NCBI RefSeq assembly: GCF_002735925.1 | Contig: NZ_PEDL01000001.1 | Coordinates: forward strand, 1-64,000 | Length of the DNA: 64,000 bases | Direction of reading: 5' to 3' | Origin: Sporanaerobium hydrogeniformans | Lineage (GTDB): Bacteria; Bacillota; Clostridia; Lachnospirales; Cellulosilyticaceae | In this document: piece after piece, positions 1 to 64,000 of the stretch | How positions within the stretch are numbered: position 1 is the stretch's first letter | Layout: every line of letters starts with the position of its first letter | Made by a program: the position numbers and the translations under genes | Notes under the pieces: generated by a model | What the model was told of the DNA's origin: nothing | Databases searched by the model: none | The model's input: the letters and a program-made list of their open reading frames with translations, nothing else

Positions 1-1
1 C

Positions 2-85
2 ATGGATGAAATATTCTTACCATACATGCTTAACAAGCAAGGACAGACTTTCTTCCAAGCATACCAACAAAAATTACTAGAATAA
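2..85 (+). CDS. C-terminal end of an unknown phage protein (5' partial)
   Basis: An open frame enters from the left edge and stops at TAA 83-85. It gives a 27-residue tail that begins MDEIFLPY and ends QKLLE. The ATG at position 2 is probably internal, because no ribosome binding site can be seen at the edge. The piece is too short to assign a family. Position before an ASCH gene and a late regulator suggests the last gene of the phage early or middle region. Confidence 0.4.
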   Translation: MDEIFLPYMLNKQGQTFFQAYQQKLLE

Positions 86-114
86 TAAAATCTGATTTTG
101 TAGAGGATGAGGTT

Positions 115-459
115 ATGGATGGATTAATTATAAAAGAACCATACATAGATTGGATACTAAATGGTGAAAAGGATCTAGAACTTAGAGGGTTTAATACATC
201 AAAAAGAGGAACAATAGCACTGATTAAGAGTGGAACAGGTAAGATATATGGGACAGTAGATATAATAAGAACCATGAAGATTGAAACGAGAAACCAGTAT
301 GAGAAATTAAGAGCAAGACATTGCGTAGGAACCGAGAGAAAAAATATAAGATATAAAGAACTATGGGGGTGGGAACTAATAAACCCAGTTATATTTAAAG
401 AGCCTATTAAGTATTCACAGAAGAAGGGGCAACAAGTATGGGTTAAAGATGCTATGTGA
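115..459 (+). CDS. ASCH-domain protein
   Basis: A 114-residue protein with the ASCH (PUA-like) pattern. It starts with a helix and the phrase IKEPYIDWILNGEKDLELRG, where the family has a conserved K/E-x-R surface around the loop after the first helix, followed by a small beta-barrel (KIYGTVDI) and a WELINP segment near residue 83. ASCH proteins are believed to bind RNA or modified nucleosides; some are RNA hydrolases or read modified bases. They are common in phage early/middle regions. The start follows GAGGATGAGG. Its stop overlaps the reading region of the next gene by a few bases, so the two are co-transcribed. Exact substrate cannot be deduced. Confidence 0.75.
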   Translation: MDGLIIKEPYIDWILNGEKDLELRGFNTSKRGTIALIKSGTGKIYGTVDIIRTMKIETRNQYEKLRARHCVGTERKNIRYKELWGWELINPVIFKEPIKYSQKKGQQVWVKDAM

Positions 460-470
460 GGAGGGGTAAG

Positions 471-1016
471 ATGAGTGAGGAAATAGAAGTATTAATAAAG
501 CAAGTAGAGAAAAGGGTAATATTAGCAATAAGGAATGAACTAGGGCAAGAGACAAGGGAGAAGAGAGAAGAAAAAAGATATGAAGGGAAAGTGCATAATA
601 CAAAGTTATTACTTAGAAATTACAAAAAATTCAAGGCACACTGTATTGAATCACAGTTTACAGCGAAGTCACTTATAGATAAAGAACTGTTAGAAATGAT
701 AAGAGATGCAGACAATGCAGATGATAATAGGGTATACATAGAAAGCATAATGAGAACGAAAGAAAGAACAGCAATAATGCTTAATCACATAAAAAGAGTA
801 TTAGATTTTTATGAATATACGGCGTCAGAGAGTAATGATGATGCATTTAAAAGAAGAGCTAAAGCACTTAACTATAAATACATTAAGGGTATGACTAATA
901 ATGAAATAGCAGACAAATTGACAATACATCCAAGAACGGTAGATAAGGATATTGATAGAGCAGTGCAAGAGGTTAGTCCTTTACTGTTTGGGATAGATGG
1001 AATAAAACTAGAGTAG
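471..1016 (+). CDS. ArpU/RinA-like phage late-gene transcription regulator
   Basis: A 181-residue protein, charged and helical, with a C-terminal sigma-region-4-like helix-turn-helix at about residues 135-165 (ALNYKYIKGMTNNEIADKL, then PRTVDKDIDRA). ArpU and RinA family regulators have this architecture and sit just before the terminase genes, where they switch on late transcription. I chose the ATG at 471 because GAGGAGGGG lies 5-7 bases upstream; the in-frame ATG at 456 has that ribosome binding site inside its first codons. The middle section (about residues 60-110) matches no domain I know. The following 170 bases hold a candidate promoter and RNA structure that could be its target. Confidence 0.7.
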   Translation: MSEEIEVLIKQVEKRVILAIRNELGQETREKREEKRYEGKVHNTKLLLRNYKKFKAHCIESQFTAKSLIDKELLEMIRDADNADDNRVYIESIMRTKERTAIMLNHIKRVLDFYEYTASESNDDAFKRRAKALNYKYIKGMTNNEIADKLTIHPRTVDKDIDRAVQEVSPLLFGIDGIKLE

Positions 1017-1032
1017 GGCGAAAAGTGGGCGC

Positions 1033-1062
1033 TTGTAGGGCATTTATAAATAATGATATGAT
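1033..1062 (+). promoter_or_regulatory. Candidate late promoter
   Basis: TTGTAG (1033-1038) and TATGAT (1057-1062) are separated by 18 bases in the only sizable gap upstream of the packaging genes. The -35 is a weak match, as expected for an activator-dependent phage late promoter. Function is inferred. Confidence 0.3.
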
Positions 1063-1094
1063 AAGATTGTAAAAACTAAATGGTGAATCGGGAA

Positions 1095-1170
1095 TCCTCT
1101 TGACTGGTGAGGGAGGAATTACCTAGAGGACAAATGGGTATAGGCTATGTGTGTAGCTTATGCCCATTTG
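1095..1170 (+). ncRNA. Structured RNA element upstream of HNH/terminase genes
   Basis: TCCTCT (1095-1100) can pair with AGAGGA (1125-1130). Immediately after it, a 17-base arm (1131-1147, CAAATGGGTATAGGCTA) pairs with 1154-1170 across a 6-base TGTGTG loop; 15 of 17 positions are Watson-Crick and two are G-U. The two helices abut and could stack. No T-run follows the hairpin (TTATTTGGGG), so it is a poor intrinsic terminator. It could be an antitermination, translational or mRNA-stability element for the late operon. No known RNA family is recognised. Confidence 0.5.
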
Positions 1171-1188
1171 TTATTTGGGGAGGAAATC

Positions 1189-1479
1189 ATGGAAGCAGGA
1201 AGTAAAAGATATAAAAATAAGAGATGGAAAAAGAAAAGAGAATCTATTCTAAAAAGAGATAAATATATGTGCCAAATGAGTAAGAGGTATGGAAAACGAG
1301 TGGATGCAACAACAGTACATCATATCTATCCAGTAGAAGAACATCCAGAGTATCAATATTGTGATTGGAATTTGATAAGCTTAAGTGAAAAATGGCATAA
1401 CAAGATGCATGATAGAGTAACTAGAAAGCTAACAGAAGCAGGAGAAGAATTAATAAGAAGAACAATCCCCCCAGGTTAA
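1189..1479 (+). CDS. Phage HNH endonuclease
   Basis: A 96-residue basic protein. Residues about 20-75 form an HNH fold: a lysine-rich helix ending RDKYMC, then VHHIYP, with the final His in KWHNKMHD. The second Cys of the usual first zinc knuckle (CxxC) is missing (CQMSKRY), so zinc binding may be incomplete. Small HNH proteins next to terminase genes, such as HK97 gp74, stimulate cos cleavage by terminase, and that is the likely job here. The start at 1189 follows GGGGAGGAAATC; an upstream in-frame ATG at 1147 lies inside the RNA hairpin and is rejected. Confidence 0.85.
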   Translation: MEAGSKRYKNKRWKKKRESILKRDKYMCQMSKRYGKRVDATTVHHIYPVEEHPEYQYCDWNLISLSEKWHNKMHDRVTRKLTEAGEELIRRTIPPG

Positions 1480-1520
1480 TATTAATTTTTTTAAATACTT
1501 AGGGACCGAGGGGGGGAGAT
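1467..1520 (+). other. Candidate cos (DNA packaging) region
   Basis: CCCCCC at 1467-1472 (last codons of the HNH gene) faces GGGACCGAGGGGGGG at 1502-1516 across an AT-rich spacer. These homopolymer G/C blocks stand out strongly in this AT-rich DNA. In HK97-like phages of Bacillota, cos lies between the HNH gene and terS. The exact nick positions cannot be read from sequence alone. Confidence 0.4.
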
Positions 1521-1562
1521 ATTTCCAATAGAACGTGAATTTTCAAAAAGGGGGGAATGGAG

Positions 1563-1958
1563 ATGACAATGACAGAAGATGAGAAAAAGATAAAAAAAAT
1601 AATGAAAAAGACAATAGCTAACATGAAAGAAATCTCCACTTATAAACCTCAATTTGACAGCACGATAAGCCTTTATGCAGAAACAAAGTATCAGTATGAT
1701 CTACTAATGCGACAGTTTTATGAGTCAGGATGTAAAGTAACAGAAGAATATACAAACAAAGCAGGATTTACAAACATAAGAAAGACTGCAATATATCTAG
1801 CACTTGAAACATTAAGAAGGGACATTATAAATCATGAAAATATATTAGGGCTAACTCCTGTAGGTTTAAGAAAAATTAATGAGTCAGAAATGAAAGGTAA
1901 AAAGAAAAAAAGTAAGTTAATAGAGGCTTTGAAGAGCATTGAGCAAAATACTACATAA
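1563..1958 (+). CDS. terS: Terminase small subunit (P27 family)
   Basis: A 131-residue protein beginning MTMTEDEKKIKKIMKKTI. Its middle holds the helical pattern of P27-type small terminases, with YQYDLLMRQFYESGCKVTEEY near residues 47-67 and TAIYLALETLRRDII later, then a lysine-rich tail. The family recognises the packaging site and recruits the large subunit. I prefer the ATG at 1563, which has the GGGGGG site at proper spacing; the ATG at 1557 is nearly touching it. The gene overlaps the start of terL, as is typical for this pair. Confidence 0.85.
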   Translation: MTMTEDEKKIKKIMKKTIANMKEISTYKPQFDSTISLYAETKYQYDLLMRQFYESGCKVTEEYTNKAGFTNIRKTAIYLALETLRRDIINHENILGLTPVGLRKINESEMKGKKKKSKLIEALKSIEQNTT

Positions 1959-3669
1959 AAACTATGAAGAGGTAATGACATACGCTAAGAATGTTGTTAC
2001 TAAGAAGAAAATAGCCTGCAAGGAATTAGTACAAGCATGTAAAAGATTTTTTGATGATTTAGAGAATAGAGAATATGATTTTAACCCAAAGGATGCAGAG
2101 TTCTGCATACAGATTATAGAGTGCACTTTTGTGCATAACAAGGGTGAAAGACTAGATGGGACACCATTGCAAGGTACACCATTTTTATTAGAGCCTTGGG
2201 AGAAATTTATTATTTATAACCTAGTGGGATTCTTTCTAAAAGGTACAAGAATAAGAAGATTTAAAGAAGCCTTTATCTTTATCCCTAGAAAGAATGGAAA
2301 AACAAGTTTTATTGCAGCATTAGCATGGTCACTTGCCTTATTGCAAAGAAGAGCAGGTTCAAGTATTTACATCACAAGTGCAGCATTAGATCAATCTTTA
2401 CAGAGTTGGAAGTTCATCCACTACAACATTAAAGAGATGGAAGAAGAAGACAGTTTTAGAATACTAGATAATAACCAAGAACACTCAATATCTGGAGAAT
2501 TTGAAGATGGTAGCTTATTTATAAAGGCATTAGCAGCCAATCCAGATAGGCAAGATTCTTTAAATTGCAATGTTGGGATAGCAGATGAGATACATGCTTA
2601 TAAGAAAGCAAAGCAATACAACATCATTAAAGAAGCAATGAAGGCTTATACAAACAAACTGATGATAGGGATAACTACAGCAGGGGATAACGTGGCAAGC
2701 TTTTGTTATAACAAGTTGCAATATTGCCTAAAGATTTTAAGCAAGACTATTACAGATGAATCCTATTTTGTTTTTATCTGTAGAGCAGAACAAGCAGAAA
2801 ATGGAGATGTAGATTATACGAATCCTATTCAACATGAAAAGGCTAACCCTAACTATGGGATAACTATAAGACCATCTGACATGATGGATGATGCTTTGCA
2901 AGCAATGAATGATCCTCAACAAAGAAAGGACTTCTTAGCAAAGTCACTTAATATCTATACATCAGCACTAAAAGCATATTTCGATATAAATGAATTTAGA
3001 GAGAGTGATAAGCAATACAATTGGACAATTGAAGAACTTGCAAAATTGCCTATCACATGGTATGGAGGTGCAGACCTTTCTAAGCTTCATGATTTAACAG
3101 CAGCAGCATTGTATGGCACTTATACAGTAAACGGGAAAGAGGTTGATATTTGTATATCTCATGCATGGTTTCCGGTTACACAAGCACATAAGAAAGCAGA
3201 TGAAGATGCAATACCTTTGTTTGGATGGAAGGATGATGGTTGGCTTGATATGTGTAATACAGCAACTGTTAACTATGCAGACATAGTTAATTGGTTTATA
3301 AAAATGAAGAAAATGGGATTTAAGATAAAACAAGTAGGACATGATAGAAAGTTTTGTAGAGAGTACTTTATCTTGATGAAGAAAAAAGGATTTAACATTA
3401 TAGATCAACCACAGTATTTCTATAAAAAGAGTGAGGGATTTAGGCATATAGAGCAGAAGGCAAAAAATAAGGAATATTATTATCTGCATTCACAAGCTTA
3501 TGAGTATTGTGTAGAGAATGTAAGTGCTGTAGAAAAGACGGATGATATGATCCAGTACGAAAAAGTAATGCCGACACAGCGTATTGATATATTTGATGCT
3601 TCTGTATTTGCTTGTGTAAGGAAATTGGAAGCATTAGATAGTGAGAAGAAACTTGATACTTGGTTTTAA
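1939..3669 (+). CDS. terL: Terminase large subunit
   Basis: A 576-residue packaging motor. The ATPase domain has a Walker A variant RKNGKT at residues 117-122 and a Walker B/catalytic IADEIHA near residue 215. The C-terminal RNase H-like nuclease shows the first metal Asp in GGADLSKLHDLTA (about 375) and a late Asp in IDIFDASVFA (about 560). Length and motif order are those of the HK97-type TerL family. The frame opens with TTG at 1939, overlapping terS by 20 bases, with GAAGAG just upstream; an ATG at 1975 is possible but its ribosome binding site is too close. Translational coupling to terS is likely. It cuts concatemers at cos and pumps DNA into the prohead. Confidence 0.97.
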   Translation: MSKILHKNYEEVMTYAKNVVTKKKIACKELVQACKRFFDDLENREYDFNPKDAEFCIQIIECTFVHNKGERLDGTPLQGTPFLLEPWEKFIIYNLVGFFLKGTRIRRFKEAFIFIPRKNGKTSFIAALAWSLALLQRRAGSSIYITSAALDQSLQSWKFIHYNIKEMEEEDSFRILDNNQEHSISGEFEDGSLFIKALAANPDRQDSLNCNVGIADEIHAYKKAKQYNIIKEAMKAYTNKLMIGITTAGDNVASFCYNKLQYCLKILSKTITDESYFVFICRAEQAENGDVDYTNPIQHEKANPNYGITIRPSDMMDDALQAMNDPQQRKDFLAKSLNIYTSALKAYFDINEFRESDKQYNWTIEELAKLPITWYGGADLSKLHDLTAAALYGTYTVNGKEVDICISHAWFPVTQAHKKADEDAIPLFGWKDDGWLDMCNTATVNYADIVNWFIKMKKMGFKIKQVGHDRKFCREYFILMKKKGFNIIDQPQYFYKKSEGFRHIEQKAKNKEYYYLHSQAYEYCVENVSAVEKTDDMIQYEKVMPTQRIDIFDASVFACVRKLEALDSEKKLDTWF

Positions 3670-3672
3670 GGG

Positions 3673-4878
3673 GTGAGTACTATTTCTAAGAAGAATAAAA
3701 ATAAGACAAAGGTAAGAAGTGAACCACAGGGACAGACAAGTACACTAGCGTATTGGCTACAACATGATGATATATTATGCCCAACAGGGTATAAACCATT
3801 GTCAAAAAATGAAGAAGTCATACAATGCGCCAATATTATAGCAGATCTAGTTTCTAGCATGACCATAATGCTTATGCAAAATGGAGAGAATGGAGACATT
3901 CGTTTGAAAAATGAACTAGCTAGAAAAATGGATGTTAACCCTAATAATTTTATGGTAAGAAAGAACTTTATTTATAAGATTGTAAAGGACATGCTTTTAA
4001 ATGGAAACAGTGTTGCAAGGCCATCTTACAAGGATGGGTACTTGGATAATATTACTTTATTAAAGGCAAGCAGTATATCTTTTCAACAACAAGGAGAAGA
4101 GTACAGAATCATATACAATGCTACAAGCTTTGCACCAGATGAAGTATTACATTTTGTATTAGTACCTAATGAAGAAGAACCGTTTAGGGGAGAAGGATAT
4201 AAAAATGCTATTTTTGAAACGGTAAAGAATTTATTACAAGCTAATGCAACTAAGACAGGTTTCTTACAAAGTAAGTGGAAGCCTAGCATGATTATTAGCA
4301 TTAATAGTGATATAGAGGATTTACAGGATAAAGATAAGAGAAGAAAGATCGTAGGTAGTTATACAGATACAACAGAAGCGGGAGAACCTTGGTTGATACC
4401 AACTGGGGAGATTGATGTGAAAACAATCCAACCTCTTACACTGAATGATTTAGCTATACAAGAAAGTATCACATTGGATAAAAGAACAATAGCAGCAGCC
4501 TTTCAGATACCTCCATTTATGGTGGGGGTAGGAAGTTTCAATAAAGATGAGTACAACAACTTTGTAAGTACTAAGATTATGTCTATTGCAATGATTTTAC
4601 AGCAAGAGTTAACTAGAAAACTACTCTATAGCAATGATAAGTACTTTAAGTTCAATCCTAAGTCATTAATGCAGTACAACCTTAGTGAAAAGACAGCATT
4701 TGTTAAGGAAATGGTTGGTGGAGGAATGATGAATCGCAATGAAGGTAGAAACGAGTTTGATTATTCTCCAGTGGATAATGAAGGTATGAATGATTTTAAT
4801 GTGTTAGAAAACTACATACCAGTTTCAGATGTAGGTAAGCAAAAGAAACTTATAAAGGAGGGAGAAAAAAATGAGTAG
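3673..4878 (+). CDS. Portal protein (HK97 family)
   Basis: A 401-residue protein with the family's hallmarks: an opening NEEVIQCANIIADLVSSM segment, the stretch LNGNSVARP followed by a beta-rich region, a central helix near PPFMVGVGSFNKDEYNNFVS (residues 277-296) and a C-terminal MNRNEGRNEF motif. The portal forms the dodecameric ring at one capsid vertex, docking terminase during packaging and the connector afterwards. GTG start after AAGGGGTGA, 3 bases after terL ends. Its end overlaps the protease start by 8 bases. Confidence 0.95.
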   Translation: MSTISKKNKNKTKVRSEPQGQTSTLAYWLQHDDILCPTGYKPLSKNEEVIQCANIIADLVSSMTIMLMQNGENGDIRLKNELARKMDVNPNNFMVRKNFIYKIVKDMLLNGNSVARPSYKDGYLDNITLLKASSISFQQQGEEYRIIYNATSFAPDEVLHFVLVPNEEEPFRGEGYKNAIFETVKNLLQANATKTGFLQSKWKPSMIISINSDIEDLQDKDKRRKIVGSYTDTTEAGEPWLIPTGEIDVKTIQPLTLNDLAIQESITLDKRTIAAAFQIPPFMVGVGSFNKDEYNNFVSTKIMSIAMILQQELTRKLLYSNDKYFKFNPKSLMQYNLSEKTAFVKEMVGGGMMNRNEGRNEFDYSPVDNEGMNDFNVLENYIPVSDVGKQKKLIKEGEKNE

Positions 4879-5461
4879 AGTACAGATCCAAACAAGGAGC
4901 CTAAAAAGCGAACTTAAGACAAGAGCAGAACCGACTAATGATGAAATGATAATAGAGGGTTACTTTGCGGTATGTGGTAAAGAAACTGAATTATGGCAAG
5001 GCGCTTATGAAGAAATTGCACAAGGGGCATTTGATAACACGCTAGGCAATGATATTAGAGCATTAGTAAACCATGATACTACGTTGGTATTAGGAAGAAA
5101 TAAAGCCAATACACTTGAACTTAAAGCCGATAGTCATGGACTTTGGGGAAGTATAAAAATCAATCCTAAAGATACAGATGCAGTTAATTTATATGAACGT
5201 GTTAAACGTGGAGACGTAACAGCATGTTCATTTGGGTTTAACATTGTATCAGAACAAACAGAGTGGCGGGATGATGGAAGTGTTAAGTGGACAATTACAG
5301 AAGTAGATGTACATGAAGTAACAGTATGCACATTCCCGGCATATGAGGACACAGCAGTACAAGCAAGAGAAAAGGATTATGAATCTCTTAAGAAAAGGGA
5401 ACTGGAAGCTAAAAAAATGAAATTAAGGGAGGTTGCTAAGAAATGGCACTCAAACAATTAA
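4871..5461 (+). CDS. HK97-family prohead protease
   Basis: A 196-residue serine protease of the herpesvirus-assemblin fold. The catalytic His is in LVNHDTT (about residue 65) and the nucleophile Ser in VTACSFGFN (about residue 120), both at usual positions. N-terminal IIEGYFAVCGK and the KLP-like LWGSIKINP motifs are also present. It cleaves the N-terminal delta domain of the capsid protein and itself during prohead maturation. The C-terminal lysine-rich tail overlaps the capsid gene by 19 bases, so translation of the two is coupled. Confidence 0.95.
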   Translation: MSRVQIQTRSLKSELKTRAEPTNDEMIIEGYFAVCGKETELWQGAYEEIAQGAFDNTLGNDIRALVNHDTTLVLGRNKANTLELKADSHGLWGSIKINPKDTDAVNLYERVKRGDVTACSFGFNIVSEQTEWRDDGSVKWTITEVDVHEVTVCTFPAYEDTAVQAREKDYESLKKRELEAKKMKLREVAKKWHSNN

Positions 5462-6846
5462 TGTTAAGTAAGAAAATTGAAGCTAAAAGAGCAGTATTAA
5501 ATGAACTTCAAACAGAATTTACAGTGCTTGAAAAACGTGAAGCAGAGGCAACAGCAGCAATTGAAGAGGCTTCAACAGAAGAGGAAATGAAGATAGTAGA
5601 AGAAGAGGTTGAGGCAGTTGATAAAGCTAAAGAAGAGCTTGAAGGGAAAAAGGCAGGACTTGAAGAAGAAATTAGAGGACTAGAAGCAGAACTTGAAGAA
5701 CTTAACAAAAAAGGCAGTGAAGAATCAGAACAAGTACAAGGGCAACAAAGAAAATCAGAATACGAAAAAGGAGTGGAAGTGAGAATGAGAAACACAGGAT
5801 TTTTCAAAGGTATTTCAACAGAAGCAAGAAATGCATTCTTAAAGAATGAGGCAGTAAAAGAGTTCTTACAACGTGCAAGAGAGTTTAAATCACAAACTAG
5901 AGCAGTAACAGGGGCAGAGTTAAACATTCCAGATGTTGCACTTGAATTATTAAGAGATAATCTACATAGATACAGCAAGCTAATTGGCAAAGTAAGACTT
6001 AAACCAGTAGCAGGTAAGGCAAGGCAAAACATCGCAGGAACAATCCCAGAGGGTGTATGGATGGAAGCAGTGGGTACACTTAATGAATTGACCATGAAGT
6101 TCACACAGGTTGAAATGGATGGTTATAAAGTAGGTGGGTTTATTCCAGTACCAAACTCTACATTGGAAGATAGTGATATTAATTTAGCCAATGAGATTAT
6201 GGATGCATTAGGACAAGCAATTGGTTATGCGATAGATAAAGCAATTATCTATGGAACAGGAACAAAAATGCCTCTTGGCATTGCAACAAGACTTGCACAA
6301 ACATTAGCGCCTTCAAATTGGGGGACACATGCACCAACATGGGTTAACTTAAGTGTGTCAAATGTCTTGAAAATTGACGGAACTACATTAGTAGGCGCAG
6401 AATTCTTTTCAGAATTAATATTAAATTTAGGAAAAGCAAAAGCAAACTATAGTGATGGAACTAAGTTTTGGGCGATGAATTCAACAACTAAAGCAGCACT
6501 TATGGCAAAAGCAATTGCATTTAATGCAGCAGGAGCCATTGTATCAGCGCAAAATAACACTATGCCGATTATTGGCGGAGAAATTATTGAACTTGAATTT
6601 ATGAGAGATAATGATATTTGTGGTGGTTATGGTTCACTGTATACATTAGCAGAGAGAGCAGGAGCAAGTCTTGCGGTATCAGATCAAGTTAAGTTTATCG
6701 AAGACCAAACAGTATTCAAAGGAACAGCACGTTATGATGGGATGCCAGTTATTGGAGAAGGTTTCGTAATGGTTAACTTTAATAATGTAGTACCAACAAC
6801 ATCATTAACTTTTGCAGAGGATGTTGCTAACAAAGAAGGGGAGTAG
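5443..6846 (+). CDS. Major capsid protein (HK97 fold) with fused scaffold domain
   Basis: A 467-residue protein. Residues 1 to about 105 are a highly charged coiled coil (Glu/Lys/Ala-rich) that acts as the internal scaffold (delta domain). From about 115 onward there is the HK97 capsid fold: an N-arm with RNAFLKNEAVKEFL, the E-loop region, a GTIPEGVWMEA stretch, KVGGFIPVPNSTLEDS, and the P/A domains ending with VIGEGFVMVNF. Cleavage by the upstream protease near residue 110-125 is expected; the exact site is not visible. A short hairpin lies just after the stop. Confidence 0.96.
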   Translation: MALKQLMLSKKIEAKRAVLNELQTEFTVLEKREAEATAAIEEASTEEEMKIVEEEVEAVDKAKEELEGKKAGLEEEIRGLEAELEELNKKGSEESEQVQGQQRKSEYEKGVEVRMRNTGFFKGISTEARNAFLKNEAVKEFLQRAREFKSQTRAVTGAELNIPDVALELLRDNLHRYSKLIGKVRLKPVAGKARQNIAGTIPEGVWMEAVGTLNELTMKFTQVEMDGYKVGGFIPVPNSTLEDSDINLANEIMDALGQAIGYAIDKAIIYGTGTKMPLGIATRLAQTLAPSNWGTHAPTWVNLSVSNVLKIDGTTLVGAEFFSELILNLGKAKANYSDGTKFWAMNSTTKAALMAKAIAFNAAGAIVSAQNNTMPIIGGEIIELEFMRDNDICGGYGSLYTLAERAGASLAVSDQVKFIEDQTVFKGTARYDGMPVIGEGFVMVNFNNVVPTTSLTFAEDVANKEGE

Positions 6847-6851
6847 TAACC

Positions 6852-6879
6852 TACACCCAACTACAGTTTAGAGGGTGTA
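6852..6879 (+). promoter_or_regulatory. Hairpin after capsid gene
   Basis: TACACCC (6852-6858) pairs with GGGTGTA (6873-6879) across a 14-base loop directly after the capsid stop. There is no T-run, so full termination is unlikely. A hairpin here may protect the abundant capsid mRNA 3' end or reduce read-through; this is inference. Confidence 0.35.
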
Positions 6880-6931
6880 TAAAGTGCGAACCTAAAGGCA
6901 GATATTATTAATGCAATATTGGAGGGATAGG

Positions 6932-7207
6932 ATGGAAACAGTATTGCAGCTTTTAAAGTATGACTTAGGTATCTCTAGTGAAGCTAGAGATACCTATTTG
7001 AAAGCACTTATAGAAGCTAATCGAAAAGAGATTGAGAAAAAGGGATTTACCTTAAATCTAACAGATGTAGAAGATCAAATGTTGTTAGCAGACTACAGCG
7101 CATGGAAGTATAGAAAACGTAATGAAGATGTACCGCTTGCAAAGAACTTAAGGCAAAGAATACAAGACAGAATAGTAAAGGCAAGGGGGGAAAAGTATGT
7201 GGGATGA
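6932..7207 (+). CDS. Head-tail connector protein (gp6-like)
   Basis: A 91-residue all-helical protein starting METVLQLLKYDLG. It shows the family pattern of a first helix, then SSEARDTYLKALIEANRKEI, and a final helix rich in Arg/Lys (NLRQRIQDRIVKARG). Position directly after capsid and length fit the HK97 gp6 / SPP1 gp15 connectors that bind beneath the portal. I prefer the ATG at 6932 because GGAGGG at 6920-6925 precedes it; the ATG at 6911 has that site within its coding part. Ends 11 bases into the next gene. Confidence 0.75.
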   Translation: METVLQLLKYDLGISSEARDTYLKALIEANRKEIEKKGFTLNLTDVEDQMLLADYSAWKYRKRNEDVPLAKNLRQRIQDRIVKARGEKYVG

Positions 7208-7502
7208 ACAAATTGAATTAATTAAAACTAACCAAGAAGGTGATGATGCAGGAGATTGCATACAGACAGAAGGACAATCAAGGAAGGTTTTCATTATAAA
7301 AAAAGAGATTTCACAAAACGAGTTTTATAAAGCACATTCAGAGGGGTTTAAGATTGCTTTAAAGTTTGAAATGAATGCCTTTGAGTATGAGAATGAAATG
7401 AAAGTTAAGTATGAGGGAATTACATATAATGTGATTAGAACATTTAAAAATAATGAGCTCATTGAAATAACAGTAGGGAGTGAGACACATGGCACTACCT
7501 AG
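7197..7502 (+). CDS. Head closure / head-tail adaptor protein
   Basis: A 101-residue beta-rich protein (MWDEQIELIKTNQEGDDAGD). The central part has KVFIIKKEISQNEFYKAHSE and FEYENEMKVKYEGITYNVIR, resembling SPP1 gp16-type head closure proteins, in which a short barrel plugs the connector after packaging. Assignment rests mainly on position (second gene after capsid) and size, and secondly on the YEG-x-YNVIRT strand pattern. It overlaps both neighbours, so translation is coupled. Confidence 0.65.
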   Translation: MWDEQIELIKTNQEGDDAGDCIQTEGQSRKVFIIKKEISQNEFYKAHSEGFKIALKFEMNAFEYENEMKVKYEGITYNVIRTFKNNELIEITVGSETHGTT

Positions 7503-7926
7503 AGCAGTGAAAATTCGTAAGGATAGTGTAGAGTATACGAATAATGTAGAAGCTGTACAATACACCATAAATGAACTTATAAGAGCAGCATTAAGGGATT
7601 GTGGTAAATTGTTTTGTAACAGGTTTAGACAAGCATACTATAGAGCATTCAAGCGCAAGAAAGGAAATGTAGGAAGGTTCACACAGTATTGGGTTAGGAG
7701 TAAACAAGAAAAACCAGATTTATTGGTAGGAATCAAACCAAACGCTTTTTATGGTGGAATGCAAGAGTTTGGCAGTAGTAAGACGGCTAGGTTAGGATTA
7801 CTAACAAGTACAGTACAAAACAATATAGATACCATGCAGGAGATACAAGCGCAATACTTAAGCGCTATTAATCAAGAGAATCCTGTTGTAAATGATGAAG
7901 AATATGAAGGAGGCGCAGATGGATGA
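7489..7926 (+). CDS. HK97 gp10-like tail/neck protein
   Basis: A 145-residue protein beginning MALPRAVKIRKDSVEY. An N-terminal helix pair is followed by KPNAFYGGMQEFGSSKT near residue 78, the hallmark of the HK97 gp10 family (a Y/F-x-x-x-x-E-F/Y-G-T motif). These proteins sit at the neck and help join the tail. The ATG at 7489 has AGGGAG 8 bases upstream; GTG at 7480 overlaps that site and is less likely. The end overlaps the next start (ATGA-type overlap at 7923). Confidence 0.8.
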   Translation: MALPRAVKIRKDSVEYTNNVEAVQYTINELIRAALRDCGKLFCNRFRQAYYRAFKRKKGNVGRFTQYWVRSKQEKPDLLVGIKPNAFYGGMQEFGSSKTARLGLLTSTVQNNIDTMQEIQAQYLSAINQENPVVNDEEYEGGADG

Positions 7927-8303
7927 GTATACTAGGCAAATTCTCAAGAACAGAGCAGTTAAAAATATCTGTAAAAAGTATTTTGAAGCCATCTTGTGAG
8001 AAGGTATATCACAGGAAAGCGCCTCCTAAATGCGCTTATCCATATATGACGTTTTACTTGAAGCATACAAAAGCAGACCACCAATATGAGTACAAGCTAG
8101 AAGTACATGTATGGTCAAAAAATGTAAAAGAAGCAGAGGAAATAGCGGATAGTATTGAGGAGTTAGATGATTGTATATTTAGCAATGAGTATCACAACTT
8201 TGACATAAAACTTCAAGATAGAGGAAGCGTAGAAGATGAAGATAAAGAACTAACACACATAGTTGTATTATTCAATTTGATTTATTTTGATGTGAAAGGA
8301 TGA
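7923..8303 (+). CDS. Probable tail terminator / tail completion protein
   Basis: A 126-residue alpha/beta protein. KPSCEKVYHRKAPPKCAYPYMTFYL (residues 21-45) is followed by YEYKLEVHVWSKNVKEAEEIAD and by a final strand ELTHIVVLFNLIYFD. Alternating strands, with a helix after a central VHVWS segment, are typical of tail terminators of the DUF3168/gpU kind. It comes just before the major tail protein, where terminators are normally encoded. Family identity is by pattern and position only. Confidence 0.6.
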   Translation: MSILGKFSRTEQLKISVKSILKPSCEKVYHRKAPPKCAYPYMTFYLKHTKADHQYEYKLEVHVWSKNVKEAEEIADSIEELDDCIFSNEYHNFDIKLQDRGSVEDEDKELTHIVVLFNLIYFDVKG

Positions 8304-8310
8304 TGTAAGA

Positions 8311-9192
8311 ATGGGAATTTTTAAGAAAAGAATGACTGGATATACAAAGAGTACAATGATTAATCGTCAAACTGGCGCAGGTGCTTATTTTAAAAATTAT
8401 AATATTGAAACAGATACTTTTTCTAGTGCAGTTGAAGCTGGAAAGCTATTAGGTGCTACACAGGGTGGAGGGACATTCACAGCAAAACCTACAATAACAC
8501 CAATTGAAATTGATGGTGTTCCAAGTGCGGCAATGGGGCTTGAAGAAGTTGAAAGTTGGGAAGTAACTATGCAGGCTACTTTTATTGAAGTTAAGCCTGA
8601 GTTAATCACAAAGGTATTAGGAGCAGCTACACAAGTTAATGCAGTAAATGGAAAATATAAGAAGATTCAAGGAAAAATGAAGATTGATTTGGATGATTAT
8701 GAGAATAATATTACATTTCTTGGAGACATGGTAGGATATGATGATCCAGTAATCATTCAAGTTTATAATGCATTAAGCACAGATGGACTTTCTATGAACC
8801 CACAAGATAAGAAGTCTAGTACAATTTCTACAACATTTAAAGGCCATGTAAGTCCTATAGATTATGCAGTGCCACCATTTGCAATTTTTATACCAGTAAA
8901 AGGAGCTACTCTTGTAGCTGAATATGCAATAGGTGAAACAACTGGTACAACTAAAGCAACAGTAACAGCTATTACTGGTACTAGCAATACATTTAAGTAT
9001 ATTATAGGCACAGAAGAAACAGAAATTATAGAGGTTGGCGAAATATTAACAGGTGGAACTACATATACCACTAATTCAGATATTGAAGTCTCAGAAGGTG
9101 ATGTGATTTACATGTTTGAATTAGATGATACAAATAAAGTAGTTCAATTCAATATGCACACAGTAGCTAAAGAAGAAATTGCAGCAGTCTAA
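8311..9192 (+). CDS. Major tail (tube) protein
   Basis: A 293-residue beta-rich protein. Features: KNYNIETDTFSSAVEAGKLLGAT at the N-terminus, MGLEEVESWEVTMQATFIEV (about 74-93), and later VQFNMHTVAKE. Tail tube proteins of siphoviruses have this size, and this gene lies exactly between terminator and tail chaperones. Residues about 205-275 (Thr/Gly/Glu-rich, TTGTTKATVTAITGTSNTF) look like an inserted extra beta domain, possibly an Ig-like decoration on the tube surface. Good ribosome binding site (GGATGATGTAAG) upstream. Confidence 0.85.
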   Translation: MGIFKKRMTGYTKSTMINRQTGAGAYFKNYNIETDTFSSAVEAGKLLGATQGGGTFTAKPTITPIEIDGVPSAAMGLEEVESWEVTMQATFIEVKPELITKVLGAATQVNAVNGKYKKIQGKMKIDLDDYENNITFLGDMVGYDDPVIIQVYNALSTDGLSMNPQDKKSSTISTTFKGHVSPIDYAVPPFAIFIPVKGATLVAEYAIGETTGTTKATVTAITGTSNTFKYIIGTEETEIIEVGEILTGGTTYTTNSDIEVSEGDVIYMFELDDTNKVVQFNMHTVAKEEIAAV

Positions 9193-9206
9193 GGGGGAGA
9201 TAGTAG

Positions 9207-9539
9207 ATGAGAAAATTAACAGGTAAACATGTATTTGCAATGGCTAAAATTATCAAAGCCGCAAACATTAAAGAAGAACTTGGTGAAATTATTGCAAAGT
9301 CGCAAGAAGAAAAAATGAGTGTAGAAAAAGTTGGAATTGAAGGACTTATGACAGTAATTAATGCTTGTGGCGATGATAAAGTAGAGCAACGTGTATATGA
9401 TCTTTTAGACGATGTATTTGAAGCTAAGACAGCAGATATGTCTCTAGAGGCTATTGCTCAAAACTTCAAACAACTTGCACAAGAAAATAATCTTATGAGT
9501 TTTTTCAAGTCAGCAGGTCTTTTAAAGATGCAGAAATAA
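9207..9539 (+). CDS. Tail assembly chaperone, short form (gpG-like)
   Basis: A 110-residue helical, acidic protein, MRKLTGKHVFAMAKIIKAA, with ribosome binding site GGGGGAGA. Position between tube and tape measure genes and its size identify the gpG-type chaperone that coats the tape measure during tail assembly. Its 3' end carries two in-frame slippery heptamers, T_TTT_TTC (9500-9506) and T_TTA_AAG (9521-9527), either of which allows a -1 shift into the following frame; see the joined product. Confidence 0.88.
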   Translation: MRKLTGKHVFAMAKIIKAANIKEELGEIIAKSQEEKMSVEKVGIEGLMTVINACGDDKVEQRVYDLLDDVFEAKTADMSLEAIAQNFKQLAQENNLMSFFKSAGLLKMQK

Positions 9540-9802
9540 GAGACTTGCTATATACACGTTATGGAGGAGCAGTTAGTGAAGTGCTCCTCCTTGAGTACGA
9601 GGATTTCCTAAGACAAATTAATGTTGCAATTGAAGAAAAAAGAGAAGAACAGGTATTTACTCGCTGGATAAATGGATATCAGAACGAAATGAGTTTAGAT
9701 GAATTTAAGCAAAAAGTAAACTTCAAAAAGCTTAGTGAAATTTACATAGAAAATAAAGATGTAGAGACTGTACTTGATGATTTACTTAAGAAATTTGGAT
9801 AG
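9207..9802 (+). CDS. Tail assembly chaperone, frameshifted long form (gpGT-like)
   Basis: The downstream frame (open from 9491 to the TAA before 9803) lies -1 relative to the gpG-like gene and has no ATG or clear ribosome binding site at its left end; its first possible start is a TTG at 9545. Both slippery heptamers are in the zero frame and inside the overlap. The -1 product after the second site would read LLKDAEIRDLLYTRYGGA and continue about 90 residues to VLDDLLKKFG. A 9-bp perfect GC-rich hairpin (9563-9571 with 9582-9590) follows about 36 bases downstream of the second heptamer. Conserved -1 frameshifting here is the rule in long-tailed phages. Translate by joining 9207 to the slip site, then the -1 frame to 9802. 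Confidence 0.75.
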
Positions 9803-9816
9803 AAAGGAGGTAAATC

Positions 9817-12222
9817 ATGAATATATTTACTTTGATGGGTACGATACTTGTGGATAACTCAAAGGCTAATGAATCTATATCCAAAACAGGAAAAGAAAGC
9901 GAAGGATTGGCTAATAAACTAGGAAGTGGATTAGCTAATGCAGCTAAGATAGCGGGGGCGGCTATCTTGGCAATAGGAGTGGCAGCATCAGGAATGGCTA
10001 TTAAGGCTGTGAGTGCTAGTGATGATTGTAAAAAGGCCCTTAATAACTTGCAAACTCAAACTGGAGCTACAAACGAGGAAATGGAAGGACTTAAAGGTTC
10101 ACTTTTAAGTATCTATGGAGCCAATTATGGTGAGTCATTTGAAGATGTAGCAAGTGCACTAGCAAGTGTAAAACAACAAACAAACCTAACTGGTCAAGAA
10201 CTAGAGAATACAGCTAAGAATGCAATTGTATTAAGAGACACATTTGATTGGGAAGTAGATGAACAACTTAATGCAGTTAACCAACTTGTAAAAAACTTTG
10301 GGATATCTTCTGATGAGGCATTTAACTTAATTGCACAAGGTGCACAAAACGGTCTTAATGCACAAGGGGATTTAATGGACATTGTAAAGGAGTATAGTGT
10401 GCATTTTGCACAACTAGGACTTGATTCAGAAGATATGTTTAATATTCTTAAAAATGGGGCAGAAACTGGTGCCTTTTCAATGGACAAGTTGGGGGATGCA
10501 CTCAAGGAGTTTGGTATTCGCTTAAAAGCAGGTGATGCAGATGAATCTTTAACGTCATTAGGCCTAAATGCTGATGAACTTAAGAGAAAGTTCAATGAAG
10601 GTGGAGAAAGTGCAAAACAAGCTTTTCAACAAGTTAATAAGGCATTAGTTGAATGTGAAGATGTAACTTTAAGAAACCAATATGCAACTAGTATGTATGG
10701 AACCATGTGGGAAGATTTAGGGGTAGAAGCTACATTAGCCTTATCTAATATCAATGGGGAATTTGATTCAACTATTAATACTATGCAACAAATAGACAGT
10801 ATTAAGTATGACTCATTTGGGGAAGCTATGGCAGGAATAGGAAGGCAAGTTGAAGTAGGCATTTTGGTGCCTTTAGGAGATAGTCTAATGCCACTTCTAA
10901 ATGATTTTGCGAATTGGATTAACTCTCATATGCCAGAAATTCAATCCGTAATAGAGGTTGCAATGGAGGGAGTAAGAATAGCAGTTGAAGTGGCTAGCGA
11001 TATCTTTAATACATTAGTAGACGCTATAAAATATCTGCTACCAGTTTTGCAACAATTGTCACCTATCATTGCAGGAGTAGTAGCAGGATTTGCAGCCTTC
11101 CAAATCATTACGACAGTATCTTCTTTATTTACAACGCTTAGTGGAATAGTAGCAACAGTAACAGCAACTATAACAGCAGCAGGAGGAGTTACAGCGGCAT
11201 TAGGTGCAGCAGTAGCGGCAATAGCAAGTCCAATTACCATAGCAGTAGCAGCAATAGGGGCTTTAGTGGCAGCACTTGTTTATCTGTATAACAACAATGA
11301 AGATGTAAGAAATGCTTTGAATGAGTGCTGGGAAGCTATTAAACAGTTATTTAGTAGTGCTGTAGAAGTTATAAAAGGTGTAATTAATACATTCGTGGAA
11401 GTGTTTAAGACAATTTGGAGTAAATATGGAACAGATATACAAGAAATAATACAGAAAGTATGGGACTATATAGGGCAAGTTTTTAAGACAGCTATAGACC
11501 TGATTACAGACATATTCAAGGTTTTTTCAGCAGCTTTTCAAGGTGATTGGTCTGGAATGTGGGAAGCAGTAAAAGAATTAGTATCTAATCTATGGAACAA
11601 TATCACAGAGTTATTAAAAGCTTGGCTAGATTTACTTGTTGTTTCAATTGTTAATATTGGACAAGCTATGCTAGAAGCAGGAAAAGAAATTTTTAATAAG
11701 TTATGGGAAGGTATAAAAAATGTATGGCAATCAATTAAAACTTGGTTAGAAGCAGCAAAGCAAGATCCAATTAAAACTATAACAGGAATTGGATCAGCCA
11801 TGTTTAATGCAGGAAAAGAAATCTTTAGTAAGTTATGGGAGGGTATAAAAAATGTTTGGAGTGGGATTCAATCATGGGTATCTGACAAGGTAAATTGGAT
11901 TAAAGATAAAGTGATGTTTTGGCAAAAAAGCGAATCTAGTATGGATAAAAGCAAGGCAGACGGAAGTCATGCAGGAGGCATAAATAGCGTACCTTATGAT
12001 GGCTATTTGGCAGAGTTACACAAAGGTGAACGTGTATTAACAGCGAGTGAGAACAATGCTTTAAATGATGAAGATCAAGCAAGAGAGCCAAATGTACAAC
12101 CTATAATTATCAATATGTACTACCCACAAGTAAATAGTAAAGATAACATTAAAACCACTAGTAGACAACTTAGAGAGCAGATATTAAGTGGAGACAGAGC
12201 ACTAGGATTGAAAGGAAGATAA
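9817..12222 (+). CDS. Tape measure protein
   Basis: An 801-residue protein that sets tail length. The N-terminus reads FTLMGTILVDNSKANESISKTGK. A hydrophobic stretch sits near residues 38-62 (AAKIAGAAILAIGVAASGMA). A region near 410-480 with several hydrophobic, Ala/Gly-rich segments may form the membrane-insertion part used in DNA ejection. Residues about 620-690 hold two near-identical repeats of AGKEIF-x-KLWEGIKNVW. The C-terminal GGINSVPYDGYLAELHKGERVL motif is common to Bacillota tape measures. AGGAGG site 6 bases before the start. Tail length would scale to roughly 120 nm at 0.15 nm per residue (family rule, not measured). Confidence 0.95.
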   Translation: MNIFTLMGTILVDNSKANESISKTGKESEGLANKLGSGLANAAKIAGAAILAIGVAASGMAIKAVSASDDCKKALNNLQTQTGATNEEMEGLKGSLLSIYGANYGESFEDVASALASVKQQTNLTGQELENTAKNAIVLRDTFDWEVDEQLNAVNQLVKNFGISSDEAFNLIAQGAQNGLNAQGDLMDIVKEYSVHFAQLGLDSEDMFNILKNGAETGAFSMDKLGDALKEFGIRLKAGDADESLTSLGLNADELKRKFNEGGESAKQAFQQVNKALVECEDVTLRNQYATSMYGTMWEDLGVEATLALSNINGEFDSTINTMQQIDSIKYDSFGEAMAGIGRQVEVGILVPLGDSLMPLLNDFANWINSHMPEIQSVIEVAMEGVRIAVEVASDIFNTLVDAIKYLLPVLQQLSPIIAGVVAGFAAFQIITTVSSLFTTLSGIVATVTATITAAGGVTAALGAAVAAIASPITIAVAAIGALVAALVYLYNNNEDVRNALNECWEAIKQLFSSAVEVIKGVINTFVEVFKTIWSKYGTDIQEIIQKVWDYIGQVFKTAIDLITDIFKVFSAAFQGDWSGMWEAVKELVSNLWNNITELLKAWLDLLVVSIVNIGQAMLEAGKEIFNKLWEGIKNVWQSIKTWLEAAKQDPIKTITGIGSAMFNAGKEIFSKLWEGIKNVWSGIQSWVSDKVNWIKDKVMFWQKSESSMDKSKADGSHAGGINSVPYDGYLAELHKGERVLTASENNALNDEDQAREPNVQPIIINMYYPQVNSKDNIKTTSRQLREQILSGDRALGLKGR
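11679..11862 (+). repeat. Tandem repeat inside tape measure gene
   Basis: Two copies, about 132 bases apart (from about 11679 and about 11811), encode AGKEIFNKLWEGIKNVW and AGKEIFSKLWEGIKNVW. DNA is nearly identical across about 50 bases. Repeats of this kind with conserved Trp spacing are typical of tape measure evolution by duplication. Confidence 0.7.
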
Positions 12223-12225
12223 AGC

Positions 12226-13050
12226 ATGGGATTAAGTAGAATAGGATGGTGTAGTTTTGCAGGTGTAACAGTTAGCAATTTAGACTTTAACCTTGCTACT
12301 CCTAAGTTAGTAAGTGTAGATAGACCATGTAGTCCTACAATGCAATACCAGGAGTTTATAGCTCCATATAGACATGGTAGTAAATACTATGAGAACAGGT
12401 ATGATGACATAGAAATAAGGGTAGTAATAGGTTTTAATGGTACAGCTACAGAGAGGCAAGCAAAGATTACCAATTTACTTCAACAATGGATAGGTAAAAA
12501 GGATAAATTGGTCTTTGCAGATAGGCCAAATCTTTTCTATAAAGCTAGATTTTATAAGAGTGTTACAGGTAAAGACAGTGGCACATTTACGCAGCTTACA
12601 ATAACATTTATAGCTAGCTTTTGTATGTATGAGTTTTATGGTGATTTAAGAGATATTTTAGTTAAGGATATGGATATGCTTGCAGATGATATAGGTGCTT
12701 TAATAAATCGTGCTACATGGCAAGGCATAACATCATACACAGCTAAAATCATAACTAATACAGGCAATTTTGAATCTAAGCCACTCATTGAGGTAACTGG
12801 AACAGCTACATTATTAACTTTCGAGTTAAATAATGTAGAGTTTTCTATAGCAAACATAAACGGAACAGTTTACATAGATTGTGAAGAGATGAATGTATAT
12901 AAGATCGTAAACAACAAAAAATTATCTGTATTATCACAGTGGCAAGGTGACTTCCCTATAGTCCCAACAGGAGAAAGTACTGTTTATATTGGTGGAGTAG
13001 GTTTAAATGTAGCTATTACAGTAGACTTTAAAAATACTTACATAGTATAA
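12226..13050 (+). CDS. Distal tail protein (Dit)
   Basis: A 274-residue protein with the Dit/gp19.1 layout: an N-terminal barrel with the YQEFIAPYRHGSKYYENRYDD-type stretch (residues 38-57) and the RQAKITNLLQQWIGKKDKLVFAD helix-strand, followed by a C-terminal galectin-like beta domain beginning near 165 (KIITNTGNFESKPLIEV). Dit forms the hexameric hub linking the tail tube to the baseplate. It starts 4 bases after the tape measure stop. Confidence 0.88.
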   Translation: MGLSRIGWCSFAGVTVSNLDFNLATPKLVSVDRPCSPTMQYQEFIAPYRHGSKYYENRYDDIEIRVVIGFNGTATERQAKITNLLQQWIGKKDKLVFADRPNLFYKARFYKSVTGKDSGTFTQLTITFIASFCMYEFYGDLRDILVKDMDMLADDIGALINRATWQGITSYTAKIITNTGNFESKPLIEVTGTATLLTFELNNVEFSIANINGTVYIDCEEMNVYKIVNNKKLSVLSQWQGDFPIVPTGESTVYIGGVGLNVAITVDFKNTYIV

Positions 13051-13062
13051 AGGAGGCTAGAT

Positions 13063-15093
13063 ATGCTTAAGATAGAAAATGTAGAAGGAACAGTATTAGC
13101 CTTTTTGAATAATTTAACAGAAGCAAAAGCCTATGAAGTGCTTAATGGAGAGTATATGCTCTCTTTTGTGGCTACAATAGACCACTTAAAGACAGATTAT
13201 CTTTATGATAATGAAAACCTTATTAATTATGAAAATGACTTGTTTAGAGTTATTAAATTAGAAGAATTGCATGATGAAGATAATATGATTACTGTGGCAG
13301 TTACAGCAGAACACATAAGTTATGATTTGATTAATAACGTCCTAAATAGCTTTAACTACATAAATAAAAACTGTGCGGAAGTTATGACTCATTGCTTGCT
13401 AGGGACTGGATTTAATCTAAGAAATTGCGATATTACAAAAAAGACAGATATACAGTACAAGGAATCATGTAATAGTAAACAAATCTCTATCGCTATAGCT
13501 AATAACTGGCAAGGCGAATTAAAGTATTACAGATATTATATAGACGTATTGCAGAACAGAGGAGTTAATAGAGGCACAGGCTTTATCTTTGGTAAAAATT
13601 TAAAATCAGTAAAGCGTATTCGCAATTTCGCAGAGGATACTTTATCGTATGAGGTAGAAATAGTAGAAGGTAGCGAAATAGATGAACTAGGTCAATACGA
13701 TTTAGGTGACACTATTAGAGTTATGGATGAAAGATTAAACATTGACTATGAATGTAAAATCGTTGAGATAGAAAAAGATATTTTAACAGGAATGAATAGT
13801 CGTGTTGTGCTAGGTGATGCAATAAAAGACATGAGAAGCAGCTTTAGTAGTGTAAAAAAACAAGTAGATGAAGTAAAAGAAGTTATTGATATAAATATGG
13901 CTGATTGGGACAAAATTAAAGAAATTACTAATGCGAACGGGGATATTATACTTGGAAAATTAAATGCTTTGACGGGCATTGCATCTAAAATAGTAAATAG
14001 CACAGGTACTTTTGAGCATAGGGACAATGCTCTCTATTGGCAAGACCAACCAACCAAAGAGGATAGTACGTTTGCTACTTTGTGGTCAGCAAAAGGTATA
14101 GTATTTGCTAACAACAAAGATGCTCAAGGTGAATGGATATGGGAGAGTGCTTTAGATAGTGAGGGTATTATAGCTAACCAAGTAACGGCTAGTGCAATAA
14201 ATGCGTTATCAGTCAATGCCATAGAGGTGCTTTGTACTAAACTTACAGCACAGACAATCCAAGGTCTAACAATTGAGGGCGGAGTTATCTATAGTGGAGA
14301 TAGAACAACAGGAAACTATATAGAGGTGAGTCCTAATAATCCTATCAAAATATGGAAAAACAAAAAACTTGTAGGAGAACTGGGTTATACAAATGGTGAT
14401 GGTACAGGTGGAGGTAGGCTTGCTTTATATTCTGAAGGTGGAACTAAAAACATGGAGTTTAGTGTCACGGGTGAAGGTAATAACAAACTTTTTTTTAATG
14501 GAGGAAGCAATGTTATTTATGACGAGAATGTTGGTGGATATGTGCCTAGCGATACAAACGCAGTAACAGAGGTTGATGGAATTTTAAAATTTAGCTCATC
14601 AAAAAGACCTCAATTAGATGGAAATGGAGATGCTACTCAATTGTGTACAAGAGGAGAGGCTCAATCATTTGTAAATAGTGCAAAAGCAAATGATAGTGGC
14701 TCATATTATTGTGTTACAAGTGTTGCAGATGGACATAGCCATACTTACTCAAGCGTTCCAAACCACAGCCATACTGTATCAACCTTCTCGGATATTAGAC
14801 TAAAAGAAAATATAGAAGCTTGCACGGACGAAGAGTTGTTAGATGCATTAGATATATTAAATGTCTACAGATATAATTTTATAAATGATAAAGATGAATG
14901 TTTTGGAGTAATCGCACAGGAATTGCTTAAAAATAAACTAACAGCAATGCTAATTGAAAAAGATGAAAATGGATATTATAGGGTATTTTATCAAGGGTTA
15001 GGAGTGCTATCTATTGGAATAAACAAGATATTAATTAAGCGAATGCATGAAATAAATAATAGATTATCCAAAATAGAGAGGGTGAGTAAATGA
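13063..15093 (+). CDS. Tail-associated protein (Tal) with C-terminal S74-like chaperone
   Basis: A 676-residue baseplate protein. Residues 1-380 match phage tail-associated/prophage endopeptidase proteins (LAFLNNLTEAKAYEVLNGEY at the N-terminus, AEHISYDLINNV, YDLGDTIRV). A beta-helix or linker region follows. The C-terminus from about residue 575 (FSDIRLKENIEACT, then LDALDILNVYRYNF and CFGVIAQEL) is a peptidase S74 intramolecular chaperone. That domain trimerises fibres and, in many proteins, cuts itself off; the Ser of the canonical catalytic pair would be in SDIRLKEN. Ribosome binding site AAGGAGG. The stop overlaps the next gene by ATGA. Confidence 0.85.
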   Translation: MLKIENVEGTVLAFLNNLTEAKAYEVLNGEYMLSFVATIDHLKTDYLYDNENLINYENDLFRVIKLEELHDEDNMITVAVTAEHISYDLINNVLNSFNYINKNCAEVMTHCLLGTGFNLRNCDITKKTDIQYKESCNSKQISIAIANNWQGELKYYRYYIDVLQNRGVNRGTGFIFGKNLKSVKRIRNFAEDTLSYEVEIVEGSEIDELGQYDLGDTIRVMDERLNIDYECKIVEIEKDILTGMNSRVVLGDAIKDMRSSFSSVKKQVDEVKEVIDINMADWDKIKEITNANGDIILGKLNALTGIASKIVNSTGTFEHRDNALYWQDQPTKEDSTFATLWSAKGIVFANNKDAQGEWIWESALDSEGIIANQVTASAINALSVNAIEVLCTKLTAQTIQGLTIEGGVIYSGDRTTGNYIEVSPNNPIKIWKNKKLVGELGYTNGDGTGGGRLALYSEGGTKNMEFSVTGEGNNKLFFNGGSNVIYDENVGGYVPSDTNAVTEVDGILKFSSSKRPQLDGNGDATQLCTRGEAQSFVNSAKANDSGSYYCVTSVADGHSHTYSSVPNHSHTVSTFSDIRLKENIEACTDEELLDALDILNVYRYNFINDKDECFGVIAQELLKNKLTAMLIEKDENGYYRVFYQGLGVLSIGINKILIKRMHEINNRLSKIERVSK

Positions 15094-15926
15094 CGTTAGA
15101 AACTTTAAACTATAATACGGACAGCGGAGCAGACGCTATTAAAAAGCTAGACAGGAACCAACGAGCACTAAAAAATCAAGTAGAAAATGTGTCCGTAGAA
15201 GTAATTGATAATCTAACATCTATGGATATAGATAAGCCATTAAGTGCAAGACAAGGCAAGGTATTAGATGATAAAATAATCCTCTTGCAAGATGACGTAA
15301 GTGATATGAATGACGTTGGTATAGAGGGTTCTTTAGCAAATAAAATCAATAATTGTTCTGCTGACGGAGGGCTTGTTACTGCAGAGAATCTTAATAACAT
15401 AGCCTTGAAGCAAGGATTTTACTCTGTGTCTAATACTGTAGCTACAACAGTGCTAGGCACCACTCAATCATATGGATATGAAGTAATTGTTTCAGCCTAC
15501 AACAAAAACTCATACGCTTCTCAAATTTGGATAAGAAACGTTGTTAATGAAGTATACTCTAGACAATATAATGGTACAACATGGACTTGGAAACCAATCG
15601 CCACAACTGAAAAAACAGACATTTCAAACGCATTTCTAAATGGATGGTCGAATTATGGCAATGGGTATATGGGAGCAATGGTTGAAAAAAACGGAAACAA
15701 GATTACTTGTAGTGGAATAATTAAATCTGGAACCTTGACTGCTGGAACATATTTATTTAAGCTACCAACTGGTTTTATACCGAGTACCAGACAAATTACA
15801 TTCATGGTAAGCACCACAGGGACTCTAGTTGCATTAGACGTTCAGACAAATGGCAATGTTCAAATTCCTTTTACTGTAACTCTTGCAAATTGGTTTTCAT
15901 TAAATACATTTGAAATAGAGCTATAA
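15090..15926 (+). CDS. Tail fibre / receptor-binding protein
   Basis: A 278-residue protein. The N-terminal part (residues 1-90) is predicted helical and attaches to the baseplate; it contains SMDIDKPLSARQGKVLDDK, a motif seen in many short tail fibres. The rest (residues about 105-278) is rich in Thr, Asn and aromatic residues, for instance QIWIRNVVNEVYSRQYNGTTWTW split over two strands, consistent with a trimeric beta-structured host-binding tip. The host receptor cannot be told. ATGA overlap with the Tal gene. Confidence 0.75.
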   Translation: MTLETLNYNTDSGADAIKKLDRNQRALKNQVENVSVEVIDNLTSMDIDKPLSARQGKVLDDKIILLQDDVSDMNDVGIEGSLANKINNCSADGGLVTAENLNNIALKQGFYSVSNTVATTVLGTTQSYGYEVIVSAYNKNSYASQIWIRNVVNEVYSRQYNGTTWTWKPIATTEKTDISNAFLNGWSNYGNGYMGAMVEKNGNKITCSGIIKSGTLTAGTYLFKLPTGFIPSTRQITFMVSTTGTLVALDVQTNGNVQIPFTVTLANWFSLNTFEIEL

Positions 15927-15937
15927 GGGGTGATAAT

Positions 15938-16228
15938 GTGGAAGGACAAGAATTACAAATTATAGAAACAGAATATGGTAAATTTACAAACAATACAGTT
16001 ACATGTCAAACAGCAGAAGAAGTGTATCAAAAATGGTTGGCTGATAATTTTAAATTAGTAGACGGAGAGTATATAGCATTAACAGAAGAAGAAAAACAAG
16101 AACAAACGAAGATTTTATCAGACAAAGAAAGAATAGAAATATTAGAAGCACAGCTAGAGGCATCATCACAGAACCAAGAGTTTTTAGAGGGGTGTCTAAT
16201 GGAAATGGCACAGATGGTATATGCTTAG
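15938..16228 (+). CDS. Small acidic tail-region protein
   Basis: A 96-residue acidic, largely helical protein (MEGQELQIIETEYGKFTNNT). It has a C-terminal coiled coil (SDKERIEILEAQLEAS) and a closing EGCLMEMAQMVY. Genes like this sit between tail fibre and XkdX/holin genes in Bacillota prophages; function is unknown. GTG start 7 bases after AAGGGGTG. An ATG two bases earlier is in another frame and stops quickly. Confidence 0.7.
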   Translation: MEGQELQIIETEYGKFTNNTVTCQTAEEVYQKWLADNFKLVDGEYIALTEEEKQEQTKILSDKERIEILEAQLEASSQNQEFLEGCLMEMAQMVYA

Positions 16229-16271
16229 GCATTTGCTATATAAGCTTATTTTTGGAAAGGAGGGAGGGGTA

Positions 16272-16406
16272 ATGATGGCTATGTTATTTGCAACTAAAAT
16301 CATTTTAGGCAAGGCTACGTTTGCACAAGTACCACGTCTTTTAAAAGATCAAGTTAAAGAACTTTTAGAAGATGCTGGAATGGGTGAGTTAGCAGTGCAA
16401 GAATAA
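16272..16406 (+). CDS. CD1375-like small phage protein
   Basis: A 44-residue protein, MMAMLFATKIILGKATFAQ, then VPRLLKDQVKELLEDAG. This matches the small conserved protein called CD1375 family in clostridial prophages; function unknown. The start at 16272 follows an excellent AAGGAGGGAGGGG site. An open frame extends upstream to 16221 but its first codons contain that site, so the longer form is unlikely. Confidence 0.75.
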   Translation: MMAMLFATKIILGKATFAQVPRLLKDQVKELLEDAGMGELAVQE

Positions 16407-16457
16407 TATATAGAGGGGCATAATTAGTGCCCTTTTTAAAGAGATGGGGTGATGTAG

Positions 16458-16739
16458 TTGGAAACAGCTGTACTAGTTACTATACTGGGACTGATTTTAA
16501 CTATTATTAATATAGCAGATAGACTTTTTAATGCTAAGGAAAGGGTTAAGGCGATAGGTGCCAAGGATGCTGTCACAGAGGTAGATATATCTACTATAAA
16601 GCAAGGAAATGCTACTATCCTTGTCCAGTTAGAAAAGATGGACACTAAGATGGACAACTACCAGGAGCGACTTGTAAGGGTAGAAGAGAGCGCAAAGCAG
16701 GCTCACAAGCGAATAGATGGTATAGAAGGGAGACTATAA
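16458..16739 (+). CDS. XhlA-like membrane protein with coiled coil
   Basis: A 93-residue protein with one N-terminal transmembrane helix (AVLVTILGLILTIINIAD, residues 4-21) followed by a charged coiled coil (LEKMDTKMDNYQERLVRVEE and RIDGIEGRL). Topology resembles hemolysin XhlA proteins that cooperate with holins. TTG start with GGTGAT 5-6 bases upstream. It lies in the lysis cassette. Confidence 0.65.
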   Translation: METAVLVTILGLILTIINIADRLFNAKERVKAIGAKDAVTEVDISTIKQGNATILVQLEKMDTKMDNYQERLVRVEESAKQAHKRIDGIEGRL

Positions 16740-16743
16740 AGTT

Positions 16744-17007
16744 ATGGGGCTTAAATGGATTAGTAAGCCAAAAAGAAAAAAGGAGTACAGTAAAATTATT
16801 GTAGCTATAGTGCTTAGTTTTTGCATTGTAGTCACTATTTTTAGTATGGCCCTTATGTGGAGGACAGGAGATACAAGTGCTCTTGCATATCTTATACCAG
16901 CAGTATTTGCAGAGACAGGTATTGTAATAAGTTTTTACCTGGACAAGAGCAAGAAAGAAAATATCAATAAGAATAAGAAAATAGAAGGGAATGATTTAGA
17001 TGTTTAG
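16744..17007 (+). CDS. Two-helix membrane protein, possible holin component
   Basis: An 87-residue protein with a basic N-terminus (WISKPKRKKEYSK), two transmembrane segments (IIVAIVLSFCIVVTIFSMAL and LAYLIPAVFAETGIVISFYL) and a charged tail (DKSKKENINKNKK). This is a class II holin or accessory topology. No specific family recognised. It overlaps the next gene by 8 bases. Confidence 0.6.
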   Translation: MGLKWISKPKRKKEYSKIIVAIVLSFCIVVTIFSMALMWRTGDTSALAYLIPAVFAETGIVISFYLDKSKKENINKNKKIEGNDLDV

Positions 17008-17290
17008 TATCGAACAAATTTTATTACTAATGGGAGTATTAGTATTTTTAGTTACAGCAGTAGTAGAGGTTACAAAAAAGCTTGTGCCTATCAAAACGGA
17101 CTATTATGTTTTAGGTGTAAGCGTGCTGCTTAGTGTATTAAGCTACTTAGTATATGTAAGCTATAACAAGGCAGCTATTATCTGGTACTACATAGTAGGA
17201 GCCATCACACTTGGATTTTTAGTAGCATATGTATCCATGTTTGGCTGGGAGAAATTTATAAAGCTGTGGGAGCAGTCAAGGAGGGGTTAG
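17000..17290 (+). CDS. Phage holin (three transmembrane helices)
   Basis: A 96-residue protein with three hydrophobic segments: SIEQILLLMGVLVFLVTAVV, YYVLGVSVLLSVLSYLVYV and IIWYYIVGAITLGFLVAYVS, ending in a short basic tail (WEQSRRG). Size, topology and position just before the endolysin identify it as a holin that opens the membrane at lysis time. Its end overlaps the open frame that precedes the endolysin start. Confidence 0.78.
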   Translation: MFSIEQILLLMGVLVFLVTAVVEVTKKLVPIKTDYYVLGVSVLLSVLSYLVYVSYNKAAIIWYYIVGAITLGFLVAYVSMFGWEKFIKLWEQSRRG

Positions 17291-17292
17291 CA

Positions 17293-17856
17293 ATGGGAAC
17301 CACAGACCAATGTAGAGATATTAAGCAACTTAATCCTATAGCCCAAAAAGCTTGCAATCTATTTCTAGAGGAGTGTAAAAAGCAAGGGGTACAAATATTC
17401 ATCACCGAAACATATCGCTCACAAAAGCGCCAAAATTGGTTGTACGAGCAAGGCAGGTCACGACCTGGACAAGTAGTAACATGGACTAAGAAAAGCAACC
17501 ACACAGGACGTATGGCTTGGGATATAGCGTGTTCGCCACCACAAGCTTTATATGATAGCAAAGTATTATCTAAAGCAGGTACTATTGCTAAACAGCTGGG
17601 TATCACATGGGGAGGATTATGGAGCACACCGGATGCCCCACACTTTGAAGTAACAAGTAAGTGGCAAGAACCCAAAAAGGAGGAGCCAGAAGTGACTAAG
17701 AAAATTAAGATGCAAATTAACGGTGTAATAAAGCAAGTAGAAGTAATAGAGAAAGATGGCTTTAACTACGCAAAGCTTCAGGATATTAAAGATCATTTTA
17801 TAAAAGTAGAGTATGACAGCGTTAAGAAGCTGCCGATTATAGAAGCACGTGCCTAG
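17293..17856 (+). CDS. Endolysin, M15 (VanY/Ply500-like) L-alanoyl-D-glutamate peptidase
   Basis: A 187-residue peptidoglycan hydrolase. The M15 zinc signature is SNHTGRMAWDIA (first His and Asp; near residue 72) and the second zinc/catalytic part is GGLWSTPDAPHFEV near residue 113-126. After a linker rich in Glu/Lys, residues about 140-187 (MQINGVIKQVEVIEKDGFNY) form a small domain resembling copper-amine-oxidase-like/wall-binding segments. The start at 17293 follows AAGGAGGGG; the frame upstream to 17266 overlaps the holin and includes that site. Confidence 0.9.
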   Translation: MGTTDQCRDIKQLNPIAQKACNLFLEECKKQGVQIFITETYRSQKRQNWLYEQGRSRPGQVVTWTKKSNHTGRMAWDIACSPPQALYDSKVLSKAGTIAKQLGITWGGLWSTPDAPHFEVTSKWQEPKKEEPEVTKKIKMQINGVIKQVEVIEKDGFNYAKLQDIKDHFIKVEYDSVKKLPIIEARA

Positions 17857-17886
17857 GTGGGGATTATTCCTCACCTTATTTTTTGT
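17855..17886 (+). terminator. Terminator of phage late operon
   Basis: AGGTGGGGA (17855-17863) pairs with TTCCTCACCT (17867-17876), followed by TATTTTTTG. It begins at the endolysin stop and closes the late transcript. Confidence 0.85.
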
Positions 17887-17918
17887 GCGAAAAATCAATT
17901 TTTATTTTTAAATAAAAA

Positions 17919-17962
17919 TTGAAACAATGCTTTTTGGAAACTAATATTTGATATTCAAATAT
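17919..17962 (+). promoter_or_regulatory. Promoter with overlapping palindromic operator (toxin-antitoxin-like unit)
   Basis: TTGAAA (17919-17924) and TAATAT (17942-17947) are 17 bases apart. A perfect 8+3+8 palindrome, ATATTTGATATTCAAATAT (17944-17962), covers the -10 and the expected start point. That arrangement is typical of an autorepressed operon. The DprA-like second gene product has a ribbon-helix-helix-like tail and could be the repressor. The transcript would have a leader of about 105 AT-rich bases before 18059. Confidence 0.6.
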
Positions 17963-18058
17963 AAAATTATAAAAAATATTAAATTGAAAATTATAAGTAA
18001 AAAATGTAAAATAATATAAAATATTAAAATAATTAAGAAATAATGGAGGATATATGAT

Positions 18059-19231
18059 ATGGAAAAGATGATACTCATTTCAGTAGATTTAGTAAAAGAA
18101 AGTAATTATACTGAACGTGTTATAACTATTTTAAATAATATGATTAAAGAGGGTAATGCTATAAGATTATATTCTAGAGATAGTAGTAGATTTGAAAATA
18201 TAAAACAAAAAGATTTAAATCCTAAAATTAGATTTATTAATAGAAAAGATTTGAACCAACAACTTAAGCAACTAGAATTGGCTAAAAAAGGAAAATGTAT
18301 TGTTGTAGGTAGAAAGGATAAAGATTTTGAATTGGCAATACATAATAAGTTACTATATATAGTACCAAACTGGATGAGTAAAGAAGATAAGCCTGAAAAA
18401 TATGGTGTTAAGGTGGATTCACCAGAGCAATTATATCAATTTATTAAGACCATTAATAATCAAAACACTTGGTATTCACAATTAGAAATAGATGATAAGA
18501 CAAGTATAATTTCTTTAGCAGATACAAGGACTTTTGATAAATTTATAAATTCGACAAAAGAAAAAGAGGTACTAAATAAGTTTAAAGATATATTAAAGCA
18601 TGGATCTAGAAATTATTATGAAATGTTTTTATATCACTTCTTATCCTCAATTTCCAATTCATATGAAATGTTTTATGATATAAATATATGGGGATGCTTT
18701 CCATCGTCTAGTGGAGATTTAGATAATAATGAGATGTTTTATTTTAAAGAAAATGTTCGAAAACTTATGGGAGGACAGCCGTTAAGGAGTGAGTCATATA
18801 AAAAACACCCTAATATATTAGTAAGACATACTCCAACAACAAAAAGTCATGAAGAAAAAAATTCAAATAATAGAATAAGCGAAGGAGCAAAAAAACACTT
18901 TGATAGCATGTGTTTACATCCAGCATACAAAGGTAAAATTAAAGATAAAAATATTTGTATATTTGATGATTACTTAACACATGGGAATTCCTTTGAAGCA
19001 GCAAGAAATTTATTAAGAGTAGAAGACGTTAATAGAATTATTTTTGTTAGTTTGGGGCGTTTCACAAAGCCTTATCAGTATCAAGAGTATAGTATTACTG
19101 GAGATGTCTATAGTAAGCAATATCATTATAAATTGCTTAATAGAAAAGAATTGAGCAAAGAGTTTATTATAGATTATAAATCAAAGTCAGAAATAGAAAA
19201 CCTGTATAATATATTTAACATTAGTAAATGA
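18059..19231 (+). CDS. Phosphoribosyltransferase-domain protein, ShosT-like putative toxin
   Basis: A 390-residue protein. Residues about 225-390 hold a type I PRTase domain: the PRPP-binding loop is CIFDDYLTHGNSFEAAR (around 300-316), with the two acidic residues and a T-H-G-x-S form of the usual T-x-x-T/S. The N-terminal 110 residues look like a Rossmann/HAD-like fold (MILISVDLVKESNYTERV, then KKGKCIVVGRKD) but lack the full DxD of active HAD enzymes. The middle (residues 140-225) is unknown. A PRTase gene followed by a dprA-like gene is the layout of ShosTA, described as a toxin-antitoxin and anti-phage pair; that assignment is inference from domains and order. Ribosome binding site GGAGGA 8 bases upstream. 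Substrate unknown; it may consume PRPP or act on nucleotides. Confidence 0.72.
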   Translation: MEKMILISVDLVKESNYTERVITILNNMIKEGNAIRLYSRDSSRFENIKQKDLNPKIRFINRKDLNQQLKQLELAKKGKCIVVGRKDKDFELAIHNKLLYIVPNWMSKEDKPEKYGVKVDSPEQLYQFIKTINNQNTWYSQLEIDDKTSIISLADTRTFDKFINSTKEKEVLNKFKDILKHGSRNYYEMFLYHFLSSISNSYEMFYDINIWGCFPSSSGDLDNNEMFYFKENVRKLMGGQPLRSESYKKHPNILVRHTPTTKSHEEKNSNNRISEGAKKHFDSMCLHPAYKGKIKDKNICIFDDYLTHGNSFEAARNLLRVEDVNRIIFVSLGRFTKPYQYQEYSITGDVYSKQYHYKLLNRKELSKEFIIDYKSKSEIENLYNIFNISK

Positions 19232-19276
19232 TGATGTATACTGTAAATAAGTAAGTTAAGGGAGAAGAGGGAGGAT

Positions 19277-20431
19277 ATGAAAGTATATATAATAGCATTG
19301 GTAGAGCTTGGGTTATCCAATAATGATATTGCAAAGTTAGTTGCTATAGTGTCAGAAACAGATATAAAAGATATCTTCAGAGGAATGTACTTAGACATTC
19401 AGTTTAGATATAATTTGGACTTGAATAAGTATTTAAAACTATTTCAAGATAAGGACAAACTAGTTGCTTCTATAATAAAAGCTAGAAATATTTTAAACAA
19501 ATGTAAGGAGTTAGGTATAAAAAGTATTTCGATTAACTCCAAGAGATATCCTCAAGTACTAAAGGAAATAGATAATCCACCAGTGGTACTTTACTATAAA
19601 GGGAGTGAAATTTCTAAGGCGCATAATAAAAGTATAGGGTGTGTTGGAACAAGAGATATTACAGAGTTTGGAGTTAACGCTGTTACTAAATTAGTACCAA
19701 GTTTGGTATCTGAAGGATTTACAATAATAAGTGGATTGGCAGAGGGAGTAGATGCATACTCTCATAAAGTATGTTTAGAGAGCAAGGGTATTACCATAGC
19801 AGTATTAGCACATGGTCTTGATTATATTTATCCTCAAAGTAATAGGCTTTTAGCCGAGAAAATTATAAATAGCGGTGGAACATTAGTGAGTGAATATCCA
19901 CCTGGAACAAGAGCTGATAAATTTAGATTTGTACATAGAAATAGAATAATAAGTGGATTGGCTAAAGGCTTATTAGTTTTTGAGTGTAAAGAGAAAAGTG
20001 GTACTATACACACAGTTAATTTTAGCATAGAGCAAAATAAACCAGTATTTTGTCCAAAGCCCTCAATAATAACAGATACAACAAAAGGATTAACATATTT
20101 GATAGAAACCCATAAAGCTATAGGTATTCCATCTACTAATTCCTATGATCTATTAGTTTATAATTTAGGATATAAATTAAAGAATAAAGAGAAATTAAAA
20201 AGAATAAAAGCTAATAATGCTTCTGCAATGATTAATAACATAAACATCTATCCTCAACAAATATTTAGTATCATGAGTTCAGATGATACATGTACCTCTA
20301 GTGTTAAAGTAGATAGGGAGACATATAGTCTTTATAAAGAGTATTTATCTAAATATCATTTATCCAATAAAGATGTAATTAATGCTGTAATACTTTCATT
20401 AGCAGAACAGTATAAGAAAGAACAAGGCTAA
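19277..20431 (+). CDS. DprA/Smf-like protein, ShosA-like putative antitoxin
   Basis: A 384-residue protein. Residues 1-75 are helical (HhH/SAM-like). The DprA Rossmann domain spans about 80-290: GCVGTRD (122-128), SGLAEGVDAYSH (152-163), SEYPPGT (205-211) and RNRIISGLAKG (221-231), all positions expected for the ssDNA-binding fold. The usual DprA winged-helix end is replaced by a different tail; residues 343-384 (VKVDRETYSLYKEYLSKYHL, then NKDVINAVI) resemble a ribbon-helix-helix DNA-binding domain. It is unlikely to be the housekeeping competence gene, because it lies in phage cargo, 45 bases after a PRTase gene and in one unit with it. Start follows GGGAGGAT. Confidence 0.8.
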   Translation: MKVYIIALVELGLSNNDIAKLVAIVSETDIKDIFRGMYLDIQFRYNLDLNKYLKLFQDKDKLVASIIKARNILNKCKELGIKSISINSKRYPQVLKEIDNPPVVLYYKGSEISKAHNKSIGCVGTRDITEFGVNAVTKLVPSLVSEGFTIISGLAEGVDAYSHKVCLESKGITIAVLAHGLDYIYPQSNRLLAEKIINSGGTLVSEYPPGTRADKFRFVHRNRIISGLAKGLLVFECKEKSGTIHTVNFSIEQNKPVFCPKPSIITDTTKGLTYLIETHKAIGIPSTNSYDLLVYNLGYKLKNKEKLKRIKANNASAMINNINIYPQQIFSIMSSDDTCTSSVKVDRETYSLYKEYLSKYHLSNKDVINAVILSLAEQYKKEQG

Positions 20432-20466
20432 AGAAAGATATCTTTTGTTTATAAGAGGATATTTAA

Positions 20467-20499
20467 GGCCATACTCCTAAAAAGGAGCGTGGTCTTTTT
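20467..20499 (+). terminator. Terminator after DprA-like gene
   Basis: GGCCATACTCCT and AGGAGCGTGGTC form an 11-of-12 stem with an AAAA loop, followed by TTTTT. It separates the two-gene unit from the MBL gene. Confidence 0.85.
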
Positions 20500-20541
20500 A
20501 TGTATAATCTAGATCAGAAACAGATAGATAGGTTAGTTTTA

Positions 20542-20571
20542 TTGACAAAAATCAAAGTAAAACTGTTAAAT
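20542..20571 (+). promoter_or_regulatory. Promoter of the MBL gene
   Basis: TTGACA (20542-20547) is a perfect -35; TTAAAT (20566-20571) is a weaker -10 at 18-base spacing. Lying after a terminator and before the next gene, it supports an independent transcript. Confidence 0.45.
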
Positions 20572-20620
20572 ATTTTAAAATTTAAGTATAATAAGACTGA
20601 ATAGTAAAGGGGGATAAAAC

Positions 20621-21673
20621 ATGAGGAATAAGTTAATAACATTTTTAATGACTATTGTGTTATTAGTAGGCTCGTGTTTAGGAGCTACAACACAATCTAA
20701 TCTTGTATCACAAGAAAAAAAGAATGTAGATATTCATTTTATTAGTACTGGAAATAGTGATGCCATATTAATTAAAGATAATGGAAAAATGATGCTTGTA
20801 GATGGTGCTGAGAATGATGATGAAAAAGACTTAGTAGCATATCTAAAAGAACAAAATGTTAAAAAGCTAGATTATGTAGTATTGACACATCCTGATGCAG
20901 ACCACTGTGGGGCATTAGATTCAGTTATCAAAAATTTTGAAATAGGAACAGTATTAATAGGAAATGGTAGTGCAGATACTAAAACATACAAAGATTTTGT
21001 AAATGCTGCTATTAATAAAAATATTAAGCCAAGCGTTCCATTAGATGCTGAATTTACATTGGGAGAAGGTAAGTTTAAGTTTTATAATCAAAAATCACAA
21101 TCTAAAGACGTAAACGATAGATCGCTTGTGATGCTCTATACATTTGGAGAAAAAAAGTTTTTATTTAATGGTGATGCTGGTGTGGAAGTTGAAAAAGTTC
21201 TACCATTGAAGGAAATTGGAAAAGTTGATGTATTAAAGGTAGGGCACCACGGTTCTAAAACATCAAGTAGTGACACTTTTATAAAATCTATAGAACCTAA
21301 GGTAGCTATAATATGCTGCGGTAAAGATAATAAATATGGGCACCCAAACAAGGAAACGTTAGATACTTTAAGCAAATATAAAGCTAAAGTTTATAGAACA
21401 GACATTAATGGGGGCATAATACTAAAAACAGACGGAAAAGAAATAAAAATTAACACAACTACAGCGGTAGATACTAATAAAAATGCAATGCAACAAGTTA
21501 CTACTATAACTCAAAATAATACAACAACTACAGATAGCACAGTTTATATAACAAAAACAGGTAAAAAGTATCACAAAGACGGATGTAGTAGTTTGAGTTC
21601 TAGCAAAATAAAAAGTACAGTTAAAGATGCTAAAGCAAAAGGATTAACACCTTGCGATAAATGCAAGCCATAG
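20621..21673 (+). CDS. Exported ComEC/Rec2-like metallo-beta-lactamase-fold protein
   Basis: A 350-residue protein. The N-terminal signal (KLITFLMTIVLLVGSC) ends in VGSC, a plausible lipobox with Cys19. The MBL domain (about 33-280) resembles the C-terminal domain of ComEC: IHFISTGNSDAILIKD, the metal motif THPDADHCGAL (about 89-99), LFNGDAGVEVE and GHHGSKTSSS (about 207-216). This fold includes nucleases of DNA uptake systems. After a Thr/Asn-rich linker, residues about 305-350 carry a small Cys/His domain (YHKDGCSSL, then LTPCDKCKP) found at the end of many secreted Bacillota nucleases. It acts outside the cell or on the membrane; a DNA or nucleotide substrate is likely but not shown. Confidence 0.82.
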   Translation: MRNKLITFLMTIVLLVGSCLGATTQSNLVSQEKKNVDIHFISTGNSDAILIKDNGKMMLVDGAENDDEKDLVAYLKEQNVKKLDYVVLTHPDADHCGALDSVIKNFEIGTVLIGNGSADTKTYKDFVNAAINKNIKPSVPLDAEFTLGEGKFKFYNQKSQSKDVNDRSLVMLYTFGEKKFLFNGDAGVEVEKVLPLKEIGKVDVLKVGHHGSKTSSSDTFIKSIEPKVAIICCGKDNKYGHPNKETLDTLSKYKAKVYRTDINGGIILKTDGKEIKINTTTAVDTNKNAMQQVTTITQNNTTTTDSTVYITKTGKKYHKDGCSSLSSSKIKSTVKDAKAKGLTPCDKCKP

Positions 21674-21697
21674 AGCATAATAATTATTTAAGTGCAT

Positions 21698-21741
21698 AAA
21701 AAACAAACCATAGCCATTAAAGGGTATGGTTTGTTTTTTAT
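21698..21741 (+). terminator. Terminator after MBL gene
   Basis: AAACAAACCATA and TATGGTTTGTTT form a perfect stem flanked by A- and T-runs, so it can work on both strands. Confidence 0.88.
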
Positions 21742-22039
21742 TATAAAGAGATTACGTATGTCTATGCAGCGGTATATATAAAGGTTGTACATATTAATTG
21801 TTGCGGACTTCCGCTATTAAAAAACCATCATGCTTTAGCATGGTGGTTTTTTGTGATGTCTATATATTAAACCTCTTTTAGTATATTAATTAGTGAACTA
21901 TTATATATACAATAAATAATAACTATAAAAAAGTTGAATGAATTATTTGAAATAATCAATATATTAACTTTTAAACATGAGCTATAATGAGGAGGACTAC
22001 TTTTTAGTAAAAGTAATTAAATAGTAGGAGGCTCAGAAT
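21742..22039. other. Gap holding the probable right prophage boundary
   Basis: No gene is visible. A small hairpin (GCGGA-CT-TCCGC, about 21805-21816) is followed by a second strong terminator: AAAACCATCATGC, a TTTA loop and GCATGGTGGTTTT, ending in TTTTTTG (about 21821-21852). This could be the end of a short RNA whose 5' part was displaced by integration, or the terminator of a chromosomal gene now separated by the phage. A ribosome binding site for the symporter (AGGAGG) lies near the end. No duplicated att core could be found because attL is outside the window. Confidence 0.4.
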
Positions 22040-23677
22040 GTGAGAGAGTTTATCTTTGGTTTAATTGGCGGCACAGCACTACTTATGTATGGTGTAGACA
22101 AGATGGGAGATGGTTTGGAAAAGGCATCAGGTAAACTTATGCAACGTATTTTATCCATTTTAACGGGTAATGTATGGAGTGCTTTTTTGGTAGGGATAGC
22201 AACCACTGTGTTGGTTCAAAGTAGTACAGCTATTACTGTCTTGACAGTAGGATTTGTAAACGCAGGGCTTATGAAACTAAGTCAAGCTGTAGGAATTATT
22301 TATGGAGCGAATATAGGGACGACAATAACAGCTCAATTAATGGCTTTTAGTTTTAAATTTAAGCTAACAGAGATAGCTCTTCCTGTTATAGGGTTAGGAT
22401 TTTTGATTTCTTATTTTGCAAAAAAGGATACTCTAAAAAATATAGGGAGTGCCATTATGGGGTTTGGAATGATGTTTCTAGGCCTTAAGCTATTAAATGA
22501 TGGAGTACCTTTTATAAGAACTAATGAAAATATTCGTTATTTCTTCCAGAACTATGCCTCAATCACTCTAATTGGTATTTTACTTGGAGCTATAGCTACT
22601 GCTTTAGTACATAGTAGTAGTGCAACAGTGGGGCTAGTGCTTATGCTAGGGCAAGCAGGTGTTATTACTTTACCAGGAGCTATAGCTATTATGCTAGGAG
22701 ATAATATTGGGACTTGTATAACAGCTCAATTGGCTAGTCTTACAGGAAATATTAATGCTAGACGAACAGCATGGGCACATACACTATATAACATTATTGG
22801 GGTGATTATATGTGGTTTATTTATTGGACCTTTTATCGAAATTATCAAGTGGACCACATTGACATTTAATAATTCAGATAATATTGCTCTTCAAATTGCT
22901 AATTCTCATACAGTATTTAATGTACTTAGTGCAGTTGTTTTTTTACCTATAAATAAGTATTATGTAAAATTTCTAGAAATGATAATACGTGATACTTCAG
23001 ATAATTTCTACAAGCCATTGGATAAGCTTTTAATTCAAACACCTGTAGCAGCTTTTAGGGGAGTATTGAAAGAGAATGTTTCTGCTCTAAAAAGAGTAAG
23101 AAATATGATTAATTGTACTATGGAGGCTTTTTATAATAATCAGATAGATCTATTAGGAGAGGTACGAAGAGATGAAGAAAAGCTGAATACATTACAAAAA
23201 GAATTAACTTCTTATATTGTAGAGATTTCCAAAGAAAAACTTATTGAAAAATATTCCTTTATGATTCCCACCTTTATTAATTGTATCAATAATATTGAGC
23301 GGGCAGGAGATCATACTATCGATTATACAGTTTATATAGAAACTAAGATCAATAAGCGGCTGACATTTAGCGAAGAATCTATGGTAGATATTAAAGCTCT
23401 TCACCAGGTTCTTATTCAAATGATTGATTTAACTATTAATAGTATTCAAAATAAAGATTTAACACAAATTACTCAGATAACAGCATTAGAGGAACGAGCA
23501 GATTATTTATATGACTTAGGTGTAAATAACCATATTATTCGTTTAGAAAATGGATTATGTGATGTGGAAACAGGTGTAGTTTTTGTAGATATTCTCAATC
23601 ATATGGAGAGAATAGCAGACCATATTTATAAGGTGTTTTTGCTTCTCATAAAAGATGGTGTAATAGAAAATTTATAA
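22040..23677 (+). CDS. Na+/phosphate cotransporter (NptA/YjbB family)
   Basis: A 545-residue membrane protein. The membrane half (residues 1-310) has two inverted NaPi repeats, each with the QSSTA-type motif: VLVQSSTAITVL near residue 57 and ALVHSSSATVGLVL near 190; GANIGTTITAQ and GDNIGTCITAQ follow each. The C-terminal half (about 340-545) is a PhoU-like helical domain with IERAGDHTIDYT and MERIADHIYKV. It imports phosphate with sodium, with the PhoU part likely regulatory. GTG start, AGGAGG about 10 bases upstream; the ATG two bases earlier is in a different frame and stops at once. First chromosomal gene after the phage cargo. Confidence 0.93.
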   Translation: MREFIFGLIGGTALLMYGVDKMGDGLEKASGKLMQRILSILTGNVWSAFLVGIATTVLVQSSTAITVLTVGFVNAGLMKLSQAVGIIYGANIGTTITAQLMAFSFKFKLTEIALPVIGLGFLISYFAKKDTLKNIGSAIMGFGMMFLGLKLLNDGVPFIRTNENIRYFFQNYASITLIGILLGAIATALVHSSSATVGLVLMLGQAGVITLPGAIAIMLGDNIGTCITAQLASLTGNINARRTAWAHTLYNIIGVIICGLFIGPFIEIIKWTTLTFNNSDNIALQIANSHTVFNVLSAVVFLPINKYYVKFLEMIIRDTSDNFYKPLDKLLIQTPVAAFRGVLKENVSALKRVRNMINCTMEAFYNNQIDLLGEVRRDEEKLNTLQKELTSYIVEISKEKLIEKYSFMIPTFINCINNIERAGDHTIDYTVYIETKINKRLTFSEESMVDIKALHQVLIQMIDLTINSIQNKDLTQITQITALEERADYLYDLGVNNHIIRLENGLCDVETGVVFVDILNHMERIADHIYKVFLLLIKDGVIENL

Positions 23678-23682
23678 GCTTG

Positions 23683-23735
23683 AAAAGACCTATTGAAAAA
23701 TATTTAATAAGATATTTTTTAATAGGTCTTTTTAT
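23683..23735 (+). terminator. Terminator after Na/Pi symporter
   Basis: AAAAGACCTATT pairs with AATAGGTCTTTT with an inner AT-rich stem, then TTATTTTTT. Confidence 0.85.
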
Positions 23736-23862
23736 TTTTTCTATAAACATAATAAAATTTATGAAAATAAAAAATAAATTAATAAACTATTTATAACATT
23801 TTGCTGATATGGTATGATAATAGAAAGAATGATATGGATATATTGCCCAAAGGAGGAAAACC

Positions 23863-25923
23863 ATGAAGGTGAAAAGGCAAAAAAACAAATTATATAAGGA
23901 AAAAAAACTCTCAGTTTCATCTAAACGCGTTAAATTGAGAATACAAATGATTTTTATATTACTTATAATGAGTTTAATCCCTTGTCTTGTTATTAGTGGT
24001 GTAAGTATAGTAGCTGTTAATAACTCAACGAAAGTAACATTAGCAAAGTACTCTCAAAAGATAATGGAACAATTAGAAAGTAAATTAGAAGAGGATTTTA
24101 AAGCGACTGAAAAGATTTTAGGTACAGCAGTTAAGGATACAGAATTTGTTAGGTTTAATACGTTGTATACAAAATTAACACCTGATGAGAAGTTTAATTT
24201 AATGGTTTCTATCGATAAGAAATTTGGAAATCTCTTATCGAGTCAAAAGATCATTGAAGAAATTTATTTGTTTACAAATGATGAGTTAAGTTATAAAACA
24301 CATAATGGAGATTCAAAGGTAAGTAATGATTTTACCAATAGTTATTTTTACACAATGGTTAAACAAACGCCTTATGATGAGTTTTTTTGGCTACAAGATG
24401 TAGATGATTCTTCTAGAGTATATGTAGGAACAAAGCTTGTACCCAATGATGATTCCAAGATAGTAGTAGGATTACTAAAAAATACAAATTTTTCTGATGC
24501 TGTTGGCTTAGCTAGCATAGAACCAGAAATTTTAGTACGATTAGTTGACCAAGAAGGGCATAGTGTAGCAAGTAATAATGAAGAAAATAAATATACTTTT
24601 GGGGAAGAAGAGAAAGTAGCCTATGCAAGAATGCAAGAAAAAGGTATCACTACAGATACATGGACCTCAAATGAGGCACTTATTAGTTTCTCGATTTTGG
24701 ACAATGGTTGGCAGGCTATTATATATGCTCCTTTAGAAGTATTGATGAAGGATATACAAAGTGCGTTTTTGATTATGGGAATGATTATATTAATATGTGC
24801 TATTGTTTGTATGACGATAAGCCTTTACTTTAGTAATAAGGTGACATCACCTCTTCATAAGTTATCTGAATTTATGAAAGATATTGAACAAGGTAATCTA
24901 AATATAGAAGAAAAGATCAAGAAGACAATTAAAATCTCTAATCAAGAAACGTATGCTTTAGTAATAGGGTTTATAAATATGATAAGTACTCTTAAGCAGC
25001 TTATTTTAGATGCCACTCATGTGACAAATATAGTAGAACAAAATTCTAATGTTCTTGAGCAAGTAGCTTCCAATACGGCAGAATCTGCTAAAGGAGTAGA
25101 ACAAGCTATTGAGAGTTTAGCAATTGGTGCAGGGGAACAGCGTGATCAAATTAGTCAATCTTTACATATTATAGAGGAGCTTTCCAAACATATTGCAGAT
25201 ACAGACATAACAGTAAGGGATATACATGAAGCATCTAAGCAAACAATGCAGATGAGTAGTGAAACAAAGGAAAAGGTAAGTAAGCTTTGTAACCAAACTA
25301 AAGAAACACTAGAGATGAGTCATTTAATTAGCACACAAGTTACGATTTTAGGGGAAAAGGCAAATAATATTGACAAGGTTATAAGTACTATTATTCAGAT
25401 TAATGAGCAGACTAACCTCTTGGCCTTAAATGCAAATATAGAAGCAGCAAGAGCTGGGGAAGCAGGTAAGGGATTTGGGGTAGTAGCTGGCGAGGTTAGA
25501 AATCTATCTAGTCAAATTCAACTAGCAACACAAGATATTGCACGTATTGTAAAAGATATTCATTTGCAAAAAGATGAAACCTTAAAACAATTAGCTAGGG
25601 CAGAGCAGGTGTTTAACGAGCAAGAGCCTATAGCAAGAGCTACTCGAGATATTTTTACGGCTATTGATGAGAAAATGCAAAATGTGGATAGAAAAATTGA
25701 AGTGGCAACACTTTTACTAAAACAAGTGAATGAACAGAAGCAGCAAGTAGAAGAGCAAATGAGAGAGGTTTCACAGATTGTAGAACAAGCAGCTAGTATT
25801 TCAGAAGAGGTTACTTCAGAAAGTGAAGAGCAAACAAGTCATTCTGAAAGAATTAAAGAAATGACCCTAGAACTTATAAAAAGTATTAATGAATTAAAAG
25901 GAGCCTACGCAAAATTTAAGTAA
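23863..25923 (+). CDS. Methyl-accepting chemotaxis protein
   Basis: A 686-residue chemoreceptor. A basic N-terminus precedes TM1 ([22 protein letters not shown], cut here to its core at residues about 30-50). An extracellular dCache-type sensor (about 55-290) contains [19 protein letters not shown] and [16 protein letters not shown]2 follows (about 300-325), then HAMP. The cytoplasmic signalling hairpin has the strongly conserved tip [20 protein letters not shown] and [15 protein letters not shown] around residues 505-545, followed by a long coiled coil. It transmits ligand binding to CheA/CheW; ligand unknown. Ribosome binding site AAAGGAGG. The cell is therefore probably motile. Confidence 0.96.
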
Positions 25924-25926
25924 AGT

Positions 25927-26373
25927 TTAAAATGAAGTACTATAATGGATAGGATTAAAATCATAATCAAAGAAGATGAGTGTATGTTGTGTAACCCCAT
26001 CAATCATCAGCCAGCGTTCATGAAAAGCTTTTTTGTGAACGCTTTTTTTATAGCTTTTAAAAGAAATACGTTGACCGTGTGCGTAGCAAAGAGTAGCATC
26101 AAGATAAGATTGGTCAGTAATGAATTCATAAATAAATTCAAAGTTTGAATTACTTTTATTGATGTAATTTTTTAAAATAGGATAATGAGGTAAATAGTGG
26201 TAAATAAAATGACCAAAAGTAGAGTAGGAAGAATCGCGAAAAAGAACCCAATCTCTTTTTTCAATAAGAGCAAGTTCACGTACGATAGCAAGAGGTAATG
26301 CTGTCTTATATATTTTTTTTAAGACAATACTTTCAGAAGCATAAGATTTTAAACAGATTACTGTATGTAGCAT
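25927..26373 (-). CDS. Unknown protein, converging on the chemoreceptor gene
   Basis: A 148-residue protein that I do not recognise. It starts MLHTVICLKSYASESIVLKK and ends FNPIHYSTSF, rich in Tyr, Phe and His (HFIYHYLPHYP near residue 65). No transmembrane segment in this form. The ATG at 26373 has a strong AAGGAGG 6-7 bases upstream on the minus strand; the open frame continues upstream to 26466 but that extension is a low-complexity hydrophobic stretch across the promoter region and is rejected. The stop lies 3 bases from the chemoreceptor stop. Function unknown. Confidence 0.65.
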   Translation of the reverse strand: MLHTVICLKSYASESIVLKKIYKTALPLAIVRELALIEKRDWVLFRDSSYSTFGHFIYHYLPHYPILKNYINKSNSNFEFIYEFITDQSYLDATLCYAHGQRISFKSYKKSVHKKAFHERWLMIDGVTQHTLIFFDYDFNPIHYSTSF

Positions 26374-26459
26374 AACAAACCTCCTTGGCTTTTTATATAT
26401 GTATATTAAAAGGAGAAAATTATATGCGAAAAAAGGGACAAGTAAGAAAAAAATAAATG

Positions 26460-26488
26460 TTGACATGAGTCAGTGGCTTTGTTATAAT
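26460..26488 (+). promoter_or_regulatory. Consensus promoter of the tRNA operon
   Basis: TTGACA (26460-26465), 17-base spacer, TATAAT (26483-26488). Perfect sigma-A consensus, 10 bases before tRNA-Asn. Confidence 0.93.
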
Positions 26489-26498
26489 ACATTTACAT

Positions 26499-26570
26499 TC
26501 CTCGATAGCTCAGCGGCAGAGCATCCGGCTGTTAACCGGAGGGTCGTAGGTTCGAACCCTACTCGGGGAG
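26499..26570 (+). tRNA. tRNA-Asn (GTT)
   Basis: Acceptor TCCTCGA pairs with TCGGGGA, discriminator G. Anticodon loop CTGTTAA gives GTT. T arm GTAGG-TTCGAAC-CCTAC. No CCA is encoded. First of four tRNAs in one transcript. Confidence 0.96.
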
Positions 26571-26585
26571 TTTTTTTGAGAGTAT

Positions 26586-26658
26586 AGGGGCATAGTTCAG
26601 TTGGTAGAACGTCGGTCTCCAAAACCGAATGTCGTGGGTTCAAGTCCTGCTGCCCCTG
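26586..26658 (+). tRNA. tRNA-Trp (CCA)
   Basis: Acceptor AGGGGCA pairs with TGCCCCT. Anticodon loop CTCCAAA gives CCA. T arm has TTCAAGT. Discriminator G, no encoded 3' CCA. It is charged by the TrpS encoded at 33512. Confidence 0.96.
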
Positions 26659-26669
26659 CTTAGAAGTTT

Positions 26670-26743
26670 GGCCCAGTGGTACAGTTGGTTAGCACGCCGC
26701 CCTGTCACGGCGGAGGTCGAGGGTTCGAGTCCCTTCTGGGTCG
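26670..26743 (+). tRNA. tRNA-Asp (GTC)
   Basis: Acceptor GGCCCAG with CTGGGTC. Anticodon stem CCGCC/GGCGG and loop CTGTCAC give GTC. T arm GAGGG-TTCGAGT-CCCTT. No encoded CCA. Confidence 0.95.
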
Positions 26744-26780
26744 CTTAAGTTAAGCAATTAACTTAAAAATGTATAAACAA

Positions 26781-26852
26781 GGTCGCTTAGCTCAGCTGGG
26801 AGAGCACTGCCTTACAAGCAGGGGGTCATAGGTTCGAGCCCTATAGCGACCA
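26781..26852 (+). tRNA. tRNA-Val (TAC)
   Basis: Acceptor GGTCGCT with AGCGACC, discriminator A. Anticodon loop CTTACAA gives TAC. T arm ATAGG-TTCGAGC-CCTAT. The final CCA-like letters belong to the acceptor and discriminator, not to an added tail. Confidence 0.95.
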
Positions 26853-26858
26853 TCTTAA

Positions 26859-26897
26859 AACTGTTTAGTTACTTCAGTAGCTAGGCAGTTTTTTTAT
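26859..26897 (+). terminator. Terminator of tRNA operon
   Basis: A 14-bp stem (26859-26872 with 26877-26890, including G-U pairs) with a TTCA loop and a following T-run. Confidence 0.92.
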
Positions 26898-27005
26898 ATA
26901 GAAAGTCTAATAAGACTAGACAGGGGTTAAGAAATAATTTAGAATGAAATAAGAGGTTAGTTAGGCTTAAATAGGAAAGAAAAGTGATAAAATGGAGGGA
27001 TTAGG

Positions 27006-27191
27006 ATGAATATTGCAGGAACAAATGTAAATATGCCTTCAATGAATTTAAACGAAGGAATAGGCCTTTCACTACTTAAGAAATCACTAGATGGAGCCGA
27101 GGAAAAGGGTGCAGGCCTTATTAATATGATGAAAAGTATGGAAGCATCTGTTCAGCCTTACTTAGGTCAGAATTTTGATGAGAGAGTATAA
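27006..27191 (+). CDS. YjfB-like putative motility protein
   Basis: A 61-residue protein. After a short N-terminal part it reads GLSLLKKSLDGAEEKGAGL, then INMMKSM and PYLGQNFDERV, which fits the YjfB family (LL-KK-LD, M-M, and P-x-LG-x-x-x-D-x-x-V). The family is found in flagellated Bacillota and is often annotated as putative motility protein; no biochemical role is established. GGAGGG ribosome binding site; own terminator. Confidence 0.8.
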   Translation: MNIAGTNVNMPSMNLNEGIGLSLLKKSLDGAEEKGAGLINMMKSMEASVQPYLGQNFDERV

Positions 27192-27202
27192 GCAAAAAGT
27201 AT

Positions 27203-27231
27203 AAAGGGCCCAATAAAAGGTCCTTTTTTTT
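27203..27231 (+). terminator. Terminator after yjfB-like gene
   Basis: AAAGGGCC (27203-27210) with GGTCCTTT (27219-27226), then T-run. Confidence 0.88.
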
Positions 27232-27318
27232 GCACTATAAGTTTTAGAAGAGGTAATAGAATAAAATCAGAGAGGAATACTATAAAGGAAGAATACACAA
27301 GAAAAGAGGAATGAATAC

Positions 27319-27792
27319 ATGTTAAGAATAGGTATGGGATATGATGTACACCGTTTAGCGGAGGATAGAAAACTTATTATGGGAGGTGTAGAAATCCCAC
27401 ATGAAAAAGGATTGTTAGGACATTCAGATGCAGATGTAGTAGTACATGCTATTATGGATGCTTTATTAGGTGCTATTGCAGCTGGTGATATCGGAAAACA
27501 CTTTCCAGATACAGATGAAAAATACAAGGGCATTTCAAGTGTTTTATTACTTGAGCACGTTGGATACTTATTAGAAGAAAAAAAAGTAGTTATTAATAAT
27601 ATTGATGCTACTATTATTGCACAGTGTCCTAAAATGGCTCCATATATAGATACAATGAGAGAAAACATTGCTAAAGCGCTTAAAATCACGAAGGAACAAG
27701 TAAATATTAAAGCAACTACAGAGGAAGGGTTAGGGTTTACAGGGCGTGAAGAAGGCATAGCAAGTCAAGCCATTGTATTAGTAGAGCAATAA
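27319..27792 (+). CDS. ispF: 2-C-methyl-D-erythritol 2,4-cyclodiphosphate synthase
   Basis: A 157-residue enzyme of the non-mevalonate isoprenoid pathway; it cyclises CDP-methylerythritol phosphate to the 2,4-cyclodiphosphate. Motifs: MGYDVHRL (Asp and His that bind zinc), the signature [19 protein letters not shown] (residues 35-53), [10 protein letters not shown], and the end [18 protein letters not shown]. Length is the family norm. It is translated 21 bases before fbp, though with no functional link to that gene. Confidence 0.97.
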
Positions 27793-27813
27793 ACATATAC
27801 AGGGAGAGAAAAG

Positions 27814-29784
27814 ATGTCGGAAAAGCTTAATTTACAGCTGCTTAAGTTTTTAGGAAGGCAATATCCTACAGCTGATGCGGCCATTACAGAGGTTATTAAT
27901 TTACAAGCTATACTTAACTTGCCTAAGGCAACAGAGCATTTCATATCAGATATTCATGGGGAATATGAGGCATTTTCTCACGTTTTAAGAAATGCTTCAG
28001 GTGTTTTAAAACCTAAGATTGATGAATTATTCATGAGTGAACTTTCAGAGAAAGAGCGTCGTAGTTTAGCTATGCTCATCTATTATCCTGAGAAAAAGTT
28101 AGAACAAGTTATCAAAAAAGAACAGGATATGCACGATTGGTACCGTTTAAACTTATTTCGTATTATAAAATTATGCAAAGTGATTTCCTCTAAATATACG
28201 CGTTCCAAGGTAAGAAAAGCTTTACCTAAAGAATTTGCCTATATTATGGAAGAGCTTCTTAATGAGCAAATTGATACATTTAATAAAGACAAGTATTATA
28301 ATGAAATTATTGAGCGCATTGTTGATCTTAATAAAGGAAAAGAATTTTTATGTGCTTTTTGCTATTTGACACAACGTTTAGCAGTGGATCGCCTTCATGT
28401 TATAGGTGATATCTTCGATAGAGGACCACGAGCAGACTGGGTAATGGATGCGATGCAAAATTATCACTCCATTGATATACAATGGGGAAATCATGATATT
28501 TTATGGATGGGAGCTGCAGCTGGAAATGGTGCCTGTATTGCTAATGTTATTCGCAATGCTTGTAAGTATGCGAATTTAGAGACGTTAGAAGATGGATATG
28601 GGATTAATTTGTTACCACTTGCAAGCTTTGCTCTAGAGTACTATAAAGAAACAGATTATAGTGGCTTTTTACCACATATGGAAGGAATGGATACGGTTCA
28701 AAAAGATAGTAGTAAGATGATTGCCCTTATGCATAAAGCTATTACGATTATCCAATTTAAGCTTGAACATCGATTAATTGAGAGATGCTTTGACCCTTCT
28801 ATGAAGGAGCGTGATTTATTACATAAAATTAATTATGGTAATAATACTATCGAAATAGAAGGTAAAAACTATCAACTTAAAAACATTGATTTTCCGACAA
28901 TTAATCCAAGAGAGCCTTATGTATTAACAGCGGAAGAAGAACAGGTTGTGGAACGACTTATTACTTCTTTTGTTCAAAGCTCCAAACTTCAAGAACATGT
29001 GCGTTTTATCTTTTCTAAAGGGAGTATGTATAAAATATACAATGATAATTTAATGTATCATGGATGTATCTTATTAGAAGAAGATGGTAGCTTTAAAAAG
29101 GTGGAATTAGAAGGGAAAACTTATTGGGGAAGAGGTTATTTAGATAAACTAGAAGAAATTGTACGTGAAGGGTATTTTAATGAACAAGATAACGAGTTAA
29201 GACGTAAAGGTCAAGATATGATGTGGTATTTATGGTGTGGTAAAAATTCCCCTTTATTTGGGAAAGATAAAATGAGTACCTTCGAAAGATATTTTATACA
29301 AGAAGACCAGGAATGTGCAGTAGAAAATAAAAATGCATATTATCGTTATTTAAATGAAATTGATTTAGCTAACAGGATTTTAGAGGAGTTTGGTATAAGA
29401 GCATCAGAAGCTCATATTATTAACGGTCATGTACCTGTACAGGTTAAACACGGTGAAACACCTATTAAAGCAGGTGGAAAGATTATAGTCATTGATGGAG
29501 GATTTACAAAGGCTTATCAAAAGGTAACAGGTATAGCAGGTTATACATTAATTTATAATTCTTGGGGACTGCAACTTGCTTCACATGAGCCTTTTGAAGG
29601 AATTGAAAAGGCTATTTCTTCAGAAAAAGATATTGTTACTTCGATTAATATCATTGAATATGTCTATAAACGTAAACGCGTAGCAGACACAGATATAGGT
29701 AAGGATATCATGGCTCAAATAGAAGCACTATTGCTACTAACTGAACATTATCGTTTAGGTCTTCTTAAAGAGAAAGAGATTTAA
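27814..29784 (+). CDS. fbp: Fructose-1,6-bisphosphatase class III
   Basis: A 656-residue gluconeogenic enzyme that removes the 1-phosphate of fructose 1,6-bisphosphate. It has the calcineurin-like metallophosphatase motifs of class III: FISDIHGEYEAF (residues 42-53), IGDIFDRGPRAD (about 195-206), WGNHDILWMGA (about 220-230), and late INGHVPVQVK. Length matches B. subtilis YydE/Fbp-type proteins. Ribosome binding site AGGGAGAG. Confidence 0.97.
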   Translation: MSEKLNLQLLKFLGRQYPTADAAITEVINLQAILNLPKATEHFISDIHGEYEAFSHVLRNASGVLKPKIDELFMSELSEKERRSLAMLIYYPEKKLEQVIKKEQDMHDWYRLNLFRIIKLCKVISSKYTRSKVRKALPKEFAYIMEELLNEQIDTFNKDKYYNEIIERIVDLNKGKEFLCAFCYLTQRLAVDRLHVIGDIFDRGPRADWVMDAMQNYHSIDIQWGNHDILWMGAAAGNGACIANVIRNACKYANLETLEDGYGINLLPLASFALEYYKETDYSGFLPHMEGMDTVQKDSSKMIALMHKAITIIQFKLEHRLIERCFDPSMKERDLLHKINYGNNTIEIEGKNYQLKNIDFPTINPREPYVLTAEEEQVVERLITSFVQSSKLQEHVRFIFSKGSMYKIYNDNLMYHGCILLEEDGSFKKVELEGKTYWGRGYLDKLEEIVREGYFNEQDNELRRKGQDMMWYLWCGKNSPLFGKDKMSTFERYFIQEDQECAVENKNAYYRYLNEIDLANRILEEFGIRASEAHIINGHVPVQVKHGETPIKAGGKIIVIDGGFTKAYQKVTGIAGYTLIYNSWGLQLASHEPFEGIEKAISSEKDIVTSINIIEYVYKRKRVADTDIGKDIMAQIEALLLLTEHYRLGLLKEKEI

Positions 29785-29801
29785 TAAAAGGAGGTAAACA
29801 A

Positions 29802-29954
29802 ATGAGTAAAAAATATTATTGTCCTACTTGTAATAAAGAAGTAGAGATGATAGCTGCTTGCGGTGCAAGTAACTATTTTTGTAAACATTGCAAAAGGCTA
29901 GTGTCTAGTAAAAAGGTAATAAAAAAGGAAGAAAAAGAACTAAAAAAAGAGTAA
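29802..29954 (+). CDS. Small zinc-ribbon protein
   Basis: A 50-residue protein, MSKKYYCPTCNKEVEMIAAC, with CPTC at 7-10 and CKHC at 27-30, forming a zinc ribbon; one further Cys lies at 20. The remainder is a Lys/Glu tail. Perfect AAAGGAGG site 6 bases upstream, 17 bases after fbp, so co-transcribed. The family is widespread in Clostridia; function unknown. Confidence 0.8.
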   Translation: MSKKYYCPTCNKEVEMIAACGASNYFCKHCKRLVSSKKVIKKEEKELKKE

Positions 29955-30026
29955 AATGGGAAGCTAAGAGGGAAATAGATATATATTTTTTAGGTAAAGA
30001 GTGTATATAAAGGGGGGAACGTAAAA

Positions 30027-31424
30027 ATGAAAAAAATGGTACGCTTAAAAAATACACGACATACATTAGAGCTAGTCGTTCTTCTTTTAGTAGGTGGAGT
30101 GTTATTAGTAGTGTTATCCTTTCTACAAACTCAAATGGAAACAGAAAAAGAAGTCAAGACAGAGTTAGTGGAACAAAATGCAGGGAAAGAGCAGACAATA
30201 GAAGCTTTTTATGCTCCCTTAGATGTAGAAGAGGAAGAATCGGATAGTGCAGTAACAGATTTATTTGTACTACAATTTCCTTTAGCAGAGGATTGGAATA
30301 CAGAACCTTTTAGTTCAGGCTTTGTGCCTAATGAAGGATTAGGTAAGGAACTGGTGAAGGAATATGGATATAAGCTTTTTATTCAAGGCTTAAAACAAGA
30401 CAATCCTTATGTACAGTGGTATAGTGCCTATCGTTTGATTGAGTTTTATAATAGTGGTTTTAGAGAAGAGATTATGATTCATTTAGCTGAACTTCAGCAG
30501 GAGACTCCCTATGAAGAGGTGCGTGCAGCCAGTCGATTTGCTATTAATGTTCTAAGCAATCAACCAGAGGAAGAAAGCAGATTAATACGCACAAAGGAGG
30601 GCCTGTTAGTATTTACACGTTTTTTTGAAACCCAGCTAGGGGGTGGACAAAAGGTTTATTTAGTAAAGGATAATAAGCTAAGTGAGCTATTTGTATGGAA
30701 GGATGAAGAGCATCTAGTAGGTGTGAAGCATATTGTTTTATCACAAGATAGCAAATATGCATGGATTGGATTACAAGGAAAGGAGAAGTTTTATAGTTAT
30801 ATTATTTCCTTGCAAGAAACAAAGTATCCTTACTATGCGACTTCCCAAACGCTTTTTTCAAATGATGGTGAACAAGATGTAGAACTTTCAGCTTTAAATG
30901 AAAAATGGAGAAATATAAGTTCTAAAATAAGTTTTGAAGACCCACAACAAGGTATTTTAGAAGGGAAATGGACAGAGGAAGGAACACTTGAACTTGCCTA
31001 TAAGGAGCAACACTATACTTATTTACCAGAAACCAAGGAATTAAAGGAAGGTTATAAGGTAGAATGGGATGCAAATTATGATTATATTGCTTTTGTAAAA
31101 GGGCTAGAAAAACAAGGGGTACATGTGGTTCAAAAAGCACATTATTTTTCATCTGTGTTTACTACTATGCGAGAAGAATTAGAAATAGGTAAAGAAAGCA
31201 TACTCGTTTATGAGTATGCGAGTACAAAGGAAATGGAAAAAATAAGTCAAGCTATTAATCCATTAGGTACACGATTGGGGGATAAACTTATAAGTAGTAC
31301 GCGAAATACTCATTTATATAAAAAAGGAAGGCTTATTGTTTTATACTATGGAGCAAGTAAAGAAATAATGGGATATTTAAAGAAGGAGTTAGGAGAACAA
31401 TTTGCAGGAAATCCTAGTATATAA
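30027..31424 (+). CDS. Membrane-anchored extracellular protein of unknown function
   Basis: A 465-residue protein with one N-terminal transmembrane helix (LELVVLLLVGGVLLVVLSFL, residues 15-34) after a basic start, so the rest is outside the cell. Residues 100-180 are helical and resemble HEAT-type repeats (WYSAYRLIEFYNSGFREEI and EVRAASRFAINVL). Later parts are beta-rich, including YTYLPETKELKEGYKV. No enzymatic motif seen. Strong AGGGGGG site. I do not recognise the family. Confidence 0.75.
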   Translation: MKKMVRLKNTRHTLELVVLLLVGGVLLVVLSFLQTQMETEKEVKTELVEQNAGKEQTIEAFYAPLDVEEEESDSAVTDLFVLQFPLAEDWNTEPFSSGFVPNEGLGKELVKEYGYKLFIQGLKQDNPYVQWYSAYRLIEFYNSGFREEIMIHLAELQQETPYEEVRAASRFAINVLSNQPEEESRLIRTKEGLLVFTRFFETQLGGGQKVYLVKDNKLSELFVWKDEEHLVGVKHIVLSQDSKYAWIGLQGKEKFYSYIISLQETKYPYYATSQTLFSNDGEQDVELSALNEKWRNISSKISFEDPQQGILEGKWTEEGTLELAYKEQHYTYLPETKELKEGYKVEWDANYDYIAFVKGLEKQGVHVVQKAHYFSSVFTTMREELEIGKESILVYEYASTKEMEKISQAINPLGTRLGDKLISSTRNTHLYKKGRLIVLYYGASKEIMGYLKKELGEQFAGNPSI

Positions 31425-31491
31425 TAAATTTTAAAAGTGTATATGCGAGTAAGTATATAACAAGACATTAGAAAGAATATGAGGATATAAA

Positions 31492-32841
31492 ATGAATAGA
31501 CAACAAGAACTAGGTAGTGAGCCTATTAGCAAGCTATTACTTAAATACTCCATCCCAGCCATTATAGGAATGATTGTAAATGCTCTATATAATGTGGTGG
31601 ATCGTATGTTTATTGGTAACATTCCAGATATAGGTGCATTGGCTATTACAGGTGTAGGCATTACAATGCCTATTGTAACTATTTTATTAGCTTTTGCTAT
31701 GCTTATAGGACTAGGTGCAACAGCTAGTATATCTATTAAGTTAGGGCAGGGGAATAAAGAAGAAGCAGAACGTATTTTAGGTAATGCAACAACGCTTTCC
31801 ATTATTGTAGGAATCATCTTAATGGTACTGGGTCTACTTTTTGCGAGTGATTTACTGCTTTTATTTGGAGGCAGTGAAAACACCTTGCAATATGGTAGAG
31901 AATATATCCTCCTTTTCTTAGTAGGAACCATTTTTAACATCATGGCCTTCGTCTTTACAAGTATTATGCGAGCAGATGGAAATCCTAAAATATCTGCTTT
32001 AACGATGATTATAGGTTGTGTACTAAATATTATATTAGATGCAGTTTTTATTTTTATTTTAGACAAAGGGATTGGTGGAGCAGCACTTGCCACCATTATT
32101 TCACAGGCAGTTTCAGCTATTATTGGGTTTTATTATTTTACAAAAGGACCTTCTCATTTAAAAATTAAAAGTGGCTATTTAAAATTAAATTTAAAGCGTG
32201 TGCAAGGGATTTTTGCTATTGGTGCAGCACCTTTTGCCATGCAAATTTGTATTAGCTTGGTACAAGTAATTACGAATAATGCACTAAAGGCGACAGGTGA
32301 AGAAATTGCTATTGGAGCCATGACGACTATTACTTCAATCATTATGTTAGTACTAATGCCCATCTTTGGAATCAACCAAGGAGCACAACCGATCATTGGT
32401 TATAACTATGGTGCTAAACATTTTGAACGTTCACAGAAAACATTGCTATTAGCTATGGGTTCTGCAACCATTATTTTAATAGTAGGTTTCATAGGGATTC
32501 AGGCGATGCCTACTGTGCTTGTCCGGATGTTTGATAGTGAAGGAGCCATTGAGGCTTTAGCTGTACCAGGGATACGTATTTATTCACTGAGCTTACCTAT
32601 TGTTGCTATTCCTATTATGGGAGCCAACTATTTTCAAGCAATAGGAAAGGCAAAGATTGCTATGCTTCTGAGTCTTCTAAGGCAAGTGTTAGTACTTATT
32701 CCCATTATCATTATTCTGTCAAAAATAGGGGGATTAACTGGAATTTGGGCAGCACAGCCGACGAGTGATGTTATTACCACTCTTTTAATTGGTATCTTAA
32801 TAGTGAGAGAGTTTAAAAATGACAAAGAGCGACTCAGCTGA
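31492..32841 (+). CDS. MATE family multidrug/Na+ antiporter
   Basis: A 449-residue transporter with 12 predicted helices in two related halves: KLLLKYSIPAIIGMIVNALY at the start, NVVDRMFIGN, GLGATASISIKLGQG, and in the second half PIFGINQGAQPIIGYNYGAK near residue 285. This matches the MATE (NorM/MepA-type) proteins that expel cationic drugs in exchange for Na+ or H+. No regulator gene is adjacent. Its stop codon lies inside the terminator stem shared with luxS. Confidence 0.92.
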   Translation: MNRQQELGSEPISKLLLKYSIPAIIGMIVNALYNVVDRMFIGNIPDIGALAITGVGITMPIVTILLAFAMLIGLGATASISIKLGQGNKEEAERILGNATTLSIIVGIILMVLGLLFASDLLLLFGGSENTLQYGREYILLFLVGTIFNIMAFVFTSIMRADGNPKISALTMIIGCVLNIILDAVFIFILDKGIGGAALATIISQAVSAIIGFYYFTKGPSHLKIKSGYLKLNLKRVQGIFAIGAAPFAMQICISLVQVITNNALKATGEEIAIGAMTTITSIIMLVLMPIFGINQGAQPIIGYNYGAKHFERSQKTLLLAMGSATIILIVGFIGIQAMPTVLVRMFDSEGAIEALAVPGIRIYSLSLPIVAIPIMGANYFQAIGKAKIAMLLSLLRQVLVLIPIIIILSKIGGLTGIWAAQPTSDVITTLLIGILIVREFKNDKERLS

Positions 32842-32865
32842 AGTTTCAGCCGAGTCGCTCTTTGT
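32822..32865. terminator. Bidirectional terminator between MATE gene and luxS
   Basis: ACAAAGAGCGACTC (from 32822) pairs with GAGTCGCTCTTTGT (to 32865), with an inner GCTG/CAGC stem and short loop. It includes the last codons and stop of the MATE gene. Confidence 0.88.
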
Positions 32866-32879
32866 GGTAGAGAATAAAT

Positions 32880-33359
32880 TTATTCTGGATAATTTAAATT
32901 CTTATCAGTAAGCTTAAGTAGGGTTTCTTCTAGGTATTTTTTTGCTTCGTATTTTGCCATAGGCAAGTTGAGATCTAAGTAGTTCCCACAGTCTTTAGCA
33001 GAAGCGCCAGGAATAGCTCCCTCAAATTTAGCTATAAAGTCAAACATTTCTGTAACAAGTGGTGCAATGTCTTTAGAAGAACGGTTCCCTTTTAAGATAA
33101 GGTAAAAGCCTGTGCGGCAACCCATGGGTCCGAAGTAAATAACTTCCTCAGCAAAAGTAGGGTGATTACGAAGAAAAGTAGCTCCGATATGTTCGATAGC
33201 ATGCATTTCAGCCGTATTTAAAACAGGTTCTAGATTAGGTCTTTTCATACGTAAATCATAAGTTGTTAGAGGGCTTTCACCTATAACATCTATTCTAGAC
33301 GTATAAATACCGCATAATAAATCCAAATGATTTACAGTAAAGCTTGCAATTTTTTTCAT
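32880..33359 (-). CDS. luxS: S-ribosylhomocysteine lyase (AI-2 synthase)
   Basis: A 159-residue enzyme that splits S-ribosylhomocysteine into homocysteine and DPD, the precursor of autoinducer-2. The metal site HAIEH (about 54-58) and the later Cys in GAIPGASAKDCGNY are present, as is the catalytic Cys in FGPMGCRTGFYL (about 83). N-terminal SFTVNHLDL is typical. ATG preceded by AAAGGAGC. It stands alone and divergent from trpS. It works in methyl-cycle recycling and perhaps signalling. Confidence 0.97.
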   Translation of the reverse strand: MKKIASFTVNHLDLLCGIYTSRIDVIGESPLTTYDLRMKRPNLEPVLNTAEMHAIEHIGATFLRNHPTFAEEVIYFGPMGCRTGFYLILKGNRSSKDIAPLVTEMFDFIAKFEGAIPGASAKDCGNYLDLNLPMAKYEAKKYLEETLLKLTDKNLNYPE

Positions 33360-33511
33360 GATACATACGCTCCTTTATAAAAATGGAATGATTCTGCTGT
33401 TATTATATACTAGAAAAAGAGGAACGTACAGTTATAATGAGTTTTTCCTTGATTTCATAGAATTAGTCTGATAACATGAGAGAAGATAAAAAAGTAGAAG
33501 AAGGTGCCGAA

Positions 33512-34519
33512 ATGAGCGAACAAAAGAAGGTTATTTTTAGTGGTATGCAGCCATCAGGTGTAATTACATTAGGAAATTATTTAGGTGCCCTAAAGAACTG
33601 GACCACTTTACAAGAAGAATATAACTGTTTATATTGTATTGTTGATATGCATGCTATTACCGTAAGACAAGAACCTGCTACTCTTAGAAAAAATGCAAGG
33701 AATCTTTTGATGCAGTACATCGCAGCAGGACTGGATGCCCAAAAAAATACTATTTATATGCAATCTCATGTTTCAGGACATGCAGAACTGAGTTGGATTT
33801 TAAATTGCTTTACTTATATGGGTGAGCTTGGGCGTATGACTCAATTTAAAGAGAAATCTCAAAAGCATGGAGATAATATTAATGCAGGTTTATTTACCTA
33901 TCCTGTATTAATGGCAGCAGATATTTTATTATTCCAAACAGACCTTGTGCCTGTGGGAGTAGATCAGAGGCAACACTTAGAATTAGCAAGAGATATTGCT
34001 ATTCGCTTTAACAATATTTATGGAGAAACCTTTAAAGTACCAGAAGGCTATTATCCAAAGGTTGGGGCTAAAATCATGAGTCTTCAAGAGCCAACGAGTA
34101 AAATGTCTAAATCAGATACAGATGCCAATGCATCCATTGCTATTATGGATGATCCAGATACGATTATTCGCAAGTTCAAACGTGCGGTAACCGATTCTGA
34201 TACGGTAGTACGTTTTGACCAAGAAAATAAACCAGGCGTAAGTAATTTAATGACTATTTATAGTGTTATAACAGGTCAAAGTATGGAACAAATTCAAGAA
34301 GAATTTGAAGGTAAAGGTTATGGGGATTTTAAAATGCGTGTAGGTGAGGCTGTGGTAGAAGAGTTAAGACCCCTTCAAGCAAGATTTAAAGAGCTTGAAA
34401 AGGATAAAGTTTATATTGATGGACTTATTAAACAAAATGCAGACACAGCCAACTACTTAGCAACTAAGACTTTACGTAAGGTGCAAAAGAAAGTAGGTTT
34501 TGTACCTGTTATTCGTTAA
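33512..34519 (+). CDS. trpS: Tryptophanyl-tRNA synthetase
   Basis: A 335-residue class I synthetase. The HIGH-type motif is PSGVITLGNYLGAL (near residue 13), and KMSKSD is at about 193. Family features include MYMQSHVSGHAELSWIL-like and VGVDQRQHLELARDIA (about 150). I start it at 33512 (MSEQKKVIF), which aligns with family N-termini; the ATG at 33476 adds 12 residues and has no ribosome binding site. No T-box leader fits in the 150-base gap. It charges the tRNA-Trp at 26586. Confidence 0.97.
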   Translation: MSEQKKVIFSGMQPSGVITLGNYLGALKNWTTLQEEYNCLYCIVDMHAITVRQEPATLRKNARNLLMQYIAAGLDAQKNTIYMQSHVSGHAELSWILNCFTYMGELGRMTQFKEKSQKHGDNINAGLFTYPVLMAADILLFQTDLVPVGVDQRQHLELARDIAIRFNNIYGETFKVPEGYYPKVGAKIMSLQEPTSKMSKSDTDANASIAIMDDPDTIIRKFKRAVTDSDTVVRFDQENKPGVSNLMTIYSVITGQSMEQIQEEFEGKGYGDFKMRVGEAVVEELRPLQARFKELEKDKVYIDGLIKQNADTANYLATKTLRKVQKKVGFVPVIR

Positions 34520-34539
34520 CTTTATAGAGTAAAGTTGAA

Positions 34540-34594
34540 GGTAAAATAAAAAGGGTGGGAGGACTAGTCTTAAAAACTAGACATCTCACCCTTT
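34540..34594 (-). terminator. Terminator of the YitT gene
   Basis: On the minus strand AAAGGGTGAGA pairs with TCCCACCCTTT, enclosing an ACTAGT-type inner stem, then TTTATTTTA. The T-run occurs only in minus-strand reading, so it mainly ends the YitT transcript. Confidence 0.75.
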
Positions 34595-34614
34595 ACATGT
34601 CAACTTATAGTAGT

Positions 34615-35472
34615 TTATTTAGGAGAATGAATGAAACCACGGCCATTACCGACTACCTGTGAAGTTTCTGAGACTGTCATAAAAGCTTTAGGGTCATACT
34701 TTAAGGTAATTTGTTTGACCTTAGCTACCTCACGAATACTAATAGTTGTATATAAAATGTATTTTGCTTCTTGTGTATAGGCACCCATAGCAGGTATAAC
34801 GGTTACCCCACGATGGATTTCTCTTATTATAGCATCCGAGATGCTTTGATAATTTTGAGCATTAGTAATGATAAATAAGGTACGTTTATGATTAATACCA
34901 TCTACTACGAAGTTAGTTACTTGGCTACTAATAAACATAGTTGTCAAAGTAAGTACAGCGATATCTAAACCAAAGAAATAAATAGAAAGTATGATAATTA
35001 ACAAATTTAAAGAAAATAAAATAGTTGCCATATTAATGGAGAAGTATTTATTAACAATCTTAGCTAAAATATCTGTTCCTCCAGTGGAACCATCTGCTCT
35101 AAAAATAATACCACTTCCTAAACCATGTATCACACCACCTACTAAAACAATAGTTAAAATATTACCTGTTGGAATAACAAGAGTGGTGGTAACTTCTAAC
35201 CAAAAGGATAGCATAAGCATACCTAATAAGCTGTAAAACAAATAGGTTTTGCGAAGGAAAAGGAGTCCTAGTAAAAAAATAGGAATATTTAGTAGCAGAA
35301 CGAGCAAACTGACTTTAAAGTCCAGTAAAAAGTGGATGAGCAAGGAAATACCACTAATCCCTCCACTTAAAAGTTTGCTGGGAACTAAAACTCCATTCGT
35401 AGCTACAGCTAACAAAAGAGTACCAATAAACATACTAAAGATGCGTTTCATATCAAGCCATTGAAAATTCAT
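34615..35472 (-). CDS. YitT family membrane protein
   Basis: A 285-residue protein with about six transmembrane helices in the first 190 residues (MFIGTLLLAVATNGVLVPSK, LLLNIPIFLLGLLFL, VLVGGVIHGLGSGIIFRADG). GGTDILAKIVNKYFSINMA is the family signature. The C-terminal soluble DUF2179 domain (about 195-285; KRTLFIITNAQNYQSISDAI, RGVTVIPAMGAYT, KYDPKAFMTVSE) is ferredoxin-like. YitT proteins are integral membrane proteins of unsettled function, possibly transport. Confidence 0.9.
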   Translation of the reverse strand: MNFQWLDMKRIFSMFIGTLLLAVATNGVLVPSKLLSGGISGISLLIHFLLDFKVSLLVLLLNIPIFLLGLLFLRKTYLFYSLLGMLMLSFWLEVTTTLVIPTGNILTIVLVGGVIHGLGSGIIFRADGSTGGTDILAKIVNKYFSINMATILFSLNLLIIILSIYFFGLDIAVLTLTTMFISSQVTNFVVDGINHKRTLFIITNAQNYQSISDAIIREIHRGVTVIPAMGAYTQEAKYILYTTISIREVAKVKQITLKYDPKAFMTVSETSQVVGNGRGFIHSPK

Positions 35473-35579
35473 TTTTCTACTCCTAAACTATGCATTTAAT
35501 ACTGAATTAGATTATACTATAAAAGAAAGTAGCACGAAAGGGAAAACCTTAAAATAGATGAAAGAAAAGAGGACATAGA

Positions 35580-36302
35580 ATGAAACTAGTAGCAGATACG
35601 CATGTTCATACTTTAGCGAGTGGACATGCTTACAGTACTGTTGATGAGATTGTAAGACAGGCAAGTGAAATAGGTTTAGAAGCTTTAGCGATTACAGATC
35701 ATACCAGTGGTATGCCAGGAGGAGCTCACGATTTTCACTTCATGAATTTAAAAGTCATTCCTAAATATTTACATGGGGTGAGAATACTAAAAGGGGCAGA
35801 GGTAAATATTGTTGATTATGAAGGACATGTAGATGCATCCAAAGAAGTTATGGAGACAGTAGAATTAGTTATTGCTAGCTTACACCCACCTTGCATTCCT
35901 TTTGCAGATAAAGAGACCGTTACTACAGGTTTAGAAAGAATTATGGAAAATCCACTTATTCAAATTATTGGTCATCCTGGAGATGGACGCTATCCTTTTG
36001 ATGCAAATCGTTTAGCACGTAAAGCCAAAGAAACAGGGACACTTTTAGAGATTAATAATGCCTCTTTAAAACCAACTAGCTTTAGACCAGGTGTAAGGGA
36101 AAATCTTATTTTGCTTTTAGAAGCATGTAAAGCCTATGGTACTCATGTAGTTGTAGCAACAGATTCTCACTTTTATACAGAGGTAGGTCAATGGCAAGAA
36201 AGCCTCACATTTTTAGAACAAATAGATTTCCCAGAAGAATTAGTCATTAACACTCACACAGACCATCTTCTTGCATTTATTTCCCAAAAGAGATTGAAAT
36301 AA
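35580..36302 (+). CDS. PHP-domain phosphatase (YcdX-like)
   Basis: A 240-residue metal-dependent phosphoesterase. PHP motifs: DTHVHTLASGHAYST (residues 5-19), ITDHTSGMPGGAHDFHF (about 38-54), EVNIVDYEGHVD, SLHPPCIP, IGHPGDGRYPFD and VVATDSHFY followed by a late NTHTDHLL. These supply the His/Asp trinuclear metal site. The closest class is YcdX-like PHP phosphatases; substrate not known. ATG preceded by AAGAGGAC. Confidence 0.92.
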   Translation: MKLVADTHVHTLASGHAYSTVDEIVRQASEIGLEALAITDHTSGMPGGAHDFHFMNLKVIPKYLHGVRILKGAEVNIVDYEGHVDASKEVMETVELVIASLHPPCIPFADKETVTTGLERIMENPLIQIIGHPGDGRYPFDANRLARKAKETGTLLEINNASLKPTSFRPGVRENLILLLEACKAYGTHVVVATDSHFYTEVGQWQESLTFLEQIDFPEELVINTHTDHLLAFISQKRLK

Positions 36303-36365
36303 ACAATTCTATACTGTACAATGGTAAAGTAAAGAAGAAAAGGCGAGGAGATGAAAGGAAGGGCT

Positions 36366-36656
36366 ATGAATTCAAAGTTAAAAGATGATGTAACAGATAA
36401 ATTATTTGAAGCCATTTTAACACTTCGAACAGTAGAGGAGTGCTATGCCTTTTTTGAAGACTTATGTACAGTGCATGAGCTAAAATCTCTTGCTCAACGA
36501 TTAGAAGTAGCTAAAATGTTAGAAGGTAAAAGAACATATACAGAAATTCAACAACTCACAGGGGCTTCTACAGCAACCATTAGCCGTGTAAATCGTAGTT
36601 TAAGCTATGGTTCGGATGGTTATAAGATTATATTAGAACGTATAGAACAACCATAA
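36366..36656 (+). CDS. YerC/YecD family TrpR-like protein
   Basis: A 96-residue helix-turn-helix protein of the TrpR superfamily, MNSKLKDDVTDKLFEAILTL at the start, then ECYAFFEDLCTVHELKSLAQ and a recognition section TYTEIQQLTGASTATISRV. YerC is often beside pcrA in Bacillota, as here. I chose 36366, where family members begin; an ATG at 36351 touches the GAGGAG site without spacing. The stop is inside a terminator hairpin. Confidence 0.9.
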   Translation: MNSKLKDDVTDKLFEAILTLRTVEECYAFFEDLCTVHELKSLAQRLEVAKMLEGKRTYTEIQQLTGASTATISRVNRSLSYGSDGYKIILERIEQP

Positions 36657-36682
36657 AACAGCTTATTAAGCTGTTTTATTTT
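36655..36682 (+). terminator. Terminator after yerC
   Basis: AAAACAGCTT and AAGCTGTTTT with an ATT loop, then ATTTTG. It overlaps the yerC stop codon. Confidence 0.85.
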
Positions 36683-36733
36683 GCTCATGGGATAAAATTT
36701 AGATGAAGTATAAAGATAAGGGAGGAATAAAGT

Positions 36734-39094
36734 ATGGATTTCACGACAGGATTAAATGAGATGCAAAAACAAGCTGTTTTGCACACAGAAGGTCCACTAC
36801 TTATTTTAGCAGGAGCAGGGTCTGGCAAGACGAGAGTACTTACACACCGTATTGCTCATCTTGTAGAAAATAAAAGGATAAGCCCTTGGTCGATTTTAGC
36901 CATTACTTTTACTAATAAGGCAGCAGGTGAGATGCGTGAGCGAGTAGGTAGTCTCATTGGTGATGAAATAGCAAGTCAAATGTGGGTCAGCACCTTTCAC
37001 TCAATGTGTGTGCGTATTTTAAGAAGATATAGTGAACGCTTAGGCTATGATAGATACTTTACTATTTATGATACTGCTGATCAGAAGGCACTCCTTAAAG
37101 ACATTATCAAAAACCAAAATATAAATGAAAAAAATTTCCCAGTAGGAGCTGTATTAGGTGCCATTAGTAGCAAAAAAAATGAACTGATTACTCCAGCCTT
37201 AGCCAAAGAGCAGGCAGGTGGAGAATATAGAGATAAGATCCTAGCTGAAATTTATGGTGCTTATCAAAAGAAACTAAAAGAAAATAACGCGATGGATTTT
37301 GATGATTTATTGATGAATACCTATGAGCTCTTTAAGTTGAATGAAGATGTGCTACAAGATTATCAGCATAAGTTTAGATACATCCTTGTAGACGAATATC
37401 AAGATACCAATGGTGTACAATATCAGCTTGTTCAAATGTTAGCTAGAAAACATCAAAATCTTTGCGTAGTAGGTGATGATGATCAATCTATCTATGGTTG
37501 GAGAGGTGCAGATATTCGCAACATACTTGATTTTGAAAAAGATTTTAAAGAAGCAACTGTCATTAAACTGGAACAAAATTACCGTTCAACAAAAAATATT
37601 TTGGATGCTGCTAATAGTGTAGTAGCTCACAATAAAGGTAGAAAACCTAAGCGTCTTTGGACAGAGAGTGAAGCAGGTGAAACGATTTCTATTGTGGAAA
37701 CGGACAATGAATATAGAGAAGCTGAGATGATTGCTGCCCAAATTGTAAGAGCTATTGAGGAAGGGGAAAGAGAATATAAAGATTTTGCGGTGCTTTACCG
37801 TACCAATGCACAGTCTCGTGTCGTGGAGGAAAAATTTATTACCAGTTCTATTCCTTATCGTCTTTTAGGTGGAACGCGATTCTATGAAAGAAAAGAAATC
37901 AAGGATCTTATTAGCTATTTAAAAGTAATTAGTAACCCTAAAGATGATGTAGCGCTTAAACGTATTATAAATGTACCTAAGAGAGGAATAGGTGCAGCAA
38001 GTATCAATGCTATTGCAGAATATGCTTTAGTGCAAAATATGGACTTTTTTGAAGCTGCTAGGTTATGTAAAGAGTTAGGCATTTTAGGTGTAGGTCCTAG
38101 TCAAAAAGTATTAGCTTTTACAAACTTAATAGAAGAGCTACAAGAAATAGCAAATACTAATGATATAAAAATGCTTTTAGAGACACTTATTGAAAAGACA
38201 GAGTACCGTAATCATATTCGTTTTACAGAAGGTGACACAGCAGAAGATCGTTTAAGTAATATTGATGAATTATTCTCTAAGACGGTACACTATATGGCGA
38301 GTGCACAGGAACCTCATTTGGGTGAGTTCTTAGAAGAAGTAGCCCTTGTAGCCGATATTGATAACTATGATGAAGCAAGCAACTCCGTTGTGCTTATGAC
38401 ACTTCATAGTGCCAAAGGATTAGAATTCCCAGTGGTTTTCATGCCAGGGGTAGAAGAAGGGCTTTTTCCAAGCTATATGAGTATGACAGAAGGAGAAGAT
38501 AAATTAGAGGAAGAAAGGCGACTTTGCTATGTAGGAATTACCAGAGCAAGAGAAAAACTTTTTATTCTTTATGCTAATGGACGTACTGTTTTTGGACGTC
38601 CTCAGTCTAGTATGCCTTCCCGTTTTATTAAGGAACTTCCAAGAGAAGTAACCAATTTAGCCCATTTAGATAAGCACATTTTAAGAGATAAGCAAACAGG
38701 TAAGGCAACGATAGGCCAAGAAGTGGGAGAACGCAGGAGTTTTAGTGTCAGCGAATTTACGCAGCTTAATCAAAAACGCAGTTTTAGTAGTGAGGCGCAA
38801 GATAAGTCTCAAAAGATGTCTTTTCAAGGACGAACGATAGAAAAACCCACTATTCCTATCCACAGGAAAACAGCTATTCCACCTTTTATGAATCATAAAC
38901 CAGTAGAAAATTTACCAGAACCTATACAAAATTTTACAGTAGGAGAGGTAGTAAAACATATAAAGTTTGGACAAGGAACAATTAAAGAAGTCATGCAGAC
39001 TGACAAAGATGTATTTGTGACAATTACTTTTGAAAATGGAGAGAGTAGACAATTAAGTACACGTTTTGCTAAATTGCAACGTCTTTCTTACTAA
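36734..39094 (+). CDS. pcrA: ATP-dependent DNA helicase PcrA (UvrD family)
   Basis: A 786-residue superfamily 1A 3'-5' helicase. Motifs in order: Q-motif LNEMQKQAV, Walker A GAGSGKTRVL (residues 27-36), AITFTNKAAGEMRERV (Ia), VDEYQDTN (Walker B, about 223), VGDDDQSIYGWRGAD (III, about 245), EQNYRST (IV), TLHSAKGLEFPVVF (V, about 560) and ERRLCYVGITRAREKL (VI). The C-terminal part after about 735 (VKHIKFGQGTIKEV) is the Tudor-like domain that touches RNA polymerase. Roles: DNA repair and clearing of RecA and stalled transcription. Confidence 0.98.
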   Translation: MDFTTGLNEMQKQAVLHTEGPLLILAGAGSGKTRVLTHRIAHLVENKRISPWSILAITFTNKAAGEMRERVGSLIGDEIASQMWVSTFHSMCVRILRRYSERLGYDRYFTIYDTADQKALLKDIIKNQNINEKNFPVGAVLGAISSKKNELITPALAKEQAGGEYRDKILAEIYGAYQKKLKENNAMDFDDLLMNTYELFKLNEDVLQDYQHKFRYILVDEYQDTNGVQYQLVQMLARKHQNLCVVGDDDQSIYGWRGADIRNILDFEKDFKEATVIKLEQNYRSTKNILDAANSVVAHNKGRKPKRLWTESEAGETISIVETDNEYREAEMIAAQIVRAIEEGEREYKDFAVLYRTNAQSRVVEEKFITSSIPYRLLGGTRFYERKEIKDLISYLKVISNPKDDVALKRIINVPKRGIGAASINAIAEYALVQNMDFFEAARLCKELGILGVGPSQKVLAFTNLIEELQEIANTNDIKMLLETLIEKTEYRNHIRFTEGDTAEDRLSNIDELFSKTVHYMASAQEPHLGEFLEEVALVADIDNYDEASNSVVLMTLHSAKGLEFPVVFMPGVEEGLFPSYMSMTEGEDKLEEERRLCYVGITRAREKLFILYANGRTVFGRPQSSMPSRFIKELPREVTNLAHLDKHILRDKQTGKATIGQEVGERRSFSVSEFTQLNQKRSFSSEAQDKSQKMSFQGRTIEKPTIPIHRKTAIPPFMNHKPVENLPEPIQNFTVGEVVKHIKFGQGTIKEVMQTDKDVFVTITFENGESRQLSTRFAKLQRLSY

Positions 39095-39186
39095 ATTTTC
39101 CAATCGTCAATTTGTTTTTGCAAAAAATAACATTTTAGTTTATAATAGACATGCAAAACAGAGTGACATATTAATTTGGAGGATAC

Positions 39187-39612
39187 ATGAAGAAGACTTT
39201 AAGAACTATAGTAGCTAAGGCATCTTCCTATATGGAAATTTTTATCAGTGTTTTATTATTAGTAGGTATTTCAATTGCAACAATTAATTTAGCAACTGAA
39301 CTGATAGGAATGAGTAAGGTAGCACTTGCTAGCCCAGATGTAACCTTGCCAATAGAAGAGTATTTAGCAACAGGCTTGCAGCTAATCATTGGTGTGGAAT
39401 TTATCAAGATGATTGCAAAACATACTGTAGGTAGTGCCATTGATGTACTTCTCTTTGCAATTGCTAGGAAATTAGTTATTAGCCATGGAAGTGCTTTAGA
39501 TTTACTTCTAGGTATTATAGCTATTGCGATTCTTTTCATAATCAAACACTATTTTGGAAATAAGTGTGAGAAAGGCACTTCAATCGTTAAAAAAGAAGAA
39601 GTAGAAGAATAA
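39187..39612 (+). CDS. PsiE-like small membrane protein
   Basis: A 141-residue protein with four predicted transmembrane segments: IFISVLLLVGISIATINLAT, LATGLQLIIGVEFIKMIAKH, GSAIDVLLFAIARKLVI and LLLGIIAIAILFIIKHYFG. The sequence EFIKMIAKHTVGSAIDVLLF (residues 74-93) is like the PsiE (phosphate-starvation-inducible) family. Function of the family is unknown. C-terminus is cytoplasmic and charged. Ribosome binding site GGAGG. Confidence 0.75.
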   Translation: MKKTLRTIVAKASSYMEIFISVLLLVGISIATINLATELIGMSKVALASPDVTLPIEEYLATGLQLIIGVEFIKMIAKHTVGSAIDVLLFAIARKLVISHGSALDLLLGIIAIAILFIIKHYFGNKCEKGTSIVKKEEVEE

Positions 39613-39660
39613 AAAAAGCTCCACTTAAGTAACAGCCTAGTTACTTAATGGAGCTTTTTA
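39613..39660 (+). terminator. Terminator after psiE-like gene
   Basis: AAAAGCTCCA, one bulge, TTAAGTAAC pair with GTTACTTAA TGGAGCTTTT; loop AGCCTA; T-run. Very strong. Confidence 0.92.
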
Positions 39661-39822
39661 TATATACATAAAAGTGATAGGTAATAGAGTGAGAAAACCC
39701 TATACGTAATCAAATAATTGTTTATAATAAAGAAAGAGATAAGTATTAAAAAGGATATTAAAGTGAAAAGGACCTTGTTAAAGGGTAAATATAGAAAATA
39801 AAGGGTAAGAGAGGTAAAGAAA

Positions 39823-41781
39823 ATGGAAAAAAGTAAGCTAGGGCGTATGCAAGAGTTAGTAGACCAATTAAGTAAGGCAGCATATGCTTACGAACAAGAA
39901 AATAGGGAAATAATGAGTAACTTGGAGTATGACCAACTTTATGATGAGCTTAAGCAATTAGAAGAAGAGACAGGTATTGTTTTAGCGGGTAGTGTTACTC
40001 AAAAGGTAGGTTACGAAGTAGCAAGTAGTTTACCTAAAGTGACGCATAATAAACGCATGCTTTCTTTAGATAAGACAAAGGAAGTGGCAAAGCTAAGGAC
40101 TTTTTTAGGAAATAAGGAAGGACTTCTTTCCTGGAAACTAGATGGGCTTACTATTGTATGTACCTATGAAAAGGGACAATTGGTACGAGCAGTTACAAGA
40201 GGAAATGGTGAGATTGGTGAGGAAATCACAAACAATGCCAAAACTTTTAAGAATCTTCCTTTGTATGTGGACTATAAAGATTCCTTTGTTATACGTGGAG
40301 AGGCAATTATTACGTATACGGACTTTTATAAAATCAATGAAGCATTAGGTGAAAAGGAAGAAAAGTATAAAAATCCACGTAACCTTTGTAGTGGGAGCGT
40401 AAGGCAGCTGAACTCTCAAGTGACTGCTCAAAGAAATGTACGCTTATATGCCTTTGGTCTAGTAGAAGGGGGGCCCGTTTTTGAAAAGAAAAGTCAACAG
40501 CTTAGGTGGCTGAAAGAGCGTGGCTTTGAAGTGGTGGAATATAAACAAGTAACAGCAAATACACTAGAGCAAACAGTAGCTTACTTTTCCCAGGAAATAC
40601 ACAATAGAGATTTTGCGTCAGATGGGCTAGTGCTTACCTATGAGGATATTTCTTATTCTAAATCTCTAGGAGAAACAGCTAAATTCCCTAAAGATTCGAT
40701 TGCCTTTAAATGGCAGGATGAAAGGGTAGAAACCACTATTAAAGGGATAGAATGGAACACTTCACGTACAGGTCTGATTAATCCAGTAGCAGTATTTGAA
40801 CCAGTAGAGATTGAAGGAACTACAGTAGAAAGAGCAAGTGTACACAATTTAAGTATATTGGAGGAGTTTAAATTAGGCATAGGGGATAAGGTTATGGTGT
40901 ATAAGGCAAATATGATTATTCCACAAATTGCAGAGAATTTAACACAAAGCGGCTCAGTTGCTTTTCCGGAAAATTGTCCAGTATGTGGTGCACATACCCT
41001 TATTAAACAAGATAAAGCTACTAAAACTTTAATTTGTACAAATGCTAATTGTAGGGCACAACGTCTTAATGCGTTCATTCATTTTACAAAAAGAGATGCG
41101 ATGAATATAGAAGGTTTATCAGAAGCAACCCTTGATAAATTTTTAAAAAGAGGCTACTTAGAAGATTTTAGTTCACTTTATCATTTACAAGACTATAAAG
41201 AGGAAATCAAGAAGATGGAAGGCTTTGGAGAAAAGTCTTATGCAAAACTTGTTGCCTCTATTGAAAAATCCCGAGAAGTTAAAATGCCTCAATTTTTATT
41301 TGCACTAGGCATTGCACAGATTGGTTTAGGAACAGCTAAGCTTATTTGCAAATACTTTGAGAACGATTTAAGTAAAATTCAAGTAGCTTCTGCTGAAGAG
41401 TTAGTTACTATAGGTGGTATAGGGCCTGTAACAGCTAAGGAATTAAATGAATACTTCACACTTGAAGAAAATCAAAAAATGCTAGAGCGCCTTCTTAAAG
41501 AAATTCACTTCATAAGAGAAGAAGTAGAGCAGGTAATAGATTCCCCTATTATAGGGAAAACCTTTGTAGTAACAGGAGAGGTGATGCATTTTAAAAATCG
41601 AAAAGAGTTACAAGCACAAATCGAAGCATTGGGAGGAAAAGTGACAGGATCTGTAAGTAAAAGTACACATTATCTTATTAATAATGATAACACATCGGGC
41701 TCTAGTAAGAATAAGAAAGCTAAGGAGTTAGGTGTTCCCATTATTACAGAAGAAGAATTTTTACAGTTAATAAATAATTAA
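39823..41781 (+). CDS. NAD-dependent DNA ligase, divergent LigA
   Basis: A 652-residue ligase with the LigA order. Ia/adenylation domain with WKLDGLTIVC (Lys nucleophile, about residue 107) and AVTRGNGEIGEEIT; IRGEAIIT; NPRNLCSGSVRQLNS; then OB-fold, a Cys4 zinc finger (CPVCGAH, later CTNANCRAQR), helix-hairpin-helix region (GFGEKSYAKLV, IGGIGPVTAKEL) and C-terminal BRCT (about 575-652, GKTFVVTGEV). It seals nicks using NAD. The N-terminal section (GSVTQKVGYEVASSLPKVTH) differs from the common SPTQRVGG form, so this could be a second, specialised LigA. Confidence 0.93.
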   Translation: MEKSKLGRMQELVDQLSKAAYAYEQENREIMSNLEYDQLYDELKQLEEETGIVLAGSVTQKVGYEVASSLPKVTHNKRMLSLDKTKEVAKLRTFLGNKEGLLSWKLDGLTIVCTYEKGQLVRAVTRGNGEIGEEITNNAKTFKNLPLYVDYKDSFVIRGEAIITYTDFYKINEALGEKEEKYKNPRNLCSGSVRQLNSQVTAQRNVRLYAFGLVEGGPVFEKKSQQLRWLKERGFEVVEYKQVTANTLEQTVAYFSQEIHNRDFASDGLVLTYEDISYSKSLGETAKFPKDSIAFKWQDERVETTIKGIEWNTSRTGLINPVAVFEPVEIEGTTVERASVHNLSILEEFKLGIGDKVMVYKANMIIPQIAENLTQSGSVAFPENCPVCGAHTLIKQDKATKTLICTNANCRAQRLNAFIHFTKRDAMNIEGLSEATLDKFLKRGYLEDFSSLYHLQDYKEEIKKMEGFGEKSYAKLVASIEKSREVKMPQFLFALGIAQIGLGTAKLICKYFENDLSKIQVASAEELVTIGGIGPVTAKELNEYFTLEENQKMLERLLKEIHFIREEVEQVIDSPIIGKTFVVTGEVMHFKNRKELQAQIEALGGKVTGSVSKSTHYLINNDNTSGSSKNKKAKELGVPIITEEEFLQLINN

Positions 41782-42001
41782 TCATCAATCAGCTATAGAT
41801 TTTTTAAAGTAAAATTTATAGCTTGAATCTATAGTTATATTTTAATAAAAATAGTTGAGCATAAGTTAATTTATTTTTAACTATTTCTATTTATTAAAAT
41901 ATTTGTAATAATGTATAAAAAGCAGTTATTATAAGATGAGAAGCTATCGATTAGGTTTAAAGATTTAATCTAAATAAAATCATTTAAGAGGAGATGAAAA
42001 G
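41782..42001. other. AT-rich intergenic region before the YdjI-like operon
   Basis: The ligase gene is followed by GCTATAGATT (from about 41792) and its inverse AATCTATAG (about 41826-41834), a weak AT-rich hairpin that could end ligase transcription. The rest is AT-rich with several TATAAT-like strings and must contain the operon promoter, but no clear -35 stands out. Confidence 0.35.
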
Positions 42002-43471
42002 ATGGGTATTATTAAGGCAGCAGCAGGTGCTGTAGGAGGTTTATTAGGTGATCAATGGTTAGAAGCTATTGAACCCATGCAAATGGATAATGAAACCTTA
42101 GCAACCTATGGTGTATTTGTAAGAGGAAAAGATAGGCGTAACACAAACCATAAAGGAACAGAAGATCTTGTGACCAATGGTTCGCTGATTCATGTTCCTG
42201 AAAATGTATTTATGCTTTTAGTAGATGGAGGTAAAATTATAGCCGCGACTGATGAAGCAGGTTATTACCAGGTTGACCAATCCACAGCACCTTCTCTTTT
42301 TTTTAAAGCGGCAGAAGGCATACAAATAAGTGGTTTTAATAATACTGGCAATCATAGTATTCAAAGGCCAGGTGGCTTTGTGAATACTCTTAAAGACTCT
42401 TGGGAGCGTTTTAAATTTGGTGGGAGCACACCATTTAAGCAACAAGTTATTTATATCAACAAACAGGAAATTCCTAATATTCGCTTTGGTACGAAAAATC
42501 CTGTACCTTATACAGACCGTACTTTAGTGCCAGGACGAGGTGTGCCTTGTAAAATTACCTCTTTTGGGAGCTATTCTATTCGTATCGGTGATCCACTCCT
42601 TTTTTATAGTGAGGTATGTAGTAAAACAGGCAAAAAAATACTTCAAACGCAAGACATGGCAGAACAATATATCAATGAATTTCTAATGGCTTATCAAACT
42701 GCCTTAGCAAGTCTTTCAACGTTAAATGTAGCTGTATCGGATATTGCTATTAAAACAATGGAACTTGGAACTTATATGGCACAGATACTTGATCAAGAAT
42801 GGCTAAGCAAACGAGGTTTTTACATAGAGAGTGTAGGTATTGCTGGTCTTAACTATGATGAAAAGACACAGGAACTTCTTGATAAATATGCAAATGACTC
42901 TATTTTATTTGATCCCAATGCTAGGATAGCACGTATGACGGCTGGTATGGCAGCTGGTCTTGAAAGTGCTGGAAGTAATGAAGGTGGAACAATGCTAGGT
43001 TTTGCCGGTATGAATATGGGGATGAATACAGCAGGACAAATGGGTGTAATGCCAGGACAGCAAATGGCTTATGGGCAAGTAATACCTACACCTACATCTG
43101 TACCAACAGCTACTAGTGGCCGTTGGAGTTGTACATGTGGTGCTCAGATGGAAGAAAGTGCAAAGTTCTGCTCAAATTGTGGAATACCTAGAAAGCAAGA
43201 AGACAAGGAAGAAGGCTGGATGTGCGAGTGTGGTAAAAAGGTAACAGAAGGGAAATTTTGCCCAAACTGTGGAAGCAAGAAAATAGAAAAAACTTTATGG
43301 AAATGCAGTTGTGGCCATGAGACAAGTGATTTGTTTTGCTCACAATGTGGTAAGAAAAAGCCACAAAGTTATAAATGTGATAAATGCGGTTATGAACCAG
43401 AAAACAAGACAAATCCACCGAAATTCTGTCCTAAATGTGGAGACCCATTTGATGAAAAAGATCAAATTTAA
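42002..43471 (+). CDS. SPFH-domain protein with C-terminal zinc ribbons (YdjI-like)
   Basis: A 489-residue protein. Residues 1 to about 310 form an SPFH/virion-core-like domain (EAIEPMQMDNETLATYGVFV, NVFMLLVDGGKI, LLFYSEVCSKTGKKI, GFYIESVGIAGLNYDEKTQE). A Gly/Met-rich linker (about 320-370) follows, then four consecutive double-Cys zinc ribbons: CTCGAQM..CSNCG, CECGKKV..CPNCG, CSCGHET..CSQCG and CDKCGYE..CPKCG. In B. subtilis, YdjI with YdjG and YdjH belongs to the PspA membrane-stress operon. The same trio follows here, but no pspA gene is next to it. Confidence 0.88.
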   Translation: MGIIKAAAGAVGGLLGDQWLEAIEPMQMDNETLATYGVFVRGKDRRNTNHKGTEDLVTNGSLIHVPENVFMLLVDGGKIIAATDEAGYYQVDQSTAPSLFFKAAEGIQISGFNNTGNHSIQRPGGFVNTLKDSWERFKFGGSTPFKQQVIYINKQEIPNIRFGTKNPVPYTDRTLVPGRGVPCKITSFGSYSIRIGDPLLFYSEVCSKTGKKILQTQDMAEQYINEFLMAYQTALASLSTLNVAVSDIAIKTMELGTYMAQILDQEWLSKRGFYIESVGIAGLNYDEKTQELLDKYANDSILFDPNARIARMTAGMAAGLESAGSNEGGTMLGFAGMNMGMNTAGQMGVMPGQQMAYGQVIPTPTSVPTATSGRWSCTCGAQMEESAKFCSNCGIPRKQEDKEEGWMCECGKKVTEGKFCPNCGSKKIEKTLWKCSCGHETSDLFCSQCGKKKPQSYKCDKCGYEPENKTNPPKFCPKCGDPFDEKDQI

Positions 43472-43492
43472 TAAATAGAGAGGGAGAAAGCT

Positions 43493-44536
43493 ATGGCAGA
43501 AGTAAAGGCTTATAAGTGTTTAAGTTGTAAAGCGGGGTTAGAATTTGATCCTGCTAGTCAGAAGTGGAAGTGCCATTATTGTTTTAGTAGCTTTGAAAAG
43601 GCAGAACTTGATGCAGTCTATGGAAAAGAGGAAGAGAAGCAAGAAGAGACGTTAAAGGAAAGTAAGGTTTTAGATAGCTATTTCTGTAGTAACTGTGGGG
43701 CAGAGCTTATAGCTGACGAGACAACAGCAGCTACATTTTGCGTATATTGCAAGAGCCCATCTATTATTAAAAGACGTTTTGAGGGTGAATTTAAACCTCG
43801 TTATGTTATTCCTTTTAAATTAACATATGAACAAGCAAAAGAAATTTATCAAAGTTGGATGAAAAAACATGTACTTGCACCAACCCACTTTAAGAGAAAG
43901 GAAGAAGTAGATAAAATCACAGGCATTTATGTACCCTTTTGGCTTTTTAATAGTCAGGTGAAGGGGAATATTGTAGGGGAAGGAACAAAGATAAGGACTT
44001 GGTATCAAGGGGATTATCAGTACACTCAGACAAAATATTATGAGGTAGAGCGGGAAGGTTACTCTGAATATGAGAAAGTCCCTATAGATGGCTCACAAAA
44101 GTTAGAGGATGCTTTAATGGAAAAAATAGAGCCCTATGAGTACAAAGATTTAAAAGACTTTAATTCTGCTTATATCAGTGGTTTTATGGCAGAAAGGTAT
44201 GATGTGGATTCCCAAAAGGCACAAAGCTCTATGGAAAATCGTGTTAAACAGTACATGTCTAGTAGGCTTGAGGCAACGATAACAGAGTACAATACTTTTA
44301 TCCCACATAGTACAAATTATGAAGTGAAAAAGAGAGAAAGTAGCTATGCCATGATGCCACTTTATATTTTAGTGAATGAGTATAAGGGAAAGATGCATGA
44401 GTTTGTCATTAATGGTCAAACCGGTAAAGTAGCAGGAAATACCCCTATTAGCTTTAAGAACCAGCTTTTATATGGAGCGAGTATATTCTTTTTTTCAGTT
44501 CTTATTTTAGTGTTAGGGGGTGCTTTCTTTGTATAA
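43493..44536 (+). CDS. Zinc-ribbon membrane protein (YdjG-like)
   Basis: A 347-residue protein. It starts with a TFIIB-like ribbon (CLSCKAGLEFD..CHYCF) and continues with a second one (CSNCGAELIAD..CVYC, about 64-86). A central beta-rich domain with VIPFKLTYEQAKEIYQSWM and GIYVPFWLFNSQVKGNI is the conserved core, and one transmembrane helix ends it (LLYGASIFFFSVLILVLGGA). The last 17 bases overlap the next gene. YdjG-like partner of the SPFH protein; likely cytoplasmic face, anchored in the membrane. Confidence 0.85.
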   Translation: MAEVKAYKCLSCKAGLEFDPASQKWKCHYCFSSFEKAELDAVYGKEEEKQEETLKESKVLDSYFCSNCGAELIADETTAATFCVYCKSPSIIKRRFEGEFKPRYVIPFKLTYEQAKEIYQSWMKKHVLAPTHFKRKEEVDKITGIYVPFWLFNSQVKGNIVGEGTKIRTWYQGDYQYTQTKYYEVEREGYSEYEKVPIDGSQKLEDALMEKIEPYEYKDLKDFNSAYISGFMAERYDVDSQKAQSSMENRVKQYMSSRLEATITEYNTFIPHSTNYEVKKRESSYAMMPLYILVNEYKGKMHEFVINGQTGKVAGNTPISFKNQLLYGASIFFFSVLILVLGGAFFV

Positions 44537-45323
44537 GAAACAATTACTACTTATTTTACTTTGTTTTACTGTGTTTCTAGGCTTTTCATCTTGTTTGCTA
44601 GCAATGGAAACGACCCATGTAAAGGATCAACTAGGGTTCTTTACAGCAAAGGAATTACAAAATCTAGAAGCAATGATTGAAGAGGTTAGGTCAGATTATA
44701 ACTTTGATACAGTGATTGTAACCATAGATGATACACAAGGGAAGTCTTCAAGGGATTTTGCAGATGACTACTTTGACTATGGGGGTTATGGTATAGGAGA
44801 AGAACGTTCAGGTATCTTACTCCTTATTAACGGGAAGGAGCGAGAAGTTTGGCTTTCTACGAGAGGAAAAGGATTGGACTTTTTCCCACAAAATGAAATA
44901 GATACACAGGTAGAGAAGCTTGTCTCTTATTTAGGTGATAGTGAAGACGAGAATGCGCGTTATAATGGGTGTAAAAATTTTATAGAAAATGTAAAAAGCA
45001 TTTGTAGAAGGAATACCTTAAGTTATGGAGGTAAAGTTTTAGTTCTTTTAAAGTCCCCTTTTACGTATATAATAGCTTTTATTGTAGCTTTCATAGTTAC
45101 ACTAGTTAAGACACTAGGTAGCAAAGGTTGTGTAACCGTTAATCATTTAACTTATGAGGAAGACAAAGGACTTAAGCTAACCCATCGTAAAGATAACTAT
45201 TTAAGAGAACATACCACACGAATAAAGCTTGAAAAGCAAGACAAGAATAACGGCTCTTCAGGAGGAGGAACTCATAGGAGTAGTAGTGGAGCTACTCATG
45301 GTGGGGGTGGTGGTAAGTTTTAA
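44520..45323 (+). CDS. TPM-domain membrane protein (YdjH-like)
   Basis: A 267-residue protein. A signal or first helix (LLLILLCFTVFLGFSSCLLA) is followed by the TPM/Psb32 domain, residues 30-160: VKDQLGFFTAKELQNLEAMI, FDTVIVTIDDTQGKSSRDFA, DYFDYGGYGIGEERSGILLL and REVWLSTRGKG. Then one transmembrane segment (about 178-200) and a charged tail ending in a Ser/Gly/His-rich stretch (GATHGGGGGKF). TPM domains occur in stress-related membrane proteins. Third gene of the YdjI-YdjG-YdjH-like operon; GTG start inside the previous gene. Confidence 0.85.
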   Translation: MLSLYKKQLLLILLCFTVFLGFSSCLLAMETTHVKDQLGFFTAKELQNLEAMIEEVRSDYNFDTVIVTIDDTQGKSSRDFADDYFDYGGYGIGEERSGILLLINGKEREVWLSTRGKGLDFFPQNEIDTQVEKLVSYLGDSEDENARYNGCKNFIENVKSICRRNTLSYGGKVLVLLKSPFTYIIAFIVAFIVTLVKTLGSKGCVTVNHLTYEEDKGLKLTHRKDNYLREHTTRIKLEKQDKNNGSSGGGTHRSSSGATHGGGGGKF

Positions 45324-45353
45324 ACTACCATAAAAAGTACTCAGCTTTATAGG

Positions 45354-45902
45354 CTAAAAAAGTGCTTTTATGGCAATAAGTACAAGGATACATCCACCCA
45401 AAAGTTGTGCTTTGTTTTCTAAAAGTGAGCCAAACTTTTTTCCAATATAAACAGCTAAATAGCTACAGACAAAAGTGGTTAAACTAATAAGTGTAATAGC
45501 TGCAAAGATATTAACACTTAGTGTACTAAAACCCACACCTACAGCTAAAGCGTCGATGCTTGTTGCAATAGCCTGAGTAAAAAGTAACTGATAAGTAAGT
45601 GGGGTATTATTTTCTTTGCACTTTTCTTCAGTGCAAAAAGCATCCTTCAACATTTTTATACCAATTGCTCCTAGGATGAGAAAAACAATAAAGCGTGAAT
45701 AGCGTGTGATGTATTGGGCAAAAAATTCACCTGTAAAATAACCAATAAGTGGCATTAATCCTTGAAAAAAGCCAAAGAATAGTGGCATTGCAAGACGCTT
45801 TTTAAGAGTTAGGTTTTTAAAAACCATACTATTGGATAGACAAACACCTACTGCATCCATACTTAAGCCTATGCCTATTAAAATAATTTCTAAACTATTC
45901 AT
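45354..45902 (-). CDS. mntP: Manganese efflux pump MntP
   Basis: A 182-residue membrane protein of six helices with a repeated motif: GIGLSMDAVGVCLSN at the N-terminus and QAIATSIDALAVGVGFS in the second half (about residues 110-126). The Asp pair in SMDA and SIDA is that of MntP exporters. A yybP-ykoY manganese riboswitch lies directly upstream, which supports the function. AAGGAGAT ribosome binding site. Confidence 0.93.
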   Translation of the reverse strand: MNSLEIILIGIGLSMDAVGVCLSNSMVFKNLTLKKRLAMPLFFGFFQGLMPLIGYFTGEFFAQYITRYSRFIVFLILGAIGIKMLKDAFCTEEKCKENNTPLTYQLLFTQAIATSIDALAVGVGFSTLSVNIFAAITLISLTTFVCSYLAVYIGKKFGSLLENKAQLLGGCILVLIAIKALF

Positions 45903-45988
45903 TTTTTAATCTCCTTTAATGGTAAATATTTTAACAACTTTAGGAAAAGTCTTATGAGAAAAAGTTACTTATACTATTTCCAGTTTGG

Positions 45989-46042
45989 CAAAAATAAAAC
46001 AAGACTCATGCATAGCTTTTAATAGGCTATACATGAGTCTTG
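45989..46042 (-). terminator. Riboswitch-controlled terminator upstream of mntP
   Basis: On the minus strand ACAAGACTCATGTATAGC (46042-46025) pairs with GCTATGCATGAGTCTTGT (46016-45999), followed by TTTATTTT. Its 5' arm contains the CTCATG needed for riboswitch helix P1, so the two structures exclude each other. Confidence 0.88.
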
Positions 46043-46122
46043 TTCATTAAGGCAAACCAGGCCAACGGCCATTATGTTGACTTGCCACGTCTACAAAAGT
46101 ATCCGCAAACTACTCCCTCATG
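46032..46122 (-). promoter_or_regulatory. yybP-ykoY (Mn2+) riboswitch
   Basis: Minus-strand RNA begins CATGAGGGAGUAG, then has GUCAACAUAAUGGCC and UGGUUUGCC and ends with the AACAAGACUC strand: all are yybP-ykoY hallmarks. P1 is CATGAG (46122-46117) with CTCATG (46037-46032). Bound Mn2+ would stabilise P1, block the terminator and turn mntP on. A promoter (TTGTAT, 17 bases, TATACT on the minus strand) lies just upstream, near 46140-46175. Confidence 0.9.
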
Positions 46123-46342
46123 AAGTATTATTAAAGAAGTATACTATAAATCTTACTAAAATACAACTATAAGCTGAGCTATAAAAAAGGAAAATAGCTA
46201 AATGGTAAGAAAAATTTAAAAATATAAAGACATGCAATGAATAGTGAACAATATATGGTATAATTTTAAAACAGACTTGCTATTTAAGAAATGGTACTCT
46301 AAAATAAGTGAAAACATAGTAAATTATAAGGAGGAAATAGGG

Positions 46343-47620
46343 ATGACTATTATAGAAGCTGCAAAAAAAGCAAGAGAAGCAGCTATTTGTTTAGCTGCTG
46401 TAGGGAGTGATGAAAAAAACAAGGCTCTTATGGCTATTGCAAAGGCACTAGAAGAAAATAAAGAAGCTATAGAAAAAGCAAATGCCATAGATAGAGTGAA
46501 CAGTGAGAAAGAACAAGTAGCCTTACCTCTTCTAAAACGTCTTAAATTTGATGATGCAAAGAGAAAGGATGTAATCGCAGGGATAGAAAGTCTTTGTAAT
46601 TTAGAAGATCCTGTAGGCAAGGTACAACTTCGAACAGAGCTAGATACAGAGCTTATTTTAACGCGTGTAGCTTGTCCTATTGGTGTAGTAGGGATTATTT
46701 TTGAGTCACGTCCAGATGCCCTAGTCCAGATTTCAACTCTTTGTCTAAAAAGTGGAAATGGAGTTTTATTAAAAGGAGGGAGTGAGGCTAAGGAAACGAA
46801 TCGTATTCTTTTTGAAATTATTAAAGAAGCTTCTCTTAAAGCAGGTATGCCAGAGGGGTGGATTGCTTTAATGGAAAGTAGAGAAGATGTAAGTGCTATC
46901 TTAAAATTAGATAAGTATATAGATCTTTTAGTGCCTAGAGGCTCTAATGACTTTGTAAGTTATATTATGAAAAATACCAATATCCCTGTAATCGGTCATG
47001 CAGATGGGATTTGCCACACCTATGTGGATAAAGAGGCGGATTTAGATATGGCAGTAAAGGTAGTTGTGGATTCTAAAACACAATATGTAGTGGTATGCAA
47101 TGCTCTAGAAACTTTACTTGTTCACAAAGAAATTGCTCCTTTTTTCTTACCTCAATTAAAACAAGCAATGGATGAAAAAAAGGTAAAGCTTAAAGGCTGT
47201 GCACGAACACGTGAAATAATCGAAGTGGAAGAGGCAACAGAAGAAGATTGGCAGACAGAATATCTGGATTACATGCTTTCTATTAAAGTGGTGGAAAGTA
47301 TAAAGGAAGCTATTGACCATATTAATACTTATGGTTCAGGTCATACAGATTGTATTATAACAACCAATGAGGATACTGCACAAACTTTTATGATGCTTGT
47401 AGATTCTGGTAATGTATTTCATAATGTATCGACACGTTTTAGTGATGGTTTTCGTTATGGTTTTGGAGCAGAAGTAGGTGTAAGTACTTCTAAAATTCAT
47501 GCCAGAGGGCCGGTAGGGTTAGAAGGACTTTTAATTTATAAGTACAAATTAGTAGGTAAAGGGCATATTGTAGAAGATTATGCCAGTGGTGATAAGCATT
47601 TTACACATAAAAAATTATGA
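46343..47620 (+). CDS. proA: Gamma-glutamyl phosphate reductase
   Basis: A 425-residue NADPH-dependent enzyme, second step of proline synthesis. Motifs: VACPIGVVGIIFESRPDALVQ (about 106-126, shortened here), KSGNGVLLKGGSEAKETN, DLLVPRGSNDFVSYIM, and the catalytic Cys in YVVVCNALETLLVH (about 252). The end ARGPVGLEGLLIYKYKL is family-typical. The start at 46343 has a perfect AAGGAGG; the frame continues upstream to 46244 but without ribosome binding site. No proB (glutamate kinase) gene is adjacent. Confidence 0.96.
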   Translation: MTIIEAAKKAREAAICLAAVGSDEKNKALMAIAKALEENKEAIEKANAIDRVNSEKEQVALPLLKRLKFDDAKRKDVIAGIESLCNLEDPVGKVQLRTELDTELILTRVACPIGVVGIIFESRPDALVQISTLCLKSGNGVLLKGGSEAKETNRILFEIIKEASLKAGMPEGWIALMESREDVSAILKLDKYIDLLVPRGSNDFVSYIMKNTNIPVIGHADGICHTYVDKEADLDMAVKVVVDSKTQYVVVCNALETLLVHKEIAPFFLPQLKQAMDEKKVKLKGCARTREIIEVEEATEEDWQTEYLDYMLSIKVVESIKEAIDHINTYGSGHTDCIITTNEDTAQTFMMLVDSGNVFHNVSTRFSDGFRYGFGAEVGVSTSKIHARGPVGLEGLLIYKYKLVGKGHIVEDYASGDKHFTHKKL

Positions 47621-47813
47621 GTTGGTGGCTATAATAGGATATTTAGATGGGAACACTTAGTTAGTTGAGTTAAGGAGAAATGGCAAGAGGTTAGAAATCA
47701 ACTGATAGAGCTACTTGCAAATCGCCAAGGCTATATTACAGAAGAAAAAACAGAACATATTTGAGAGATTAAAAAGCTTATGGCGTGAGAAAGTAGGTTG
47801 GGAGGTTTTAAAG
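47621..47813. other. Gap between proA and sigH
   Basis: About 190 bases without a supported gene. A frame without start codon (47674 to about 47764) would read KWQEVRNQLIELLANRQGYI; it may be a decayed gene end. The sigH open frame also extends up through here without a ribosome binding site. No terminator was seen after proA. Confidence 0.3.
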
Positions 47814-48452
47814 ATGACAGATAGTTATGATATGCTAGAACAAATGACCGATGAGGAACTCATTACAGCCCATCGCCTAGGAAATAAAGAAGCTATCGAA
47901 GTACTAGTTAAGCGTTATAAGCGCTTTGTACGTCATAAAATAAAGGCTAATTTTTTCATAGGGGCAGACAAGGAAGATTTAATTCAAGAGGGAATGATAG
48001 GGCTTTATAAAGCAATTTGTGACTACAATATGCACAAAGAAGCTAGTTTTAAATCTTTTGCAAGTATCTGTATTAGTCGCCAAATTAGTACAGCTTTTAA
48101 ATCAGTATCGAGACAAAAACATATTCCTCTTAATTCCAGCATTTCACTTAATATTCCTATAAGTAATAGAAATAGTGATGAAGATGAAGAAAATATCACC
48201 TTAATGGATGTCATTAAAATGAACGGTGCTTTTACACCAGAGGATGAACTCATTGACCAAGAGAATGTAGAAATCTTAAATGAAAATATTAAAAAGAAAC
48301 TAAGTAGTTTAGAATGGCAAGTATTAGAGCTTCATACACAGGGGAAAAATTATCATGAGATTGCCAAGGAGTTAGATAAGTCTGTTAAATCAATTGATAA
48401 TGCCCTACAACGTATTAAGAAAAAATTAGATATTATTTGTTATCCACATTAA
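47814..48452 (+). CDS. sigH: RNA polymerase sporulation sigma factor SigH
   Basis: A 212-residue sigma-70 family protein that starts the sporulation programme. Region 2: MTDEELITAHRLGNKEAIEV, then FFIGADKEDLIQEGMIGLYK and FKSFASICISRQISTA, SRQKHIPLNSSISLN. Region 4: LEWQVLELHTQGKNYHEIAK and KSIDNALQRIKKKL. Nearly every landmark of B. subtilis SigH is present. I chose the ATG at 47814 because GGGAGG precedes it by 9 bases and the family N-terminus fits; the longer frame from 47715 is rejected. Confidence 0.95.
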   Translation: MTDSYDMLEQMTDEELITAHRLGNKEAIEVLVKRYKRFVRHKIKANFFIGADKEDLIQEGMIGLYKAICDYNMHKEASFKSFASICISRQISTAFKSVSRQKHIPLNSSISLNIPISNRNSDEDEENITLMDVIKMNGAFTPEDELIDQENVEILNENIKKKLSSLEWQVLELHTQGKNYHEIAKELDKSVKSIDNALQRIKKKLDIICYPH

Positions 48453-48490
48453 AAAAACCGGTAGAGCCTTTAAAGGCCACCGGTTTTTGT
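48451..48490. terminator. Bidirectional terminator after sigH
   Basis: ACCGGT (48457-48462) pairs with ACCGGT (48479-48484), inner GCCTTTAAAGGC, flanked by A- and T-runs. It serves both sigH and the minus-strand Cys-rich gene. Confidence 0.88.
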
Positions 48491-48503
48491 ACTTAACTTG
48501 TTA

Positions 48504-48857
48504 TTAATAGCAACGTGGAAGTACATCTTCGATGTTATCGATACGACTTAAGTTGAAGTAAACAACGCGGTTTGTACAGTAGTTGATAGCTTTAATAAAA
48601 CAATCGCCGATACCAACTATAACAACACACATTTTACAACCACCAGAATGAATGATAGCGCGTTGATTAGTTAATTGTCTAGCAGCTTCTTTTAAGCTAT
48701 CTTGACAGTAAAGATCATTACAATTGTAGCAAGGGCTAGAAATCCCGCCTTCACCTACAGGACCACAGCTAGGATTGCATTTTCTTTCTTCTGTATTGCA
48801 AAGACAATTATTAGGACGAGTATAAAAATTTCCACAGCTTTTTCCACAACAACTCAT
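48504..48857 (-). CDS. Cysteine-rich protein, long paralogue
   Basis: A 117-residue protein with about 17 Cys. The N-terminal half (MSCCGKSCGNFYTRPNNCLC, later CNPSC and CYNCNDLYC) is Cys-rich and of no known family. The C-terminal 55 residues (NQRAIIHSGGCKMCVVIVGI, then FNLSRIDNIEDVLPRC) match the neighbouring 63-residue protein closely. A compact domain of two beta strands with metal-binding CxxC is likely. Strong AAGGAGG site. Function unknown; Cys-rich proteins of this kind are often spore coat or metal-binding proteins (guess). Confidence 0.75.
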   Translation of the reverse strand: MSCCGKSCGNFYTRPNNCLCNTEERKCNPSCGPVGEGGISSPCYNCNDLYCQDSLKEAARQLTNQRAIIHSGGCKMCVVIVGIGDCFIKAINYCTNRVVYFNLSRIDNIEDVLPRCY

Positions 48858-48907
48858 ATTAAATCCTCCTTAAAAAATGTTGGTTACTGTTTATTGACAG
48901 GCTATGA

Positions 48908-49099
48908 TTAGCAAGGTAATACTTCTTCAATATAATCGATACGATCAAAGTTAAAGTATCTGATATTACCACTTCCCATTTCAATTGCTCGGATGTAGCA
49001 TGGGCAAACTTGGGTAATGATAACACAGTAGCAACAACGACCTGTATGAACAACAGCTTTTTGATTAACAAGACAACCTAAATCATTTTGATATGCCAT
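48908..49099 (-). CDS. Cysteine-rich protein, short paralogue
   Basis: A 63-residue protein, MAYQNDLGCLVNQKAVVHTG, then RCCYCVIITQVCPCYIRAIE and FNFDRIDYIEEVLPC. It aligns along almost its full length with the C-terminal domain of the next gene on this strand (shared NQ-A-x-H-x-G-x-C, C-x-I-A-I, YFN-RID-IE-VLP-C). AGGAGG ribosome binding site. About 100 bases upstream on the minus strand is CATACTTTATAG, similar to a sigma-E/K type -10. Function unknown. Confidence 0.75.
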   Translation of the reverse strand: MAYQNDLGCLVNQKAVVHTGRCCYCVIITQVCPCYIRAIEMGSGNIRYFNFDRIDYIEEVLPC

Positions 49100-49256
49100 A
49101 AAAATACCTCCTAGATTATTAATACGCTTAAAAACATATAGAGAAGCGGAATTTTTACCGCATTATTTTTCTCTCACTATAAAGTATGAAACTTTTGGAA
49201 TTTATGTTACAAATAAGTCGAAAAAATAGAGTCTTACTTATTTTCCAAAGAACATT

Positions 49257-49285
49257 TTGCATTTAGGAGACAGATAGGGTATAAT
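49257..49285 (+). promoter_or_regulatory. Promoter of thrC
   Basis: TTGCAT (49257-49262), 17-base spacer, TATAAT (49280-49285). Leader of about 65 bases; no riboswitch or T-box structure seen. Confidence 0.75.
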
Positions 49286-49355
49286 CACATATATAAAAAA
49301 TCAGAATAATTGAGATTATGCTAGCTAAGACTATACAAAGGGGAGATTTTAGACG

Positions 49356-50834
49356 ATGTTTTATACAAGCACAAGAAGTTTTATAGATAATATGACAGCA
49401 ACAAAAGCTATTTTACAAGGTATTTCTGAGGAAGGTGGTTTATTTGTACCTACTAGACTACCTCAAATAGATTTTTCCTTAGAAGAATTATTGAACTGGG
49501 ATTATAAAGAGCTTGCCTATCGTGTCATTCGTTTATTTTTTGATGATATGAAAGAAGAAGATCTTAAATACTGTATTGAAAATGCTTATGACAGCAAATT
49601 TGATACAGACAAAATTGCACCACTTGCATGTGCTAAAAGTGCGAATTTCTTAGAGCTTTTTCATGGACCAACCATTGCATTTAAGGATATGGCACTTTCT
49701 ATCTTGCCTTACTTTATGCTTACTAGCAAAAAGTACAATAAAGAAGAAAAGGATATTGTTATTTTAACAGCTACCTCAGGTGATACTGGTAAAGCTGCTC
49801 TTGAGGGCTTTGCAAATGTAGCTGGTACCAAAATTATTGTTTTCTTTCCACAAGATGGTGTAAGCGATGTGCAAAAAAGACAAATGCTAACACAAGAAGG
49901 AGATAATACCCTTGTTGTAGGTGTAAAAGGTAATTTTGATGATTGTCAAACAGGTGTAAAAGAAATCTTTGGAGATAATGATTTTGCAACAGAATTAAAT
50001 AAAAAAAATTATGCTTTTTCTTCTGCAAACTCGATTAACATCGGACGCCTTGTACCACAAGTAGCTTATTATTTCTCGGCTTATGCGCAGCTTGTTAAAG
50101 CAGGCAAATTAGAATGTGGTAAGCCTATGAATGTCACTGTTCCAACAGGAAACTTTGGTAACATTTTAGCGGCTTATTATGCAAAAAATATGGGACTTCC
50201 AATAAATAAATTTCTTTGCGCATCTAATACCAATAAAGTCCTTTTTGATTTCCTTCAGACAGGAACATATGATAGAAATAGAGAATTTTTCTTAACAGCC
50301 TCACCTTCTATGGATATTCTTATTTCTAGTAACCTTGAAAGACTCCTTTATCATATTAGTGGTGAAAACACAGAGTTAATTAAAGAAATGATGGCAGATC
50401 TTAAAGAAAAAGGTCTATATACCATTACTGATGGAATGAAGGAAAAGTTAAGTGATTTCTATGGTGGCTATGCAGATGATGAAATAACTAAGGCAACTAT
50501 TAAAAAAGTATATGATGAAGAAGGCTATTTAATGGATACACATACAGCTGTAGCTTATGCTACTTATGACAAATATGTAAAGGAAACGGGAGATCAAACA
50601 CCTAATGTGATTGTTTCTACAGCTAGTCCTTATAAATTTACAGGAAGTGTTATGACAGCCATTGATGCTCAATACGAAGGGAAAGATGACTTTACTTTAT
50701 TAGAGGAAATGCATCATCTTATTAAAGGGGATATGCCAAAAGCAATGGATCAAATTGCGACAAGACCTATTAAGCATGATACAATCTGTGAAGTAAGTGA
50801 GATGAAGCATATTGTTAGCCAATTTTTGGTATAA
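49356..50834 (+). CDS. thrC: Threonine synthase
   Basis: A 492-residue PLP enzyme converting O-phosphohomoserine to threonine. The PLP lysine is in FHGPTIAFKDMALS (about residue 111). TATSGDTGKAALEGF, FFPQDGVSDVQKRQM, VPTGNFGNILAAYYA and SASPYKFTGS-like STASPYKFTGSV confirm the long (E. coli/yeast-type) form with the N-terminal STRSFIDNMTATKAIL signature. Ribosome binding site GGGGAG. Monocistronic by appearance. Confidence 0.96.
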   Translation: MFYTSTRSFIDNMTATKAILQGISEEGGLFVPTRLPQIDFSLEELLNWDYKELAYRVIRLFFDDMKEEDLKYCIENAYDSKFDTDKIAPLACAKSANFLELFHGPTIAFKDMALSILPYFMLTSKKYNKEEKDIVILTATSGDTGKAALEGFANVAGTKIIVFFPQDGVSDVQKRQMLTQEGDNTLVVGVKGNFDDCQTGVKEIFGDNDFATELNKKNYAFSSANSINIGRLVPQVAYYFSAYAQLVKAGKLECGKPMNVTVPTGNFGNILAAYYAKNMGLPINKFLCASNTNKVLFDFLQTGTYDRNREFFLTASPSMDILISSNLERLLYHISGENTELIKEMMADLKEKGLYTITDGMKEKLSDFYGGYADDEITKATIKKVYDEEGYLMDTHTAVAYATYDKYVKETGDQTPNVIVSTASPYKFTGSVMTAIDAQYEGKDDFTLLEEMHHLIKGDMPKAMDQIATRPIKHDTICEVSEMKHIVSQFLV

Positions 50835-50899
50835 TATAAGCAACTCCTTAAGGTATATAAAACTGTGGTAAAATGTGTAAAAAATAAGGAGTGGTCAAA

Positions 50900-50962
50900 A
50901 TGCAGGAAGTAAGGTATAATAGTTATGCTAAAGGGGCAAGTATGACCTTAGTAGGGGATTAA
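50900..50962 (+). CDS. Possible 20-residue peptide or gene remnant
   Basis: ATG at 50900 has a good AAGGAGTGG site and encodes MQEVRYNSYAKGASMTLVGD before a TAA. The surrounding gap (50835-51116) has no longer gene. It may be a genuine micro-peptide, a regulatory leader or the start of a gene broken by a stop; the bases downstream do not keep a clear frame. Confidence 0.2.
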   Translation: MQEVRYNSYAKGASMTLVGD

Positions 50963-51116
50963 ACCTTGCTACCTGATATAAAATGTAGAGAGATAAACTC
51001 ACTGATTATACTCTATCTAAAGATAGAAGTAATGGCAGAGTAAATAGTGAGCATCATGTGCTGTACTAGAGTCAAATAGTAAGTACATACTTCAAGTAAA
51101 AAAGGAGAAAATACCA

Positions 51117-51623
51117 ATGACATTATATGAAGAATGGAACAACTACGGAGAAGATTCTAAAGAAAAATCAGTGGAAGAATACAAGAAAGTAGTAGAAGAC
51201 TATCTTGCTAGAGAAAGAGATGTTTACGACTATCTTCTTTCACATAGGGATGAAGTGGTAGAAGGTACTATTTCAGAACTGGGTAAACGTTTTAATATGA
51301 ACGATGTAGAATTCCTAGGTTTTGTGGATGGTATTAATTCAAGTCTTGTAGCTGGAGAATACAATTTAGAAGACTTTAATGGTGAATCAGTTGTTAAATT
51401 AGAATATGATTTAGCTAAGTTATATTGGAACATGTTAGATGCTAAGGCAGAGTGGCTTTATGGACTTCCACAGTGGCAAACTCTTTTAACCGATGAAGAA
51501 AGAGCAACTATTAAAAGAGACTATAACAAAACAAAAACAGTAGTAAAAGAGAAAAAAGTAGGACGTAATGAGCCTTGCCCATGTGGTAGCGGAAAAAAAT
51601 ACAAACAATGTTGTGGAAAATAG
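51117..51623 (+). CDS. SEC-C motif protein
   Basis: A 168-residue protein. Residues 1-140 are helical and acidic ([38 protein letters not shown]). The C-terminus [20 protein letters not shown] (residues 148-167) is a complete SEC-C zinc motif as in SecA. Such proteins may bind ribosomes or SecB-like partners. Similar to clostridial SEC-C/DUF proteins of unknown role. AAGGAG site upstream. Confidence 0.88.
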
Positions 51624-51650
51624 CTGCTCGTTATGAGCAGTTATTTTTTA
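51621..51650 (+). terminator. Terminator after SEC-C gene
   Basis: TAGCTGCTC and GAGCAGTTA with loop GTTAT, then TTTTTT. Confidence 0.83.
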
Positions 51651-51676
51651 AATAAAAGAAAGGAAGTGCATAAAAG

Positions 51677-52177
51677 GTGGATATTAAATGGTCATACTAT
51701 TTAATAGGACTTATTTACATATTAGTAATCGTTTTAAAAATGATTAATAATAGTAAGTCCAAAACATTTAAAGAGCAGTACCCTAAAGCTATTAAGATTT
51801 TAATTTTAAAAAGAGATTTTTTTACAACCGTAAGCCTTTGCTGCACCGTAGGAACATTATTTATTAATGGAGCAGCCTTATGGGGAAATAAGCCATTTAA
51901 TACATCCAGTCTTTTGATTACGTTTTTGGTACTAGGCTTTACGTATTTTAATAGCGTATCAACTCTTTTTATTGACGAGGAAGCTCATAAGGCTTTTTTA
52001 ATAGGTTATGAATTATGTCCAGAAGAGATTGAAAGTCATAAAGTAAAAGTGAAAAAGAATATGAATTTTTATGAAATGAATTTTACTAAAGAAATTGATA
52101 GTTATAATTATATTAAATTTATTTCATTTGGACAAAATAAAAATAAAATTGAATTTTTGTGGGATGTAAAAAAATAA
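51677..52177 (+). CDS. Small membrane protein of unknown function
   Basis: A 166-residue protein. Transmembrane segments: YYLIGLIYILVIVLKMI (residues 6-22), TTVSLCCTVGTLFINGAAL and SSLLITFLVLGFTYFNSV. A cytoplasmic C-terminal region follows, rich in Lys/Asn (KVKVKKNMNFYEMNFTKEID), ending IEFLWDVKK. It resembles YdcA-type/DUF membrane proteins only in shape. GTG start, AGGAAGTG 9 bases upstream. Confidence 0.7.
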   Translation: MDIKWSYYLIGLIYILVIVLKMINNSKSKTFKEQYPKAIKILILKRDFFTTVSLCCTVGTLFINGAALWGNKPFNTSSLLITFLVLGFTYFNSVSTLFIDEEAHKAFLIGYELCPEEIESHKVKVKKNMNFYEMNFTKEIDSYNYIKFISFGQNKNKIEFLWDVKK

Positions 52178-52209
52178 AAAATATTAAATAATAAAGATAA
52201 TAAATAAGT

Positions 52210-52243
52210 AAAGACTCTAGGCAATTAATTGTCTGGGGTTTTT
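52210..52243 (+). terminator. Terminator after small membrane protein gene
   Basis: ACTCTAGGCAA pairs with TTGTCTGGGGT (11 pairs including G-U) with a TTAA loop, then TTTT. Confidence 0.8.
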
Positions 52244-52544
52244 AATTATTGTATAAATTCTACAAAAAAATGAATATATAAGGAGGTATTTTCATGATTA
52301 TGACAAAATATACAAAATATTAACAAATTTCAATAAGACTATTTGTGACAGTATACTAATTATGTAGGAGGATATTGATAAATATGCCCTAACTATATAT
52401 AGAACTTATGTGCACCATAAATATATTAAAATAGTAAATACAAGAGATAGCACTTTATTTTTTATATTAAAGTGATAGAATAGAAGGAGAAATTTAGTTT
52501 ACGATAATTCATAAACTAGTCTAGAAATAAGAAAGGGAATAGTT
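52244..52544. other. Gap upstream of the V-ATPase operon
   Basis: No ordinary gene. Two good ribosome binding sites point at tiny frames: AAGGAGG before ATG at about 52295 (nine codons, then stop) and AGGAGG near 52366 before an ATG that stops after two codons. CACTTTA (52451-52457) and TAAAGTG (52468-52474) form an inverted repeat about 75 bases before the first ATPase gene, a possible operator. The ATPase promoter should lie here. Confidence 0.4.
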
Positions 52545-52862
52545 ATGGAGGATATCATTAAAGAAATTATTAAGATTGATACTGTTGCAGTAGATACTAA
52601 AAAGAAAAGTGAAATGAGTTTAAGGGAAAAACAGCTTCAGTATGAAAATGAAATGAAGACGTATAAAGAAAGTGTAATGGATGCAGCAGAAAAAAAGGCA
52701 GAGGAGCAGTATAATCAAATTGTCGAGATTGGTAAAAAGGAATATGATCTTGAAGAAGAAAAAGCCAAAGAGGCCTCACTACTTGTTGCAAACAAGTATT
52801 TAAAAGTAGAAGCTAGACTACTAGATCAAGTTTTTAATGAACTTTTTAAAGTGGAGGGATAG
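52545..52862 (+). CDS. V-type ATP synthase subunit G/H
   Basis: A 105-residue, almost fully helical protein (MEDIIKEIIKIDTVAVDTKK) with a long Glu/Lys/Ala coiled coil (EKKAEEQYNQIVEIGKKEYD). Size and position as first gene of the operon match the peripheral stalk subunit (G, also called H in archaeal nomenclature) that pairs with E. AAGGGAAT site. Next gene begins at once. Confidence 0.82.
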   Translation: MEDIIKEIIKIDTVAVDTKKKSEMSLREKQLQYENEMKTYKESVMDAAEKKAEEQYNQIVEIGKKEYDLEEEKAKEASLLVANKYLKVEARLLDQVFNELFKVEG

Positions 52863-52863
52863 T

Positions 52864-53901
52864 ATGAATCCTTTTGCACCTTATCGAGCGATTAACACGA
52901 AGATTTATGCACGAAGGAAGACTCTCCTTTCACAAAAAGAATGGGAGAAGTTAGCTGAATCACGTTCAGTCACTCAAATAATTGAATTTCTAAAGAAAAG
53001 ACCAGGATATAAAGAAGTTGTAAATAGTTATAAGGCGGAAGAGTTACATCGTACAGATTTAGAAGTCATTCTGGATCGTTATGTCGTAAAAGAAATAGAA
53101 AGGATGCTTCATTATTTTTCAGGAAGTTATAAAGAGTTTTTTAAAACACTTTTAATGGAGTATGAGATAAGTGATTTATTGCTCCTTTCAAGAAGTATTT
53201 CAGGGTATGAGGAGATACAAGATATAAATCGCTTCTTTATTCATTCAGAGCACTATGCACTAGCAAATTTTAATCATCTGGTAGGATGTAAGAATTTGAC
53301 ACAGTTCATTGAAGCTTTAAGGGGGACACCTTACTACGAGGTTTTAAAAACTCTTAACCAAGAAGACACATTAAAACAAAAATTTCATATGGAAATGAAA
53401 TTGTATATTCTCTTTTATAAACAAATAATGGAAAAAGCAGCTAAACTAACGCCAACTGATCAAAAGATAGTAAGTAAATTGGTAGGAACTAAAGCAGATT
53501 TGATTAATATTCAGTGGATCTATCGGGCTATTAAGTATTATGATATTTCACCAGAAGAAATACTCATCTACTCTTTACCTGTAGGGAATAGAACTACTTA
53601 TAAAAAACTCAAAGCACTTACGTATACGAAAAGCTTACAAGAGTTAAGAGGTTTAGCTACCAAGTATTTAGCATATCCTGTATTTGAAGAAGAAAAAGAT
53701 GCTTTTTTGACAAAAAGAATGGACAAATATATTTATGAATATGCTTTAAAGATGGAAGATAACAGAGAAAATATATCTACATCTTTAACATATCTCTATA
53801 TTCTTAATATAGAGAAGGAGGACTTAATTGCTCTTACAGAAGGCATAAGGTATACCTTGCCAGAAAATGAACTAAAGGAGTATTTAGTTCATACAATTTA
53901 A
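52864..53901 (+). CDS. V-type ATP synthase subunit C (d/AC39)
   Basis: A 345-residue helical protein that caps the membrane rotor and links the central stalk. N-terminus MNPFAPYRAINTKIYARRKT, then SYKEFFKTLLMEYEISDLLL and ADLINIQWIYRAIKYYDISP (about 222-241) as in the V-ATPase C/d family. I start at 52864 because GTGGAGGG precedes it; a TTG/ATG frame from 52837 overlaps subunit G and has no site. Confidence 0.92.
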   Translation: MNPFAPYRAINTKIYARRKTLLSQKEWEKLAESRSVTQIIEFLKKRPGYKEVVNSYKAEELHRTDLEVILDRYVVKEIERMLHYFSGSYKEFFKTLLMEYEISDLLLLSRSISGYEEIQDINRFFIHSEHYALANFNHLVGCKNLTQFIEALRGTPYYEVLKTLNQEDTLKQKFHMEMKLYILFYKQIMEKAAKLTPTDQKIVSKLVGTKADLINIQWIYRAIKYYDISPEEILIYSLPVGNRTTYKKLKALTYTKSLQELRGLATKYLAYPVFEEEKDAFLTKRMDKYIYEYALKMEDNRENISTSLTYLYILNIEKEDLIALTEGIRYTLPENELKEYLVHTI

Positions 53902-53920
53902 CGAGCGGAGGAAGTTATAG

Positions 53921-55897
53921 ATGGCTATTGAGAAAATGATTTTGCTTAATCTAGTCGGAGCTTTAGATGAAGAGCATGCGATATTACAACAATTAGTACT
54001 TTGTGAAAATATACATCTCAATTTAGAGCACGGCGATTTATCAGAAAATAGTTATCTTGTTCATGAGTATGAAGCAATGGTGCCGAGTGGCAAAATATAT
54101 AAGACAGAGGATTATGCACAGCTTGCTAGTCATTATAGTGAACTTGAGAACAGTGTAGTAGAAATGAGTAAGGGGCTTGATATTGCACTAAAGATCATAA
54201 AAGAAGATATAGGGGCTTATTCTTTAAAAAATGCTGAAGAAGATTTAAAAGAATTATTAGAGGCTATAAAACCAAACATCCAAACGATGAATGAAAAAAG
54301 AAAGCAAATGAAAGAGTTAGAGCTTTTTAAAGAAAGAATAAGCCATATTCATGAAAAAGGAATCGATTTTGGACAACTAGAGGATATGACCTACTTCGAG
54401 TATGAAATAGGGATGCTTTCTAGGGATAATAGAAATCATATCAAAAAAAATTATGAGAATATTAGTGCACTCCTTTTTCAAATAGGAGATGTAGAGGCAT
54501 CAAGCGAAGATATTTATATTGTATTATACTTAAGTCAATTTAAAGAAGAAACTACAAAACTTCTTAAATCTTTAAACTGGAATAAAATTAACCTCCCAGA
54601 TGGGATAAAAGGTAATACAAGTCAACTCATAATAGCAGCGACAGAACGCATTCAGTGTCTGCAAAAAGAAATGAGTGATTTAGAAGGAACTATCTTTAAA
54701 AACAAAGAAGAGATTATTCTTCGTTTAAATAGAATATATTCTCGCATTAAGTTAGAAGAGAAAATCCTTCAATTAAAGGAACAAATCATCCACGGAAACA
54801 ATGTTTTTGTGCTTAATGCTTGGATCAAAAAAAAGGATAAAAAGAAAGTCGAGGAAAAGATTGCAAATGTAACAGATAAATATGTCATATTGTGTAAAAC
54901 AGCAGAAGAGGTTGGCAAAAAGAGTGAACCGCCCACATTACTAAATAACAACTGGTTCTTTAAGCCATTTGAAATGATTGTTAAGCTCTATGGATTACCT
55001 TCCTATATAGAAATTGATCCTACACCATTTTTAGCAATTACTTTTTGTTTAATGTTTGGTATCATGTTTGGTGATATCGGGCAAGGTTTGGTTTATTTCT
55101 TAGCAGGAGTCATACTTTATAAAAAGAATGAAACTGCAGGTGGTGTACTTACAAGACTTGGTGGAAGTTCTATCTTGTTTGGATTTGTTTATGGTAGTAT
55201 TTTTGGGCTAGAAGAAGTGCCGTTTATCAAAGATATTGCACTTGTGCATGGAGGACCTCTTAACACAACTAATATTATGCCTATATTAGCTGTAGGTGTT
55301 GCCTTTGGTGTAGTTGTTCTTACAGTAGCTTATGGCTTTGGTATTGTAAACTGCTTAAGGAAGAGAGATTTAGAAGATGGTATATTTGGAAAAAACGGAA
55401 TGGTTGGTTACTTCTTTTTTATAGGGCTTATTTTTACAGGTTTAACGCTTATTCGAGTTGTACCTATTTCTGTTTTAGTACCAATTAGTGTCATGATTGT
55501 GTCTCTTATTATGATGATTTTCAAAGAACCTCTAAGTAATTTGATAGAAGGTAAGAGACCTCTTATACATGGAGATCGATCTTCATATTATGTAGAAAGT
55601 AGCTTTGAAGGTATTGAAACCATTTTATCTGCATTAAGTAATGCTATTTCATTCATTCGTGTAGGTGCATTTGCACTGAACCATGCAGGGCTTTTTTTAG
55701 CCTTTTCAGTAATGGCAGGCATGATGAATAATATAGTATTAAAGGTATTGATTTTAGTACTTGGTAATGTGCTAATCCTTACACTAGAGGGTTTAGTTGT
55801 ATTTATTCAAGGCTTAAGGTTACAATATTATGAAATGTTTAGTAAGTATTTCAGTGGGGATGGTATTGCCTACTCACCAATTAAATTAGAAGATTAA
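53921..55897 (+). CDS. V-type ATP synthase subunit I (a)
   Basis: A 658-residue stator. The cytoplasmic half (1-350) is coiled-coil rich (LEEQL-like stretches, NVFVLNAWIKKKDKKKVEEK). The membrane half has about seven helices: FLAITFCLMFGIMFGDIGQG (about residue 370), LVYFLAGVILY and SNAISFIRVGAFALNHAGLF (about 573-592), the last with the essential Arg of the ion half-channel. It conducts protons or sodium against the K ring. AGCGGAGG ribosome binding site. Confidence 0.96.
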   Translation: MAIEKMILLNLVGALDEEHAILQQLVLCENIHLNLEHGDLSENSYLVHEYEAMVPSGKIYKTEDYAQLASHYSELENSVVEMSKGLDIALKIIKEDIGAYSLKNAEEDLKELLEAIKPNIQTMNEKRKQMKELELFKERISHIHEKGIDFGQLEDMTYFEYEIGMLSRDNRNHIKKNYENISALLFQIGDVEASSEDIYIVLYLSQFKEETTKLLKSLNWNKINLPDGIKGNTSQLIIAATERIQCLQKEMSDLEGTIFKNKEEIILRLNRIYSRIKLEEKILQLKEQIIHGNNVFVLNAWIKKKDKKKVEEKIANVTDKYVILCKTAEEVGKKSEPPTLLNNNWFFKPFEMIVKLYGLPSYIEIDPTPFLAITFCLMFGIMFGDIGQGLVYFLAGVILYKKNETAGGVLTRLGGSSILFGFVYGSIFGLEEVPFIKDIALVHGGPLNTTNIMPILAVGVAFGVVVLTVAYGFGIVNCLRKRDLEDGIFGKNGMVGYFFFIGLIFTGLTLIRVVPISVLVPISVMIVSLIMMIFKEPLSNLIEGKRPLIHGDRSSYYVESSFEGIETILSALSNAISFIRVGAFALNHAGLFLAFSVMAGMMNNIVLKVLILVLGNVLILTLEGLVVFIQGLRLQYYEMFSKYFSGDGIAYSPIKLED

Positions 55898-55932
55898 AAG
55901 ACGTTTAAATGAAGAAGGGTGGAAAATTTAAT

Positions 55933-56367
55933 ATGAAATCTATAATTTTTTTAGCTTTAATAATTGCAAGTACAACCATTTTATATGGTATTAAAATGAT
56001 GAAATCTAGTAAAAAAGGTAATTTAAAGGTTGCAATGATGACTTCATTATCATTATTTAGTTTAGCGGTACTTTCTTTTATGGGCTTAGGGATTGTAAAT
56101 CCCCTTATGGCAGCAACAGAAGTAACAACAGCAGCAGCTGCAACTAGTATTTCTTTAGGAGAAGGTTTTAAATATGTAGCCGCAGCCCTTAGTACAGGTC
56201 TTGCTACAATCGGAACAGGTATGGCAGTAGGTTCAGTAGGTTCATCAGCTATTGGTGCAGTTTCAGAAGACCCAACAATTCTTGGTAAAACCCTTATTTT
56301 TGTAGGTATGGCTGAAGGTATTGCCATTTATGGGATGATTATTTCTATCTTAATCTTATTCGTTTAA
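55933..56367 (+). CDS. V-type ATP synthase subunit K (proteolipid c)
   Basis: A 144-residue membrane protein. Two N-terminal helices (SIIFLALIIASTTILYGIKM and MTSLSLFSLAVLSFMGLGIV) and an Ala/Thr-rich loop precede the classic proteolipid hairpin: KYVAAALSTGLATIGTGMAV, GAVSEDPTILGKTLIFVGMA and the ion-binding Glu in GMAEGIAIYGMIIS (about residue 125). The N-terminal pair, not a second proteolipid hairpin, is typical for Lachnospiraceae-type c subunits. I chose the ATG at 55933 (GGGTGG upstream). Confidence 0.9.
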   Translation: MKSIIFLALIIASTTILYGIKMMKSSKKGNLKVAMMTSLSLFSLAVLSFMGLGIVNPLMAATEVTTAAAATSISLGEGFKYVAAALSTGLATIGTGMAVGSVGSSAIGAVSEDPTILGKTLIFVGMAEGIAIYGMIISILILFV

Positions 56368-56395
56368 TTTATTATTTATAGAAAAGAGAAAGAAT

Positions 56396-56704
56396 ATGAA
56401 ATCATTTTTAATAAGTGATAACCGAGATACATTAGTTGGCATGAGGCTAGCTGGCATACAAGGTGTGATTGTACATCATAAAGAAGAAGTTTTAGATATG
56501 ATGAAGGTAGCTATGATTGATCCTGAGATTGGTATTATTATTCTTACCGAAAAAATAGTAGATCTTGCCCCAGAAGAAATAATGGAATACAAACTGAAAA
56601 ATAGAAAACCGCTTATTATTGAAATACCAGATAGACACGGTACCCATAGAGGAACAGATGTTATTACCAATTACATTCGTGAATCTATAGGTATTCGTAT
56701 ATGA
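56396..56704 (+). CDS. V-type ATP synthase subunit F
   Basis: A 102-residue alpha/beta protein, starting MKSFLISDNRDTLVGMRLAG and containing GIIILTEKIVDLAPEEIMEY and PLIIEIPDRHGTHRGTDVI, which match subunit F, the small rotor-shaft regulator bound to D. Length is as expected. Confidence 0.93.
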   Translation: MKSFLISDNRDTLVGMRLAGIQGVIVHHKEEVLDMMKVAMIDPEIGIIILTEKIVDLAPEEIMEYKLKNRKPLIIEIPDRHGTHRGTDVITNYIRESIGIRI

Positions 56705-56715
56705 GGTGAAAGCAT

Positions 56716-57357
56716 ATGGTAACAATTGAACAAAAATTAACACTTTTTTCTAAGCTTTTACAACAGGATATAAAAGAAGAGTTGGATAGTAAAGTATTAC
56801 AACTTGAAAATGAGTATAAGAAGAAAATTGAAAATAATAAAATAAAGGCTGATAGACAAGCAGAAGAAATTGTTGCTCAAGCCATTAAAAGAGCAGAGGC
56901 TAAAAAGATAGAGTTAATTAGTAAAGGTAAGATGGCAACTAAAAGAGAAAGTATGCTTGCCAAGGAGAAATATATCCATACCTTTATGGAACATTTAACA
57001 GAAAAAATTATTAACTTTACGCAAACAGAAGCTTATTGTATGTATATAGACCAATGTCTTATGCAGTGTGAGAGCTTAAAAAATTATGAAAATGCTTTAA
57101 TCATTTATATGACTTTAGAAGACTTAGAGAAGTATCAAAACTATATTGCTAAGAAGCTAGAAGAGATTGGTTTGAACAAGGGAATGTTAAAATTTAAACA
57201 ATCAGAAACTGCTATTTTGGGAGGTTTTGTTATTGACGATCCTAAGCTCAATATGCGCATGGATTTAAGCATAAGAGGTACACTAGAAGAGGCTAAAAAT
57301 CACATTATGGAAGTCATCTTCAAAGAGATAGGAGAGGTTGGTGGGACAATTGAATAA
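56716..57357 (+). CDS. V-type ATP synthase subunit E
   Basis: A 213-residue protein with a long N-terminal coiled coil (LEYEYKKKIENNKIKADRQA-like, AEEIVAQAIKRAEAKKIELI) and a globular C-terminal domain (QSETAILGGFVIDDPKLNMR, DLSIRGTLEEAK). This is the peripheral stalk partner of subunit G. ATGA-like overlap with the next gene. Confidence 0.92.
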   Translation: MVTIEQKLTLFSKLLQQDIKEELDSKVLQLENEYKKKIENNKIKADRQAEEIVAQAIKRAEAKKIELISKGKMATKRESMLAKEKYIHTFMEHLTEKIINFTQTEAYCMYIDQCLMQCESLKNYENALIIYMTLEDLEKYQNYIAKKLEEIGLNKGMLKFKQSETAILGGFVIDDPKLNMRMDLSIRGTLEEAKNHIMEVIFKEIGEVGGTIE

Positions 57358-59119
57358 AGAGCTAGGTATTGTTGAACTTATAAATGGTCCCGTTGTTAAA
57401 GGAAGCAATATGGCTTCCTTTAAGGTAAATGAGATGGTAACAGTAGGTGAAATGCAACTTATTGGTGAAGTGGTTTCACTTGAAGGAGATGTGGCTACTG
57501 TTCAAGTTTACGAAGAGACAGAAGGGCTTAGAGCAGGAGAAAAGATTTACTCTACTGGTAGTCCCCTTTCTCTTAACTTAGGACCGGGTATGTTAGGAAA
57601 TATGTTTGATGGAATTCAAAGACCTCTGAAAAAAATTGAAGAAATTTCTAAGATTTTTATTCCAGAAGGAATAGGGCTTCTTTCTATTGATGAAGATAAA
57701 GAGTGGGAAACGACTATTGGTGTTCAGGTAGGAGATGTATTAACTCAAGGTGAGATTTATGCAACGGTTCAAGAAACTCAAAGTATTCTTCACAAGGTAA
57801 TGGTACCTCCAGGCATAGAGGGAGAAGTTATTCGTGTGGTACCAAATGGTAGCTATAAGGTTAAAGATACTATTGTGGTATTAAAGACACCAGCAGGTCA
57901 AGAAGTAACTTTAACACTGATGCAAAAATGGCCTGTACGTCGACCAAGGCCTATTGCCAAACGTATACCTATTTACAAACCACTTATTACAGGACAACGT
58001 GTTATTGATACCTTTTTTCCAGTAGCAAAAGGAGGAACGGTAGGACTTCCTGGAGGCTTCGGAACAGGAAAAACAGTCACACAGCATCAGTTAGCTAAGT
58101 GGAGTGATGCAGATATTATTGTTTATATTGGTTGTGGAGAGCGTGGTAATGAAATGACTAACGTACTAGAGGAGTTCCCAGCTCTTATTGACCCACGCAC
58201 CAATAGGCCACTTATGGAGCGAACAATCCTTATTGCAAATACTTCTAATATGCCAGTAGCAGCTAGAGAAGCAAGTATCTATACAGGTATTACGATGGCA
58301 GAGTATTTTAGAGATATGGGATATGATGTAGCTATTATGGCAGATTCAACATCTAGATGGGCAGAGGCTTTGCGTGAGATTTCAGGTCGCTTAGAAGAAA
58401 TGCCAGCTGAAGAAGGCTATCCAGCTTATCTTCCATCTAGGCTTGCTCAGTTCTATGAGAGAGCCGGCTGCGTAAAGACGCTTAATGAGGAAGAAGCTTC
58501 AGTAACTATTATTGGGGCTGTTTCTCCTCCAGGTGGTGACTTCTCAGAGCCTGTTACAGAAAATACAAAGCGGTTTGTAAGTGCTTTTTTAGCACTTGAC
58601 AAAAAACTTGCTTATGCAAGACATTATCCAGCCATCAACTATCTTACAAGCTATAGTGCTTACGTTACAATGTTAAGTGATTGGTACAAACAAAATGTGG
58701 CACTGGATATGATGGATTTAAGAGGTAAGATGGTAAGGCTTTTACAAGAAGAAGAAAAGCTAAATGAGATTGTACAATTAGTAGGAGAGGACGTACTGCC
58801 AAATGATCAAGCTCTTGTTCTAGAAACAGCACGTATTATTAAAAAAGCTTTTTTACAACAAAATGCACTTCATAAGGAAGATACTTACGTCAGTTTAGAA
58901 AAACAACATAAGATGCTTCAGGTAATTGATGCACTTTATGAGAATGCACTTACTTGTGTAAAAATCGGTATTCCACTTTCTACTATCCGAAAGGAAAATG
59001 TTTTTGAAGAAGTCATTAAGATGAAATATGATGTACCTAATGACCACATTGAGCTCTTAGATGATTTAATAGAGAAAATTGTTCACACCTATGAAGAATT
59101 AAGGCAAAAATATCAATAA
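57350..59119 (+). CDS. V-type ATP synthase subunit A (catalytic)
   Basis: A 589-residue catalytic subunit. The Walker A is [17 protein letters not shown] (about residue 232 onward); others are [49 protein letters not shown] and the [17 protein letters not shown] stretch. The bulge domain (residues 110-200) typical of A subunits is present. I use the TTG at 57350 ([13 protein letters not shown]), which matches family N-termini; TTG 57338 and GTG 57341 are possible but sit too close to GGAGAGG. Overlaps subunit E by 8 bases. Confidence 0.95.
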
Positions 59120-59139
59120 AGCTAGGGAAAGGAAATAAT

Positions 59140-60522
59140 ATGAGAAAAGAATACTTAAAACTAGAAAAAGTAGAAGGACCCCTCATTGTCCTTTCCAATA
59201 TCGAAAATGTAGCCTATGACGAAATGGTTCATATAAAGCTCGACAATGGGGAATTAAGACGAGGTAAAGTCATTAAAATTGATGGTAAAAATGTAGTTGT
59301 ACAAGTATTTGAAGGAACAGCAGGGATTTCTACTCATAATGCTTCTGTTAAATTTACAGGAGAACCTCTTAAATTACCACTTACAAAAGATGTACTTGGC
59401 AGAACCTTTAATGGAATTGGTGAGCCTATAGATGGTGCTTACCAAATTATTTCTCAAAACAAATACAATGTAAATGGACGCCCTATTAATCCAGTAGCGC
59501 GTAAATACCCACGTAATTTTATTCAAACAGGTATTTCAAGTATTGATGCGCTCATGACTTTAATTCGTGGTCAAAAGTTACCTATTTTCTCTGGAAATGG
59601 TATTGCTCATAATGAGTTAGCTGTACAAATCGTTAAGCAAGCTAAGATTGAAGGGGCTAATAGTGATAACTTTGCGGTTGTATTTGGGGCTATGGGGGTG
59701 CGTCATGATGATGCGAGTTACTTTATGCAAAGCTTTGAGGCGGCTGGAGTACTAGACCATGTGGTTATGTATCTTAACTTAGCAGATGACCCTATTACAG
59801 AAAGAATTTCTACGCCTCGTTGTGCCTTAACAGCAGCTGAATATTTAGCTTTTGAACATGATATGCATGTATTAGTTATCTTAACCGATATGACCAGCTA
59901 CAGTGAGGCTTTACGTGAGATGTCTTCAACACGTGGAGAAGTACCTTCTCGTAAAGGTTACCCAGGTTATCTTTATAGTGACCTTTCCACTATTTATGAG
60001 CGTGCAGGAATGATTGAAGGCAAGGAAGGTTCTATTACACTTATTCCTATCTTAACAATGCCTAATGATGATATTACTCACCCTATTCCAGATTTAACAG
60101 GGTTTATTACAGAAGGACAAATCGTTTTGAATCGGGAATTAAATCAAAAAGGTATTTATCCACCTATTTCTATCTTACCTTCGCTTTCACGATTAATGAA
60201 GGATGGTATAGGTGCAGAATATACAAGAGAAGACCATGCAGAGCTTTCTAATCAGATTTTCTCTTCTTATTCTAAGGTACAAGATGTACGTTCATTGGCT
60301 CAAATTATTGGTGAAGATGATTTAGGTGAAGTGGATAAGCTCTACCTCAAATTTGGTCGTATGTTTGAAGAAAAGTTTGTAGCACAAGGTTACTCTGAAA
60401 ATCGTAGTATAACAGAGACTTTAGATTTAGGATGGAGGCTTCTCTCCGTCTTACCGAAATCTGAACTAGACCGCTTAAAACCAGAGCTTATTGAAAAGTA
60501 CTATAAAGGCAAAAAGGAGTAA
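59140..60522 (+). CDS. V-type ATP synthase subunit B
   Basis: A 460-residue non-catalytic subunit. N-terminal barrel [20 protein letters not shown]; then [54 protein letters not shown] with a degenerate P-loop, and [20 protein letters not shown] near residue 265. Pattern and length as in B subunits of bacterial V-ATPases. AGGGAAAGG upstream. Confidence 0.96.
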
Positions 60523-60527
60523 TTGTT

Positions 60528-61142
60528 ATGGCTGAACTTGTTGCACCAACCAAATCCAATCTCATAAAAGCCAAAGCCTCTTTAGAACTTTCTAAAAAGG
60601 GGTTTGAACTACTGGATAAAAAGCGAAATGTTTTAATCAAAGAAATGATGGAATTGGTCGAAAAGGCAAAAAATGTTCAATCCAACATTTATACTGTCAT
60701 AGCAGAGGCTTATGCAGCACTTCAAAACGTAAACGTCACTATGGGGATTAAGGAAGTAGAGAGTATTACGCATAGTATTCCACTTAATGAAGAATTTTCT
60801 ATTCTTCTTAAAAGCGTTATGGGAGTAGATATTCCTACCATTAGGTATAGTAAATCTGAGGTTATTCCGACTTATGGATTTCATAATACAAGTCCTGCTG
60901 TAGATGAAGCAGCCAAAAAGTTTCGTGATGTGAGATATATGATGTATGACTTAGCCGAAATTGACAACTCCATTTTTAAGCTAGCAAAAGAAATTCAAAA
61001 AACACAAAAACGTACCAATGCGCTTCAGCATATTCAAATTCCAAAATACAAGGCACAAGTAAAATATATCCAAGAAGTACTTGAGGAAAAAGAGAGAGAA
61101 GATTTCTTCCGCTTAAAGCGTATTAAAGGACGTTCAAATTAA
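60528..61142 (+). CDS. V-type ATP synthase subunit D
   Basis: A 204-residue protein. Two long helices at the ends form the rotor shaft: VAPTKSNLIKAKASLELSKK, GFELLDKKRNVLIKEMMELV at the N-terminus and RTNALQHIQIPKYKAQVKYI, LEEKEREDFFRLKRIKG at the C-terminus. Last gene of the operon; 5 bases after subunit B. No strong terminator follows immediately; the 6S RNA promoter begins about 65 bases downstream. Confidence 0.94.
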   Translation: MAELVAPTKSNLIKAKASLELSKKGFELLDKKRNVLIKEMMELVEKAKNVQSNIYTVIAEAYAALQNVNVTMGIKEVESITHSIPLNEEFSILLKSVMGVDIPTIRYSKSEVIPTYGFHNTSPAVDEAAKKFRDVRYMMYDLAEIDNSIFKLAKEIQKTQKRTNALQHIQIPKYKAQVKYIQEVLEEKEREDFFRLKRIKGRSN

Positions 61143-61206
61143 TACATTAACAGTAGGAGATTTCATATTTTGACATCTTTTTACAATCTATCAACATAAA
61201 ATACCC

Positions 61207-61234
61207 TTGCAAAAATACCTAAAGATGATATAAT
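61207..61234 (+). promoter_or_regulatory. Promoter of 6S RNA
   Basis: TTGCAA (61207-61212), 16-base spacer, TATAAT (61229-61234). Transcription would start near 61241, at the 5' end of the RNA. Confidence 0.8.
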
Positions 61235-61240
61235 AAGATT

Positions 61241-61449
61241 ACAAATTCAACCTGGGGTGTACGACAACCTACTATTTTGAACCTACAACATAAGATCGGG
61301 AGACTGATTTCGCAGCTAATGATGTCAGGCCACAACTTAATTCCCTTTGGGCAGTGGAAGACAAAGTTATCTGGAAGGTCACCCACCTAGCAATGGCTAG
61401 GGCGTCAAAATTGTGGGACCGGCATTTTGGGATATCATTGTAACATACA
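61241..61449 (+). ncRNA. ssrS: 6S RNA
   Basis: The ends fold together as in all 6S RNAs: TTACAA near 61239-61244 with TTGTAA near 61438-61443, and CCTGGGGTG (from 61251) with CATTTTGGG (near 61424-61432), corresponding to the E. coli CTGAGATG/GCATCTCGG closing stem; GTACG and CCGGCATT follow as in 6S consensus. The middle contains TTTTGAACCTACAA, GGCCACAACTTAATTCCC and a CCTAGC-AATG-GCTAGG hairpin, features of the Bacillota type. The RNA mimics an open promoter and binds sigma-A RNA polymerase in stationary phase. An open frame across its 3' half (from 61413) is not real. Confidence 0.85.
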
Positions 61450-61484
61450 AAAGCATTAGCTCACAGGAGTTAATGCTTTTTTTT
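61450..61484 (+). terminator. Terminator of 6S RNA
   Basis: AAAGCATTAGCTC (61450-61462) pairs along all 13 positions with GAGTTAATGCTTT (61467-61479), loop ACAG, T-run to 61484. Confidence 0.93.
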
Positions 61485-61511
61485 ATGCATTTTTTAAAAA
61501 GGAGAAAGCTC

Positions 61512-61994
61512 ATGTTCTATCGTATTAAGCAATTTACTCTTGCATTAACAGCTAAGATCAATAAAGAAGACCAAGCTTTTATTAACCAATACTTAGACCG
61601 AGAGGAACAAAAGCTTTTTGCTCTTCTGAAAGTATATGAGCAGAAGCATGCTATAAGAGTAGCACAAGGAATGGCTACTTCTTTTGAATGTGATAAAGAA
61701 GAAATGATACGATTAGGACTCTTGCATGATATTGGTAAAATACAAGAGCCTCTATCTATTATAGAAAAAAGTATAATGGTATTACTTCATCATTTAACAA
61801 GAGGAAATATAAAAAAGCTTCAAAGCTTTAAGATGATAAGAGGTTATTATAATCATCCTCAATATGGCTATGAGCTTCTTAAGAAGAAAGGGGGGTATGC
61901 ACCTTCCTTTTTAGAAAATATAAGGGATCATCATCTTGCAAAGGGAGGAAGCAAGTGTTTCAGCCTTTTGCAAGAATGGGATGATAAAGCGTAA
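61512..61994 (+). CDS. HD-domain phosphohydrolase
   Basis: A 160-residue HD-fold protein: LLKVYEQKHAIRVAQGMATS (first His), LGLLHDIGKIQEPLSI (His-Asp signature, about residues 75-83), YYNHPQYGYELLKKKGGY and NIRDHHLAKGG. The metal residues are all present, so it is likely active. It resembles the small HDIG/YqeK-like phosphohydrolases; nucleotide substrate unknown. I start it at 61512 (AAGGAGAAAG upstream); the frame continues to 61413 through the 6S RNA and its terminator, which is not credible. Confidence 0.88.
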   Translation: MFYRIKQFTLALTAKINKEDQAFINQYLDREEQKLFALLKVYEQKHAIRVAQGMATSFECDKEEMIRLGLLHDIGKIQEPLSIIEKSIMVLLHHLTRGNIKKLQSFKMIRGYYNHPQYGYELLKKKGGYAPSFLENIRDHHLAKGGSKCFSLLQEWDDKA

Positions 61995-62100
61995 GTAAAT
62001 CTTGTTCCCTTTTAGTAGTTAACTAAAAGTGCTTGTTCTTCTAATGGCGATAGTAGCATAAATATATAAAGGAGAACCTTCCTAAAAAGGGGGAATAAGA

Positions 62101-64000
62101 TGAGTAATAGTTACAGGAAGAAACGTTATAATGGCTATAGGCCGCATAAACCGTACAAGAAAAAACGGTCATGGAGTACGCTGTGGCTCATTGTTCTTTT
62201 ATTTGGGACATGGTATATGTTATTTGGTAAGGAAATACTCGTACCCCTAACAGAAGTGGCTGTAGGATCAAATAGAGAGGAAAAGGAAAAAGTACAACAG
62301 CAAACAGAAGGAAAAGCTTATAACGTACTTTGTACACAGGCTAATGTGGCAAAAATATTAGTACATACCCTTTCAAAAAATCAAAGTATTTATTTAAATA
62401 GTGAAGACCAAGGTATTTGGTACAATAAGTATTATGAAGCCCTTGAAAAGGAATGGGGTTTTACCTATTTAAAAAAAGAAAATGCTTCAGAAGGGATGAC
62501 CTATTTACAAATAGCAGAGCTTTTTAATGAAATATTAGGAGAAGGCTATGATGTAGGTGTAAGTGCTAGTGATAAGAATTTAAATCGAATGATTAACCTT
62601 AATGAATTTATTACCAGCTATACCAAAGCTTTAGAACACACGGGGAAAGGTATATTACTTCAAGAAAAAGATTTGGTACTTATTGCAACACCTGCTACTT
62701 ATGAAAAGCTTAAGGCATGGCAAGTGATGACAGATCAAGGAGAGTATGGTTTTGAAGGGCTTATTTTAGATTCACTTTGTGGGCAAACGGTAAGGGTTTT
62801 GGTAAAGGATAATGAAATATTAGCTGTTACACGTATCTTAAGTGAAGAAAGCATTATCAAGGAATGTTATATTTTAAAGGTTAATCAAAAAACAGCTGAT
62901 ATACAAATTGGAGATGTGAAGTTAACATATCCTAATGAAGTATTGATGAATAAGGATGAGGGAACAATCGGCACGATTACCTTAAAAAAGAACACTATTA
63001 CAGGCTTTGAAATCCAAAATCAAAAAGCTACCGATACATTGATTCGTGTAACAACAGATTATATTGAGCTAGAAAAAGGAGGTCGTTTTCCTTATAACTA
63101 TGTTATGGTCTATGATCGAACAGTTGAGGGAGGGTTTTCATCTTTAGGTGCTTTGCCTTGTGGTGTTGAGGTAGAATATACGATGAAGGATCAAGCTATT
63201 ACTAGCATGCAAGTTATAAAGAAGCCAAATAGTAGCCAAATAAGGGTACTATTAAATAGTGGTCAAGAGGGAAATTACCTCCATGAAGATATTCAGCTTA
63301 CCAGTACCCAGGATTACGAGCTACATTACAATGGGAAGACACTCACCTTTCCTAAAAACAATAAATGGAATGCTAAAAATTTTAACTGGCAAGGGAATGA
63401 AACAAGAGTACAATTTATACCTACTACGGATTCTCATTTACAAGTTCTTTCAATGACTAGGAAAGAGATAAATCCTCACTATAAAGGAGCTTTAGAAATT
63501 ATTAAAGAAGGCGATGGCTTTTATCTCATTAATGAGTTAGATATGGAAGATTATGTAGCAGGTGTTATCCCAAGTGAAATGCCAGCTAGTTATGGAGAAG
63601 AAGCAGCTAAGGTACAGGCTATAGCAGCTAGGACCTATGCATTGTCTGCTCAAATGGGTAGCAAATATGTAGCTTATGGGGCACAAATTGATGACACAGT
63701 CTCTTCTCAAGTATATATGCAAGTTATGCCAGATGCATCAGCTTATGAGGCAGCTAAGGCTACGAAGGGGCAAGCACTTTACTTTAATGATAAAATTATT
63801 AGTAGTAAATTTTTTGCAACCTCCTGTGGCTATACTGCTAACTTCGGAGAAGTATGGGCTAATGGTGAAACCTTCCCTACGAACACACCTGTTTATCTGG
63901 TATCGCGCCAGCAATATGTAGGGGATAAACTTATTAGTGATATGAGTAGTGAAAAGGAAGCCTATAAATTTTATACCCTTAAGCCTTCTGAAGTGAATGC
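62101..64000 (+). CDS. SpoIID/LytB-domain protein (3' partial)
   Basis: At least 633 residues, cut by the window end. A basic N-terminus (YRKKRYNGYRPHKPYKKKRS) precedes one transmembrane helix (LWLIVLLFGTWYMLFGK, about residues 27-45), so most of the protein is outside. Residues 70-440 are unknown. From about 470 there is a SpoIID domain: GFYLINELDMEDYVAGVIPS, EMPASYGEEAAKVQAIAART and KFFATSCGYTANFGEVW; Glu in PSEMP is the catalytic residue of SpoIID lytic transglycosylases. It probably cuts peptidoglycan during sporulation or growth. Ribosome binding site AAAAAGGGGG. Unusual in its long N-terminal extension. Confidence 0.9.

Follow-up and report, generated by a model that had tools for sequence, protein, structure and literature searches.

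At positions 20621-21673 of the window, by which we mean the whole analysed stretch of 64,000 nucleotides from Sporanaerobium hydrogeniformans, the forward strand carries an intact open reading frame of 350 codons that starts with ATG and has AAAGGGGG a short distance before it. Its product is predicted to be a ComEC-type MBL protein with an export-type start. The genes to its left, recognized by PHROG profile matches, are those for terminase, portal, tape measure, tail and endolysin, that is, prophage late genes, and to its right the first gene is that of a Na/Pi symporter, which begins at 22040. The endolysin gene (17266..17856, +; phrog_6523 endolysin, 2.8e-44) marks the start of a cargo slot, and of the three genes in the interval from there to the symporter, two form a pair at 18059-20431 and the third is the MBL gene. 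The location in phage cargo proposed by an earlier reading of the DNA, made from its letters alone (hereinafter the sequence-only reading), is thus borne out by the late genes on the left and the slot after the endolysin. The contig starts inside the prophage, so that the left prophage end is absent. When 21674-22060 was searched against the own genome for an attachment site, only the segment itself, the reverse complement of the terminator and short chance-like matches were returned, so that no such site was identified; the RNA features found near the MBL gene are four tRNAs at 26499-26852 and nothing else.

Cargo genes and transcription units

The two genes upstream of the MBL gene are predicted to form a ShosT/ShosA-like defence pair. 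The ShosT-like gene (18059..19231, +) matches the PADLOC ShosT model at 5.1e-50 and has no Pfam match, and the ShosA/DprA-like gene (19277..20431, +) matches ShosA at 1.5e-75 and PF02481 with 223.5 bits, so that a ShosT-like and a ShosA-like gene lie side by side as in ShosTA. Two PHROG profiles fit the pair over nearly the full length of its genes (phrog_27844, 1.6e-103; phrog_30500, 1.4e-113), and related prophage genes therefore exist. In sequence searches, no phage record matched the ShosT-like protein by tblastn at E <= 1e-5, the ShosA-like protein matched 38 phage records, none over more than 80% of the query, and peptide patterns retrieved no ShosA relatives from IMG/VR; a search for the pair in 116 genomes at E <= 1e-60 found a single one, the own genome. 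The sequence-only reading had seen two competence-type folds side by side here. The DprA-like fold stands, but a competence gene pair made of the DprA-like and MBL genes was rejected, given that the DprA-like gene is the partner of the upstream ShosT-like gene and that the host genome has another DprA (G000:C54), the ShosA-like gene being its second gene of the DprA fold.

A terminator scan returned three terminator-like sites against 1.0 in shuffled sequences; one such site lies at the endolysin end (17855-17876) and another, a stem-loop, separates the ShosA-like and MBL genes (20474..20487, +). A self-complementary, terminator-like stretch follows the MBL gene at 21696..21741, a 91% match to its reverse complement. 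Because of the stem at 20474-20487 and this downstream stretch, transcription of the MBL gene apart from the Shos-like pair, as surmised earlier from the letters alone, is plausible. Promoter-like sites were as numerous as in shuffles (29 against 28.9), and none could be assigned to the MBL gene. The gene lies downstream of the late genes on the same strand, which we count against its expression from the prophage in the lysogen.

A predicted ComEC-type nuclease domain

The MBL domain spans residues 33-281 (20717..21463, +) and is recognized by Pfam at residues 44-234 (PF00753, 67.3 bits). The model TIGR00361 (ComEC_Rec2) gives 130.6 bits against a cut-off of 190 and matches only at model positions 437-663, in its C-terminal third, and the transmembrane Competence domain of Pfam is absent from the 350-aa protein, which on its sequence is not a full ComEC DNA uptake channel. 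The best NCBIfam E-value belongs to blaAHM (NF049846, a B3-like beta-lactamase), a family of which the protein is not a member, its 131 bits falling short of the cut-off of 590. An AlphaFold2 model built from 24 sequences (mean pLDDT 87.9) has the crystal structure of the ComEC MBL domain, 9ic4, as its top fold match (Z 33.0, 2.1 A, 248 residues), followed by the choline esterase Pce (Z 28.8) and then RNase J (Z 19.0). Sequence comparison with proteins of solved structure gives the same order, with ComEC ahead (9vc6, 4.4e-30; 9ic4, 7.2e-29) of Pce (1wra, 2.6e-11).

The catalytic residues point in the same direction. The study of the ComEC nuclease that accompanies 9ic4 (2025, NAR) reports mutation of H598, D600, D602, H603, D700, H725 and S728, which are metal and DNA-contact residues (PMC12455585). 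All seven are present here as H90, D92, D94, H95, D185, H209 and S212: the metal motif HPDADH at residues 90-95 (20888..20905, +) corresponds to H598-D600-D602-H603, the predicted metal ligand D185 (21173..21175, +) to D700, and the HHGS motif at residues 209-212 (21245..21256, +) to H725 and S728, the equivalences of D185, H209 and S212 having been counted by hand on the alignment. Among the 24 aligned relatives, the invariant positions include H90, D94, H95, N165, D185, H209, H210 and S212. According to Silale (2021), ComEC is told apart from the choline esterase Pce by its motif II Asp and motif III Asn, the Pce/CbpE form being HxHxDH in motif II with a His in motif III (PMC8579336). With D92 in motif II and N165 in motif III, the protein has the ComEC form, unlike Pce; many stand-alone relatives have His rather than Asp in motif II, so that Asp at this place is not a family-wide rule. 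By predicted fold and by these residues, the domain is a putative ComEC-type nuclease domain.

Export-type start and Ada-type tail

The protein begins with a signal-peptide-like stretch at about residues 1-25 (20621..20695, +), identified by sequence, patterns and a modelled helix at residues 2-20; the N-terminus is basic, the helix is hydrophobic, and the orthologues start in a similar way (all read without a signal-peptide predictor). Together with the fold and the seven residues, this start agrees with the proposal of the sequence-only reading that a ComEC-like, nuclease-type MBL protein is exported. The lipobox seen in the same reading fared less well. The tetrapeptide VGSC at residues 16-19 is a possible lipobox with Cys19 (20675-20677, +); of two lipobox patterns it passes the loose one and fails the strict one, and a Cys at this position is missing in both intact prophage orthologues from Niameybacter. 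Among 11 homologues that form the sister group of the prophage proteins (see below), 7 pass the loose and 6 the strict pattern, and by eye the hydrophobic stretch ends in Gly-Cys in 10; across the family, the loose pattern is passed by 32 of 65 proteins (out of 69 hits, after exclusion of the two pieces of a broken copy, the second protein of locus L060 and ComEC). Since the prophage clade does not keep the lipobox Cys, a lipid anchor appears doubtful and is no more likely than free secretion.

Residues 307-350 (21539..21670, +) form a candidate Ada-type zinc domain with the putative ligands H-C-C-C. The C-terminal Cys/His domain noticed earlier is real in the sense that these H, C, C and C are invariant in all seven aligned members; the four positions include a PCxxC motif, and a His occupies the place of the first Cys of Ada. 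The Pfam model Ada_Zn_binding (PF02805) scores 18.4 bits in this tail, below its cut-off of 23, and has 13 matches in 56 genomes, 5 of which coincide with the ends of relatives of the MBL protein, all 5 above the cut-off. Because the VIA-align rows obtained with the complete model extend over residues 32-288, a separate model was made of the tail and used for searching. With this model (mean pLDDT 85.2), the PDB matches from Foldseek at E <= 10 numbered three, all of them to Ada and all weak (E 0.37-0.46), and VIA-align placed it best on an N-Ada/DNA complex (Z 5.1, 2.0 A, 46 residues). A profile of the tail found Ada (1adn) at E 0.038, behind the uncharacterised 4fs7 at 0.0058, a match that consists of several weak repeats only. 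Taken together, these results suggest a domain of the Ada type with His in place of the first Cys.

Other relatives carry other domains in this position: among nine MBL proteins scanned, some of them chosen for their unlike tails, one has HHH_3 and two have a Lamin Tail Domain. According to its report, the ComEC nuclease was faster in vitro with each of three fused DNA-binding domains (PMC12455585). As a separate observation, Ada-type tails also occur on unrelated exported- or membrane-type proteins (L077 9758-10486, L084 and L086), one of which has, by eye, a TadE-like start; the tail is consequently no proof of a nuclease.

In the two intact Niameybacter copies, A and B, core and tail have diverged to different degrees. 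Their cores are about 95% identical, with dN 0.044 and dS 0.292, so that the MBL core of the nearest relatives is under purifying selection, and their tails have dN 0.51 and dS 0.78. The tail of copy A agrees with that of the protein at 20621-21673 at 14 of 19 and 17 of 23 positions, versus 9 of 20 and 9 of 22 with the tail of copy B. This looks like a tail swap between near-identical prophage copies (L049 10907-11065; L050 10922-11086).

A constant gene in a variable prophage slot

The own genome encodes, besides a true ComEC, a homologue of about 45% identity (C22:156211). The nearest relatives elsewhere are three copies in Niameybacter massiliensis, with best segments 60, 55 and 75% identical, one of them broken into two frames. 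Each of the three sits in a prophage, after the endolysin gene, and two of them are recorded as viral contigs too. What lies between the endolysin and MBL genes is different in each of the four prophages. In place of the Shos-like pair of the window, one Niameybacter slot (L034 9099-14920) has an HNH protein like CBASS effectors, another (L079 4485-10991) a type-IV-restriction-like HNH protein, and the third (L078 5951-11089) a SocA/Panacea gene and no PADLOC match; the other slot genes of these prophages had no match in the profile scans. Across these four prophages, the cargo of the slot varies and the MBL gene stays constant. As to a place at the right end of other prophages, which had been suggested as a check of the phage link, all three closest relatives occupy the slot after the endolysin and that of L034 is the last prophage gene, followed by a dpaA-type host gene, but in L078 an integrase follows and in L079, by eye, a recombinase-like gene, so that these two are not at the exact end.

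In the phylogenetic tree, which comprises 66 of the 69 hits (without the two pieces of the broken copy and the second protein of L060) and has a weak backbone, 22 of its 63 inner branches being drawn open, the protein forms a clade with the two intact Niameybacter prophage copies (support 100/99). The sister group of this clade (100/96) consists of 11 homologues from the same bacterial family. Seven of the 11 neighbourhoods were read by eye (L037-L043) and show ordinary chromosomal genes around the MBL gene; in L040 and L042 phage-like genes lie a few kb off, and L040 has one match to the endolysin of the window. We also observed an ERF-type gene near three homologues outside prophages (L039 12388, L040 12474, L042 7639; Pfam match for L039), perhaps a phage remnant or an insertion hotspot. 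At E <= 1e-40, homologues were found in 55 of the 116 genomes searched, the own one included. The phage link of the close homologues thus holds for the nearest three, contrary to the refuting case foreseen in the sequence-only reading, in which close homologues would be general chromosomal genes, and more distant ones are widespread outside phages; judged by these sequences, the wider MBL family is largely non-phage and its original function not phage-specific.

Distribution in phages, viral contigs and plasmids

Phage-borne relatives are nonetheless numerous. A match to phrog_14556 (2.6e-92) takes in nearly all of the protein, whose MBL domain also matches, more weakly, phrog_7043, annotated "tail protein" (6.2e-50; 1077 positions, residues 596-882), so that in some phages the domain may sit inside a tail protein. 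By tblastn, 48 phage records and 183 plasmid records were matched, some of the former being pieces of comEC at phage insertion sites rather than cargo. In Geobacillus phage GBSV1, the relative lies between an amidase gene and integrase/repressor genes, on the repressor strand, and it groups with a copy from a Listeria phage and one from a Geobacillus plasmid, away from the clade of the protein studied here (100/100, in a tree of weak backbone).

A profile search of IMG/VR yielded 56 viral-contig loci, in 55 of which the protein could be read; an Ada-like tail pattern is present in 32 of these 55. On contigs of at least 20 kb (50 of the 55 with a match, near-duplicates and two Niameybacter loci included), 32 of 50 genes are found no more than 6 kb from a contig end, where uniform placement would give 15.4, an enrichment that may come in part from host flanks at badly drawn prophage borders; host-type enzymes such as PPDK_N do occur among the neighbours. 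Scanning 128 of the 197 neighbouring ORFs, and considering the best 25 of 177 PHROG families and 25 of 99 others, we found that repressor, endolysin and integrase are the commonest recognised neighbours among the families listed, with up to 9 repressor/regulator, up to 5 endolysin and 4 integrase genes (one family each; the counts overlap and are not additive). The gene order in L147, read by eye, is a repressor-type gene, the MBL gene and a DUF3006-like gene, after which genes of amidase-like and tail-like type lie on the opposite strand.

Three DUF3006 proteins were among the matches listed for the 128 neighbours. A small protein of this type follows several MBL copies in phages, a plasmid and a genome (L147 3172-3417, L141 8935-9195, L104 3857-4072, L045 8657-8929); no such partner lies beside the MBL gene at 20621-21673.

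In the literature searched, at the level of titles and the first parts of abstracts, we noticed no description of a phage-borne ComEC-like MBL protein, and the portions considered of two ComEC papers (PMC5031224, PMC6299819) make no mention of one.

Discussion

The combination of a prophage slot shared with the nearest relatives, a predicted ComEC-type fold with the catalytic residues and an Ada-type tail leads us to propose that this prophage gene encodes an exported DNase which depends on Mn, binds DNA through an Ada-derived domain and lowers the uptake of DNA from outside, a reading to which we give a little less than an even chance. Under this proposal, the gene would be lysogenic-conversion cargo expressed from the prophage, and its product a DNase like the C-terminal one of ComEC, exported and active with Mn2+, whose Ada-derived zinc domain would hold DNA near the active site while the enzyme destroys it outside the cell membrane. 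The benefit to the prophage would be less natural transformation, a process that could replace or cure it. Precedents for such an effect are known, prophage-type DNases having been reported to lower transformation about 10-fold (YokF), about 1000-fold (Dns of CJIE1) and about 100-fold each (the nucleases of CJIE2 and CJIE4) (PMC4774983; for DNases of mobile elements and transformation, see also PMC3995785). The host genome encodes ComEC, DprA, ComEA and T2SSE-family ATPases (three over the cut-off), so that there may be a natural transformation for the proposed DNase to lower.

An exported enzyme of this kind could instead act in superinfection exclusion: DNA from other phages would be destroyed at the cell surface, either by the enzyme unaided or once a second factor has misdirected the injected DNA. 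Tailed phages normally inject their DNA past the cell surface, so that it is not normally exposed outside the membrane, which speaks against this idea. It would fit the defence- or toxin-antitoxin-like genes found in the slot of all four prophages examined, a slot that nevertheless also has genes with no defence match, and among the families and matches listed for the 128 viral-contig neighbours two match a superinfection-exclusion PHROG and one is an Ltp-type lipoprotein, probably in L164 (located by motif). The literature searched (titles and first parts of abstracts) yielded no system that uses such an enzyme, and the prophage DNases with a tested role, as reported, block transformation (PMC4774983). 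We regard exclusion as unlikely, and about equally so a role in nutrition or biofilm, in which the enzyme would digest extracellular DNA for phosphate and nucleotides or loosen biofilm DNA to the advantage of the lysogen. Homologues in 55 of 116 genomes, many with export-type or lipobox starts, and the reported ability of surface nucleases to feed cells on DNA (PMC3929857) are consistent with such a role, as is the phosphate symporter that is, probably by chance, the first gene past the slot; it leaves unexplained, however, the repeated place of the gene among phage defence and lysogeny genes and the fact that it was kept although the own genome has a homologue of 45% identity.

Two further readings are less probable still. 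A cell-wall esterase or phosphodiesterase like Pce/CbpE, altering teichoic acid or another surface polymer and perhaps thereby phage receptors, would account for the export-type start, and Pce is the second-best fold match (Z 28.8) and is also found by sequence (1wra, 2.6e-11). Against it, motif II (HPDADH) and the motif III Asn have the ComEC form, Pfam detected no choline-binding repeat in the protein, whose tail resembles Ada, and ComEC is closer in sequence (7.2e-29 versus 2.6e-11); we consider an esterase quite improbable. That the MBL gene is a third part of the adjoining Shos-like system is very improbable, even though it adjoins the pair on the same strand and related MBL nucleases are reported from defence systems (PADLOC matches to LmuA, 2.9e-22, RTasMBL, 2.8e-19, and Avs1a, 1.7e-12; PMC12799240). 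A terminator-like stem separates it from the pair, neither Shos gene was matched near any Niameybacter copy, in surroundings of about 20 kb each, the immune MBL nucleases described pair with a trypsin-like protease, none of which was found among the neighbours scanned, and the signal-peptide-like start would remove the protein from the cytoplasm.

Should the gene indeed encode an exported DNase directed against transforming DNA, phages would have turned part of the DNA uptake machine, the nuclease half of ComEC, against DNA uptake. That prophage DNases can lower transformation is already on record (PMC4774983); the added value would be a function for a gene present at 56 viral-contig loci, relatives of which go under the names "late competence protein" or "MBL fold metallo-hydrolase". 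Conceivably, temperate phages of Bacillota have more than once taken up a stand-alone form of their host's ComEC nuclease as an extracellular arm of the defence slot, which would shred DNA outside the membrane and keep transforming and rival mobile DNA from replacing the prophage, the DNA-binding part at the C-terminus (of Ada, helix-hairpin-helix or lamin-tail type) being swapped like a module that chooses the substrate, but this generalization is speculative and, in our estimate, rather unlikely.

Comparison with known systems

The MBL nucleases of defence systems of the HamM, Avs1a and LmuA types share the ComEC-like MBL domain but are reported to be proenzymes activated by a partner protease (PMC12799240); the gene studied here, with no trypsin-like protease among the scanned neighbours, falls outside these types. 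The tail resembles the N-terminal domain of Ada (1u8b, 1zgw, 1adn) in its small zinc-domain model, in the PCxxC motif and in a first ligand pair four residues apart. It differs at the position of the first Cys: the residue that serves Ada as methyl acceptor (Cys38) is a His here.

Among stand-alone relatives, homologues of the family outside prophages, such as that of the own genome (C22:156211), have the same domain layout at about 45% identity; they form a separate clade, and most have a lipobox-like start. ORF0038 of Geobacillus phage GBSV1, named "late competence protein", is likewise a phage-borne MBL protein between lysis and lysogeny genes (39.6% identity), but lacks the Ada-type tail, is followed by a small ORF and lies on the strand opposite the lysis genes.

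YokF, Dns of CJIE1 and the nucleases of CJIE2 and CJIE4 are, like the protein described here, (predicted) exported DNases carried as prophage cargo. YokF is reported to be of the thermonuclease type (PMC3929857), unlike the MBL protein, and for YokF and the CJIE DNases the transformation phenotype has been shown, whereas for the MBL gene it is a prediction. The closest parallel for the enzyme itself is the C-terminal MBL domain of ComEC from Moorella glycerini (9ic4), a Mn2+-dependent endo- and 5'-3' exonuclease, which is alike in fold, in HxDxDH, in the motif III Asn, in the residue equivalent to D185, in HHGS and in its predicted place on the extracytoplasmic side. In contrast to ComEC, the prophage protein stands alone with a signal-peptide-like start of its own and no channel domain found, and it carries an Ada-type tail in place of the OB fold.
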